Virus record (IMG/VR): IMGVR_UViG_3300032322_002209
Span: 1-37,793 of that record
Source: a virus
DNA length: 37,793 bases
Direction: 5' to 3' (one strand)
The notes under the pieces were generated by a model. The model saw only the letters and a program-made list of their open reading frames with translations. It did no database searches and was not told the DNA's origin. Each line of letters opens with the position of its first letter. Positions within the stretch are counted from its first letter, which is position 1. Both the position numbers and the translations under genes were made by a program. This document shows, piece by piece, positions 1-37,793 of the stretch.

Positions 1-295
1 AGAGTTCAGCCTCGAAGCCCAGATCGCTGCCATTACCATTGGCGCGAGCAGGCTTGGCGCGGGCGGCGACCGGCGCGGGTTCCTTGGCTTCGGCTTCAAC
101 CGCGCCACCAAGCGAGACCGAACCGCCGCGACCACGCCCTGGCGTTACGACGCCCTCGGCGACGAGTTCATCCTTCACCGCGTTGTAGGCGGCTTCATCC
201 CAGGCAAGGGCTTCGCGCAGGCGCCCGTTGCCAACGGAGCCACCAAGCTCCGTCAAAACCGCCACGAACCTGTCTTTTTGCGCCTGATCAGCCAT
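1..295 (-). CDS. hsdM: Type I restriction-modification methyltransferase subunit (HsdM-like), N-terminal part only
   Basis: A frame open from an ATG at 295 to the left edge gives 98 codons and no stop; I translated it by hand. It starts MADQAQKDRFVAVLTELGGS and holds the block GRGRGGSVSL at residues 53-62, then an Ala/Pro-rich linker. This winged-helix-like start followed by a linker is what I know from a group of HsdM (N6-adenine methyltransferase) proteins of type I restriction-modification systems. The SAM-binding and NPPY motifs would lie outside the window, so catalysis cannot be confirmed. A purine-rich stretch just upstream (GAGGCGGGACGG in gene sense) could be the ribosome site. It begins 11 bases after the stop of the Phd/YefM-like gene, so the two are probably co-transcribed. 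It may be phage cargo or host flank. Other DNA-binding proteins with the same N-terminal domain are possible. Confidence 0.65.
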   Translation of the reverse strand, partial: MADQAQKDRFVAVLTELGGSVGNGRLREALAWDEAAYNAVKDELVAEGVVTPGRGRGGSVSLGGAVEAEAKEPAPVAARAKPARANGNGSDLGFEAEL

Positions 296-306
296 TCCGT
301 CCCGCC

Positions 307-501
307 TCACTTGTTCTTGACTGGACTGAGGGAGTTAGCCCCCACTCCCTTCTCAATAGACTTTAGCCGCTCGTATTCCTCGACCGCCATTACCACAACG
401 ACCGCCCGCCCATGCTTTTCGACCGTCACCGGCTCCGATCGCGCTGTATCTATGAGGCGGCCGAAGTTGTATTTGGCGTCCCTGGCCGATAGCGTTTGCA
501 T
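307..501 (-). CDS. Phd/YefM-family antitoxin-like protein without a visible toxin
   Basis: The chosen ATG at 501 gives a 64-residue protein, MQTLSARDAKYNFGRLIDTA..., which fits the Phd/YefM antitoxin fold: an N-terminal Ala/Asp segment that forms the DNA-binding dimer, then a strand pair (EPVTVEKHGRAVVVVMAVEEYERL) typical of the family. The frame stays open upstream to 714, but that extension overlaps the o-spanin gene and looks unlike the family, so the short start is preferred. Family members normally repress their own operon and neutralise a RelE- or Doc-type toxin encoded directly downstream. Here the downstream gene is the HsdM-like gene, 11 bases away, and no toxin is seen on either strand. 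It may act as a repressor of the restriction genes, or be a leftover of a toxin-antitoxin pair. Confidence 0.8.
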   Translation of the reverse strand: MQTLSARDAKYNFGRLIDTARSEPVTVEKHGRAVVVVMAVEEYERLKSIEKGVGANSLSPVKNK

Positions 502-535
502 GACTCGCCCGAAGCTGATCTTTCGCCTTAGTTGT

Positions 536-548
536 GGCCAAAATGGCC
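536..548. promoter_or_regulatory. Perfect inverted repeat, candidate operator before the Phd/YefM-like gene
   Basis: The sequence GGCCA-AAA-TGGCC is a perfect 5-bp inverted repeat, about 35 bases upstream of the antitoxin ATG, in the 65-base gap after the o-spanin stop. Phd/YefM proteins autorepress by binding short palindromes near their promoters, so this is a reasonable operator. No strong -35/-10 pair is evident beside it. Confidence 0.35.
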
Positions 549-566
549 GAAACTGCAAGCGTTTTC

Positions 567-791
567 TCAACGACGGGCGCAAGCCCGAGCCTGCTCTCTC
601 ATCACCTGGTAATCGGCAAGCATCTGCTCGATCGCCGCTCCAGACGGGAGCTGCTGAACCTCTCCCTCCGCTCGCGCGAGAAACTCTTGGCTGTAGGCCG
701 GCACTGGCGGGCATCCTCCCCCGTTAGAACGAGCCGTCGCGCATCCGGCTAGCAAGCTCGTCGCGATCACGAGGACGGCGAGACGCGGCAT
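567..791 (-). CDS. Outer-membrane spanin lipoprotein (Rz1-like, o-spanin)
   Basis: The ATG at 791 gives a 74-residue protein with a signal peptide (MPRLAVLVIATS) and a lipobox LLAGC, with the lipid-bearing cysteine at residue 17. A short Gly/Pro-containing stretch (GGGCPPVPAYS) and a helical tail follow. The gene begins inside the i-spanin gene in another frame and ends beyond it, the overlapped Rz/Rz1 layout of lambda-type phages. In that family the lipoprotein sits in the outer membrane and bridges the periplasm to the i-spanin, fusing the two membranes at the last step of lysis. The frame is open upstream to 905, but that start would put about 38 residues before the signal peptide and is rejected. 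Confidence 0.85.
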   Translation of the reverse strand: MPRLAVLVIATSLLAGCATARSNGGGCPPVPAYSQEFLARAEGEVQQLPSGAAIEQMLADYQVMREQARACARR

Positions 792-963
792 CCAGTTGTT
801 CACGTTGCACCTCGATGGTTCTGCGCATCCGCTCGACGCGCTCGGCATTGCGCCCTGCTTGTCGCGCGCCGAAAAGAGCCGCGGCGACGGCGCCGATGAT
901 TGCAAAGAGCCCCATGAGCTTGAGGGCGTAGGGGGCCAGCAGTCGGCAGATGATCGAGATCAC
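724..963 (-). CDS. Inner-membrane spanin (Rz-like, i-spanin)
   Basis: A 79-residue protein with an N-terminal hydrophobic stretch (about residues 3-33, including MGLFAIIGAVAAALFG) and a charged coiled-coil-like tail (RNAERVERMRRTIEVQREQLD). This is the layout of Rz-type i-spanins: one membrane anchor and a periplasmic helix. The GTG start at 963 overlaps the stop of the endolysin gene in a GTGA junction, so the two are translationally coupled. The o-spanin gene starts within it at 791. With two hydrophobic patches near the N-terminus it might also help form membrane lesions, because no separate holin gene is seen. The tail is shorter than in lambda Rz (about 150 residues), but short i-spanins are common in alphaproteobacterial phages. 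Confidence 0.75.
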   Translation of the reverse strand: MISIICRLLAPYALKLMGLFAIIGAVAAALFGARQAGRNAERVERMRRTIEVQREQLDAASRRPRDRDELASRMRDGSF

Positions 964-1625
964 CGGAGCCCCCTCCGACGGTCGTCGATCCGAGCCCAGA
1001 TCATGTAGGCGATGCCGGCGAGCGCGGCCGCGCCAACGACCCAGGGCGCAACCTGAAGCAGCGACTGCAGCAGCGGAATGGCGGGCTCGACCTGGCGGAC
1101 GGCCTCTGCCGTCAGCCCGAGGACCGTTGCGCTTGCCGCCACCTGGCCGCCCTGGACGGTACGGGTCTTACCCAGCGGACGCTGCGGCGGCTCGACGCCT
1201 GCCAGAACCAGACCCGCGTCGATCTCGGCATCCGTGTAGGGCTGCTGTCCATTTTCATGCTTGATGATGGCCAGGACCAACGGTCGGAGGACGGCATAGT
1301 CATGCACGTCAATCCGCTCCTCTGGGCCGACCCCTACGGCCGCCGCTACGACGCGAACGTAGGCGCCGGTATCGTTCTCGACGGGCGGCGCCCAGCGACC
1401 GATCATCTGCTTGATGTTTCGCAGACCGACCTTGTCCTGGTACGCGATTAGGGTGCGGGCCAGCGCCCTGATGCCCCACTTGGCCGAGGCGAACTGGAAG
1501 AACTCCGCGTCGGTCTGGGTGGCTGCCAAGCCCTGCCAGGGGTCAGCCGACCGGCGCAGATTGCCGGGATTGTGGTTGCGAATGCCGCGCGGCAGTGCGC
1601 GGCCAGGGGAGGTCGTGGCTGTCAT
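960..1625 (-). CDS. Endolysin-like peptidoglycan hydrolase with a C-terminal membrane anchor
   Basis: A 221-residue protein. The motif RGIRNHNPGNLR (residues 13-24) is the hallmark of a lysozyme-like family found in many proteobacterial prophages, often annotated as structural protein P5 or endolysin. The globular part runs to about residue 165. A single hydrophobic segment (WVVGAAALAGIAYMIWA, about 195-211) followed by RIDDRRRGLR looks like a C-terminal inner-membrane anchor. The ATG at 1625 has a good ribosome site (AGGAGA). Spanin genes follow directly, with a GTGA overlap, so this is the lysis cassette. The radical SAM gene ends 40 bases upstream. The catalytic residue cannot be assigned with confidence, and a role as a virion-associated hydrolase is the main alternative. 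Confidence 0.8.
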   Translation of the reverse strand: MTATTSPGRALPRGIRNHNPGNLRRSADPWQGLAATQTDAEFFQFASAKWGIRALARTLIAYQDKVGLRNIKQMIGRWAPPVENDTGAYVRVVAAAVGVGPEERIDVHDYAVLRPLVLAIIKHENGQQPYTDAEIDAGLVLAGVEPPQRPLGKTRTVQGGQVAASATVLGLTAEAVRQVEPAIPLLQSLLQVAPWVVGAAALAGIAYMIWARIDDRRRGLR

Positions 1626-1665
1626 AGTCGTTCTCCTGGGATGAGTGCCGCCGATGGCGGCGGGA

Positions 1666-3039
1666 TCAAGCGGCGGCGAGTTCCGCCGGCAGGGTGATCA
1701 CGGGGATCCGGGTCGGCAGGCCGTCACGTCGCATCACCGGGCCTTCGATTTCGACGAGGACCAGCCGAGTGAGCCAGTAGAGGGATGCCGCGAGGACAGC
1801 GAGATTGTGAGTGAAGCTGTTGTCGCAGGCCTGCCGCCACAGCCCGTCTTCGAGGAAGAGACATGCGCCTCGGCAGAGCTGCAGCACCGGACAATTCCGG
1901 CATTCCTCGCGTGTCGACCAGTGATGTGCCGTCGTCAAACGAATGTCTTCAAACGCCTCGATCGAACCGATCCGGTGCTTGGTGGCAGCACTCGTGTTCT
2001 GGCACGTCAGGACGTTGCCTTTTAGATCGACCGCAAGATCACCAGGTCGATCCATCCCGCACTTCTGGCCGAGCGTCGATGCCGGTCGCGCCTGTGCCAG
2101 CGAGCGAAAGAACTCCTCGATCTTTCCTCGAAGGGTCGATACCGGCATGCTCTCGCCACGCACAGCTTCCCAGAAGACCGCTTCGAGGTAAGTGCGATGT
2201 TCTTCTTGCGTCTGCGGCGACAGGGTGATCCCGCCCTGATCGTAGGGCAGCAGGATTTCCTCGGTGGTGAGCTGCAGATCATCCACGGGAACGCCCAGTC
2301 GCTCGGCGATGTGTCGACGCACCGCTGCCAAGGACGTGTTGTGCTTGTGCAAAACGCAGTTGAAGCCGATACGGCCCCAGGGGCGCAGACGATCGTAGAG
2401 CTTGCGGATCGCTGCCCGCTGGGACGGGTCTTCCAGCGGATCTGGTCCCCGGAAGTGCATCGCCGGCCCATCATGGCTGATCCCAACGCTGAACCCGAGC
2501 GCGTCGAGTAGCTCGATCCTGTCGCCGTCGATCAGGGCGCCATTGGTAATGATGTTGAAGCGCGCCTTCGGATAGGCCGATCGCAGCGCGGATGCGAGCA
2601 CGCGAAAGGTCTTCCAGTAGACCAGCGGTTCACCGCCCCAGAACTCGATCCGGACGCCGCTGCCGTCTCCCTTCTCACCCCCGTCGAACCACTTCGGCAG
2701 CGACGCAAGGAAGCGATGAACGTCGCCGATGTCTCCCTGGATTTCGTGGGGCTGGGATGCCTGGTTGCAGTAGGTGCAGGCATAGTTGCACTTCAGCCCC
2801 ATTTGGATCTTGAGGAGCCGCGTGTCTCTGGACTTGCGGCCCGGGTTCCGAGGGGAGATCGGCTCCGCCACGCTCCACTGCCGTGGGACAGAGTCGTACT
2901 CCATCCCGACCAGACGGATATCGACCCGCTCACCCGTGTCTTCCCACAGGAGTTCAGACCGATGCGGTCGGTAGAGCAACGCGCGCGCATATCCGTTCCG
3001 GCCCGCCATCGCGAGCCGGTATTCCAGATTATCGGTCAT
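1666..3039 (-). CDS. Radical SAM/SPASM peptide- or protein-modifying enzyme
   Basis: A 457-residue protein with the radical SAM signature CxxxCxxC (C84, C88, C91; LKCNYACTYC), the GGEP motif at 135-138, and a complete SPASM pattern: C327, C346 (GNVLTC), C380, C383, C389, C393, C405. The spacing C-x2-C-x5-C-x3-C matches the SPASM domain of anSME and RiPP maturases, which holds two auxiliary [4Fe-4S] clusters. Known relatives install thioether or C-C crosslinks, or oxidise side chains, in ribosomal peptides or proteins. The first 75 residues are not recognised; a RiPP recognition element cannot be excluded by eye. It starts 9 bases after the 2OG-oxygenase-like gene and lies in one transcript with the tail fibre whose end is an Asn/Cys repeat; that fibre is the obvious candidate substrate. 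The function as an enzyme is secure; the substrate is inferred. Confidence 0.92.
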   Translation of the reverse strand: MTDNLEYRLAMAGRNGYARALLYRPHRSELLWEDTGERVDIRLVGMEYDSVPRQWSVAEPISPRNPGRKSRDTRLLKIQMGLKCNYACTYCNQASQPHEIQGDIGDVHRFLASLPKWFDGGEKGDGSGVRIEFWGGEPLVYWKTFRVLASALRSAYPKARFNIITNGALIDGDRIELLDALGFSVGISHDGPAMHFRGPDPLEDPSQRAAIRKLYDRLRPWGRIGFNCVLHKHNTSLAAVRRHIAERLGVPVDDLQLTTEEILLPYDQGGITLSPQTQEEHRTYLEAVFWEAVRGESMPVSTLRGKIEEFFRSLAQARPASTLGQKCGMDRPGDLAVDLKGNVLTCQNTSAATKHRIGSIEAFEDIRLTTAHHWSTREECRNCPVLQLCRGACLFLEDGLWRQACDNSFTHNLAVLAASLYWLTRLVLVEIEGPVMRRDGLPTRIPVITLPAELAAA

Positions 3040-3048
3040 TGAGGTTCT

Positions 3049-3681
3049 CTAAAGTTGGGTGTAATGGCGCGCCGGATCAATGACGCGAATGTTGGTCACG
3101 AGAGCGACGGTGTCCCGGGCCCCAAGATTGACTTCACTCGTATGGAAGATGTGCGCTGGGTGAATGACGAGCAGCCCGGGCATTGGACGTATTGCATGCA
3201 GCATGGTGTGATTGAGAAAGCGGGAGCGTGCTGCAATCGGATCAATTAAGTGGAGCCGGTTTCCAGCGGGCTGTTGATGGCGGTCGCTACCATCGTCGGT
3301 TTGCACCAAGGCGAGCCAGAGGACGGCGACATAATCGACGCTGCGGTGGTTGTGCGGTTTGGCATATTCTCCCGGCCCAAATCGGCGGAGCGCGCAGACA
3401 GCTTCATAATCTATGTCTTCCGTGAACCCCTCCGCCTTGGCTAAACGCCGCATGCGATCACTGAGGATTGCCTTAAACGCAACTGCATTCGCGCGATCAT
3501 CTTTTAAAAGATTGTAGCTGACCTCAGGACCGGGGCGCATGGCGGCAGGTTTATGAGCATGCGGATGAGTAGCCTCATATTCGTCTCCAATTGAAATCAG
3601 GCCCTCGATTGTTTGGGGTGACAGGGCGCCTGTCAAATTCTCCACCCAGATATTGGTCGGCCAAAGAGTGAGGACGCTCAT
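3049..3681 (-). CDS. 2OG-Fe(II) oxygenase-like protein (putative TIGR02466-type)
   Basis: The ATG at 3681 overlaps the stop of the upstream gene in an ATGA junction and gives 210 residues; a TTG 36 bases further up is less likely. The second half has the pattern of a double-stranded beta-helix oxygenase: KPHNHRSVDYVAVLWLAL (H110, H112), GNRLHLIDP (141-148), PGLLVIHPAHIFH with H180, and R189 in GARDTVALVTNIR, a likely 2-oxoglutarate anchor. This order resembles the phage-associated TIGR02466 family as I remember it. Such enzymes hydroxylate side chains using Fe(II), O2 and 2-oxoglutarate. The usual H-x-D/E ligand pair reads H-x-H here, so activity needs care. The neighbours are the Asn/Cys-tailed fibre and the radical SAM enzyme; hydroxylation of Asn or Asp in that tail is an inference. 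Confidence 0.7.
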   Translation of the reverse strand: MSVLTLWPTNIWVENLTGALSPQTIEGLISIGDEYEATHPHAHKPAAMRPGPEVSYNLLKDDRANAVAFKAILSDRMRRLAKAEGFTEDIDYEAVCALRRFGPGEYAKPHNHRSVDYVAVLWLALVQTDDGSDRHQQPAGNRLHLIDPIAARSRFLNHTMLHAIRPMPGLLVIHPAHIFHTSEVNLGARDTVALVTNIRVIDPARHYTQL

Positions 3682-4487
3682 GTGATCACGATTTTCTTTT
3701 GCGAAATACCGGGCCAAAACTTGTATCCAGTCTTGATCACGATCTCGTCGCCGGTCTCCAGGCCACGTGTGTCGAGAAGAATACGTTGGCCGCTTTTGGC
3801 GCGAGACCTATTCAATATCCCCGCACTGGCGTCGATGTAAATTTCTCCGCCACTTTGACCGGTTGCTGAAATTTCAACGAGTGTGTCTGGTGCTGCCTTT
3901 TCGGGTCCATTTATTTCTATTACCAGCCATGTTTCTAGAAACATCTTGAGCGATTCCAGAGCTGGCGGGACAAAAGACTTTTTATCGACGACCAACCTAT
4001 GACTTGTTTTGTTGTTCAAAGGTGTCTCAGGATCATTCTCTACATCATGAAAGATCAGAATTGCGTCTTCGACAGCACAGCCCCGTGACGGCGTCAAAAC
4101 ATAGAGAAATGAAGTCGCATCAAGTCGCTGCCGCAAAACCCACGAAGGTGAGGCCGCGTTGTGTCGTCCTTTGGTGTTTAGAGTGTCCTTCAGCGACGGA
4201 CCCGTTTCCATGACCGACGTGTAAGAGCGATCGGACGCTATTCGCTCAGAACAGGAAAATCGTGTCGTCTCATGCCAGATCAGATCATCTGGAAACTTCG
4301 GGCTCCAGCAAAGAGCAACACAGCCATGATCCTCGCCATAGGCTTTGATCACTTTAGCCAAATCGTAACTGCGCGAAATTCTTTTATCTTTATTGGGCCA
4401 TGAGACTTCGACATTTAGTATTCCCGCCGACAGGTTAACCATACTGTTTGCAGGCATGAGCTTTCGCCCAATCCGAAATATTTTCAT
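3678..4487 (-). CDS. Unrecognised 269-residue protein between tail fibre and oxygenase
   Basis: I do not recognise a family. The ATG at 4487 lies 12 bases after the fibre stop and the gene ends in an ATGA overlap with the oxygenase-like gene, so it belongs to the same transcript. The N-terminal half (to about residue 190) is soluble, mixed alpha/beta. The last 75 residues (VEISATGQSGGEIYIDAS... to KKIVIT) alternate hydrophobic residues as in an Ig-like or beta-sandwich domain. There is no signal peptide or membrane segment. The DNA is visibly AT-richer than the tail genes around it, with AT-rich codons, suggesting recent acquisition with the fibre end. It might be a fibre chaperone, an extra fibre-tip subunit or a partner of the modifying enzymes. 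Confidence 0.8.
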   Translation of the reverse strand: MKIFRIGRKLMPANSMVNLSAGILNVEVSWPNKDKRISRSYDLAKVIKAYGEDHGCVALCWSPKFPDDLIWHETTRFSCSERIASDRSYTSVMETGPSLKDTLNTKGRHNAASPSWVLRQRLDATSFLYVLTPSRGCAVEDAILIFHDVENDPETPLNNKTSHRLVVDKKSFVPPALESLKMFLETWLVIEINGPEKAAPDTLVEISATGQSGGEIYIDASAGILNRSRAKSGQRILLDTRGLETGDEIVIKTGYKFWPGISQKKIVIT

Positions 4488-4499
4488 AGGGAGCCCCGA

Positions 4500-5555
4500 T
4501 CAGCAATTGCAGTTACAATTACAGTCACAGTTGCAGTTGCAGTTCGAATAGCAGTTGAAGCCACCGCAATTGCAGTTGTTGAAGTTCCTTCGATACTCGC
4601 CGCCGCCGATTTCATCCGCAGCGAGATTGTATCCGGCATAGACGAACCCGACGGATACCGGCTGGTAGGTGACGCTGGAGCCGCCCGCGAAATCAAAGCC
4701 GCTCGGATTGGCTGGACCGAAGCCCAAGCCCCATGTCCACCAATTTCCATTAGGTGGGGTCCATTGCGTGTTACCTAAACAATTACCGTTGGGAATGTAT
4801 CCCGAGCAATTATTCACTCGGTCATCGTAGTACTGGTTTGATCTGTTGAGCTCGCCGATATCTGAACCATCAGCAATTTTGAAGCCCGTTGATCTCGCGC
4901 TGTCTCCTGTTGCCCCTGATCGCACTGAGCCAGTCGAGACCAGTCCGGGCGCCGTCAAAGCCCCAGTCATCGTATCGCCCGACTTGGCGACACGGCTTCC
5001 GAGATCAACTCCGGCACGAATGTCGGTAATAGTCTGGCTTGCAAGATCACTTGTTGTGATCGTGCCATCCGCAATTTTTGCGCTAGTGATAGCGCCGTCG
5101 GCGACCTTGGCCGTCGTTACCTGCGCATCAGCGATCTTGGCCGTGGTGACCTGTGCGTCGCCGATCTTTGCCGTCGTGACGGCGCCGTCCTGGACCTTGG
5201 CGGTCTGGACGGCGGCATTATCGATATCGGAAGCCGCGACCGTGTTTTTGACGGCAAGTCCCGCCAAGCCAAGATTGCTGCGGGCTGTCGCGACGTCTGT
5301 CGCATTCGTGCCGCCCTGTGAGATCGGAACAGGAACACCGAGCGGTATGCGTGTCCATGTGACGGGCGAGGCAATGGTCAGCTGGTAGAGCTGGCTCAGA
5401 TCGGTCCGAAAGCAGAGCATCCCAACGACCAGATTTGTGCTGGGAAAGGTCGTGCCGGAAAAAGCCGAGCGGATCGCCTCGTCACGATCAAGGATATCCT
5501 GCCGGCTATCTCGGACCGCCTTGGTCGCTGGGATATCGGGATAGGTTTGGGCCAT
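4500..5555 (-). CDS. Tail fibre with a C-terminal Asn/Cys-repeat tip
   Basis: A 351-residue fibre. Residues 1-80 look like an attachment domain. Residues 111-170 are six 10-residue repeats (type VTTAKIADAQ), usual for fibre shafts, and GDTMTGALTAPG (193-204) is a widespread fibre motif. The distal part (about 238-325) is Asn/Gly/Trp/Tyr-rich with C250 and C259. Residues 326-351 form an extraordinary tip: ten cysteines (328, 330, 335, 339, 341, 343, 345, 347, 349, 351) almost strictly alternating with Asn (one Asp), ending in Cys at the stop. Outside this tip and C250/C259 only C48 is cysteine. The start has a GAGG ribosome site. The next three genes in the transcript are an unknown protein, an oxygenase-like protein and a radical SAM/SPASM enzyme, so the tip is likely modified after translation. 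Host-receptor binding is the expected role. Confidence 0.88.
   Translation of the reverse strand: MAQTYPDIPATKAVRDSRQDILDRDEAIRSAFSGTTFPSTNLVVGMLCFRTDLSQLYQLTIASPVTWTRIPLGVPVPISQGGTNATDVATARSNLGLAGLAVKNTVAASDIDNAAVQTAKVQDGAVTTAKIGDAQVTTAKIADAQVTTAKVADGAITSAKIADGTITTSDLASQTITDIRAGVDLGSRVAKSGDTMTGALTAPGLVSTGSVRSGATGDSARSTGFKIADGSDIGELNRSNQYYDDRVNNCSGYIPNGNCLGNTQWTPPNGNWWTWGLGFGPANPSGFDFAGGSSVTYQPVSVGFVYAGYNLAADEIGGGEYRRNFNNCNCGGFNCYSNCNCNCDCNCNCNC
4503..4580 (-). other. Asn/Cys dipeptide-repeat tail, candidate substrate of the neighbouring maturases
   Basis: These 26 codons encode the last residues of the fibre, including the run NCNCNCDCNCNCNC. Both Cys codons (TGC and TGT) and both Asn codons (AAC and AAT) are mixed, and one codon is GAC (Asp), so the pattern is kept at protein level and is not a fresh hexamer expansion. 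Ten free thiols on a virion surface would be unstable, which favours crosslinking, metal binding or modification. The first two explanations need no enzyme; the third fits the gene context. Confidence 0.85.
5046..5225 (-). repeat. Six tandem 30-bp repeats in the fibre shaft
   Basis: The DNA encodes six consecutive 10-residue units (residues 111-170): IDNAAVQTAK, VQDGAVTTAK, IGDAQVTTAK, IADAQVTTAK, VADGAITSAK, IADGTITTSD. The same unit type occurs in many phage tail fibres, where it forms trimeric shaft segments. The repeat number can change by recombination and alter fibre length. Confidence 0.9.
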
Positions 5556-5566
5556 GCGGTCCTCGG

Positions 5567-6748
5567 TCAGTAGCCTTCAGCGGCCCAGCTGGCGTTGCCG
5601 GCCACAGAGGATTGGGTTGCAGGATTGATGAGGGTCAGCTGGAACCCGCTTGTCGTGATGGTGCCGATCTGCGGCACGGCGATCGTTGCTCCGCCCTTGA
5701 AGGTCGCCTGGACTTCCGGCGTTGCATTGAAGGGCTGGCTGAAAGCGACCGTCAGTCCGCCGATAGGAACCGCAACCGTGCCGCGATCCCGGATATCCGG
5801 GACATCCACGATGAACCTTGCATCGGTCAGCGCGATCCGGCTGGTCGATGTGCTGGGCGCTGCGAGCGCCAAACGAATGAGCGCATTCGCGTATTCGTAG
5901 TCACCAGGTGTCAGGTCGCGGAAAGCGCTGAAGCCAAGAGGACGTGCCTCGGCGATGAGAGCCGCAAAACCCTCGTCATCGAGTGCCGTGGTCCGGAACG
6001 CGAGGTCTGCGATGACCGCCCCTGAGGCGCGAAGGATCCGGTCCAGAAACGCCAAATGTTCAAACGACAGCTTGGTGGTTACGTTGCCGCGCGCATCTGC
6101 AATTGCGATTTGCTCAGCGATCTGCGCAACGAAGGAAATAAGATCAGTATAGGTCTCCGCTAAGGCAAGGCTACGAACGCTGCTCTGAACGGATTCAGCT
6201 GAACGAAGGTCTCCGAGCGTGAGCGTGCTGCTTCGGGGTATAGCCGCATCGTGTGCGGATTGTTCAATAAACGCCGCGCTCTCAGCGATGGCTTGTCCGA
6301 TTCCGGCGGCATCCTGTTCGAGCGTGCTCAATGCCTCATTGGTAATAGTGATGGGGTTCTTTGACACGCGGTCGACCAGCCCGAGCAGCTCTGCGAAGGG
6401 CGACTGAGTGATTTGGCGCGGTGCGGTTTCGCCGATGCCGATTGACTCCGCAGCCGTCAGGATGAACGCGATGAGATCAATATAGGTCTCGGCGAGAGAG
6501 AGGGCCTCCGCTGCGCTTGTTGTGGCGGCGAAAGCGTCCGCATCGGCAAGACCAAGGCTCTCGCTGTCACTGATGAGTGGCAGGCGCGCTTCCAACGGCG
6601 CAAGCAGAAGACCATCGCTCTCTTCGGCGAGAAAGCTTGTTGCGCTAGCGTCCTGCCAAGCCTTGCCGGCCTCGGTCGCATCCCAGCTGAAGGCAGCGTT
6701 TGCCCAGACATAGGACGTACCCGGTGTTGTGGTGATCGTGACCGGCAC
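5567..6748 (-). CDS. Tail protein with internal repeats, upstream of the fibre
   Basis: A 393-residue tail protein of no firmly recognised family. The GTG start at 6748 lies 3 bases after the stop of the preceding gene. The N-terminus holds W-x-x-AAF-x-W-x-x-x-EA-x-x-AW (residues 15-31), which recurs in the gpJ-like protein near its coding position 7850. Two long helical repeats lie 110 residues apart (84-129 and 194-239), each starting LAETY-x-DLI-x-F. The last 70 residues (from about 325, GTVAVPIGGLTVAFSQPFNATPEV to SWAAEGY) look like the small beta domain at the end of many gpJ-type or lectin-like tail proteins. It probably joins the tail tip to the fibre. It contains hardly any cysteine, unlike the fibre tip. 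Confidence 0.75.
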   Translation of the reverse strand: MPVTITTTPGTSYVWANAAFSWDATEAGKAWQDASATSFLAEESDGLLLAPLEARLPLISDSESLGLADADAFAATTSAAEALSLAETYIDLIAFILTAAESIGIGETAPRQITQSPFAELLGLVDRVSKNPITITNEALSTLEQDAAGIGQAIAESAAFIEQSAHDAAIPRSSTLTLGDLRSAESVQSSVRSLALAETYTDLISFVAQIAEQIAIADARGNVTTKLSFEHLAFLDRILRASGAVIADLAFRTTALDDEGFAALIAEARPLGFSAFRDLTPGDYEYANALIRLALAAPSTSTSRIALTDARFIVDVPDIRDRGTVAVPIGGLTVAFSQPFNATPEVQATFKGGATIAVPQIGTITTSGFQLTLINPATQSSVAGNASWAAEGY

Positions 6749-6751
6749 GCA

Positions 6752-7243
6752 TCAGCTCATCGTGAAGGTAAAGCGCTGCGTCAGCGTATCGTCGGCGCCC
6801 TTATTGATGACCGCGAAAACGACGCGATCCAGCATGGTGCCGGCACTGGCGGCATTGAACACGCCAGCCTCAGTGATGGCGCCTGTTGCCTCACCCGCAT
6901 TGAAGGTGGCCTCGAACTGAAACACCTTGGTGCCCGCCGTATGGCTGAAGGTCGCTGCCTTGCGCGCGAGCTCGGTCACCAGGGCGGTGTTTGCCGCAGC
7001 GGCTGCCGTCGTGCCTGTGCCCACCGCGATATGGCTCATCACGCCAGGGCGCCCGGTGGAAAGACCGACCGACTGCGCGATGAAGCTAAAGCCCGCATTG
7101 ACGATGAGGTTGTCTTTGACCCGGACGATGACGGAGCCGTCGGGCTTGGTGAGCCGTGCCTCCAGGCGTCCATGCAGGCAAAAGCCGTCCGTTCCGGCTT
7201 TCCGGCCCAGACGGGCCAGAAGCTCGGCAAAGCCGATCTTCAT
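6752..7243 (-). CDS. Small tail structural protein
   Basis: A 163-residue soluble protein. The ATG at 7243 has a strong ribosome site (AGGAGA, 6 bases away) and the gene starts 9 bases after the gpJ-like stop, so it is co-transcribed. The sequence (VKDNLIVNAGFSFIAQSVG..., MSHIAVGTGTTAAAAANTAL, GEATGAITEAGVFNAA) matches a type I know from proteobacterial prophages, where similar small beta-rich proteins sit beside tail fibres and are annotated only as phage or tail proteins. In them the middle block (AVGTGTT...EAGVFNA) is the most constant part. A structural role at the tail tip or in fibre attachment is inferred from position. No enzyme motif is seen. Confidence 0.75.
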   Translation of the reverse strand: MKIGFAELLARLGRKAGTDGFCLHGRLEARLTKPDGSVIVRVKDNLIVNAGFSFIAQSVGLSTGRPGVMSHIAVGTGTTAAAAANTALVTELARKAATFSHTAGTKVFQFEATFNAGEATGAITEAGVFNAASAGTMLDRVVFAVINKGADDTLTQRFTFTMS

Positions 7244-7252
7244 GATGTTCTC

Positions 7253-10200
7253 CTATGCGGGGTGAAGCTGCGCGCCGGTAAAGGCGCCAAGCGGTGCGAG
7301 CGGCGCCGCACCTGATGCGATAAGCCCGGTCTGGGCCGAGGCGACAAAGAGCCTGCGCGTTGTCGGTGTCTGGCAGATGCCGAAGGTGATGATGTCGCCC
7401 GAGCGGCGGAGCAGCGCGGCGGTCACGCACTGACCGTGATCATCCTCCAGCGCAAAGGCGCTATCCTCGGGCGACCAGATCAGCCGAAGCGTGCCGGCAG
7501 TGCCAGTCAGCGCGAGATAGACGGTCGGCTCGTCAAGGATCTGGTCAAGCCGGACATCGAAGGTGGTCGAGAATTCCGAGGGGATGGCGATCGACCAGCC
7601 AGCCTTGGTCCCACCGCCAACCTTTAGGCCCTGATCAAAGCGCGCAGGTGCATAGGTAAGGTTCTGTGCCTGCGCTGGGCTCTGCCCCCGCATGCCTGTT
7701 AGGGCGCCTGCCAGCCGAAAGCCTTCAATCAGATCATTGGCAAGGGGCGCCTCGACCGCGATCTGGCTGCGGAGCGTCGCGCCGTCCACATCGCCAAGTG
7801 GCAACCAAGCAGAGGAGGCCTCCGGATCCTGCCAGGCGAAGGCCGCAGTGTCCCAGATCAGATCGTCAGCTGGCGTTGTGCCGACATGCGCCTCGATCCA
7901 GTTTCGCGCCCGCCACATCCGCCCGAAGGCGACCGGAAAGACATATTCGCCGCGCGCGATGGTCGTTGAGCCGCTGCGCGCAAGGGCGAGCAGATTACCG
8001 CCGATGATCTCCATGCCCTGCGTGACGCCTGGCCATCCCAGCGCCTGGCGATCGCTGACCAGCACGGCGTTGCGTCCGGTGAGCGGCGCCAGCCTTGTCG
8101 TCGCATAGGCGGCGCCCTCGCTATAGAGCCCAGCTGAGGAGATGGCCTTGAGCCAGAAGGTCTCGTCCGTTGCTTCGCGGATGGGCCAAAGGGCAACAAG
8201 GTGGTTGCCGGCGGCCCGTCCAACGAAGCGTCCCGTTCCCCAGGTCGTTCCTGCGCGAAGCTCGTATTCGATGCCCGTTCCTTCGACCGGCTCCCAGGAG
8301 GCCCGGACATGGTCACCCTGCGGGATGACATCGAACGTCGCCACATTGTCGGGTGGTGCGACGGCCGCCGCGACGCTACTGGCCGCAGGGCTCACCAGGC
8401 CGATTTCGTCGACGGCCTTGATGTGAAAAAGCCTTTCCCCGGCATCAGCAAGAGCGACAAAGAGCGTCGTGCCGCGATGGCGGGTGGTGACAAGGGTCCC
8501 AGCGTCCCAGGAAGCCCCCATCCGGATTTCGTAGCCGACAAGATCGAGCGCTGAGACTGGCTCCCAGGATAGCTGGACACCGTCTGCTCGCCGTTCCGCG
8601 GCAAAGCCGCCGACATCTGCCGGTGGCGTGGTGCGTCCCACGACTTGGTGCGCCAGCACCTCCGTCCAGTCGGAGGCGATCCCGTTCCGAGCCACAAAGC
8701 GCAGGCGCAGGTCGTAGCTTTTGCCATCCTCGACCGGTTGAATGGCGACGGTCAGGGTGTCGGCGGGCTGCGTCGGCACCGAGGCCCATGGACCGGTATT
8801 GCCCGTCTCCCGGTAGCGGATTTCGATCCCGTCCGGCGCATTGGTGGCATCGGAGCCAGGGGGGTAGAGGCGGATCAGAATGCGCGGCGCTGACCTGCCA
8901 TCGGGCCCGCGCACCAGCACGGTCTCATCGGAAATGGTCGTCCAAACGACCGGCGCCGACGGACGCACCAGTTCGATCTGCGCCGGGCGTGTGATGTAGC
9001 TGTCGAATGCCGGGATTGGACCGGTATCGGCTTGGTGAACGCCGGGTGCGGCTGGGATCAGGATCAGCTTGGCGGAGAGGTTCGGGCCCGGTTCGACCCC
9101 TTTGACCAGCATGGGCGCCGCCTCGCGCCCCGCTTCGCCGAACTGAAAGAGATCGCCGGGTTCAGGCGCCAATGTCTCGGGAAGGTGCGTGGCCAGCGTG
9201 ACGCTCCGCGCACCACCTGGCGCCGTGACAAGTGGCAGCACCTGGCTTGCCCCGTCCACGCGCCGCACCCGCAGCGCATAATTCTTGCCGGCCTCCATGG
9301 GCGCGGGTTCATCGAGCAGCAGACCCGTCACCAGCCCTTCGGCAAGGATCCGCGCCTTGATCCTCCCGCTCGCCATACCGACCAGGATCACGTCATGGGC
9401 AAACATGACGAGGTCGCCATCGGTGGCGCGCAGCGCCTCGACATCCTGGCAGACCTCATGGGTCTCTGGCCGAAGGCGACCCACGGCCAGATGGTAACGC
9501 CCCTCGCGCCAAGCCTGTTCGGCGCGCGTGCAGGCCATCATGTCGACGGTCTCAAAGCGCGCAGCATTCTCGGCGCTGTAGCCATCGGCATAGACGATCC
9601 GCTCATCCTCCTGCCAATCCTTGTCCGGATTGATAAAGCGGACCTTCAGCGCATGCGGCAGGTCAATGAACTGCTTGCGGCCGACATAGTTGAAGGAATT
9701 GCGCGGCGTAATGTGCAGCACCGGCACGCTCTGCAGAATATCACGCACCACGGAGTGCTTGCCGTCGCGAATGCCGTAGCGCGCACGCGCATGGGAGGCG
9801 ATGTCGCGCAGCGCCTCGACGACGGAACCGCCTTCGACGACGCCATCAAAAGTCCATTTCGGCTGCCCATCCTGCGCTTGCGTCTCACAGGCCTCCGCCC
9901 AGGCGCGGATTGCAGTCAGATCGATGCGCTCATCGCCGATCAGCCGCGTGTTGCCGCGCCGGCGCAGCACGTCGCAATAGGCCCAGGCGGGATTACGGGT
10001 CAGTTGCCAGGACCAAGCCGACCCGTTCCACACCTCCAGGTAAGAACTTGCAAGGCAGCTGATCTGCTGCAGCTGGTTGTTGATCTGCTCATAGGCCTTG
10101 AGCCGCAGCGCTACCATGGCAAGGCCCGTCATGGTGACTGGCGCGTCGTCGGTGATGGTGCGCAGCGCCGAGAGCGTGACGGTGTCGATCAGCCGTGGGT

Positions 10201-11374
10201 TGGTGGCATCCGCCGTGGTGCGGCGCAGACGGATTTCGTATTGGCCGATCTCCGGCGTGTCGAAGCGCCCGCCGCGCCGAACCGGGGAGGACGAGGAATC
10301 GACAATCGTAATCTTGCCGGCGGTCTCAAAGCCCGCATCGCCACCGGCTTTCCAAGGAATCGGCAACCAGGATGCGGCGCCAACCGCACGGTATTCTGCG
10401 TCGAATGCGACCGTCGCGTTGGAACGCCCGCCCTGATCGTTGAAAAAGGCGAGCCCCCGATCGAAGGAGAGGTCGAGATTGATCTCTCGCGCATCGGGCC
10501 TCGAGGTGATGGTGCGCCAGCCGCCCGAGGCGGTCAGCGCAATGGAGAGTGCATCCTCCTCTATACGCTGTGTGTAGAGGGTGATCGGCTGGTCGCTTAG
10601 CCAGCCCTCACGGATCTCGACCTCGGCGCCATCAAAGGCCGAGATTGGCGTTGACCCGATCCGGATATCTTCGATCTTGAGGGGGCCATATCCCACCAGC
10701 AAGAGCAGGCGCATGTAGCGCTCATTGCCAATGGTCTCGGTGTAGGGCTTCGCGGCCAGGATCGGGAAAAGCCGCCGCGTGCCATAGACGCGGGGAATTG
10801 GGCCGTAAGGGTTGAGGCGATTGGTCGTCCCCGTGATGGCGTAGGTCGGTGTCGAAAGCCCTGCATCATTGCCGCGCAGGGATGGATTGGGCGTCGGCGC
10901 GATCGCATTGACCAGCAGCGAGCCCACCATGGTGATGGCGCCGGCGATGACGAGCTTGGTGAGCCCCATGGCGGTAAAGACGCCTGCCGCATTGACGGCA
11001 GCAACGTTGACGCCAAAGAGCGCCGCCGTGAGCGCTGGCGCTGCCCAGGCTGCAAAGGCGATGACCGCAATGGCGCCGATGATAGCGAGCGGGTTCTTGC
11101 CTCCACCGCCACCGCCGCCCATGGCGTTGACCCGTACAAAGAGCCGCGCATTGGGCTTGGGGCGAACTCGGGCCCACCAGTCGCGCGGTACCTCCTCGTC
11201 ATCGACAAAGACCTGCAGATAGGGCCAGTAGCGCTGCGGCAGGTCCGAGGCTTCGAGCATCTGCGCAAGGCTGAGGCCGACCGGCGCAAAGCGCTCCTCC
11301 CGCTCGGTGGAAAAGGGGCGCGCGACAAGTGTCCAGCGCAGCTGCGTATCGAACTGCGTGGCATCAAGCGGCAT
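7253..11374 (-). CDS. gpJ-like tail tip / host-specificity protein
   Basis: The ATG at 11374 gives 1373 residues (MPLDATQFDT...); an open extension to 11584 overlaps the NlpC/P60 gene and is rejected. The protein overlaps the peptidase stop by 11 bases. The N-terminal domain is followed by a Gly run and a long Ala-rich hydrophobic region (about 95-158), then tail-hub-like sequence (NPYGPIPRVYGTRRLFP, KIEDIRIGSTPISAFDGAEV) as in the lambda gpJ / putative tail protein family. Fibronectin type III-like repeats lie roughly at 820-1080 (for example GVQLSWEPVSALDLVGYEI). The C-terminal part looks like a jelly-roll or LamG-type domain. The role is to close the tail tube tip and take part in host recognition. 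It carries a motif shared with the downstream tail protein. Confidence 0.9.
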   Translation of the reverse strand: MPLDATQFDTQLRWTLVARPFSTEREERFAPVGLSLAQMLEASDLPQRYWPYLQVFVDDEEVPRDWWARVRPKPNARLFVRVNAMGGGGGGGKNPLAIIGAIAVIAFAAWAAPALTAALFGVNVAAVNAAGVFTAMGLTKLVIAGAITMVGSLLVNAIAPTPNPSLRGNDAGLSTPTYAITGTTNRLNPYGPIPRVYGTRRLFPILAAKPYTETIGNERYMRLLLLVGYGPLKIEDIRIGSTPISAFDGAEVEIREGWLSDQPITLYTQRIEEDALSIALTASGGWRTITSRPDAREINLDLSFDRGLAFFNDQGGRSNATVAFDAEYRAVGAASWLPIPWKAGGDAGFETAGKITIVDSSSSPVRRGGRFDTPEIGQYEIRLRRTTADATNPRLIDTVTLSALRTITDDAPVTMTGLAMVALRLKAYEQINNQLQQISCLASSYLEVWNGSAWSWQLTRNPAWAYCDVLRRRGNTRLIGDERIDLTAIRAWAEACETQAQDGQPKWTFDGVVEGGSVVEALRDIASHARARYGIRDGKHSVVRDILQSVPVLHITPRNSFNYVGRKQFIDLPHALKVRFINPDKDWQEDERIVYADGYSAENAARFETVDMMACTRAEQAWREGRYHLAVGRLRPETHEVCQDVEALRATDGDLVMFAHDVILVGMASGRIKARILAEGLVTGLLLDEPAPMEAGKNYALRVRRVDGASQVLPLVTAPGGARSVTLATHLPETLAPEPGDLFQFGEAGREAAPMLVKGVEPGPNLSAKLILIPAAPGVHQADTGPIPAFDSYITRPAQIELVRPSAPVVWTTISDETVLVRGPDGRSAPRILIRLYPPGSDATNAPDGIEIRYRETGNTGPWASVPTQPADTLTVAIQPVEDGKSYDLRLRFVARNGIASDWTEVLAHQVVGRTTPPADVGGFAAERRADGVQLSWEPVSALDLVGYEIRMGASWDAGTLVTTRHRGTTLFVALADAGERLFHIKAVDEIGLVSPAASSVAAAVAPPDNVATFDVIPQGDHVRASWEPVEGTGIEYELRAGTTWGTGRFVGRAAGNHLVALWPIREATDETFWLKAISSAGLYSEGAAYATTRLAPLTGRNAVLVSDRQALGWPGVTQGMEIIGGNLLALARSGSTTIARGEYVFPVAFGRMWRARNWIEAHVGTTPADDLIWDTAAFAWQDPEASSAWLPLGDVDGATLRSQIAVEAPLANDLIEGFRLAGALTGMRGQSPAQAQNLTYAPARFDQGLKVGGGTKAGWSIAIPSEFSTTFDVRLDQILDEPTVYLALTGTAGTLRLIWSPEDSAFALEDDHGQCVTAALLRRSGDIITFGICQTPTTRRLFVASAQTGLIASGAAPLAPLGAFTGAQLHPA

Positions 11375-11780
11375 GGCGGTAGAACCCAAGGAGGCGCTTT
11401 TCCCAGCGGGAGGCAGTCGTGAACCGTTCGAGGATGCTGTCGCAGTTCTTTTCGATGTGGAGCATGAAGCCGGGCGCCACGACGACGCCGACATGAATGG
11501 GGCGTCCCATGACGCGCAGCAGAACGCCGTCGCCGGGTTGCTCCTCCCCGATGGCGATCGGACGCCATAAGCGGATCCGTTCATCCATCAGCGCGGCAAG
11601 CAGGCTACTGTCCTCGCCGGGTCGGTAGGCAATGCCCTCGTATTGCGGCACGGCGCCACCGAAGCGCTCGTTGATGACGAGCCGCAGCAGCCCATAGCAG
11701 TCGAGCCCGTCCCGATTGCGCCCACCCTCCTTGAAGGGCAGGCCGACATAGGCGGAGACCCAGTCGGGCAATTCCGTCAT
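11364..11780 (-). CDS. NlpC/P60-family tail assembly peptidase
   Basis: A 138-residue NlpC/P60 domain protein. The catalytic Cys is C28 in GLDCYGLLRLV, the catalytic His is H96 in RPIHVGVVV, and H108 (FMLHIE) is the likely third polar residue. Such proteins (lambda gpK-like) sit in the tail tip and cut peptidoglycan peptides during entry or assembly. The ATG at 11780 overlaps the stop of the DUF1833-like gene (TGATG). It ends inside the start of the gpJ-like gene. The order M-like, DUF1833, NlpC/P60, gpJ is standard for alphaproteobacterial siphoviruses and gene transfer agents. Confidence 0.9.
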   Translation of the reverse strand: MTELPDWVSAYVGLPFKEGGRNRDGLDCYGLLRLVINERFGGAVPQYEGIAYRPGEDSSLLAALMDERIRLWRPIAIGEEQPGDGVLLRVMGRPIHVGVVVAPGFMLHIEKNCDSILERFTTASRWEKRLLGFYRHAA

Positions 11781-12247
11781 CAGAACGCCCCCGGAAATCG
11801 CGCCGGCGTCATTTGCTCGCAGACAGGCTCGGAGAGGATGTCCTCGTAGACCAGGTCGCCGGAAATCTCGCCGGCGTCCCAGGTGACATTGCGCAGCCGC
11901 ATGCCCGCATATTCGACCTCGATCATATCGGGCTGGTCCGCGAGGACTACCCTAAGCGTCACGCTTGGCGGCTCGCTGATGGTGCGGACTTCGTCCACGA
12001 TCAGCCGCTCCGTGTTGTCGATGCGGATGCGCGCGATCATCGGGCGGTCCTGACTTTCGGGGGGCAGTTCCACCTCGAAGGGGTAGCCAATGAAGGTCCA
12101 GCCCTGATGGATGACATCGACATTGTCATTGGCGACGCGGATGGGCGTTGAGAGACCTGTCGCTGTGATTTCAAGCAGGACGAGCCAGACCTTGTCGGAG
12201 ACTTCGGCGTGGGCGGCCGCTCTTGCCTCCGGCGATATCGTCCTCAC
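11780..12247 (-). CDS. DUF1833-family tail protein
   Basis: A 155-residue soluble protein matching the DUF1833 type as I recall it: WLVLLEITATGLSTPIRVANDN, then GWTFIGYPFEVELPPES and a C-terminal beta-rich part. In other phages it lies between the gpM-like protein and the NlpC/P60 peptidase, as here, and corresponds in position to lambda gpL in the tail tip. The start is a GTG at 12247 that overlaps the upstream TGA (GTGA), with no ATG nearby, so translation is probably coupled. No Fe-S cysteine cluster of the gpL type is seen. Confidence 0.82.
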   Translation of the reverse strand: MRTISPEARAAAHAEVSDKVWLVLLEITATGLSTPIRVANDNVDVIHQGWTFIGYPFEVELPPESQDRPMIARIRIDNTERLIVDEVRTISEPPSVTLRVVLADQPDMIEVEYAGMRLRNVTWDAGEISGDLVYEDILSEPVCEQMTPARFPGAF

Positions 12248-12600
12248 GGCATCTGCTCCAGTTTGATCGCGATCGAGAACAGCGTTCCTGTGACAGCCGA
12301 AACGCGGGGCGCTTCGACGAAACGGAACTCCGCCGACGACCCTTCACGCGGGTGCATCCAGTCGAAGGGCAAGGCGCCACCGGCGGTCGTGTCTTCGAAG
12401 AAGGTTTTCAGGGTGGAGGCTTGTGCCGCGTTGACGCGGAAGGTCACCTCGATCTGGCGTGGCGCTGCCGTGAAGCGGCGTCGGGTCTTGGCGGCCCCAG
12501 TTTCCATGGCCGTGCGCAAGACCGTGTCGGCAAAGCGTTCCTGGTACCCGCCGACGGTCGGGCGCTGCGGGAGGCTCGAAGGCCAGACGATATTGGCCAT
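12244..12600 (-). CDS. Minor tail protein (gpM-like position)
   Basis: A 118-residue protein, MANIVWPSSLPQRPTVGGYQ..., of a compact type common in proteobacterial phages directly after the tape measure gene. The block TRRRFTAAPRQIEVTFRVNAAQ followed by LKTFFEDTTAGGALPFDW resembles tail-tip proteins that adopt a tube-like beta fold. It starts 3 bases after the tape measure stop and ends in a GTGA overlap with the DUF1833-like gene. The position corresponds to lambda gpM, which sits between tape measure and tail tip. Homology to gpM cannot be shown by eye. Confidence 0.8.
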   Translation of the reverse strand: MANIVWPSSLPQRPTVGGYQERFADTVLRTAMETGAAKTRRRFTAAPRQIEVTFRVNAAQASTLKTFFEDTTAGGALPFDWMHPREGSSAEFRFVEAPRVSAVTGTLFSIAIKLEQMP

Positions 12601-12603
12601 CCT

Positions 12604-15600
12604 TCACACCCGCTTGGTCATGCGCCGCGAGCCATAGGTCTCGCCTTGCGCCCGATCGAGGCGACCGCTTCGGATTGCTTCATCGATCTTGTCTTCGATG
12701 AAGACGGCGATCTCGCGTTTGCCGTCGGCCCCGCGACGCTGCTCGGTGCGCGCAGGCGGCTGATCGCGACCGATGCGCATGTCGTAGACATTGACCCGCA
12801 CATCATTCGCTGGCGTCGGCATCCGCATTCGATCAAGACGCTCGGCATTCCACCGATGACGCGGGTCGCTGCGCGTCAAAACCTCCTCGCCGCGCAGACC
12901 GACAAACGGCACCTCATCGGGCCGTAAACCCAACATGCCGCCTGCGTGGAAGCGCTCGGCTCCCGCAAAGGCGCCGAGTGCCACCATCCGGGTGTGGGAT
13001 GGCGCTATACCGACTAGGCCACCGGCATGCGCAGCGCCGAAGAGGCCGGAGATCCAATTGAAGATCCCATCAAAGAACCCACCGCCAGTACTTGCAGCAG
13101 CAGCGCCTGCACCGGCCTGCGCAGCGGCTTGCGGCGCCACCACTCCGAAGAGGCTCGGAAATGCGCCCACGATTTGCGTGGTAATCGGCAAGATGAATTT
13201 TTGCTCGATCAGCGTCGCAGCAATGCGTGCAGCCATGCGTCGGAACAAGCCGACCGCGCCTTCGGCAAGGTTGGCAAAGACGCTCTTTCCGGCTTTACCA
13301 GCATTGGCGAAGCCGTCGACCAGGAAGTTCGATATGTCGCTCGACAGGCTCTTTGCCTGATCTCGGATGTCATTGAAGTAACGCGCCTGCTCGCGAAACG
13401 CAGCAGCAGCGTCCTGCGCTTGGAGCACCTGTTCGTCGACGCCACCAAGACGCTCACGCATGCTCTGCATGCGACGCTCGCGCTCAATGGCAAGCTCCGC
13501 GGCCCGCCGCTCGGCAGGATCGCTCAGGCGGGCGGCTTGCGCCTCCCGTTCCGCAATGTCCCGGTCATTGGTCGATGTGCGTCGCTCGCGGGCCAGCGCG
13601 CGTGCGCGTTCAGCGGCGGCCTGCGCTTCGATTGCGCGGGTCGTCGCTTCAATTGATGCGCGAAGCCTTTCCTCGGCAGCGCCCGTGGCAAGTGACAGGG
13701 CCGCGCGCGCATCACGCGTCGCAGCCAAGGACCGCTCGGCCACCTCTGCGCGCTGGACGGCGGCAGTTCCTTGCGCCTCGGCTTCCGCCAGCCTGCGTGC
13801 GCTTTGCGCGGATAGTTCCGCCTGGAAGGCCGCACGCGCCTGCGCCTCCACCGTTTCCATTACGCGGGTCCGGAGGATTTCCTCCGTTCTCGCCGTCTCG
13901 TTGATCCCGTTGCGATAGCCCTCGACTGCCGCTTGTCGCGCCGCCTCGGCACGGATGACCGCCGATTGGCCTTGCCCATAGGCGTCCGCCACAGTGAGCG
14001 TCGCGCGGCTCTGGATCTCCAGTTCGCGCGTCTGGTCCTGGTATTGTTGGCGCTGCTGGGCCGCCGCGTCAGCAACCATGCGGCGCTTGAGGGCTTCGGC
14101 CTCCAGCGCATTGAGGTTGCGCTCGCGCGCAGTGATCTCCGCCTGGATCTCCGCCTCCACAAGAGGGCGGCGGGCGGGCGCTACGTCATAGATACGTTGG
14201 CGTCGTTCGAGATCGGCGATTTGGCGTGCCGTCTCTTCGCCGATCGCCAGTGGCTGTGGCACACTGGCGGCAGAACCTGTAACCACGGGCGACTGGGCTT
14301 GGGCCTGAGCGCGGGCCTGCGTCTGTTCTGCCGCTTGCCGAAGCCGCTCATACTCCGCACGTGCGGCCTCGACCTGCTCCTGGACTTGAAGCCTGACGGC
14401 ATTGGGGGACCCGTAGCCAAAGCCCGGAATGACCACTTCTGCATTCGGGTCTCTGTAGAGCCGGGTCTCGCGGTTGAAGCGGTCGAGCCGCTCTACCGCC
14501 ATCTGCAGCGCATCCTCGGCCTCAGCGAGGGGGTCGCGTACACGCGGCTGGGATGGGGCTAGCAGATTGGCCGCACCCGAAATCGCGCCTTCGACGACCT
14601 GCAGCGTGATCCGGCCGATCGCGCCGCGCGCCAGGTTATCGACGAGGCGGTCCCAGGCACGACTGATATCGTTGATCGACTTCTCGGTGGGCGAAAGCGA
14701 CTGCTCGTTCAGCCCCCGAATGCGTTCCTGCAGCGCCGCAATCGCGATGCCATAGGCGCGTGACTTCTCGCCTTGCTCAGCAAGGAGACGAATATTCTCG
14801 CGCTGGGATGGGTTCAGGAAGCCATTCAGCGCCCGATCTAGCTTGATGATTGCGTCATAGCCGCCTGTGGCTAGTTCGCCGAGTTGGCGAGCCGCGTCAC
14901 TGGTGCCGGTCCCCATCGCGGCCGCCAGATCGGGCGCCATGCTCGCCAGACGCGGGATCTCCGCGCCCGGAAGGTTCGGCGTGCGAATAAGGCTCGAGAT
15001 CGCTGAGCGCGCCTCGTCACGCGCGACGCCGACATCGCGCAGTTTCTCGACGAGTTCGTTGAGCTGCCCAGCAGTTGTCTGGCCTTGGCGCCCCATTGCG
15101 GCAAGCGCGACGTTGAAGGTGCGGCTTTCTGCGGCAATATCGGTCGCGCGCGACAGAATGATCGCGAGCGGAATGCCGACCGCCGCCAAGGCAGCCGCCG
15201 CGCCAAGCGCCACAGGCGGGATCGCCCGGAACGTCGCACCGATTCCGCCAAAGATCTGGGTGATCTGCGGACCCTGTTGGAGCGCCACTGTTAGCGGGCT
15301 CATGCCCGTCGTCAGCGTCGTGAAGATATCGTTCAGCTGCGGCTGCAGCTGAGCCAACTGCCGTGCTGTGATGCGGGCCTGCTGGCCCTGTGTCTCGACA
15401 GCCTGGCCAAAGCTGCGCGCCTGCGTGCCGGCAGCGGTGAATTTGCGCCCGATGCCCTCGACGACGCTGGCATACTCGCCCTGCGTCAGCAGCCCTTTGC
15501 CGAGCAGGGCGCTTGCGCGGCCCTGTTCCTGGGCTGCCTGATAGCCCTCGGCGTATTGACGCTTCAGGCGCTCGGCGGAACGGGCGAGTTTTTCCTGCTC

Positions 15601-15774
15601 CCGGTCAGCCTTTTGCGCAGAGGCGCCGGTCCGCTCCAGAGCATTGCCAGCATCACGCGCCGCTGTCTCGATGGTCTTGAGCGCCTGCTGGCCGGTACGA
15701 CCCGCTTCGACCAATTCGGCCTTGAAGCGTCCGCCATCGACCTGCAGTCGGACCGAGATGTTACGGTTCGCCAT
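12604..15774 (-). CDS. Tail tape measure protein
   Basis: A 1056-residue protein from the ATG at 15774; this start lies inside the end of the chaperone frameshift product, as in lambda, and is preferred over the GTG at 15807. The N-terminal region (VDGGRFKAELVEAGRTGQQALKT) is typical of lambda-like tape measures. A hydrophobic Ala/Gly-rich region (about 195-220) may insert in the membrane. Residues roughly 450-850 are long charged coiled coils rich in Ala, Glu, Arg and Gln. The C-terminal part (PITTQIVGAFPSLFG, GGGFFDGIFNWISGLFGAAHAGG) is the conserved end that contacts the tail tip. The length implies a tail of around 150 nm by the usual 0.15 nm per residue rule. Confidence 0.95.
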   Translation of the reverse strand: MANRNISVRLQVDGGRFKAELVEAGRTGQQALKTIETAARDAGNALERTGASAQKADREQEKLARSAERLKRQYAEGYQAAQEQGRASALLGKGLLTQGEYASVVEGIGRKFTAAGTQARSFGQAVETQGQQARITARQLAQLQPQLNDIFTTLTTGMSPLTVALQQGPQITQIFGGIGATFRAIPPVALGAAAALAAVGIPLAIILSRATDIAAESRTFNVALAAMGRQGQTTAGQLNELVEKLRDVGVARDEARSAISSLIRTPNLPGAEIPRLASMAPDLAAAMGTGTSDAARQLGELATGGYDAIIKLDRALNGFLNPSQRENIRLLAEQGEKSRAYGIAIAALQERIRGLNEQSLSPTEKSINDISRAWDRLVDNLARGAIGRITLQVVEGAISGAANLLAPSQPRVRDPLAEAEDALQMAVERLDRFNRETRLYRDPNAEVVIPGFGYGSPNAVRLQVQEQVEAARAEYERLRQAAEQTQARAQAQAQSPVVTGSAASVPQPLAIGEETARQIADLERRQRIYDVAPARRPLVEAEIQAEITARERNLNALEAEALKRRMVADAAAQQRQQYQDQTRELEIQSRATLTVADAYGQGQSAVIRAEAARQAAVEGYRNGINETARTEEILRTRVMETVEAQARAAFQAELSAQSARRLAEAEAQGTAAVQRAEVAERSLAATRDARAALSLATGAAEERLRASIEATTRAIEAQAAAERARALARERRTSTNDRDIAEREAQAARLSDPAERRAAELAIERERRMQSMRERLGGVDEQVLQAQDAAAAFREQARYFNDIRDQAKSLSSDISNFLVDGFANAGKAGKSVFANLAEGAVGLFRRMAARIAATLIEQKFILPITTQIVGAFPSLFGVVAPQAAAQAGAGAAAASTGGGFFDGIFNWISGLFGAAHAGGLVGIAPSHTRMVALGAFAGAERFHAGGMLGLRPDEVPFVGLRGEEVLTRSDPRHRWNAERLDRMRMPTPANDVRVNVYDMRIGRDQPPARTEQRRGADGKREIAVFIEDKIDEAIRSGRLDRAQGETYGSRRMTKRV

Positions 15775-16446
15775 CCTCGCTCTTGTCGCTTCGCTTTGTG
15801 AGGCCACGCATGAGGCCGGCTTCGGCCGCGGGCAGGAATTCGGCGAGCGCTGGTCGGCTTACGCCGAGCGCATCACCCATGAGAAACACGGCCCCGAAAT
15901 CGAGCCCAACCGGGCCCGCAGGCCCTATCCGAAGTTGCCCTGCGCAGCGTTCCAGAAGGTCCCAGACTTCCCAGCCCTCAGCGGTGGCTGGTTGATCGCG
16001 TTCATAGGGACATTCAGGGCAGCGCCCGGGGCAGGCTGCGCAATAGGCGGGCCCGCCGCCGAAATGCCATTCGGCGCGGGCGCTCAGGCGTTTTTTTCGG
16101 CTTCGATCTCCGCAATCGGGCGTGCATAGATCCGCTCGAAAGCGGCAGCTGCCTGCCAGATCTCCATCAGCGCTTCGACGGCATCAGGGGTGACCGGCGC
16201 CGGGGCGCCCTTATCGTCGGCGATCCCCTCCCAATCGATGATGGAGAGCCGGGCCAGCGCCTTGATGAAGGCGACGCCGCGCAGAGCGTCGATGATTTCG
16301 CTGGCCGTCTCGCCCTCGGTATCGACCCGCACCATGGCGGATTGGGCAGCGAAGAACAGCGCCGTCCCGAATGGACGGACCTTGAGCCGCACACCAGGCA
16401 GGAGATCGAGCCAATAGGGCTCGGCTTTTAGACCAAGGCGGATCAT
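15761..16446 (-). CDS. Tail assembly chaperone fusion (gpGT-like) made by -1 frameshift
   Basis: The short chaperone frame is read to the AAC codon at 16092-16090; after a -1 slip reading continues as CGC CTG AGC GCC to a TAA at 15763-15761, adding 109 residues for a total of 228. The added domain (SARAEWHFGGGPAYCAACPG...) is Cys-rich at first (YCAACPGRCPECPYE) and has no own start codon until far inside, so the frameshift is the natural way to make it. The stop overlaps the tape measure start by 14 bases. In lambda the gpG/gpGT pair coats the tape measure while the tube forms; the layout is the same here. It is evident from the sequence but was missed as a separate frame because it lacks a start. 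Confidence 0.85.
16051..16096 (-). promoter_or_regulatory. Programmed -1 frameshift signal: slippery heptamer plus stem-loop
   Basis: In the gene's sense the zero-frame codons end GAA AAA AAC GCC TGA, giving the canonical heptamer A AAA AAC at 16096-16090. Eight bases later a strong hairpin begins: GCCCGCGCCGAA (16081-16070), loop TGGCAT (16069-16064), TTCGGC (16063-16058), one bulged G (16057), GCGGGC (16056-16051). That is a 12-bp stem with one bulge at the right distance to stimulate slippage. The -1 frame downstream stays open for 109 codons. Confidence 0.87.
16084..16446 (-). CDS. Tail assembly chaperone, short form (gpG-like)
   Basis: A 120-residue helical protein (MIRLGLKAEPYWLDLLPGVR...) between tail tube and tape measure genes, the place of lambda gpG. 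Its ATG at 16446 overlaps the stop of the tail tube gene (ATGA). The end, IAEIEAEKNA, is encoded by the slippery run of seven A residues. Most ribosomes should stop at the TGA at 16086-16084 and give this short form; a minority shifts to the long form. No catalytic motifs are seen. It probably keeps the tape measure soluble and recruits tube subunits during tail assembly. Confidence 0.87.
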   Translation of the reverse strand: MIRLGLKAEPYWLDLLPGVRLKVRPFGTALFFAAQSAMVRVDTEGETASEIIDALRGVAFIKALARLSIIDWEGIADDKGAPAPVTPDAVEALMEIWQAAAAFERIYARPIAEIEAEKNA

Positions 16447-17393
16447 GGCGTGGCTCCATAGGCGGCGACATCATTCTTGAGGATGGCAGTCAGCATGCGT
16501 CCGAGCGTTGGATCCTTGGCGCCGCGAAACTCGAAGGTGACCTGGATGCCGGACGGGCCTTCGATCGGCACAGAGGGGCGAGACAACACTGCCTCGTGAA
16601 CGGTAAATATCAGGCTCGTATTGGCGTCGCGCACATAGCCGAAATCGAGCTCCATGGGCGTACCTGCCGTCGCAGCATCGATCAGCGTCGTCCCGTCCAC
16701 GCGGACCACGATATTACCTGTGCAGGCGGCGACCGTCGGCTCAGCGCTATCGATCAAGCCATCGGATCTGATCGTCTCGATGCGGTCGAGGCCATTGCGA
16801 TAGACGATCTCTGCTGAGACAACGCGCCCCATGGCTGTGCCATTGCGCCGGATCGTGCCCTGGAAGGAGCCGAAGCGTAGCGCGTTGTAGCTCACCGGCG
16901 TCAGGTCGCGATCGACACTGTCCGTGCTCTCTCCCTGCGCGATGAGGGAGAGGGTGGCTCTGGTCAGGCCGTCACGGCGGAGCGGCAGCGTGAAGCTATC
17001 AACGCGGGCGCCAAAATGCGTGCGCCGCAGCGGTACATCCGGGTTGATCGCCTGAAGCGACAGGCTTGGGATGGTGGCGCCGCCGGACTGGAAGCTATGC
17101 GTGAAATTTGTCGTACCCGTCGTGGTCGGCTCCCCCAGCAGCGCCTTGAGCCAAAAGCCGATCTGCCGCGCATCGCAGGGCACCGCGACTTCTCCGTCGC
17201 AGGTAAGAGCGCCAAGCACCGCGGGCGCGGGATCGCGTCCCTCACCAAGCAGATCATTTTCGAGCAGGGGCTGGCGGGCGGATAGCCCGTATCGCGAAAA
17301 GCCAAGCCGGTGATAGCCATCGGACGGTGGTGTTCCGTAGGTCGTCTCATAGGCTGCCATCAGGCGCGCATTTGCACCGAAACCAAGCGCCAT
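16443..17393 (-). CDS. Major tail tube protein
   Basis: A 316-residue protein (MALGFGANARLMAAYETTYGTPPSDGYHRL...) with the start typical of the siphovirus tail tube family found in alphaproteobacterial phages: AAYETTYGTPP at 14-24 and paired beta-rich halves. The segment GLDRIETIRSDGLIDSAEPTVAACTGNIVVR and the ending EGPSGIQVTFEFRGA fit tube monomers that stack as hexamers. It lies between the terminator-like protein and the chaperone genes and overlaps the latter by ATGA. The 57-base gap upstream leaves room for an internal promoter or a high-efficiency ribosome site (GAAAGAGGAGACCCGGC before the ATG), in line with the large amount needed. Confidence 0.88.
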   Translation of the reverse strand: MALGFGANARLMAAYETTYGTPPSDGYHRLGFSRYGLSARQPLLENDLLGEGRDPAPAVLGALTCDGEVAVPCDARQIGFWLKALLGEPTTTGTTNFTHSFQSGGATIPSLSLQAINPDVPLRRTHFGARVDSFTLPLRRDGLTRATLSLIAQGESTDSVDRDLTPVSYNALRFGSFQGTIRRNGTAMGRVVSAEIVYRNGLDRIETIRSDGLIDSAEPTVAACTGNIVVRVDGTTLIDAATAGTPMELDFGYVRDANTSLIFTVHEAVLSRPSVPIEGPSGIQVTFEFRGAKDPTLGRMLTAILKNDVAAYGATP

Positions 17394-17450
17394 GCCGGGT
17401 CTCCTCTTTCTGGTTCAAAGTTTGGGGAACTGCGTCTGGGGGTAGACGCG

Positions 17451-17873
17451 TCAGGTCAGCGGATTGCTCGTCTCGTAGACGAGGCGGATGGGGACGATAG
17501 CAGCCTTGACGTCGGGCCCGCCTTCCGGCGCGGCGCCGTCAAAGTCCGGCGCACCGATCTCCATCTGATCGATTTCTCCGCCCAAGGCGGGATCAACGCC
17601 GAGGACGGTGGCGATGGACGTGAGCAACGTGTCGAGATGCGCGTCGGGATCCCCGGATGCCGAGAACACCTCAAGGCGCGCCGCATGGGTCCAGATGTAG
17701 CTAAGCGGCGATAGCAGAACCTCTGGCTCGCCGATCTCGCCGTCGCGCAGAATGATCAGGCCCTCTGGCGGGATCCTCTCTGGTCGCAGACGGTTCCGCT
17801 CGACTTTTCCCAACGGCACGGTTTGCAGCTGAGCTAATAGAGCCTGCAAGACTTCCTCGCGCTTACTGGCCAT
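17451..17873 (-). CDS. Tail terminator-like protein
   Basis: A 140-residue protein (MASKREEVLQALLAQLQTV...) with a helical N-terminus and beta-rich middle (EGLIILRDGEIGEPEVLLSP, TSIATVLGVDPAL). Proteins of this type sit just before the tail tube gene in many alphaproteobacterial phages and are often mislabelled acyl-CoA transferase; I know no evidence for that activity and see no motif for it. By position and size it is the tail terminator (lambda gpU-like), which caps the tube and joins it to the head. Upstream, the plus-strand cargo cassette now separates it from the other connector genes, so its transcript must cross that cassette or start at a local promoter. Confidence 0.75.
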   Translation of the reverse strand: MASKREEVLQALLAQLQTVPLGKVERNRLRPERIPPEGLIILRDGEIGEPEVLLSPLSYIWTHAARLEVFSASGDPDAHLDTLLTSIATVLGVDPALGGEIDQMEIGAPDFDGAAPEGGPDVKAAIVPIRLVYETSNPLT

Positions 17874-17889
17874 TTACTTGCTCTCAGGT

Positions 17890-17927
17890 GTTATGCTTGA
17901 CATACCGCCCGTTATGCGATACATAAC
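17890..17927 (+). promoter_or_regulatory. Promoter and operator of the higBA-like module
   Basis: A perfect -35 hexamer TTGACA (17897-17902) is followed after 17 bases by TACATA (17920-17925), a moderate -10. The -10 lies within a perfect inverted repeat GTTATG-cgata-CATAAC (17911-17927), and a third GTTATG half-site lies at 17890-17895, 21 bases away, that is two helix turns. This is a typical autoregulation site for a HigA-type repressor. The predicted transcript start falls at or next to the GTG start of the toxin, so its mRNA may be nearly leaderless. Confidence 0.65.
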
Positions 17928-17931
17928 AGCG

Positions 17932-18213
17932 GTGATCAAAAGCTTCGGATGCAAACGCACGGCGCTCGTTTTCACCGGTCAGGTCCCGAAAGGTTTTCCG
18001 TCGGACATCCTGACTGTGGCACGCCGAAAGTTGAGAATGCTGGACTCCGCGATCCGGCTCGATGATCTGCGAGTGCCGCCAAGCAATCACTTGGAGGCAC
18101 TCAAAGGGGATCGGATTGGACAGTACAGCATCCGTATTAACGATCAATGGCGGCTCTGCTTCGTCTGGCAGGATGGAGCCGCGCATGGTGTTGAGATCGT
18201 CGACTATCATTGA
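17932..18213 (+). CDS. higB: HigB/RelE-family toxin
   Basis: A 93-residue protein starting VIKSFGCKRTALVFTGQ, from a GTG at 17932. Family members start M-I-x-S-F, so this start fits best; ATGs at 17878 and 17914 lie before or within the operator. The motifs RRKLRMLDSAIRLDDLRVPPSNHLEALKG, GQYSIRINDQWRLCFVWQ and the ending VEIVDYH are the hallmark of HigB (GraT/HigB-1) toxins, mRNA interferases that cut ribosome-bound messages. The basic Arg and the C-terminal DYH are the usual active-site region. The antitoxin gene follows 11 bases after the stop. The toxin-first order is usual for higBA. Confidence 0.92.
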   Translation: MIKSFGCKRTALVFTGQVPKGFPSDILTVARRKLRMLDSAIRLDDLRVPPSNHLEALKGDRIGQYSIRINDQWRLCFVWQDGAAHGVEIVDYH

Positions 18214-18224
18214 GGAGACGAAGC

Positions 18225-18569
18225 ATGGGTAAGAGGAGAAAATTGATCAGCCGCGACGATCTCTACGCGGGAAAAGTGAACCTGTCGGACGAGTCGACCG
18301 GACAGAACCTGACACTAGTAACGCCCGGAGAGATTCTGCGCGAAGAGTTCATGACGCCGATGGCCATTTCTGCGCGCGCACTGGCGCGCGATATCGAGGT
18401 GCCTGCCAACCGCATTACCGAGATACTGCATGGCGAACGGGCGATCACCGCCGACACAGCGCTGCGCTTGTCCCGTCGTTTCGGCGTCTCTGCTGAATTC
18501 TGGATGAACCTGCAGACGGCGCATGACCTTGAGAAAGCTCGACGGCACTGGCCGACAGCGGCCGAGTAA
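18225..18569 (+). CDS. higA: HigA-family antitoxin with XRE helix-turn-helix
   Basis: A 114-residue protein from the ATG at 18225, with a good ribosome site (GGAG, 8 bases upstream); a frame extension of five codons to 18210 overlaps the toxin and is not used. The core TPGEILREEFMTPMAISARALARDIEVPANRITEILHGERAITADTALRLSRRFGVSAEFWMNLQ is written here only by its ends: TPGEILREEF (about 34-43), the recognition helix area NRITEILHGER, and SAEFWMNLQ. This is the canonical HigA/VapI domain. It has an N-terminal extension of about 30 residues (MGKRRKLISRDD...) compared with the usual 95-105 residue HigA. It should neutralise HigB and bind the palindrome upstream. Confidence 0.92.
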   Translation: MGKRRKLISRDDLYAGKVNLSDESTGQNLTLVTPGEILREEFMTPMAISARALARDIEVPANRITEILHGERAITADTALRLSRRFGVSAEFWMNLQTAHDLEKARRHWPTAAE

Positions 18570-18586
18570 TTCGATCACGGCCAATG

Positions 18587-18600
18587 CCTCAGACCTGAGG
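18587..18600 (+). promoter_or_regulatory. Inverted repeat covering the ribosome site of the next gene
   Basis: CCTCAG-AC-CTGAGG is a perfect 6-bp inverted repeat in the 39-base gap after higA. Its right arm contains GAGG, the likely ribosome site of the gene starting at 18609 (8 bases away). A hairpin here would hide that site; alternatively it is a repressor site. The loop of two bases is tight for an RNA hairpin, so a DNA-binding site or a 4-base loop with a 5-bp stem is equally possible. Confidence 0.35.
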
Positions 18601-18608
18601 TTACACAT

Positions 18609-19367
18609 ATGCACGAGATAGAAATGCATGAGATGTCGGAAGCGTTCTTCCCTTGCTGGAAGGCTGCTGGCATTCACCTAAGCAAGCAAGTCGACGGAGG
18701 CATCCAGTCTTGGTTGCGCGCCCATCCATACCCTCCGTTCCTGGAGCATCTGTCTTTTCGTCTAGGCAACCAGTTGTTCTTCGTGCGTGTGGAGGACGCC
18801 GACGGGAAGGTGCAGGGGCCTGGCAATCCACGTGGGTTTATCACTGCAGCTAAGTCGGCCAATGGCCGGGCCTGCGTCCTGCCTATGAAAAAGAAGCTCT
18901 TCGGCGGTGCCTGGGACGCGGACATGCCCGGATGGGGGCTACTGGATGCGGAGACCAGAAAGCCAATCAATCCAGTCACCCTTGTCACAGACCAGAAGAT
19001 TGAGATGACGCCATGGGAGGTCCATGACATGGCCGTCCAAGTGGTCCGCGACTACCTCGAGAAACAGGGCTTCGAACTGATGTCCTGGCAGGGAAATCCT
19101 GAAGTCGACCCGTCTATTTGGTTTATTGGCAAGACCAAGCGACCCGAATGGGTGGTCGTGCGCTCGGCGAAGTTTCCCGCCAACAGTGCGATGCGGCCAG
19201 GCAACTGGCAATCAATTGCTGCCGGGTGCTCCAAGATGAGTCCTACCGGGCACTTCGCGTCGGTCGCAATTGTGAGCGCCGACCAGCCCTTCGAGTCCGG
19301 TGACGAGCAGCCAGTTCCGCTTTGGCGCGGGCATGGAATGCACGTTCGTTTCACTGGGCTTGAGTAG
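18609..19367 (+). CDS. Unrecognised 252-residue cargo protein
   Basis: I do not recognise a family. The ATG at 18609 has a GAGG site 8 bases before it. The protein is soluble, without signal peptide or membrane segments, and rich in Trp and Phe. Notable blocks are PPFLEHLSFRLGNQLFFVRVEDADG (residues about 42-66), TPWEVHDMAVQVVRDYLEKQGFELMSWQGNPEVDPSIWFIGKTKRPEWVVVRSA, here cited only as the region about 137-188, and GHFASVAIVSADQPF (about 216-230). The middle region, with its beta strand-Trp-Phe-x-x-x pattern, could be a nuclease-like fold but no catalytic set is certain. It lies between higBA and another unknown gene in the same direction, probably one cargo operon carried by the prophage. 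A defence or stress role is conjecture. Confidence 0.8.
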   Translation: MHEIEMHEMSEAFFPCWKAAGIHLSKQVDGGIQSWLRAHPYPPFLEHLSFRLGNQLFFVRVEDADGKVQGPGNPRGFITAAKSANGRACVLPMKKKLFGGAWDADMPGWGLLDAETRKPINPVTLVTDQKIEMTPWEVHDMAVQVVRDYLEKQGFELMSWQGNPEVDPSIWFIGKTKRPEWVVVRSAKFPANSAMRPGNWQSIAAGCSKMSPTGHFASVAIVSADQPFESGDEQPVPLWRGHGMHVRFTGLE

Positions 19368-19396
19368 AACAGCGATCGAGACAGGAAGGGCAAAAG

Positions 19397-20365
19397 ATGC
19401 TTGCGATGATTCCGCACGATTTCGATGTTGCACTCGTATTCCAGGATGACAATTCGTCGCTTTTTGCGGCACGCCGACCAGACGTCTGGCACTTTTTGCT
19501 GGCGACCACCAAGCTAGTCGCGCCGAACCACCAGAGTATCGACATTGGACAGTTTCACTGGCCCCGATACAGCGTTGCCCGCGCCCTTTCCTCGGGTGGC
19601 GGCACGGCTATTCCCGGGCTCGTCCAGCAGATGGGGATCCACGTCAGTGGCGACAACCTCAGCATAACGTTGCGAGGAAGGCAGTACCGCATGCCGGAGA
19701 AGCTGCTCACCGATATGCGCAAGGACCTTCCAATCCTTGAAAGGGCCGCCGCCAAGGTGAAGGCCGTGTCGCCGGGGTTTGAGGTTAGCGGTGCGGTTAC
19801 CTCCCGGGGGCTTCCAGTCGTGGCGGAGCAGCGCTGTCTGGCTGACGCCATCGCCTTCGAGCGAGAAACGCGCAAGACGTTGGAGCCGAGCAACTTCGCC
19901 GTGTACTCAGCCTTTTGCACTTGGCGCGACTTCCTCCACGATGACCCAACTAAGAAGAAAGCCATCGCGACCCGTATGGCGGAAGAGATGATGAATTGGG
20001 ACCCCGATGCGATGGGTGACGACGCCTATTGGGAGTCCGTCTTCGAGATCCAAGAGCGCCTTTGGGGTGACAGGATCTGGGGGCCCGGTGTCGACGCGGA
20101 GGAGGACGTTCTATTCGACGCATTCTTCCGCGCATTCGAACGCCTATCGTCGATCCAGTTTGCTCAGTTCGTCTTAATGAACGGGATGCATCAAGGTGGC
20201 CCGTTTCATGCGTTCGCGACATTATTTCGACTTATTGACCTCGATGTATACAATTATTGGCGTACCCGAGAATTTCAGCCGGATTCTCCGGAAGAACAAG
20301 AGATCAGGACTCAGAGCTCATTTATTGAGCTTTTGGGCTTGAGCGACAGCCACTCAGTGCGATGA
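19397..20365 (+). CDS. Unrecognised 322-residue cargo protein
   Basis: I do not recognise a family. The ATG at 19397 follows AGGAAGGG by 6 bases, and the gene starts 29 bases after the previous one, so they are co-transcribed. It is a soluble protein with a beta-rich first half (HDFDVALVFQDDNSSLFAAR, IDIGQFHWPRYS) and a helical, acidic second half rich in aromatic residues (YWESVFEIQERLWGDRIWGPG, FDAFFRAFERLSSIQFAQFVLMNG). No membrane segment, signal peptide or nuclease motif is apparent. The DNA is slightly AT-richer toward its end than the phage genes. It ends 81 bases before the convergent DUF6441-like gene. It is cargo by orientation and position; its role is open. Confidence 0.8.
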   Translation: MLAMIPHDFDVALVFQDDNSSLFAARRPDVWHFLLATTKLVAPNHQSIDIGQFHWPRYSVARALSSGGGTAIPGLVQQMGIHVSGDNLSITLRGRQYRMPEKLLTDMRKDLPILERAAAKVKAVSPGFEVSGAVTSRGLPVVAEQRCLADAIAFERETRKTLEPSNFAVYSAFCTWRDFLHDDPTKKKAIATRMAEEMMNWDPDAMGDDAYWESVFEIQERLWGDRIWGPGVDAEEDVLFDAFFRAFERLSSIQFAQFVLMNGMHQGGPFHAFATLFRLIDLDVYNYWRTREFQPDSPEEQEIRTQSSFIELLGLSDSHSVR

Positions 20366-20446
20366 CGGGATGAAATTGCGCCGGATAAGCGCTGCCAGAG
20401 ACCGATAGAGACCGAATTGGTCGTTGCTGTTAATAAATATAGTCGG

Positions 20447-21139
20447 CTAGCCGCTACTTCTATCCCGCGCCTCCCACTCCCGCACGACCTGATCCGGCAG
20501 CCGGTTCACCCAGCTTTCCGCTGGTCCACGCCAATCCAGCAGGCGTGGCATCTGAACCTGGCGCACCAGGATGAACATCGGAACCCACTCGACGTTGCGG
20601 CCTGCCTTGATGCGGCGACCGGTTGCCGGCTGCAGCGTTTGGCCGTTCGTGGCGCGAACGACTGGCAGCACAAGCAACAGCACGCCGGGGCGGTTGGTCG
20701 GGACGACTTCGAGATCGCGACCAAAACCGCCGAACTTCGTCCCACTCTGCATGTCGTTCGGCGTCATCCGGCGCCCGCCACCCTTCATGGGCACGTTTTC
20801 CGTCGGGATGGCGAGATAACGTCCGCCGCTGCGTCGGATCAGCGTGCCTTCCTCGAAGGCTGCGATGATATCCGCCGCGCCACCGCGCCCACCCTTGCCG
20901 GGGCGGGCAAAGACCCACGCCGCCGCGCTGAGGCTCTCACCACGTTCGGGATAGACATTGCAGCGCACGGCATTTGCGAGGCGTCGTCCAAGGCCTGCGC
21001 CCGCCACCTGTGCACGCAACTCGCTCTTCAAGCTTTCGCCCGCCTTACGGACGGCCGCCGTGACAGCCGCCTCCGCGACACGAGCTTCACCCGCGAGGAT
21101 CTTGTTCAGATCCCCCTCGATCTGGAGATCAAGCCTCAT
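20447..21139 (-). CDS. DUF6441-family head-tail connector region protein
   Basis: A 230-residue protein matching the DUF6441 type as I recall it (MRLDLQIEGDLNKILAGEARVAEAAVTAAVRKAGESLK..., here only its ends noted, with GGRYLAIPTENVPMKGGG in the middle and LVLPVVRATNGQTLQPATGRR after it). The family is confined to phages and prophages of alphaproteobacteria and lies in the head-tail joining region, comparable in position to HK97 gp10 or lambda gpZ. The ATG at 21139 overlaps the previous stop (ATGA). Just downstream in the phage transcript the plus-strand cargo cassette ends, so the natural next gene, the terminator-like gene, is 2.6 kb away. Confidence 0.82.
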   Translation of the reverse strand: MRLDLQIEGDLNKILAGEARVAEAAVTAAVRKAGESLKSELRAQVAGAGLGRRLANAVRCNVYPERGESLSAAAWVFARPGKGGRGGAADIIAAFEEGTLIRRSGGRYLAIPTENVPMKGGGRRMTPNDMQSGTKFGGFGRDLEVVPTNRPGVLLLVLPVVRATNGQTLQPATGRRIKAGRNVEWVPMFILVRQVQMPRLLDWRGPAESWVNRLPDQVVREWEARDRSSG

Positions 21140-21450
21140 AGCACGACGACATCGAGCCGCAGGATGCGGCCATCCATCGTGGATACCGGCGGCGCTTGCA
21201 CGCGATAGATGACGCCCGACACTTCGAGGGTGTCGCCCTCCGCAATCCCTGACGCTTCTTCAGCGCGGATGTCGAAGAGTGTTGCGTCCTGGACGAGCTT
21301 GGCGCCGCTGATCTCGAACACCGGTTGCGGTTGCACGCGCTGGATCCGCACAGGATGTCCCGCCCCCTGACCCCCACTACGCCAGATCCCGGACTGGGCA
21401 AGGTTGTCGTCAGCAAAGAGGCTCCCGAGTGCGGTGTCGAAAACCGTCAT
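21136..21450 (-). CDS. Head-tail joining protein (gpFII-like)
   Basis: A 104-residue beta-rich protein (MTVFDTALGSLFADDNLAQSG...VSGVIYRVQAPPVSTMDGRIL). Start and spacing, with the ending YRVQ-x-P-x-x-x-DGRI-x-x-L, match the small phage head-tail attachment family (lambda gpFII-like, PF05354 as I recall). In lambda this protein completes the head and provides the site where the tail docks. ATGA overlaps join it to both neighbours, so the three connector genes are coupled. Confidence 0.72.
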   Translation of the reverse strand: MTVFDTALGSLFADDNLAQSGIWRSGGQGAGHPVRIQRVQPQPVFEISGAKLVQDATLFDIRAEEASGIAEGDTLEVSGVIYRVQAPPVSTMDGRILRLDVVVL

Positions 21451-21749
21451 TGCCGACGCTCCTGCAGACGCCCATCGATCCGCCTCAACAACTCGAGTTG
21501 CGCGTTAGCACGCTCCTCGATGCGCGCCAGTCGCTCCACGATCGCTGAGATCGCACGCTGGTCTTCATCGAGACGCTGCTCGACGCGCGCCAGCCGCTGC
21601 TCTTTGACCGTCAGGCGGGATTCGACCGACGAGAACCACCAGACGAACCCGCCGAACTGCACGAGTAGCGTGGTGATGAGCGCAAGCGGAATGCGACGGT
21701 CGATGGTCCAGTGCAAATCGGGTGGATCGCTTTCTTCTGGGGGCGCCAT
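21447..21749 (-). CDS. Small membrane protein with coiled coil
   Basis: The ATG at 21749 gives 100 residues; a TTG two codons upstream is less likely. One transmembrane segment (IPLALITTLLVQFGGFVWWFSSV, about 20-42) is followed by a highly charged heptad-type helix (VEQRLDEDQRAISAIVERLARIEER) to the end. Small proteins like this are common among head genes of alphaproteobacterial prophages, with unknown role. The layout resembles DUF2730 or i-spanin-like proteins, but it is far from the lysis genes. It overlaps the joining protein gene by ATGA. Confidence 0.75.
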   Translation of the reverse strand: MAPPEESDPPDLHWTIDRRIPLALITTLLVQFGGFVWWFSSVESRLTVKEQRLARVEQRLDEDQRAISAIVERLARIEERANAQLELLRRIDGRLQERRQ

Positions 21750-21771
21750 GATCAATCGTGGTCGCGCTTAC

Positions 21772-22107
21772 TCAGTAGCTGCCGTTCAGCCGCAGGCGGC
21801 CGACGGTGTCGCTGGCGCCATTACTGACGGCCTCGACCGCCACACCGATCAGCGTATTGCTGGTCGCTGTCTTGGTGGTCTCCTTCGCCGTGTTGTCCCA
21901 GTAGACTTTGTCACCGACGGCCCATGCCTGGGATGCGGCCTTCTTGAGGTCGAAGACGCCAACCAGCGCGGCTTCGACCGCTTCGCCGATGGAGGCGCTT
22001 GCCGTCGCCACGCCAAAGCTGGCGCCGACCAGCAGACCATCTCCTGCAGAGACGGCATAGGGCGCTGCAAGTGTGATGGTCTTGCCGGGCTGCACATAGT
22101 TCTTCAT
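21772..22107 (-). CDS. DUF2190-family head protein (decoration-like)
   Basis: The real start is the ATG at 22107, which has a strong ribosome site (GGAGAGGAG); the long open frame to 22632 runs through the capsid gene and is a shadow. The 111-residue product (MKNYVQPGKTITLAAPYAVSAGDGLLVG...) is the DUF2190 family: Gly/Ala-rich beta proteins that lie directly after the major capsid gene and are thought to decorate or stabilise the head. The strong ribosome site fits the high copy number expected. A spacer of about 100 bases separates it from the capsid stop. Confidence 0.88.
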   Translation of the reverse strand: MKNYVQPGKTITLAAPYAVSAGDGLLVGASFGVATASASIGEAVEAALVGVFDLKKAASQAWAVGDKVYWDNTAKETTKTATSNTLIGVAVEAVSNGASDTVGRLRLNGSY

Positions 22108-22210
22108 GGAAAACTCCTCTCCAAAAGGCGAAGGGCGGGCGGGCGTAGAGATTTGCGGCTGCCGCCGCAGGGGCCGCCCGTTCTCGTCAGGATGTTGATG
22201 GGGATAGGCG

Positions 22211-24160
22211 TCAGGCGCCGTTGTTCTTGTAGAGACCGCGCCAGTCGATTGCCTTGGCGCCGAAATCGAGGCGGCACTTGATCTCCACGCCATCGACATC
22301 GAAGCCGTTCCTCGTCTCGATGTAAGCGCCTTGCTGGCCTTCGAGATAGGCGTATTCGATCGTGTCGATCTGCGCAGGATTGGCTGCGAGGTACCATGCT
22401 CCCGCGCTGACAGCGTCGAGACGTGGCTCGGAGATCGGCGTGATCGTGCGGATCGACTGGGGAACGACGTCGAGCGTCTTCGTCGGCGGAAGGTTCTGCG
22501 CGACGAGCTGCTCAGCCGCGAGTTCAAGAGCCGCCGGCACGATGAGATAACTCGGCCGGATATTGAGCACCGTCTTCTTATCAAGACCCGTCTGCTTGGC
22601 CATCGAGGCGCGACCTTCACCAATCGCCGCAACGCTCAGCGCTGCCCCTGTACCCGCCAGATTCTTGTGGGTCGCATGGAACAGGGTCACGCCATCGGCC
22701 ATCGCGGCGTTGGCGGTGATGATGCCCCAGACCACATCGCTCTCAAGCGTGGCGATAGCCGTGCCGTACATCGCGGGAATGCGCGTGAAGGCGTCGAGGT
22801 CGTCATTGATCAGGACCTGGCGCGTGATCGCAACAACCCGACCATAGGTCTCGATGCGATAGCTTTCCTTCGATTCAGCGATGGTGCCGCGCTTGAACTC
22901 GCCGCCTTCGCTGACCTTGAGCAGCTGCGGCGCCTCACCGATTTGCACACGATGCATCGCCTTGAAGTCGGTTGCCAGAACCTGGCGACAGAAGGGCGTG
23001 AAGGTGCGCGGATAGACGTCGTAAGCCTGGCGCAGTGTCTTGTTGGTGACCGCTGCCAACACTTCGGGGAAGTCCGAAGTCGAATGCAGAGCACGGGTCG
23101 CGATCTCGTCCCGCGACATACCCCGCACATTGACACCAGAGGAAGCGAGAAACTCCCGCGACAGCTCCAGGAGTGTCATCCCGCGATACTCGCGTGCCGG
23201 ATCGCTGAGTGCGAACAGCGTCGGGCTGTAGCGATGCAGGAGCGCATTGGCGACGGCCTCGCGGCGCGTCAGGCGCTCATCGCGTCCGCCAAGGGGTACG
23301 GAAACATGCGGGAAGGTCCGCGACTGTTCAGCCGCGTCCGCGACCTTGTCGAGGATGATGCGCCGCGCCTCGTCGATGGCGACGCCTCGGGTGACAAGGT
23401 CTTCGGCCATGCTGCGCTCCAGGCCCAGACGACCGGCAAGATCATAGATCGTCCCGACCCTTTCCCGTTCGGCGCTCTGCGCCTGCGCGATGATGGCTTT
23501 GGTATCGGGCGCGGGCTCGGCTGCCCGGGTAACGGGTTCGGGCGCCGACTGCGCCGCCGTCGTGGTCACACTGGTCTCGTCCATGAAAATCCTCTCTTTG
23601 GTGGAGGCGTCGTCCCGGTCCACGACGCAGGGGCTCAGCGGGTCAACCGAACGGAAGCCGGCCGCCGGATCGGCCCCGACCGGGACCGCGGAAATCTCGA
23701 ATGGGGTCCAATCAACCGCGCGCCAGACTTCGGGCGCATTGGCGGGTCGACTGACCTCGAAGCGGTGGACCTGGTAGCCGATGGAGACGGCACGCAGATG
23801 GCCCGCTTGGACGTCGGCCCAAATGACACTGACATCCTCGCGCTCGCTGAAGCGCACGCGCGCGACGCCGCGCCCCTGATCGATCCGGGCGGAGCCGGGC
23901 ACGACCGACCCGATGACCGCATCAAGCGTTCGAGTATCGTGGACCTTGAGCAGCGGGCCGCCGGCGTTCAGTCTGTCAAGCCGGACGCTGCCAGGATCCA
24001 TACTGAGCTCTTCGTCGAAAGGCTCGCCGAACAACGGCTGCCTTCGGACCCTCGCGCCCGTCGACCAGACCACTTCGATGGAGCGGTCCTGCTCATCGAT
24101 CGTGGCCGGCAACAGGTCGGCTGCGCGGTGCAGGGCCGGCAGTTCGATGGTGCCATGCAT
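22211..24160 (-). CDS. Fused prohead protease - major capsid protein
   Basis: A 649-residue fusion. Residues 1-165 are an HK97-type prohead protease (S78/U35 fold): LLKVHD with catalytic H74 and LRAVSIGY with S126. A Pro/Ala/Thr-rich linker (about 193-235) and a helical delta-domain-like stretch follow. From about residue 330 the sequence is a major capsid protein of the Mu gpT-like/HK97 fold (RQAYDVYPRTFTPFCRQVL, YLEGQQGAYIETRNGFDVDGVEIK). Fused protease-capsid proteins are known in prophages; self-cleavage would release the shell. The ATG at 24160 follows the portal stop, whose TAA is part of the ribosome site TAAGGA. The protein is one frame with no sign of a frameshift. Confidence 0.92.
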   Translation of the reverse strand: MHGTIELPALHRAADLLPATIDEQDRSIEVVWSTGARVRRQPLFGEPFDEELSMDPGSVRLDRLNAGGPLLKVHDTRTLDAVIGSVVPGSARIDQGRGVARVRFSEREDVSVIWADVQAGHLRAVSIGYQVHRFEVSRPANAPEVWRAVDWTPFEISAVPVGADPAAGFRSVDPLSPCVVDRDDASTKERIFMDETSVTTTAAQSAPEPVTRAAEPAPDTKAIIAQAQSAERERVGTIYDLAGRLGLERSMAEDLVTRGVAIDEARRIILDKVADAAEQSRTFPHVSVPLGGRDERLTRREAVANALLHRYSPTLFALSDPAREYRGMTLLELSREFLASSGVNVRGMSRDEIATRALHSTSDFPEVLAAVTNKTLRQAYDVYPRTFTPFCRQVLATDFKAMHRVQIGEAPQLLKVSEGGEFKRGTIAESKESYRIETYGRVVAITRQVLINDDLDAFTRIPAMYGTAIATLESDVVWGIITANAAMADGVTLFHATHKNLAGTGAALSVAAIGEGRASMAKQTGLDKKTVLNIRPSYLIVPAALELAAEQLVAQNLPPTKTLDVVPQSIRTITPISEPRLDAVSAGAWYLAANPAQIDTIEYAYLEGQQGAYIETRNGFDVDGVEIKCRLDFGAKAIDWRGLYKNNGA

Positions 24161-24170
24161 GTGATTGTCC

Positions 24171-25658
24171 TTAGGTAGAGGTGAAAGCCGGATCGGCTTG
24201 CATCACACCGGTCTTGGTGACGCGGCGCGGATCGCTGTCGAGAACGAGCCCAAGCGCATCTAGCTTGGCGTTCATGGCGGCGATCTCCGCCAGCACCGCG
24301 TCAGGGTTATGGCCTTGCCGGGCGATGGCCTGCGCCAGCGTCATGGTGCCCGAGCGCATGGCGAGAAGATCCGCCATGGCGTCTTTGAGCGGATCGACCG
24401 CCTCGAAGCGCGGTGGCGACCATTCGACCGGAATGCGGGGCTGCGGCAGCTTGCCTGCCGCCCAGGCTTGTTCGGTGAACCAGTCCCAGCTGGGTTGGCA
24501 GAGCATCGGGATGATGATTTGCCATTGCACCGCATCGATCAGACGGCGGAACTCGACGAGCCCAGCGCGAATGGAAGAGTAGTTGACCTGGCTGAGGTCG
24601 CCGGTCAGCAGCTCGTAGGGCATGCGAAAGCCCGCCGCCACGATATGCAGCTGCGCCCGGAGCCATTCCGAGACACCGGCTGTGGTCGCCGGTTGATTGA
24701 AACGAATGTCCTTGCCGCCGCGCGCATAGGCGATGAGGCCAGGCTCGAATTGCTCGACCCGGTTCCCGTCGGCATCGACGACCGACGGTGCAATGCCCTG
24801 TTCGCCTTCATCGGCGCCAAGCACGATTCCAACCACGCAAGCTTCGGTCTTCTTGCGAACGAGCTCTGCCTGCGTCCAGTCGTCGAGATCGCGGAGCGCT
24901 CGCATCACCGGCGTGCCCCAGGGCACCCCACGGACCTGGGTACGCTGCTTCTCATAGAGATGGGCAATGTCGCTCGCCGGGATCGCCAGGCTGTCGAGCC
25001 GGCGCCTTGTGGTCACGACGGTATCGCCAGGGTGCTGCGCATAGAGCCAATAGGCTCGCCGTTGGCCGAGACCGTTGAACTCGACGCCTTGCACGATCCG
25101 CCCGCCATCGACGAGATCGCCGTTGCGGCCTGCATCCAGCATGTCGGCCTCGAGGAGCTGCAATTGCAGCGGTACGTCGAGCCCATCACTTGCCCGTCGC
25201 GGTCTGCGCCGGATCAGAACTTCGCCCGCTTCGACCATCTGTCGACAGGCGAGCGTCTGGATCCCCAGGAAGTCGAGCTGCCCGTCAGCATCGCAGCGGG
25301 CCGACCATGCTTCCCAGAGGGCCGTTGCCTGCGCGTCGAGCTTGTCGTTGCCGCTCGCAGCACGGGCAATGATCCCCGAGCCGATGATGTTGTTCACGAG
25401 AACCGACACCGCTTTCGCGGCGTGCGGGTTGTTCCGCACCAGGTCGCGCATGCGATCCCGGAGCAGTGCGCCGGCGGTCCCGATCTCGCTATCAGCGGAT
25501 GTGCCGGCACTCCGCCAGCCATCGGTCCGTCGTCCATTGGCCGCGCCATCATAGCCCCGGACCAGGGCATCGAGGCTGTCGCGCGCCTGGACCCGTCTGA
25601 GCGCCGTGCGTGGCGCGACCGAGCCGATGGCGCGATCAAGCCAGGTCACGCGGCCCAT
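24171..25658 (-). CDS. Portal protein (lambda gpB family)
   Basis: A 495-residue protein of the lambda portal family: RDRMRDLVRNNPHAAKAVSVLVNNIIGSG near the N-terminus is cited by its end NNPHAAKAVSVLVNNIIGSG (residues about 74-93), followed by DGQLDFLGIQTLACRQMVEAGEVL and, later, VNYSSIRAGLVEFRR and the ending GHNPDAVLAEIAA. It forms the dodecameric ring at one head vertex through which DNA passes. The ATG at 25658 overlaps the gpW-like stop (TGATG). It is followed by the protease-capsid fusion, the lambda order without a separate gpC protease. Confidence 0.95.
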   Translation of the reverse strand: MGRVTWLDRAIGSVAPRTALRRVQARDSLDALVRGYDGAANGRRTDGWRSAGTSADSEIGTAGALLRDRMRDLVRNNPHAAKAVSVLVNNIIGSGIIARAASGNDKLDAQATALWEAWSARCDADGQLDFLGIQTLACRQMVEAGEVLIRRRPRRASDGLDVPLQLQLLEADMLDAGRNGDLVDGGRIVQGVEFNGLGQRRAYWLYAQHPGDTVVTTRRRLDSLAIPASDIAHLYEKQRTQVRGVPWGTPVMRALRDLDDWTQAELVRKKTEACVVGIVLGADEGEQGIAPSVVDADGNRVEQFEPGLIAYARGGKDIRFNQPATTAGVSEWLRAQLHIVAAGFRMPYELLTGDLSQVNYSSIRAGLVEFRRLIDAVQWQIIIPMLCQPSWDWFTEQAWAAGKLPQPRIPVEWSPPRFEAVDPLKDAMADLLAMRSGTMTLAQAIARQGHNPDAVLAEIAAMNAKLDALGLVLDSDPRRVTKTGVMQADPAFTST

Positions 25659-25867
25659 CAGCGATCCCCGCTTGCAAAACCGGCAAAGCCGGCCACGGGA
25701 GCGCGTTCGACCCCATTCCCGACCAATTCGCGCTCGATCGTGCGGATCCGCGACAGGAGGTCGGCGGCAGATCCGTATTCGACGGTCTTGCCCTCGTAGC
25801 TGACCCGCAGCGTGCCGGAGGCATAGGCGCGCCGCAGGGCATCGAGTTCAGTGGTCGTCCAGCTCAT
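25658..25867 (-). CDS. Head-tail joining protein gpW-like
   Basis: A 69-residue protein from the ATG at 25867, which overlaps the terminase stop (ATGA); an ATG three codons upstream exists. The sequence (MSWTTTELDALRRAYASGTL...VSYEGKTVEYGSAADLLSRI) matches the gpW family, in lambda the first connector added to the packaged head. The location between large terminase and portal is the same as in lambda. Confidence 0.9.
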   Translation of the reverse strand: MSWTTTELDALRRAYASGTLRVSYEGKTVEYGSAADLLSRIRTIERELVGNGVERAPVAGFAGFASGDR

Positions 25868-27906
25868 CGCAGCCATCCTTTGTCGACGCCCGAGAGCCAG
25901 TCAGACCGGCGCTTGCCACCCATGGAGGGCGCACGCGCCAGCACACCGGCTGCGATCGATGCGTCGGGTTTCACATCCATCATCTGTTTGGGCATGGGCC
26001 CGACCTGATCCTCCAGGTCGCGCCATTTCTCGTCTGTCCAGCGATCGGCGCCCGCGATCCATGCCGCTGCGCGCGCATAGACCCGGCAGTCGAGCACCTC
26101 GTTGCGTTCCCTAAGCTTCTGCCATTCGAGCTTCTGAAACCCGCGACGGGTCTTCACGCTGATCAGCTGTTCCGCGACGAGCTGCTTAACCCATTCCGCC
26201 TCAAGTCCGCGCGGCAAGTGCACATATCCGGCCGGATGGCGCGCGCCTGCGAGAATGTCCTCATCAGTCGGCCGCACAAGGCGCAGATAGCGATAGGTCT
26301 CGCTCTTGAAGGTGGCGACCGCGACGGTCCAGAGCCGGGCGCCACGGCGCAGTCTTTTGCCCGCTTCCGTCACATCCACAAAGCTTGGACCGACGACAGG
26401 CGCGGCGCGATTGAAACCTTCCACGCCTTTGAGCGGCGCCACCTGTCCGTGTCCCATGGCGCGCGCCCAGGAATAGACGGCAGACGCCTCGTAGCCCGTG
26501 TCGATCCCGAGTTTGGCGAGGCCAAGCCTTGCGCCATGCGCGTGAGGCCAAGTTCGCTCCAAGAGGCTAGCCAATTCCGACCAGCATTCTGGGTTATCGG
26601 GTCCGCCATCGATGACGATGTGATCGACGAGCCAACTCGTCAGATCCCGTCCCCAAGCCCAGATCGAAACCTCGATCCGGTCTTTCTGCACGTCGGCGCC
26701 GGCGGTGAGAAACAAGCCGCCACTCGGCACAGTGCCAATCTGCCAATCCTCGCGGCGCTCATAAAGCCGCTGCCAGTCGGGCGCGTCTCCGGTCTCGATC
26801 CAGGTCTCGCCCAGAACGCTGTTCTTGAAGCTGCGCTTGGCTTCGTCGCTCGACTGCGAGGTTTCCCACATGCGGGCGATCATCGCCCAGCTCATCCAGC
26901 CGACCGGCGAATAGAGCGCCGAGAGGTGGAACCCAATCGTACCCGGATCCGTCGCCTCAGCGGTCGCACGCCATTCGCCGTCTTCGAGCATCGCGATCTT
27001 GTGATGCTCTTCGATCGGCGTATCACAGGCGTCGCAGATGTAGTGCGCCGTCTCCGGCTTGCCCTTGTCCCAGCGGAGTCTCTCGAAACGCAGCCACTGC
27101 CGATGTTGGCAATGCGGGCATGGCACGAAGAAACGCTGTTGATCGGACGCCTCGAATTCGCGCTCGATCCGAGACACGCCATGAATCGTCGGCGTCGAAG
27201 CGAGAAACACTTTCGATCGCCACGAGAAGGTCCTGGTGCGCGCCTCAGCCAGCGCAACCGGATCGCCTTCTTCATCAGCCGAGGGCGGATAGGCGTCCAC
27301 CTCGTCGAGAAACAAATAGCGCGCCGGCATCGAGCGCAGGCCCACGGCGCTGTTCGCGCCGGTGATGACCAAAAGACCCGCCGGGAATTCCTTCGACAGC
27401 ACGGTGTTGCCGGCGTCACGCGCGCGGGACGGTTTCACCCGTTCGCGTAAGCTCGGGCTTTCGGCGATCAGCGGCTCGATGCGTTGACGCGAGAACCGCT
27501 TGGCAAGCTCTACAGTCGGCTGCACCGAGAGCATCGGCCCCGGTGCGTGATGGATGACATAGCCGATCCAGTTGTTTCCTGCTTCCGTCGCGCCGACCTG
27601 CGCCGCCTTCATGAAGACGATGCGCCGCACCGGATGCGACGGCGATAGTGCGTCCATGATCGCACGCATGTAGGGCGTACGATCCGTTCTGTAGCGCCCG
27701 GGCTCGGCCGAAGCACGTGGGCTCAAAAAGCGATGGCGGTCAGCCCATTCCGAAACCGTGAGAAGTGGATCGGGCGTGAGCCCCTCGCGCCAGGATCTCC
27801 AGAGCTCATCGGCGCCTTCGAAGGCGAAAGCCTCAACGAACCGAAGGTCCGCGTCAGCGAAATTCGGGTCGGATCTCGGCAAGCTCGGCGAGATGGGCGC
27901 GGACAT
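25864..27906 (-). CDS. terL: Terminase large subunit (lambda gpA family)
   Basis: A 680-residue packaging ATPase-nuclease. The Walker A-like motif is KAAQVGATE (residues 100-108) and Walker B is LFLDEVDAYP (198-207). A zinc-binding-like set C263, C266, C291, C294 (CPHC...CDAC) follows, then the nuclease domain starting near TAGADVQKDRIEVS. These are features of the gpA/TerL group of lambda-type phages, which cut at cos sites. The ATG at 27906 lies inside the end of the small subunit gene (overlap 53 bases). The large and small subunits act with the portal to fill the head. A cos site may lie upstream of terS but cannot be identified by eye. Confidence 0.96.
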   Translation of the reverse strand: MSAPISPSLPRSDPNFADADLRFVEAFAFEGADELWRSWREGLTPDPLLTVSEWADRHRFLSPRASAEPGRYRTDRTPYMRAIMDALSPSHPVRRIVFMKAAQVGATEAGNNWIGYVIHHAPGPMLSVQPTVELAKRFSRQRIEPLIAESPSLRERVKPSRARDAGNTVLSKEFPAGLLVITGANSAVGLRSMPARYLFLDEVDAYPPSADEEGDPVALAEARTRTFSWRSKVFLASTPTIHGVSRIEREFEASDQQRFFVPCPHCQHRQWLRFERLRWDKGKPETAHYICDACDTPIEEHHKIAMLEDGEWRATAEATDPGTIGFHLSALYSPVGWMSWAMIARMWETSQSSDEAKRSFKNSVLGETWIETGDAPDWQRLYERREDWQIGTVPSGGLFLTAGADVQKDRIEVSIWAWGRDLTSWLVDHIVIDGGPDNPECWSELASLLERTWPHAHGARLGLAKLGIDTGYEASAVYSWARAMGHGQVAPLKGVEGFNRAAPVVGPSFVDVTEAGKRLRRGARLWTVAVATFKSETYRYLRLVRPTDEDILAGARHPAGYVHLPRGLEAEWVKQLVAEQLISVKTRRGFQKLEWQKLRERNEVLDCRVYARAAAWIAGADRWTDEKWRDLEDQVGPMPKQMMDVKPDASIAAGVLARAPSMGGKRRSDWLSGVDKGWLR

Positions 27907-28417
27907 GCGTCTCCAGAACCTTTTGCATCGGATGCGCCTCGACGCCGAGTTCGGCCGCCATCAGGGCTGCGATGCGCGCGGGCCAATTCACCCATGTGTC
28001 GCGCTCCTCGCGCGCGAGGCGGAACACCAGCGCCGTCGCCCGTGACCGGTCGACCACCTCGTTCTTCATTTTCTGAAGCCTGAGGCGGCGCTCCTGCGCC
28101 TTCAGCACCTCATTGGCGGTCTTGGCCTGCAGGAAGGTCGTCCCGCCACCGTTGGACGGGGTCGCGATGCCATTCTCCCGCAGCGTGTCACCAACCGCCG
28201 AGAGGGCGGCATCCGGGACAGGCCTCAGCTTCGTGGCGCTCGGCGTAGACCGCTGCTTCGACGGGTCCGTCATGGCGGCGCGGCGCGCATCACTGGCCGC
28301 CGCGTCGATCGAGCCGTCTGGTAGCAGAACAAGCCGGCCTGCGAGCCTGGCCTTCTGGATCGCGCCACGCGACAGCCCGACATGGGCCGCGTATTGGCGC
28401 TCGCTCATGCCCTTCAT
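27854..28417 (-). CDS. terS: Terminase small subunit-like DNA-binding protein (Nu1-like)
   Basis: A 187-residue protein beginning MKGMSERQYAAHVGLSRGAIQKARLAGRLVLLPDGSID, quoted here in part: RQYAAHVGLSRGAIQKARL (about 7-25) is an excisionase/Nu1-type winged-helix motif. A disordered Pro/Ser/Thr segment (50-70) and a long helical part (KAQERRLRLQKMKNEVVDRS) follow. Proteins like this in lambda-type phages recognise cos DNA and load the large subunit. It overlaps the terL start. Fifteen bases upstream the parDE module ends. Confidence 0.85.
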   Translation of the reverse strand: MKGMSERQYAAHVGLSRGAIQKARLAGRLVLLPDGSIDAAASDARRAAMTDPSKQRSTPSATKLRPVPDAALSAVGDTLRENGIATPSNGGGTTFLQAKTANEVLKAQERRLRLQKMKNEVVDRSRATALVFRLAREERDTWVNWPARIAALMAAELGVEAHPMQKVLETHVRAHLAELAEIRPEFR

Positions 28418-28432
28418 GGATAGGTCCTGACG

Positions 28433-28762
28433 TCAGGTGACGTCCGGATCCTTCATCCAGGCAGGGATGTCGCGCTCGGCATGGAGCACGCGCCAGACGT
28501 CGATGTGGGTCTCGCGCTCGATGTAGAACACGAGATAGGGATAGCGCTTCAGCGGCCAGAACTTGAGGCCCTGCAAATCGAGCTCATGGGCATAGCGGCT
28601 GGAGCCGCTTGCAGGGTGCCGACCGACATGCTGGTAGGCTCGCTCCAAAGCGTCGACGAACCCCAAGGCGACGGCTTCACCGCCTTGGTCGAGATAGTGG
28701 TCGAGCGCCTCTTCGATGTCCCGGTTGGCAAGCTCGCGCGGAATGACCGGCTTGGCGGTCAC
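28433..28762 (-). CDS. parE: ParE-family toxin
   Basis: A 109-residue RelE/ParE superfamily protein: ANRDIEEALDHYLDQGGEAVA (about 11-31), then ALERAYQHVGRHPASGSSRYAHELDL, WPLKRYPYLVFYIERETHIDVWRVLHAERDIP at the end (here given only by VFYIERETHIDVWRVLHAER, 77-96). The RVLHAxRDI ending is the ParE hallmark. Known ParE toxins poison DNA gyrase. The ATG at 28762 overlaps the parD stop (ATGA), giving the usual antitoxin-first order. It may stabilise the prophage. It ends 15 bases before the small terminase gene. Confidence 0.92.
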   Translation of the reverse strand: MTAKPVIPRELANRDIEEALDHYLDQGGEAVALGFVDALERAYQHVGRHPASGSSRYAHELDLQGLKFWPLKRYPYLVFYIERETHIDVWRVLHAERDIPAWMKDPDVT

Positions 28763-28998
28763 GTCGCTCGATTGCTGCGGACCCTGGCGCGCAGACCCTC
28801 GAAATAGCCGTCATCTGCCGTTGCAGCCGGCGCCGACTGGGCGCCTTGCAGCAGCAAGCCGCGCAGACGCTGACGATCGACGTCCTTGCGAATGAGCTCG
28901 CGCACATATTCGCTGCTCGTCCCAAAGCCGCGCGTCGTCACCTGCTCGTCCACGAAGGACTTGAGCGATTCCGGCAGGGAAATGTTCATCGTGCTCAT
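28759..28998 (-). CDS. parD: ParD-family antitoxin
   Basis: A 79-residue ribbon-helix-helix protein from the ATG at 28998 (MSTMNISLPESLKSFVDEQV...); a second ATG at 28989 is just as plausible because relatives start MNISLPE. NISLPESLKSFV forms the DNA-binding strand, RGFGTSSEYVRELIRKD the helices, and the Ala-rich C-terminus (GAQSAPAATADDGYFEGLRAR) should bind ParE. The open frame to 29088 covers the promoter and is not used. It should repress its own promoter just upstream. Confidence 0.92.
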   Translation of the reverse strand: MSTMNISLPESLKSFVDEQVTTRGFGTSSEYVRELIRKDVDRQRLRGLLLQGAQSAPAATADDGYFEGLRARVRSNRAT

Positions 28999-29004
28999 GC
29001 TGGC

Positions 29005-29033
29005 AAGATAGGCGCTTTGGCAAAATTTGGCAA
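29005..29033 (-). promoter_or_regulatory. Promoter of parDE with direct repeats
   Basis: In the gene's sense TTGCCA (29033-29028), a 17-base spacer, then TATCTT (29010-29005), close to sigma-70 consensus. TTGCCA occurs three times at short intervals (29033, 29022 and 29006 as left ends, approximately), possible ParD sites. The expected transcript start is at or next to the ATG at 28998, so the mRNA would be leaderless from that start or have a leader of about 9 bases if the ATG at 28989 is used. Confidence 0.6.
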
Positions 29034-29167
29034 GGCCGAACACCCGGGCGACCACTGCCATTCGGGCTGTTGGCAGCCAAAAAAGCAATGAAATGATGTG
29101 CTTATCGCCTTGCTAGGTGCGTCGATCAGAGCCTGTATGGAGCCACAATCAAGCGCAGGAGAGCGCC

Positions 29168-29389
29168 ATGACCAAGACCGCCGCCAAGCAGACCGCCCTC
29201 GAAGCATTCATCGCCAGGAAGGCCGAAATCGACGCAGCGCTCGCACGCCTGCAGGCGCTCAGCGACGACCACTTCGACTACGACCCCGAGGAGATCCATT
29301 GGGGACATGTCGGAACCCTTGCCCATTACGCAGAGCTGCTGAAGCGCATCACCGACAGCGCCTTCAAGGAAGGCGAATACGCCGACTGA
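29168..29389 (+). CDS. Small conserved-type hypothetical protein
   Basis: A 73-residue acidic helical protein (MTKTAAKQTALEAFIARKAE...), from the ATG at 29168 with a GGAGAG ribosome site 6 bases before it; the open extension to 29117 lacks one. The ending (DYDPEEIHWGHVGTLAHYAELLKRIT) is distinctive and I believe occurs in small proteins beside DUF2924/DUF3489 genes in alphaproteobacteria, but I cannot name a family. It lies on the plus strand, opposite to the phage transcript, followed by the DUF3489-like gene. No function is proposed. Confidence 0.75.
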   Translation: MTKTAAKQTALEAFIARKAEIDAALARLQALSDDHFDYDPEEIHWGHVGTLAHYAELLKRITDSAFKEGEYAD

Positions 29390-29410
29390 CGAGCGCCCAG
29401 CGCGCTCACG

Positions 29411-29436
29411 GCCCCGACCGGCATCGCCGGCGGGGC
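29411..29436 (+). other. Strong hairpin between the two plus-strand genes
   Basis: GCCCCG-A-CCGGC, loop ATC, GCCGG-CGGGGC: an 11-bp stem with one bulged A. It lies in the 107-base gap between the small gene and the DUF3489-like gene. There is no T-run after it, so it is not a classical terminator; it may stabilise mRNA or reduce read-through. Confidence 0.55.
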
Positions 29437-29496
29437 TTGGGGTCCTAGCAGCGCCGCGATGGTCGCGGACGCCGCCCAGACCAAAAGGATCCCACC

Positions 29497-30036
29497 ATGA
29501 AGCTTTCCGAAACGCAGCTCGTCATTCTCACCGCCGCTGCCCAGCGCGCGAACTTGCTCGCGCTACCCTTGCCGCAGAACCTCAAGGGCGGCGCGGCGCA
29601 AAAAGTTGTTTCTTCGCTGCTCAAGCAGGGCTTGCTCGAAGAAGTCGACGCTGACCCGCGTATTGGCGAACCGGTCTGGCGCAAAACCGGCGACGGCCAT
29701 GGCGTCACGCTCGCAATCACCGAGCAAGGGCTGACCGCCATTGGCATCGAGCCGGAGAACGCCCACATCGCGGCTGGCGAGGAACCCAAGCCGCACACGG
29801 CCCCTGAGATTGACCGCACAGCCAAAACGCGCACGCGCGCAGACAGCAAGCAGGCCAAGCTCATCGAAATGCTCCGGCGTCCCGAAGGCGCCAGCATCGA
29901 GGAGATCGTCGCAGCATTCGACTGGCAGGCGCACACGGTGCGCGGCGCGATTGCCGGCGCTCTCAAGAAGAAGCTGGGTCTTGAAGTGACCTCGGAGAAA
30001 ATCGACGGCCGGGGGCGGGTCTACAGGATCGTATGA
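29497..30036 (+). CDS. DUF3489-family protein
   Basis: A 179-residue protein with the start KLSETQLVILTAAAQRANLLALPLP, cited here as LSETQLVILTAAAQR, and a C-terminal winged-helix-like half (QAKLIEMLRRPEGASIEEIV, WQAHTVRGAIAGALKKKLGL, residues about 120-160). Both parts match DUF3489 as I recall it, a family of alphaproteobacterial islands and prophages usually near DUF2924 genes and recombinases. A lysine/arginine-rich linker joins two small domains that look DNA-binding. The role is unknown; a regulator is possible. The ATG at 29497 has a purine-rich stretch (AAAAGGATCCCACC) before it. It is convergent with the DUF7220-like gene, 27 bases away. Confidence 0.82.
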   Translation: MKLSETQLVILTAAAQRANLLALPLPQNLKGGAAQKVVSSLLKQGLLEEVDADPRIGEPVWRKTGDGHGVTLAITEQGLTAIGIEPENAHIAAGEEPKPHTAPEIDRTAKTRTRADSKQAKLIEMLRRPEGASIEEIVAAFDWQAHTVRGAIAGALKKKLGLEVTSEKIDGRGRVYRIV

Positions 30037-30063
30037 CGCATCAACGAGAAGCGCCGTCTGGCA

Positions 30064-30306
30064 TCAAAGCTTGGCGGCGCTTCTTCGTTCAGACCTCACC
30101 CGCAATTCCTCGAACACGCGGCGCAACGTGAACGACCTTGCGATCGAGACGATGGTGAACACCGCGCCCATCACGAGATTGTCGGCAAGCGACACGTGGA
30201 GCCCGAAAAACGGAAAGACTGCGATCTGGGTCAGCACGGCGATGCCGTAGCCGACAGCGACGTTGGCAAGCGACTCCACCAGCGACATGTGTCGAGACTG
30301 CTTCAT
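30064..30306 (-). CDS. DUF7220-like small membrane protein
   Basis: An 80-residue protein (or 74 from the second ATG) with two transmembrane segments: NVAVGYGIAVLTQIAVFPFFG (about 15-35) and LVMGAVFTIVSIARSF (about 44-59), then a basic tail. The sequence MSLVESLANVAVGYGIAVL is one I associate with DUF7220, short inner-membrane proteins found in alphaproteobacterial prophages, frequently next to a ParB-methyltransferase as here. The ATG at 30306 overlaps that gene's stop (ATGA). Its function is not known; a holin-like activity is possible but the lysis genes are 29 kb away. Confidence 0.78.
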   Translation of the reverse strand: MKQSRHMSLVESLANVAVGYGIAVLTQIAVFPFFGLHVSLADNLVMGAVFTIVSIARSFTLRRVFEELRVRSERRSAAKL

Positions 30307-31625
30307 GCCGCATCCGTTGTCGGGTTTGCGCCAAGCCGCTCGGCCTTGATGACGTCGAAGCTTCGTCCGTCACCTTCAAGGATCGCGGTGCCGCGCGTTT
30401 GTGCCTGCCACCGCTCCACGGCGACATCGACATAGGCCGGGCTGATCTCCATCGCGAAGACGCGGCGAGCATTCGCTTCACCGGCCATGATCTGCGAGCC
30501 GGAGCCGGAGAATGGTTCGTAGCAGAGCCCGTCACGCGCCACATGCTGGCGCATCGGGATCCCGAAGGCGTCGAGCGGTTTCGGCGTCGGGTGGTCCGGG
30601 CGCTCGTCTCTCGCGAAACTCGGCAGCTCCCAGGTCGATGGCAGCGTCTCCTCCGCCACTTTCGGCGGACGGTTCGGGCGACGCCAGCCCATGAAGCAGG
30701 GCTCATGCTTCCACAGGTAATGCGACCGGGTGAGAACGCCACGGTCCTTCACCCAGATGATCTGCTGATGGACGAAGGCGCCGGCTTTCTCCCAGCACGC
30801 CTCCAGCATGGCTTGCCGCCGTGATGCGTGCCAGCAGTACCAGGCGGCGTCATCGGTGATTGCTTCAGCAACAGCCGCTGCGATGAAATTGTCATAGAGC
30901 TCGGCGCCCTGAGAACTGTCGTCCCACGTCACGCCGTAGGACTCCGACCAGTCCTTGTTCCGGGTCGGATGGTTCGAGCCATCATAGTCCACGAGATAGG
31001 GCGGATCGGTTGCGAACAGCACGGCGCGCTCGCCATTCATCAGGCGGCGCACATCAGCGTGGCTGGTGCTGTCACCGCAAAGAAGCCGGTGGTCGCCGAG
31101 GATCCAAAGATCGCCCGTGCGCGATGCCGGATTGCGGGGCGGCTCGGGAATCGTCAGCGGCGGCGTCGACCCACTGGCCTGCGCGCCTCCCTCGGCCGCT
31201 TCAGGATCGAAGGCGAGAAGCTTGTCGAGTTCGCCGTCGGAAAACCCGACTAGCGATAGGTCGAAATCATCGGCCAGCAGGCTTTGAAGCTCTCCGGAGA
31301 GCAGCGCCTGATCCCAGCTGCCGAGTTCCGTAAGCTTGTTGTCGGCGATCCGGTAGGCGCGCCGCTGAGCCTCGCTCAGATGGCCGAGGACGATGACGGG
31401 CGCCTCAGTCAAGCCAAGCCGCGTGGCGGCCAGGACCCGGCCGTGTCCGGCGATCAGTTCGCCATCCTCCGCGACGAGACAAGGCACCGTCCAGCCGAAC
31501 TCGGCCATGCTGGCGGCGAGCTTAGCCACCTGATCGTCATCATGGGCCTTCGGATTAGCGGCATAGGGCGCCAGCTTGGCCAGCGGCCAGGTCTCGATCC
31601 GCTCGGGGGCGAAGCTCAGCGTCAT
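30303..31625 (-). CDS. ParB-like nuclease domain fused to DNA methyltransferase
   Basis: A 440-residue fusion from the ATG at 31625. Residues 1-100 are a ParB/Srx-type domain (PLAKLAPYAANPKAHDDDQV, GHGR at 60-63). Residues from about 165 are a beta-class N4-cytosine/N6-adenine methyltransferase: GDLWILGDHRLLCGDS, catalytic DPPY at 207-210, and the SAM-binding EPFSGSGSQ at 370-378. Such fusions are frequent in prophages and protect phage DNA from host restriction or methylate packaging and regulatory sites. No ribosome site is clear before 31625; the frame stays open to 31826 with ATGs at 31679 and 31673, so the N-terminus is uncertain. The target sequence cannot be read from the protein. Confidence 0.9.
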   Translation of the reverse strand: MTLSFAPERIETWPLAKLAPYAANPKAHDDDQVAKLAASMAEFGWTVPCLVAEDGELIAGHGRVLAATRLGLTEAPVIVLGHLSEAQRRAYRIADNKLTELGSWDQALLSGELQSLLADDFDLSLVGFSDGELDKLLAFDPEAAEGGAQASGSTPPLTIPEPPRNPASRTGDLWILGDHRLLCGDSTSHADVRRLMNGERAVLFATDPPYLVDYDGSNHPTRNKDWSESYGVTWDDSSQGAELYDNFIAAAVAEAITDDAAWYCWHASRRQAMLEACWEKAGAFVHQQIIWVKDRGVLTRSHYLWKHEPCFMGWRRPNRPPKVAEETLPSTWELPSFARDERPDHPTPKPLDAFGIPMRQHVARDGLCYEPFSGSGSQIMAGEANARRVFAMEISPAYVDVAVERWQAQTRGTAILEGDGRSFDVIKAERLGANPTTDAA

Positions 31626-32002
31626 GAAGGGCGGGTGTCCGGGTTCGTGGATGCCGCGCGGGGTCCGGATCATGGACTCCATGCGGGGTCCAGCGGCCAC
31701 GATGTGCGGTCGGAAAAAGCTTTGGTTTGTCGGGGCTTGCAGCGATTGGCGCTGCGGCGCCGGGTGGCTGGCTTCCCAAAAACCGACCCTGACGCTAGCG
31801 ATGTTTCGCGCGTCGCCCGCCAGCATTGCGCAGGCGCCCGGAAGGACCCGGGCTCTTGCGCTCGTGCGACGCCAGCGCGCTCGTCTCGCGAGGATGTCAG
31901 AAAACTTAGCCTGATCTTCCGTTTCTGTCCCTTCGAAAAGTGTCCGGCGGACAGTTTACTCTCAGTTGCGTTATGCTTCTGGCTGCGATGGAGATTCCGA
32001 CA
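31626..32002. other. Divergent intergenic region without a supported gene
   Basis: About 377 bases between the divergent methyltransferase gene and the small plus-strand gene. It is open on the minus strand as a possible N-terminal extension of the methyltransferase (67 codons), but that stretch (for example SHPAPQRQSLQAPTN) looks non-coding. It holds one perfect inverted repeat (31940-31952) near the small gene. No RNA gene or strong promoter is apparent to me. Confidence 0.5.
31940..31952. promoter_or_regulatory. Perfect inverted repeat, candidate operator
   Basis: TGTCCG-G-CGGACA, a 6-bp inverted repeat with one central base, lies 50 bases upstream of the ATG at 32003. Its position fits a repressor site for that small gene. 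Random palindromes of this size are expected a few times in a window this long, so support is moderate. Confidence 0.4.
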
Positions 32003-32239
32003 ATGATTAGACTGACAGTCAGCTACGGTTACGACGTCCACAGCATTGAGCTCGACGACAGCATCTATGCCAAGATCAAAGCGGGAGAGGCGATCCGCAT
32101 TGCTGGACAGGGGTTCATCCACGAAGAGGATGGTGAGGTTAAAGACACATGGATCTTCAATGCAACACCAGGCGAAATCTCGTTCCATCTCGAAAATGGC
32201 GCCGAGTTTATCGCCCAGGATTCTTGGGTTGATGAGTAA
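32003..32239 (+). CDS. Small unrecognised acidic protein
   Basis: A 78-residue protein (MIRLTVSYGYDVHSIELDDS...HEEDGEVKDTWIFNATPGEI). The ATG at 32003 has a GGAG site 9 bases upstream; in-frame ATGs at 31988 and 31940 lack one. It is acidic, beta-rich and soluble, and its DNA is AT-richer than the phage genes around it. It is the only plus-strand gene in the replication block and has its own candidate operator, so it looks like a separately expressed moron. I do not recognise a family. Size and charge would suit a DNA mimic or inhibitor, but that is only a guess. Confidence 0.65.
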   Translation: MIRLTVSYGYDVHSIELDDSIYAKIKAGEAIRIAGQGFIHEEDGEVKDTWIFNATPGEISFHLENGAEFIAQDSWVDE

Positions 32240-32265
32240 ACTCGCGAAGCAAATGACGATCCTGA

Positions 32266-32709
32266 TTATGAGGCCTGCACATCTGCATCGCGCACCAGCT
32301 CAATGATGTACCGCCGCGAACGCTTGCCAGGGACTCGCCGCCCGTTGAGCCGCCAAGCAATGACGCAGAGCGCGTAGAGCCAGCGCTCATGCGCCGCAGA
32401 GCGCTGCATGCCGACCGCCCAGCAGATTGCCTTCCACCGTTCGCCATGCGCGCGCATCCAGACGATCTTGCCGTCGATCGGATCAAGCCCGACCGTCCAG
32501 CTCAGCGTCTCCTCCATGCGGCTGATCGCAGCGGGCGAAGGCAGCACGCGCATCGGTCTTGGCTCTTGTCCGACTTTGTCGGCGAAGTCGTGCACGATCT
32601 GCGGCCAGACGTTGAAGTAGCCGCGACGGCGCTCCGCCGGCAGGCGCTTCAGCACGAAGGCGGCCTCAGACAGGCGTTCCTCGACGAGGCTCGGCGTCCA
32701 TTCAGTCAT
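32266..32709 (-). CDS. DUF6362-family protein, probably DNA-binding
   Basis: A 147-residue protein. The blocks WTPSLVEERLSEAAFVLKRLP (given as WTPSLVEERL), GYFNVWPQIVHDFAD, SPAAISRMEETLSW, and RWKAICWAVGMQRSAAHERWLYAL define the DUF6362 family as I recall it. The last block is a helix-turn-helix resembling those of phage late regulators and terminase small subunits. Such genes lie in early regions of alphaproteobacterial phages, between the replication genes and the packaging genes. It might act as a late-gene regulator. It overlaps the next upstream gene by ATGA. Confidence 0.85.
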   Translation of the reverse strand: MTEWTPSLVEERLSEAAFVLKRLPAERRRGYFNVWPQIVHDFADKVGQEPRPMRVLPSPAAISRMEETLSWTVGLDPIDGKIVWMRAHGERWKAICWAVGMQRSAAHERWLYALCVIAWRLNGRRVPGKRSRRYIIELVRDADVQAS

Positions 32710-32903
32710 TGCTGAACCCCCTTGCGTTTGGATCGATCGCCATAGAGCTTCTCGCCAAGCTGGCGGATCAGTTCCCGCTCCGGCCAGGTCAGCCGGGCAT
32801 CGTCGAGCGAGACCGCCAACACACGCTGTTCACGCCAGCCTTCGCGTTTGATCTCATCGGGTGTGCGGCGCTTGCCGCCATAACCAGGTGGCGTCCACTT
32901 CAC
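32706..32903 (-). CDS. Small basic phage protein
   Basis: A 65-residue protein (MKWTPPGYGGKRRTPDEIKR...) with a GTG start at 32903 that overlaps the resolvase stop (GTGA) and an ATGA overlap to the next gene. It is rich in Arg and Lys with one helix (LTWPERELIRQLGEKLYG). Genes with this start (W-x-P-P-G-x-GGKRR) recur beside DUF6362 genes in related prophages to my memory. The function is unknown; nucleic-acid binding would fit its charge. Confidence 0.78.
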   Translation of the reverse strand: MKWTPPGYGGKRRTPDEIKREGWREQRVLAVSLDDARLTWPERELIRQLGEKLYGDRSKRKGVQQ

Positions 32904-33433
32904 AGCACGCCTCCTCGTGTCTCCATCGCCCAGAGCAAGATCGCGAGCGCATCAGCCTCGTTGTCGTCGGCGGGGTTGAAACCGCGACTGCGCATCGCTG
33001 CCAGGACTGCCTGCTTGTCGGCATTCCCCTTGCCCGTGGCGAAGCGCTTCACGGTGCCGACAGGGACGCCCTGGTAGGCCACGCCCTTGCGCTCACACCA
33101 CGCGGTCAGTGTCGCCAGGAAGCCGCCGTAGATGTGGGCGGCATCGGTGCCGATGTGCCGACGGACTTCCTCGAAGTAGATCGCCGCCACGTCGCCCGTG
33201 TCTTCGCCCAGTCCCTCAAGCCAGGTCTGGAAGCGCAGGTAGCGCATGCCGCCGCCGTCGTAGCGCCCGGTGCGGAACGTCACTGTGCCGCTATGCACGA
33301 TCCCCTGGACGAGGCTGGCCCATCCGGTCGTGGTCCCGAGGTCGAGCGCGAGGATGGTCCTGTCCGCCGGGATGGTCGGTGGTGTCGGCTGATGAAGGCT
33401 GGGCATGGTGACGGGTGCTACTTGCGTGCTCAT
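32900..33433 (-). CDS. RuvC-like Holliday junction resolvase / endonuclease
   Basis: A 177-residue RNase H-fold nuclease from the ATG at 33433 (an ATG at 33406 is also possible). LALDLGTTTGWA (residues 28-39) carries the first catalytic Asp D31; IYFEEV (85-90) gives E88 or E89; DDNEADALAI (156-165) supplies the last acidic residues. This order is that of RuvC-type resolvases, frequent in phages, which cut branched DNA before packaging. The open frame to 33874 covers the repeat-containing leader and is not a gene. It is the first gene after that leader. Confidence 0.88.
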   Translation of the reverse strand: MSTQVAPVTMPSLHQPTPPTIPADRTILALDLGTTTGWASLVQGIVHSGTVTFRTGRYDGGGMRYLRFQTWLEGLGEDTGDVAAIYFEEVRRHIGTDAAHIYGGFLATLTAWCERKGVAYQGVPVGTVKRFATGKGNADKQAVLAAMRSRGFNPADDNEADALAILLWAMETRGGVL

Positions 33434-33503
33434 GGGGGTCGATCCCTGGGGTAGGCGGACGGTCGAGGGGTGGAGATGCAGGCCATGCACGCGCGAAGCC
33501 CCT

Positions 33504-33571
33504 GGGGGTGGGAATGGGAGACCCCGCCTGCGGCGGTCTCCCCACCCCCGAAGGGGGTGGCTTTCACCCCC
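33504..33571 (-). promoter_or_regulatory. Alternating GC-rich hairpins, attenuator-like
   Basis: GGGGGTGG (33504-33511), CCACCCCC (33542-33549), GGGGGTGG (33553-33560) and CACCCCC (33565-33571) are mutually complementary in order, so each segment can pair with the one before or after it. Between the first two lies a further 8-bp pair GGGAGACC (33516-33523) / GGTCTCCC (33535-33542). The stem 33542-33560 has only a 3-base loop. No T-run follows, so a simple intrinsic terminator is not shown. Confidence 0.6.
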
Positions 33572-33648
33572 TAAACTTGAACCACCCGATAGCGCATTGA
33601 CCGGATTGACGAATTTCCAGTTTTGGCAGTTTGGAAACGCCGTATCGA

Positions 33649-33843
33649 CCCAATCTGGTTGGAGCGAAGCCAAACTGGTCAGCGCGCAATTCTGACGGGG
33701 TAGTTTCGGAAACCCGCCCAATCTGATCACAGCGGACCAGAGCGAAGCGCCGAGCGGCCATGTCGGAGCAGTTTCGGCACTGCGCCCCATCTGGTTTAAA
33801 CTGGCCAGAGCGTAGTTCTGCGGGATGTTCGTGGCGCCCGTGA
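33649..33843 (-). repeat. Three imperfect tandem repeats with exact 68-bp period
   Basis: CCCAATCTGG (33649), CCCAATCTGA (33717) and CCCCATCTGG (33785) recur at exactly 68 bases. Other blocks keep the same phase: AGTTTCGG at 33702 and 33770, and CCAGAGCG at 33737 and 33805. By my count the first two units agree at a little under 60 percent of positions. The array lies immediately after the primase-helicase gene, a usual place for a phage replication origin. Confidence 0.7.
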
Positions 33844-36132
33844 TCATGGCTGCTCGCCCTCCGGATAGACCCACACTTGCGGGTTCTCGACCTCAAGCAG
33901 CGCGCCGGTCTGGGGCGATTTGTAGTGGGTCGGCAGCACAGCGATGGTCGCCTGGATGACCTCGCCGGTCTCGGGATCGACGGCCTCCGCACCTGTGGGT
34001 GCAGCCATTCCTTCGACGCACAGAAAGCCGAACCGGGATCGAGACGGGCCAAGGCCATAGGGCGTGCCGTCGCGCAGGAACTTCACGAAGCCCTTCGTGG
34101 CGAGGACATTCAGCCGGTCGCGGATCGTGTCCTTGCCGCCCAGACCGCCCCGGTTCTCGAAGGCTTCGGCAAACTGGTTGATGGTGTAGAGCCGTCCTTC
34201 GAGCGCCTCATCCAGCAATACGCCAAGAATGACGTCGTGTTTGCGCACGCGCTCTGCATCGAGCTTGTCGCCCATGGCCTTGCGCACGAGCCGCTCATTG
34301 GATCGGTCAATCTCGATCCAGCGGCCATTGGGTTTGTCGATGGTGATCGGCTCGATGCCCGGCCCGTTGCGCAGCTCGAAATGCAGCATCCGCTCGGGCC
34401 GGTCCTCGTCAGGCCGGTGCATGATGATGCCGGAGGTGTAGAAGCTGCGGAGCGATCCTGCGCCAGAGAGCGCCATGAACGGATCCTCGACGAGCTGCTT
34501 CTTCGTGATCTTGCGGGTGTGGTGGCACAGGATCAGGCCGGCATCGGGCGCAACCGCATCGCGCAGCGCTTCGATCCGCGCCTGCAGGAAGAAAAGCATC
34601 GCCGTATTGTCGTTCTCGCCGCCTCCCTCCGCTCCACCATCGAAGAGGTTACGGATCGGATCGATGCACAGGATGTCTGGGGCGCTATGGCCGTAATGTG
34701 CGCGGACGGCGGCTATGGTCAGCGCAACGCCGCCTGCGTCCAAGAGCATGCGGACCTTCGGCGTTGCGACGAGATTGTCGCGTGCGGCTGCCATGAGCAT
34801 GGGATCGATCCGGATCGCTTGGAGGCGCTCGCGCAGGTAGTGGTACTGGATCTCGGCCTGCAGATAGAAGATCCGAAGCGGCCGGCTTGGCGCGAAGGCC
34901 AGGAAGGGCACGCCCGCCGCCATATGGACGAGCAAGCTGATCAGGAAGTCGCTCTTGCCGACCTTGGGCGCGCCGCCCAGCACAAGCATCCCGCCTGGCG
35001 TCAGCAGGCGCGGCGCGATGATGTCGTCCGGCATGGGGCTTTTGTCGTCGAGCAGGGCCCCGAGCGTGAAGGTAGGCAAAGCCGACATGGGGGGAGCCGA
35101 GAGCCGCTCCAGCGCCGGGCCATGGCGTTCCTCGTGCAGCCGCCAGAGACGTTGGGCTTCGGTCGCTAGGCGCTCCAGCGGCCAGCTCGGGCGAAGCTGG
35201 GCGGCATTGTACTGGCAGACGGCCTCCCAGGCCTCGTCGCGGCTCATGCGGCCTTGGTGGGCCATGCGCACGTAATGGCCAATCGCGGCGCTCGCCCCCT
35301 GAAACCGGGTCCAGTCATCCTCGCCGCCTTCGCGGACCGGCGTGGTCAGGATGTCCTTGATGGAGGGCTTCTCGCTCGCGGGACCTGGCTCGCAGCCGAC
35401 GCCAGGCAGCGGCCGCATGGCGTCCACCAGCTCCGCGAAATCGCGCAGATGGACTTCCGCCTGCGGGCTGTGGCGTCGGATGGTGACGAGGCGCGTGAAC
35501 CCGCCCTTGTGATAGACCGAACCTGCCAGTCGGATCGGCTGGTGCGCTGACCGGAAATGCGTGTCGCCACCGACCTTCACGGCGATATCGCCGCGCAGCC
35601 GGCAGAGCAGCGCGATATCCTCTGCCTCGGCAGGCTCGCTCAGACGCCACCAGACATGGAGCTTGTCGATGCCATCTGCCGTGCGGCCGCCGCTCTCAAC
35701 GATGAGCGTCGGTTCGCCGAGGTGCAGGATGAGGTGATCAAGCTTTGCAGGGATGTCGCCCGCATCGAGATCCACGAGCACGGACTGCATCTGGCGGACA
35801 TCGGCAGCCTTCGCCTTCCCGGCCTCGGCGACCGTGCCGGGGACCACGTAGAAGGCAGCGCCTTCGCGCGCGGCCCATCCGGCGAACGAGACAGCCTTCT
35901 CCAGAAGATCGCCATCGACTTCGATCCACACATTGTGCGGCCGACCGGCAATCCCCTGACCCTTGTCGACGAACCCGCGCAGCGGCGCCCAGCCCTCGCA
36001 GTAGCCAAAGACGACGTCGAGGAAGACCGCAATCTGCTCGGGATCCGGCTCGATGGTGAACGGATCGCTCAGCGGAGCCGCGTCATTGAAATCGCGCCAC
36101 GCGTCGAGAGAGACGATGTTGCTTTCGCTCAT
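33844..36132 (-). CDS. Phage primase-helicase (RepB-like primase plus RepA-like ATPase)
   Basis: A 762-residue protein from the ATG at 36132, which overlaps the exonuclease stop (ATGA). The N-terminal half is an archaeo-eukaryotic-type primase domain: VLVDLDAGD with D121 and D123, and later HFRSAHQPIRLAGSVYHKGG. The C-terminal half is a RecA-fold ATPase of the RepA/AAA_25 type: GGAPKVGKSD (386-395) as Walker A, ILCIDPI (487-493) as Walker B and LILCHHTRK downstream. The last 100 residues are a winged helix (GKDTIRDRLNVLATKGFVKFL). Together it should unwind and prime phage DNA. The repeat array follows its stop directly. It is a self-contained replication protein as in many alphaproteobacterial phages. 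Confidence 0.9.
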   Translation of the reverse strand: MSESNIVSLDAWRDFNDAAPLSDPFTIEPDPEQIAVFLDVVFGYCEGWAPLRGFVDKGQGIAGRPHNVWIEVDGDLLEKAVSFAGWAAREGAAFYVVPGTVAEAGKAKAADVRQMQSVLVDLDAGDIPAKLDHLILHLGEPTLIVESGGRTADGIDKLHVWWRLSEPAEAEDIALLCRLRGDIAVKVGGDTHFRSAHQPIRLAGSVYHKGGFTRLVTIRRHSPQAEVHLRDFAELVDAMRPLPGVGCEPGPASEKPSIKDILTTPVREGGEDDWTRFQGASAAIGHYVRMAHQGRMSRDEAWEAVCQYNAAQLRPSWPLERLATEAQRLWRLHEERHGPALERLSAPPMSALPTFTLGALLDDKSPMPDDIIAPRLLTPGGMLVLGGAPKVGKSDFLISLLVHMAAGVPFLAFAPSRPLRIFYLQAEIQYHYLRERLQAIRIDPMLMAAARDNLVATPKVRMLLDAGGVALTIAAVRAHYGHSAPDILCIDPIRNLFDGGAEGGGENDNTAMLFFLQARIEALRDAVAPDAGLILCHHTRKITKKQLVEDPFMALSGAGSLRSFYTSGIIMHRPDEDRPERMLHFELRNGPGIEPITIDKPNGRWIEIDRSNERLVRKAMGDKLDAERVRKHDVILGVLLDEALEGRLYTINQFAEAFENRGGLGGKDTIRDRLNVLATKGFVKFLRDGTPYGLGPSRSRFGFLCVEGMAAPTGAEAVDPETGEVIQATIAVLPTHYKSPQTGALLEVENPQVWVYPEGEQP

Positions 36133-36896
36133 GTTGGCAGCCCCCAGCAGCGCTCCGCCCATGCGCACATGCGGCATTCATGAAAGTCGCGGCTCGTGGC
36201 GATCCGCGGCAGCAACTCGCCCGCGTCGGTCGCCTGCAGGATGCGCACGCCGCGATCGCTCATCCGCTGCGCCAGCGCTGCGTCGAACGGCACCAGCTCA
36301 TGGTGCAGTTCAGCGGTATCCTTGTTGATGGCTGTGAACAGAGCAGGGCTCTGCGAGATTCCCGGCACCTGCGCTTCCATGTAAGCTTGGTAGAGCGCGA
36401 TTTGCGCGGCGTAGATGGGCTTTGCCATGACCACGCCCTTGGCCACGGTCTCGCGCCAGTTCTTCGCGTTCATCGTCTTGCATTCCCAGAGCGCCGGGAC
36501 GGCAAGCCCGAGCGCGCTCGGCACGGAAGCGATGATCCCATCGACATGCCCGCGGATCCGTCCACCGGCGACGGAGAAGCCGAACTGATCGCCATCCGGG
36601 CGATTGCCCTTGCGGGTGTAGAGATCGATCCCGGCAGCGCGCAGCCAGCGGATCGCCAGGTCTTCGAGCGCGTGACCGATCTCGAAGATGCGCAGCGTCT
36701 GGCCCTTGAAGTGAGAGCCTTCATCCTTGGGCGCGCCTGTGAACTCGAACTGCAGCGCGCGTTCGCAAGGTGCTCCGAGACGTGAGCCGCCAAGATAGGC
36801 GCGCGCAGGCGCCGCGCCGCGCTCGGACTCGATTGCCGCGTCGATGATCGCGTTGATCTGGTCGGCACATGTGGCGCGATGATTAAAGTCCAGCAT
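36129..36896 (-). CDS. Cas4/RecB-type PD-(D/E)XK exonuclease with Fe-S cysteines
   Basis: A 255-residue nuclease. Motifs: H75 in EIGHALED, D119 in GHVDGII, E138-C-K140 in WECKTM (the D...ExK core). Four cysteines, C44 near the N-terminus and C241, C244, C250 at the end (CRMCAWAERC), follow the Cas4/AddB pattern that binds a [4Fe-4S] cluster. Such enzymes resect DNA ends in phage recombination. Upstream and downstream overlaps (one base with the DUF6511-like gene, ATGA with the primase-helicase) show a tight operon. A CRISPR role is unlikely because no cas genes or array are seen. Confidence 0.9.
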   Translation of the reverse strand: MLDFNHRATCADQINAIIDAAIESERGAAPARAYLGGSRLGAPCERALQFEFTGAPKDEGSHFKGQTLRIFEIGHALEDLAIRWLRAAGIDLYTRKGNRPDGDQFGFSVAGGRIRGHVDGIIASVPSALGLAVPALWECKTMNAKNWRETVAKGVVMAKPIYAAQIALYQAYMEAQVPGISQSPALFTAINKDTAELHHELVPFDAALAQRMSDRGVRILQATDAGELLPRIATSRDFHECRMCAWAERCWGLPT

Positions 36897-37294
36897 CAGA
36901 ACGGAACCTCCGCGTCTGCGCTTTGGGCCGTTGCACGCATGGCGTCCTGGAAGCCGCCGACGGCGACTTCGATGAGCGTGAAGACCTGCGCCTCCGACAG
37001 ATCGATGAGGCGTAGCTCCCAGCCGATCTCTTCCATGATCTCGGCCACGGGCTTCATGGCGGCGTAGATCGCCGCTTTCTCAATTTCGGTCAGATCAACC
37101 ACGGCCGATGACCTCCGGGCTAAGCGCGACCAGAAGCCTTGGCAGGCCATCGAACAGAACCATGCAGACGGGCGCGGCTGTTTCGATCGCACCGGGTCGA
37201 ACCAGCCAAAGCCACGCGTCGGTCGCCGGCAGACCGCGCAGAGTTCGCCACGCGGATGCCAGAGCCGCAGTCGGTCGGAAGATGAGGTGATCAT
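36896..37294 (-). CDS. DUF6511-family zinc-finger protein
   Basis: A 132-residue protein with two cysteine pairs, C19 and C22 (CAVC) and C47 and C51 (CSMAC), joined by RGFGWFDP. This zinc-ribbon-like head followed by a helical acidic C-terminus (VDLTEIEKAAIYAAMKPVAE) is the DUF6511 family as I recall it, restricted to phages and prophages of alphaproteobacteria. The ATG at 37294 follows GGGG by 7 bases. It ends at the start of the exonuclease gene. The role is unknown, perhaps in DNA replication or recombination given its place. Confidence 0.82.
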   Translation of the reverse strand: MITSSSDRLRLWHPRGELCAVCRRPTRGFGWFDPVRSKQPRPSAWFCSMACQGFWSRLARRSSAVVDLTEIEKAAIYAAMKPVAEIMEEIGWELRLIDLSEAQVFTLIEVAVGGFQDAMRATAQSADAEVPF

Positions 37295-37306
37295 GGACGT
37301 GCCCCA

Positions 37307-37793
37307 TCATGCCGCCCTCCCGACAATGGCTTCGGGAGTGGCGTCGGCTGCGCCGAAGACCAGGGAGCGGATCGCGTCTCGATTGAAACGGAAGGCGAGC
37401 AACGCCGAAGCCTGATAGCGGGTCAGCCCGAAATCCTGCCTGTACTCGGTGGGCAGGAAGGTGAGCTGCCGATCGGTCGGCGGCTGGTTCAGCCAGCGGC
37501 GGGTCTTGTGAGCCGTCTCATCGCTTTCGTGCTCGTTGAGCCAGTCATTGGCCGCCGCCAAGCAGATGGTGCGTTCGCCAACAGCCAGGAGATGCGGCCT
37601 CTGCTTCTGCAACCCGCCGACGCCGTACCAGCGACCATTCAGGAAGAACACGCCACCCCAGGCATTGAAGCCGCTTGCGATGAGCGCTGCATCATCACCG
37701 AAGAGATCGCACCAGCGAAAACTCGACCGCTTGAGCAGATCGATCTCGGACATGATGAAGTCGCCAAGCGGAGTGATCTCGCCGGACTCGGCG
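37307..37793 (-). CDS. C-terminal part of a probable phage helicase, cut by the window edge
   Basis: The frame ends at 37307 and is open to the right edge; reading past the ATG at 37753 gives AESGEITPLGDFI before MSEIDLL, so that ATG is probably internal and there is no ribosome site before it. The visible 162 residues (SSFRWCDLFGDDAALIASGF, WLNQPPTDRQLTFLPTEYRQ, FGLTRYQASALLAFRFN) resemble the end of DEAD/DEAH-type helicases of alphaproteobacterial prophages as I remember them. The helicase motifs themselves would lie outside. It heads the visible early operon and overlaps no other gene. Confidence 0.65.
   Translation of the reverse strand, partial: AESGEITPLGDFIMSEIDLLKRSSFRWCDLFGDDAALIASGFNAWGGVFFLNGRWYGVGGLQKQRPHLLAVGERTICLAAANDWLNEHESDETAHKTRRWLNQPPTDRQLTFLPTEYRQDFGLTRYQASALLAFRFNRDAIRSLVFGAADATPEAIVGRAA

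Follow-up and report, generated by a model that had tools for sequence, protein, structure and literature searches.

Radical SAM enzymes encoded behind Asn/Cys-tailed phage fibres very probably remodel the fibre tip

Background

In sactipeptide and ranthipeptide systems (CteB, PapB, SkfB, thuricin CD), a radical SAM/SPASM enzyme adjoins a Cys-rich ribosomal substrate with a repeated Cys core, and some of these systems employ two radical SAM enzymes. Radical SAM/SPASM enzymes also act on large proteins, as do QhpD, which makes Cys-to-Asp/Glu thioethers, and the anaerobic sulfatase maturase (anSME). PapB, a thioether-forming SPASM enzyme, tolerates many Cys-Xn-Asp spacings and can form six rings within a single peptide; for thioether enzymes, binding of the thiolate by auxiliary clusters has been proposed (PMC9413430). 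Short repeated ligand-x-ligand motifs are known from phage fibres, namely the His-x-His iron-binding tips of T4 gp37 and Alteromonas phage R22Y (PMC11705849). Radical SAM genes of Campylobacter phages have been read as metabolic cargo (PMC2853527).

The locus described here shares with sactipeptide and ranthipeptide systems the type of enzyme, its position next to a putative Cys-rich substrate and, in some relatives, the second radical SAM enzyme. It differs from them in that the substrate would be a whole virion structural protein whose core is C-terminal and built as an (N/A/D)-C repeat, no leader peptide or RRE is apparent, and the enzyme lies outside the named maturase families. QhpD and anSME both score against this enzyme by sequence, and anSME also by fold, but their substrates are cellular enzymes, whereas the putative substrate here is a fibre tip found on many unrelated bodies. 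The His-x-His iron tips are non-covalent and use His, not Cys, and a dedicated enzyme partner is not described in the source (PMC11705849). Achromobacter phages JWF and 2-1 also encode a member of the same enzyme family, phrog_1802, downstream of a fibre with an Asn/Cys (NC) core; however, this "radical SAM domain-containing protein" is listed only as "other", without function, and the fibre continues into a Hint domain. A phage virion protein with a RiPP-like core and its own maturase was not found in the open-access literature (subscription journals and bioRxiv were outside the scope). Working from sequence and predicted structure only, we propose that in many phages radical enzymes encoded behind NC-tailed fibres very probably remodel the tip chemically, the chemistry being inferred.

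Organization of the locus

The window is a whole stretch of 37,793 nucleotides, positions 1 to 37,793 of IMG/VR virus record IMGVR_UViG_3300032322_002209. In gene content the record resembles a siphovirus: it encodes J, tape measure, minor tail proteins, terminase and a protease-capsid fusion. The following features, with their basis in brackets, are considered:

4500..5555, minus strand: F, tail-fibre protein of 351 aa, proposed substrate (ORF; tail-fibre PHROGs; homologues)
4503..4580, minus strand: Asn/Cys-repeat tip of F, 26 residues, proposed modified core (sequence)
3678..4487, minus strand: U, unknown protein of 269 aa with C-terminal Ig-like beta-sandwich, proposed to present the substrate or cap the tip (homologues; AlphaFold2; Ig-like matches)
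3049..3681, minus strand: O, 2OG-Fe(II) oxygenase-like protein of 210 aa, putative accessory tailoring enzyme (phrog_81; PF13759; His pair)
1666..3039, minus strand: R, radical SAM/SPASM enzyme of 457 aa, proposed core maturase, phrog_1802 family (profile matches; AlphaFold2; PDB folds)
3040..4530, minus strand: exchanged segment comprising the last ~9 codons of the F tip, U and O, related to loci L003/L204 (per-gene and sliding identity)

The earlier note had described four genes in the order F, U, O, R and in one direction, a fibre whose last 26 residues form an Asn/Cys repeat containing ten cysteines, one of them in final position, and an R with three radical SAM and seven SPASM cysteines. 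All of this is borne out by the ORF sequences, as are the junctions: 12 bases between the F stop and the U start (4488-4499), an ATGA overlap of U and O, and 9 bases between O and R (3040-3048).

F is composed of an N-terminal anchor (MAQTYPDIP...), TAKIADAQVTTAK repeats and the C-terminal NC tip, its sequence ending in ...FNNCNCGGFNCYSNCNCNCDCNCNCNC directly before the stop codon. Via its repeat region it matches phage tail-fibre families (PHROGs); with this family match and a tail-module position behind J, F qualifies as a phage tail fibre.

The catalytic motifs of R are complete: its radical SAM motif reads CNYACTYC (C84, C88, C91), and the SPASM pattern is present in full as C327-x13-G341-x4-C346 / C380-x2-C383-x5-C389-x3-C393 / C405. 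Across 53 homologues there is no variation at C84, C88, C91, C327, C346, C380 and C383, whereas C389, C393 and C405 are conserved at 90% or more. PF04055 and the SPASM model TIGR04085 match R above curated cut-off, and phrog_1802 matches with E 2e-53. Tested against the named NCBIfam RiPP maturase families (PapB, SCIFF maturase, QhpD, nif11, geopeptide, CcpM and others), R scored best with nif11, geopeptide, PapB and QhpD-type maturases, yet its top scores of about 60 bits fell well short of the cut-offs (340-520). Since it remains far below every one of them, membership in a named maturase family was rejected, and by this test R forms a family of its own. The structure predicted by AlphaFold2 (pLDDT 95) has its nearest PDB folds in CteB (5why/5wgg; labelled "thioether bond formation in the biosynthesis of sactipeptides"), anSME and ChlB, followed by TigE, SuiB and SkfB; the epimerase EpeE is also among the matches. 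No RRE-like domain was recognized in R; at its N-terminus the model shows a small sheet of three strands and lacks helices of the RRE type.

The probable start of O is the ATG at 3681 and not the TTG at 3717 given by the ORF tool, because homologues begin at the former. O matches the phrog_81 2OG-Fe(II) oxygenases with E 9e-11 and PF13759 with E 2e-4, the latter below cut-off. H122 and H192 are invariant among its homologues, while the middle ligand position varies between His, Glu and Asp. U matched no family, and PDB sequence searches with either U or O gave no match. The AlphaFold2 model of U (pLDDT 83) has a confidently Ig-like C-terminal domain, and full-length relatives were found only among unnamed phage proteins. 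U homologues occur in most cassettes, which makes U a near-constant partner, but a fast-evolving one with a mean column identity of 16%. Several accessory proteins had no match in Pfam.

NC tails and R occur together

Scanning IMG/VR with R yielded at least 419 related viral stretches, from which 80 loci were kept; GTDB genomes provided 67 loci. These and all following counts are samples, in which some related phages enter more than once.

In the count that starts from the enzyme, an R gene was included if 2.5 kb or more of sequence preceded it, and any ORF on its strand that ended in CxCxC no further than 5 kb away was scored as tail. Such an ORF lies upstream of 72 of the 78 viral R genes and of 39 of the 53 genomic (GTDB) R loci. 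Many of the genomic misses are gene fragments, and at several R loci counted as misses the core stands directly before a Hint domain. The association depends on position: on the strand of R, the 5 kb upstream contain 121 NC-tailed ORFs among 1225, against none among 1160 downstream; the opposite strand has none among 2824, and of 602 ORFs at greater distance 2 carry the tail.

In the opposite direction, IMG/VR was scanned for DNA encoding the tail motif NCNCNC[x]C, blind to R. Among the matches listed, R is found within 6 kb of 39 of the 41 distinct proteins that have a C-terminal NC tail and at least 3.5 kb of sequence behind it. In the remaining two R is a broken fragment (L186) or runs off the end of the stretch (L159). 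Matches without a radical SAM gene were short chance frames.

A third search used the body of F as query, the tail being left out. Its homologues comprise 38 with tail and R, one with tail but without R, ten with neither and none with R alone (Fisher p 1e-9). In the single exception R follows about 6 kb on, behind desaturase-like genes, which brings the NC-tailed homologues with R to 39 of 39, counting those that have enough DNA to judge. The ten tail-less homologues share just the repeat part of the F body.

Finally, the family to which Thalassobacter stenotrophicus belongs was examined through 298 whole genomes. NCNCNC[x]C followed by a stop was found in just one of them, three times, each tail 0.7-0.8 kb before an R match of that genome. 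Thalassobacter stenotrophicus CECT 5294 is a type strain with three prophage copies.

Absence of such co-occurrence in other phages would, according to the earlier note, have refuted its reading. The check, run in both directions, was passed in these four ways, and the refuting absence was not encountered. NC-tailed fibres and this radical SAM family are thus observed to be nearly inseparable across many phages.

The collected loci encode 138 distinct proteins with NC tips (again a sample, in which some related phages enter more than once), and the tail is retained on unrelated bodies, which form at least 23 clusters. Single-linkage without a coverage rule gives only 7 body clusters, because the N-terminal anchor is common to some bodies. 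In the 138 tails Cys is preceded by Asn in 838 of 1121 cases, by Ala in 114 and by Asp in 71; successive Cys are spaced by 2 in 718 cases, and Cys is the final residue of 104 tails. Synonymous codons are mixed (TGC 629/TGT 302, AAC 479/AAT 269). An origin of the tail by chance or as simple-repeat DNA was ruled out, as codons vary and residues stay.

This genetic linkage of a putative ribosomal substrate with conserved core to a presumed modifying enzyme satisfies one criterion for RiPP systems. Another, a leader peptide with recognition element, is not fulfilled, the core being the C-terminus of a structural protein.

The same data bear on the idea that R, and O with it, modifies U or a host molecule as metabolic or anti-defence cargo, its adjacency to the fibre being incidental. 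U is almost as constant as the tail, and Campylobacter phages offer a precedent (PMC2853527), but we regard this as very improbable: U is poor in Cys and is absent or unrecognisable in some cassettes, ten of which combine tail and R without U or O, and the tail sits on unrelated bodies and, among fibre homologues, only where R is present. Metabolic cargo as the main reading of R was rejected because the R gene tracks the tail. The Campylobacter and Thermus phage radical SAM proteins are merely distant relatives of R, and no NC tail was seen at the annotated Campylobacter locus.

A natural module swap

We compared the window with its sister loci L001, L002 and L004. Identity to them is 93-94% in the fibre body, 85-87% in R and 88-94% in the upstream protein. 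Between fibre and R, however, the sisters have a different U and, in place of O, a second radical SAM enzyme (340 aa), and their tails end in CDCNCACGDG. In this interval the window resembles the more distant L003/L204 type (U 57%, O 83% identical) and shares its tail end, CDCNCNCNC; window and L003 do not differ at any of the final 27 bases of the fibre gene, the stop codon among them. The segment 3040..4530 is hence flanked on both sides by sequence related to L001/L002/L004, and the break point is located inside the tail-coding repeat.

Judged by these identities, the window is a natural module swap in which accessory genes and tail end moved jointly while fibre body and R stayed. Since the exchange took the last tail residues along with the accessory genes, it ties the enzymes to the tip itself, beyond a mere link with the fibre gene. 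Together with the two-way co-occurrence, this coupled swap supports the earlier note in tying the enzymes to the fibre tip. Its enzyme set needs two refinements: O is not obligatory, being replaced by the second radical SAM enzyme in the closest relatives, and U is a near-constant partner.

Tails accompanied by a second radical SAM enzyme never end in Cys (0 of 12), whereas 98 of 120 without it and 63 of 66 with O do. The correlation holds after clustering of R at 80% (p 0.002 and 0.0003) but is not significant with R clustered at 65% identity or lower, so the raw counts serve only to support the clean swap. Apart from the swap, the correlation as it appears here rests on few lineages.

Proposed maturation of the tip

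We consider it probable that F-U-O-R constitutes a phage-borne maturation cassette for the tail-fibre tip. That R modifies the tail is inferred, no mass, structure or mutant data being available, but we hold this with high confidence. The extreme C-terminus of F would be a RiPP-like core of alternating (N/A/D)-Cys. The SAM cluster of R would activate core residues by H abstraction, most likely at Asn and at some Asp or Ala, and its auxiliary clusters would hold the Cys, giving Cys-to-carbon thioether bridges by which a flexible, Cys-rich tail would become a stiff knot that withstands redox changes. U would most likely present or cap the tip, given that neither a leader peptide nor an RRE in R is visible. 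O may add a second, exchangeable modification, which elsewhere would fall to a second radical SAM enzyme, desaturase-like enzymes or more oxygenases; hydroxylation of the tip is an inference from enzyme class only, without mass data.

That the product is mainly thioether is likewise inferred from the enzyme class and not from masses, and we favour it only slightly. A product of another kind is unlikely: acting on the NC tail, R could for example epimerize residues to alternating D forms, so that the tip becomes beta-helical, modify Asn/Asp at C-beta, form a C-C crosslink or process the C-terminal Cys. SPASM enzymes catalyse a wide range of reactions, EpeE appears among the fold matches, the strict X-Cys alternation seen in the spacing of 2 could suit a D/L-alternating design, and accessory oxygenases and desaturase-like enzymes hint at more than thioethers. 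On the other hand, the nearest folds are the thioether synthase CteB and anSME, a Cys-built core is what thioether enzymes use, and the full set of auxiliary-cluster cysteines in R fits thiolate binding.

The tail might alternatively be a metal- or Fe/S-binding needle tip, with R and O acting elsewhere or helping to load the metal. CxC repeats at a trimeric tip could point Cys inward in the manner of His-x-His, and that such tails could bind metal in covalently unaltered form is, next to the position of R outside named maturase models and its missing RRE-like domain, a weak point of our proposal. His-x-His itself does not occur in the F tip sequence. We nevertheless judge a metal tip improbable: to our knowledge His-x-His tips have no enzyme partner, whereas R is inseparable from the NC tail, and the tail end changes along with the accessory genes.

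Returning to the modified tip, the finished structure would be a receptor-binding or envelope-contacting element, a role that is again inferred, with chemistry set after translation and swappable by recombination. We find it fairly likely that this represents a general, modular finishing of fibre tips by radical chemistry in tailed phages of many Proteobacteria and in contigs that binning places in other phyla. A single type of NC core, borne by many unrelated fibres, would be served by a constant radical SAM maturase and U, with exchangeable second enzymes or Hint self-cleavage, making tip chemistry a swappable host-contact trait independent of fibre fold. If so, the part of the virus that touches the host is finished post-translationally like a small natural product, and host contact of phages can depend on chemistry invisible to methods that predict receptor-binding proteins from sequence. 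Crosslinked tips that are modular and genetically encoded would be established as a class, and a large orphan enzyme family (at least 419 related viral stretches in one scan) would gain a function.

Variants of the cassette

In the cultured Achromobacter phage JWF, in Achromobacter phage 2-1 and in loci L019, L034 and L043, the NC core runs directly into the Hint domain. The junction in JWF reads NCNCDCNCNCS-CFPAGTMV, and PF05203 matches from residue 308 with E 3e-12. Self-cleavage by this putative autoprocessing domain would leave the core C-terminal, its place in the other phages. Another arrangement was seen in L069, L071, L080 and L159, where three short NC-tailed proteins are encoded in tandem before a single U-O-R set.

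Variants of the cassette

Five of the loci compared with the window code for fibres in which the Asn/Cys (NC) core is not C-terminal but directly followed by a Hint autoprocessing domain:

L085 3835-5286
L082 3844-5286
L019 2-850
L034 3501-5072
L043 3413-4354

Since the Hint domain directly abuts the core, self-cleavage of these fibres is suggested to lay the core bare at the C-terminus.

The slot between the unknown protein and the radical SAM (rSAM)/SPASM enzyme, held elsewhere by the 2OG-Fe(II) oxygenase-like enzyme, can be occupied by a second rSAM/SPASM family (~340 aa), for which ~18 more matches were found besides these two:

L001 4977-5999, sister of the window
L021 4981-5997

No cassette compared here was seen to combine this second family with the 2OG enzyme. 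In longer cassettes, the fibre-to-rSAM interval contains fatty-acid-desaturase-like enzymes (PF00487 match, E 2e-15, in L051) and additional oxygenase-like genes:

L051 2371-3881
L072 1576-5337
L289 7514-11705

Three cassettes with NCNCNCRC tails lie near tail-fibre genes in Thalassobacter stenotrophicus CECT 5294 (L250; G002 contigs C25 and C32), which is a good test strain that can be cultured.

Divergent rSAM genes and other observations

Divergent rSAM genes were detected in three loci:

L097 3054-7591, in tandem
L103 158-2635
L154

In L097 and L103 they are accompanied by very short NC-tailed proteins (67-79 aa). A protein of CQTCQGCQ repeats (L094 1958-2754; C-terminal end QNCNCDCNCNCSDDS) has two neighbours: a Hint-like protein, small and encoded separately, and a divergent rSAM. 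In Thermus phage Cumys, the gene of a 343-aa tail-region protein built of His/Asp repeats (DTHSDAHGD...; L083 3997-5028) is located immediately upstream of a distantly related phage rSAM gene, possibly representing an analogous pair with another core.

The window itself carries toxin-antitoxin-type genes, judged by eye only:

28433-29088 (-), ParE/ParD-like pair
307-714 (-), Phd/YefM-like antitoxin without partner

Follow-up and report, generated by a model that had tools for sequence, protein, structure and literature searches.

A tail fibre encoded in a 37,793-base linear virus record from IMG/VR (analysed over its whole length, and called the window here) ends in an Asn/Cys tail that, judged by gene neighbourhood, is almost always accompanied among related fibres by its own putative radical-SAM maturase gene. 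From this linkage we suggest that a RiPP-like radical SAM/SPASM maturase probably cross-links the Cys tail of the fibre. The relevant features of the window are as follows.

4500..5555, minus strand: tail fibre gene, P0001 (351 aa; tail-fibre-like body followed by a C-terminal Asn/Cys tail)
4503..4580, minus strand: C-terminal Cys-rich tail, residues 326–351 (ten Cys; proposed maturase substrate)
4503..4541, minus strand: strictly alternating run CNCNCDCNCNCNC, residues 339–351 (seven Cys)
3678..4487, minus strand: P0002, a 269-aa protein (first gene 3' of the fibre, 12 bp gap)
3049..3681, minus strand: 2OG-Fe(II) oxygenase-like protein (PF13759 below cut-off; phrog_81 E 1.4e-10)
1666..3039, minus strand: radical SAM/SPASM enzyme of 457 aa (about 1.5 kb downstream of the fibre; proposed tail maturase)
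6752..7243, minus strand: gp80-like tail gene (phrog_5417 E 9.4e-27; an independent anchor, outside the proposed system)
7253-11584: P0005, J-like host-specificity protein (phrog_31)

Residues 326–351 of the fibre ORF (4500-5555, minus-strand translation) read NNCNCGGFNCYSNCNCNCDCNCNCNC and are followed by the stop, placing Cys at 328, 330, 335, 339, 341, 343, 345, 347, 349 and 351. An earlier note on this DNA had described a ten-Cys Asn/Cys repeat at 4503-4580 with Cys at every second residue; the ten Cys are real, but only the final seven (residues 339–351) alternate strictly, the first three being irregularly spaced. The mixed Cys and Asn codons and single Asp that it reported are also present in the last 26 codons (TGC 7, TGT 3, AAC 7, AAT 3, GAC 1). 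When the window was shuffled 300 times in dinucleotide blocks and read in six frames, alternating-Cys runs were mostly of 3 and at most of 5 (once), against 7 in the window itself. Identification of P0001 as a tail fibre relies on its matches to PHROGs tail fiber profiles (best phrog_28766, E 9.5e-16) and on its position 3' of the J-like protein P0005 and two smaller genes. A Pfam search of the 351-aa fibre returned no family, and tblastn against named phages gave partial matches only, in 73 records, none covering 80%. The AlphaFold2 fibre model (A4, 20 rows) has a mean pLDDT of 36.1 and was set aside. A close relative lies on a Beijerinckiaceae assembly contig, with an enzyme 78% identical and the 13-residue run identical. 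Directly 5' of the fibre, P0003 (5567-6748, minus strand) has a weak C-terminal match to an H-type lectin (PF09458, E 0.012, sub-cut-off).

Like C-termini occur in 173 distinct fibre/enzyme instances (L207, probably an out-of-frame match, is kept within these and within the genome count), with runs of 3 to 11 Cys. Asn immediately precedes the first Cys in 164 of the 173 and makes up 493 of the 799 residues between Cys, with Ala at 154 and Asp at 93; Arg and Gln are likewise found there. The idea that these tails sit on unrelated fibre bodies was dropped, as single linkage placed 163 pre-tail segments in 7 clusters, 134 of them in one. We compared codons in 82 nearest-neighbour pairs, which are non-independent, using raw differences uncorrected for multiple hits. 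At Cys positions of the run, 385 codons were identical, 70 differed synonymously and 13 non-synonymously, some of the 13 reflecting one run that stops before its partner. Positions between Cys gave 221 identical, 103 synonymous and 62 non-synonymous (mostly Asn/Ala/Asp swaps), and the 60 codons preceding the run 3180, 1355 and 385. Without selection, single-base changes to a Cys codon would be non-synonymous 8 times for each synonymous one, and the 70 to 13 seen at Cys thus supports selection at the protein level, as the earlier note had proposed; by these counts the Cys tail appears conserved as protein, and the alternating Cys are its most constrained positions. The random lengthening and shrinking that the note named as contrary evidence is not seen: run length is the same in 69 of the 82 pairs and off by one in 11.

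Searching with the fibre gave 62 relatives. Where a fibre is complete to its end, it nearly always terminates in a Cys run or has such a run ahead of another domain, with the enzyme gene downstream in the majority. Because this search began from the fibre itself, three further anchors were used (the gp80-like tail gene, the enzyme and a DNA pattern), with the same contigs recurring among searches; a J-anchored search, with 21 loci of which many are short or closely related, was left out of the counts. Anchoring on the gp80-like gene, 26 of 80 loci have at least 7 kb downstream, and these comprise 18 that have both tail and enzyme, 8 that have neither and 0 discordant (Fisher 6e-7 with kinship ignored, a nominal value that is too small since loci overlap or are related, for example L385 and L386, which share ORF layout and ends). 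The 8 enzyme-less loci carry fibre-like ORFs that resemble Cys-tailed fibres in their N-termini (best matches at E 1e-12 to 1e-24 or lower) and have different tips, and so the enzyme goes with the tip. At the level of gene content, this shows linkage of the enzyme to the fibre tip rather than to the phage backbone.

Anchoring on the enzyme gave a similar picture. Of 80 viral loci, 57 extend 4 kb or more upstream of the enzyme, and a tail is present in 56 of these (54 C-terminal, 2 before a Hint domain), the sole exception being L092, with an unconvincing tail match only. Bacterial genomes contributed 66 of 80 loci with room, of which 54 have a tail (49 C-terminal, 5 before Hint) and 12 have none. 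A same-strand downstream control found tails at 0/57 viral and 3/66 genome loci; opposite-strand matches (13/57 viral, 12/66 genome) appear to be the same NCNC DNA read in antisense, at least in examples such as L079 and L093. The DNA pattern CNCNCxCxC returned at least 119 stretches, a sample. Among the matches listed, the enzyme accompanies 31 of 32 patterns at the C-terminus of an ORF of at least 80 aa with at least 3 kb downstream, and 2 of 14 with the same room located elsewhere in ORFs, both of these being true tails overlooked by the C-terminus rule. The one C-terminal ORF in this list with room and no enzyme (L349) is 103 aa long and may be spurious, and ten listed pattern tails lacking the enzyme have less than 3 kb downstream. 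Searching whole records for seven of these ten located the enzyme in L264, L302 and L312 and did not find it in L253, L300, L314 or L323; L337 comes from the same contig as L002, an enzyme carrier. The enzyme is present in the L012 and L092 records and was not found in those of the five truncated fibre loci L007, L009, L020, L022 and L023, whose DNA ends at most 2.2 kb past the fibre match.

In 9 of the 173 instances no more than 150 bp separates the enzyme gene from the Cys-tail ORF, which in some cases is shorter than 200 aa. At L309, L294, L297 and L216 the enzyme ORF starts 4–33 bases past the end of a small Cys-rich protein, an arrangement nearer to classic precursor–maturase pairs. L034 has a second complete pair besides its fibre pair (1940-3648), in which a 97-aa ORF ending CNCNCNCDCACACDCACNC overlaps its own radical SAM gene, while L145 and L147 (4912-5504) have three successive short Cys-run C-termini and then one radical SAM gene. 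A second, shorter radical SAM gene directly precedes the main one in L002-L004 (6962-7984; PF04055 E 1.3e-7 in L002), L281 and L322. Of the 12 tail-less genome loci, L194, L199 and L218 adjoin YcaO genes and L160 adjoins a C39-peptidase ABC exporter and an HlyD gene, neighbourhoods like those of RiPP clusters; these relatives (Ramlibacter, Variovorax and others) may represent undescribed ones.

The enzyme itself matches PF04055 (E 5.6e-9; 36.8 bits, above the 29.5 cut-off), the SPASM profile TIGR04085 (37.9 bits, cut-off 27) and, over residues 54–425, phrog_1802 (E 2.4e-53). Its radical SAM CX3CX2C motif (C84, C88 and C91) is invariant in 42 of 42 alignment rows. SPASM domains follow the pattern CX9-15GX4C - CX2CX5CX3C - C, reproduced here by C327, C346, C380, C383, C389, C393 and C405 (all invariant, 42/42 rows) with G341 conserved in at least 90%. 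The AlphaFold2 model (mean pLDDT 93.8) has as its best PDB match 5why (E 5e-12), an entry whose title mentions thioether formation and which we take to be CteB, the SCIFF thioether enzyme. Next come anSMEcpe with bound peptide, ChlB with precursor, TigE, SuiB and SkfB; the epimerase EpeE is also matched, and viperins and other radical SAM enzymes occupy lower ranks. These best matches of the predicted fold point to an enzyme of the peptide/protein-maturase type. Family profiles place it outside the described maturases, with 58.9 bits against a cut-off of 340 for the PapB ranthipeptide maturases (NF047865), 33.2 against 425 for SCIFF maturases (TIGR03974), and NCBIfam similarity spread over thioether, cyclophane and other maturases, all far below cut-off. 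Such scores indicate a separate family whose reaction cannot be read from its membership. The family is already catalogued as phrog_1802, in category 'other', without a substrate or any connection to Cys tails.

How does this arrangement compare with known systems? Ranthipeptide maturases (CteB, PapB, NxxcB) similarly combine radical SAM and SPASM with a Cys-rich substrate gene nearby; CteB is the top fold match and the PapB profile covers enzyme residues 76–394. The differences are that scores fall far below their cut-offs, and that their substrate is a small peptide with a leader, whereas the one proposed here is the C-terminal end of a virion protein of 351 aa, with a product that is a prediction. 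The small precursor and leader off the core that define a RiPP are thus absent, the Cys standing at the extreme C-terminus of the fibre. Sactipeptide synthases, which link the sulphur of Cys to carbon atoms in other residues, are also SPASM enzymes and are represented among the fold matches by SkfB; unlike those systems, the window is without a small precursor peptide and the proposed substrate is structural. The proposed action on a protein is shared with anSME (anSMEcpe being high among the fold matches) and QhpD/PeaB, but their substrates are bacterial enzymes and the profile scores here are again far below cut-off. In our survey of the open-access literature we found no report of phage fibres being modified by radical SAM enzymes, no biochemical study of this enzyme family and no paper pairing a phrog_1802-type enzyme with Cys-tailed fibres; subscription or preprint work may exist.

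The best reading of a conserved Cys tail that recurs with a SPASM enzyme from phage to phage is that it is the substrate of that enzyme, and we hold this very probable. The maturase would join Cys sulphur to a carbon of a nearby Asn, Asp or Ala, so that a flexible tail would become a compact fibre tip held by covalent staples and independent of redox-labile disulphides. If the tail is the substrate, a thioether is the likely bond, favoured by the overlapping Asn-x-x-Cys units of the NCNC tail and by precedent. The radical SAM/SPASM product NxxcA has a C-beta thioether between Cys23 and Asn20, the same Asn-x-x-Cys spacing (PMC8326336), PapB accepts Cys-Xn-Asp with n of 0–6 and makes both in-line and nested links (PMC9413430), and QhpD makes thioethers (PMC11002830). 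The earlier note had offered a metal-binding knob, a disulphide knot and a thioether-crosslinked needle as guesses; the linked radical SAM/SPASM gene puts the thioether cross-link in the lead and weakens the other two. Against the maturase reading stand the enzymes without a recognised tail (12/66 genome loci, and L092 as 1/57 viral loci), and against an Asn-type link the Ala at 154/799 between-Cys positions, which is unable to form it. Receptor contact or envelope entry has about an even chance of being what the product serves, and tip stability is another conceivable function.

Other SPASM chemistry also fits the data. SPASM enzymes catalyse several such reactions, and the enzyme could instead modify the tail by epimerisation, Cys oxidation, C–C or cyclopropyl bond formation or methylation, with Cys as handles or metal ligands. 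We consider this unlikely, though a genuine contender: the fold matches do include a sulfatase maturase, the EpeE epimerase and TigE, the NCBIfam similarity is not confined to thioether enzymes, and Ala, Asp, Arg and Gln also separate the Cys; yet constraint is strongest at the alternating Cys, a thioether synthase heads the structural matches, and a Cys-rich substrate beside a SPASM enzyme is the usual sactipeptide and ranthipeptide layout. Less probable still is an unmodified metal-binding or disulphide knob, the radical SAM gene being a neighbour with another target. CxC motifs can bind metals, and a trimer would gather 30 Cys (an idea of the earlier note), but the concordance of tail and enzyme in 26/26 gp80-anchored loci, and the fact that the enzyme varies according to the tip, not the fibre N-terminus, both speak against this. 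Neutral or recent hexamer expansion, for which the variation from 3 to 11 Cys might be cited, is very improbable in the face of the mixed codons, the synonymous excess at Cys and the equal lengths of most close pairs.

Two genes separate the fibre from its putative cross-linking maturase. P0002 has no match in Pfam, PHROG or NCBIfam; an iterative profile search finds its relatives located between the fibre and maturase genes in 98 of the 173 instances. The gene at 3049..3681 is named oxygenase-like because its PF13759 match is sub-threshold (E 2.3e-4; 21.9 bits against a gathering cut-off of 27) while phrog_81 is matched clearly. Its longest ORF (3049-3717) has a TTG start, and the ATG at 3681 shares an ATGA with the stop codon of P0002. 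Related oxygenases occur in 86 of the 173 instances and together with P0002 in 58; both are therefore common, not required. They are probably accessory to tail maturation, and our guess for the oxygenase-like protein is Asn/Asp hydroxylation. On a broader reading, to which we give even weight for and against, these genes form a mobile 'tip and maturase' cassette, exchangeable between fibres, in which a RiPP-like pathway would staple a virion C-terminus into a polycyclic thioether tip; it would comprise the radical SAM/SPASM enzyme, often with the 2OG-Fe(II) oxygenase and P0002, and extend over viral contigs and bacterial genome assemblies, mostly of Pseudomonadota.

Radical SAM/SPASM maturases have been studied mostly on small peptides and on a handful of enzymes, so a virion protein as substrate would, if true, be a new use. 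Fibre tips, which set phage–host contact, would then carry chemistry invisible in the gene sequence alone, and structure predictions and host-range models would be wrong for such fibres; the cassette reading, if true, would define a class of virus-encoded RiPP chemistry on the particle itself. New candidates for thioether-forming enzymes also come from this family, and two phages and several bacteria in culture offer material for testing them. Among 50,697 phage records, 3 match at least 80% of the enzyme; they represent Achromobacter phages JWF (two records) and 2-1, the gene of the latter being annotated with phrog_1802. Matches in bacterial genomes include Thalassobacter stenotrophicus, Nereida ignava, Limnohabitans and Burkholderia paludis.

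In both Achromobacter phages the fibre tail is followed by a Hint domain (NCNCDCNCNCSC-FPAGT in JWF and NCNCDCNCSC-FPAGT in 2-1), as in 9 of the 173 instances. Hint domains cleave themselves, and the Pfam Hint match of JWF begins at residue 308, the Cys that closes the run; self-cleavage, if it occurs, would leave the tail C-terminal. Hint-like domains also follow the run at L006, L035, L064, L085, L163-L166, L197 and L274, with the Pfam Hint match above cut-off in JWF, below it in L035 and none in L006, and with the other loci recognized by a PAGT/PEGT-type motif. In L022 (4767-5702) and L059 (3321-4391) the run precedes a domain with an ICTxL motif and no convincing Pfam family. Phage phiMa also has an enzyme match, as does Thermus phage Cumys (L065, 3997-6287), in which, near baseplate genes, a radical SAM gene directly follows a His-Asp/Ser/Thr repeat protein (HSDTHGD-like), possibly a parallel repeat–maturase pair with another substrate.
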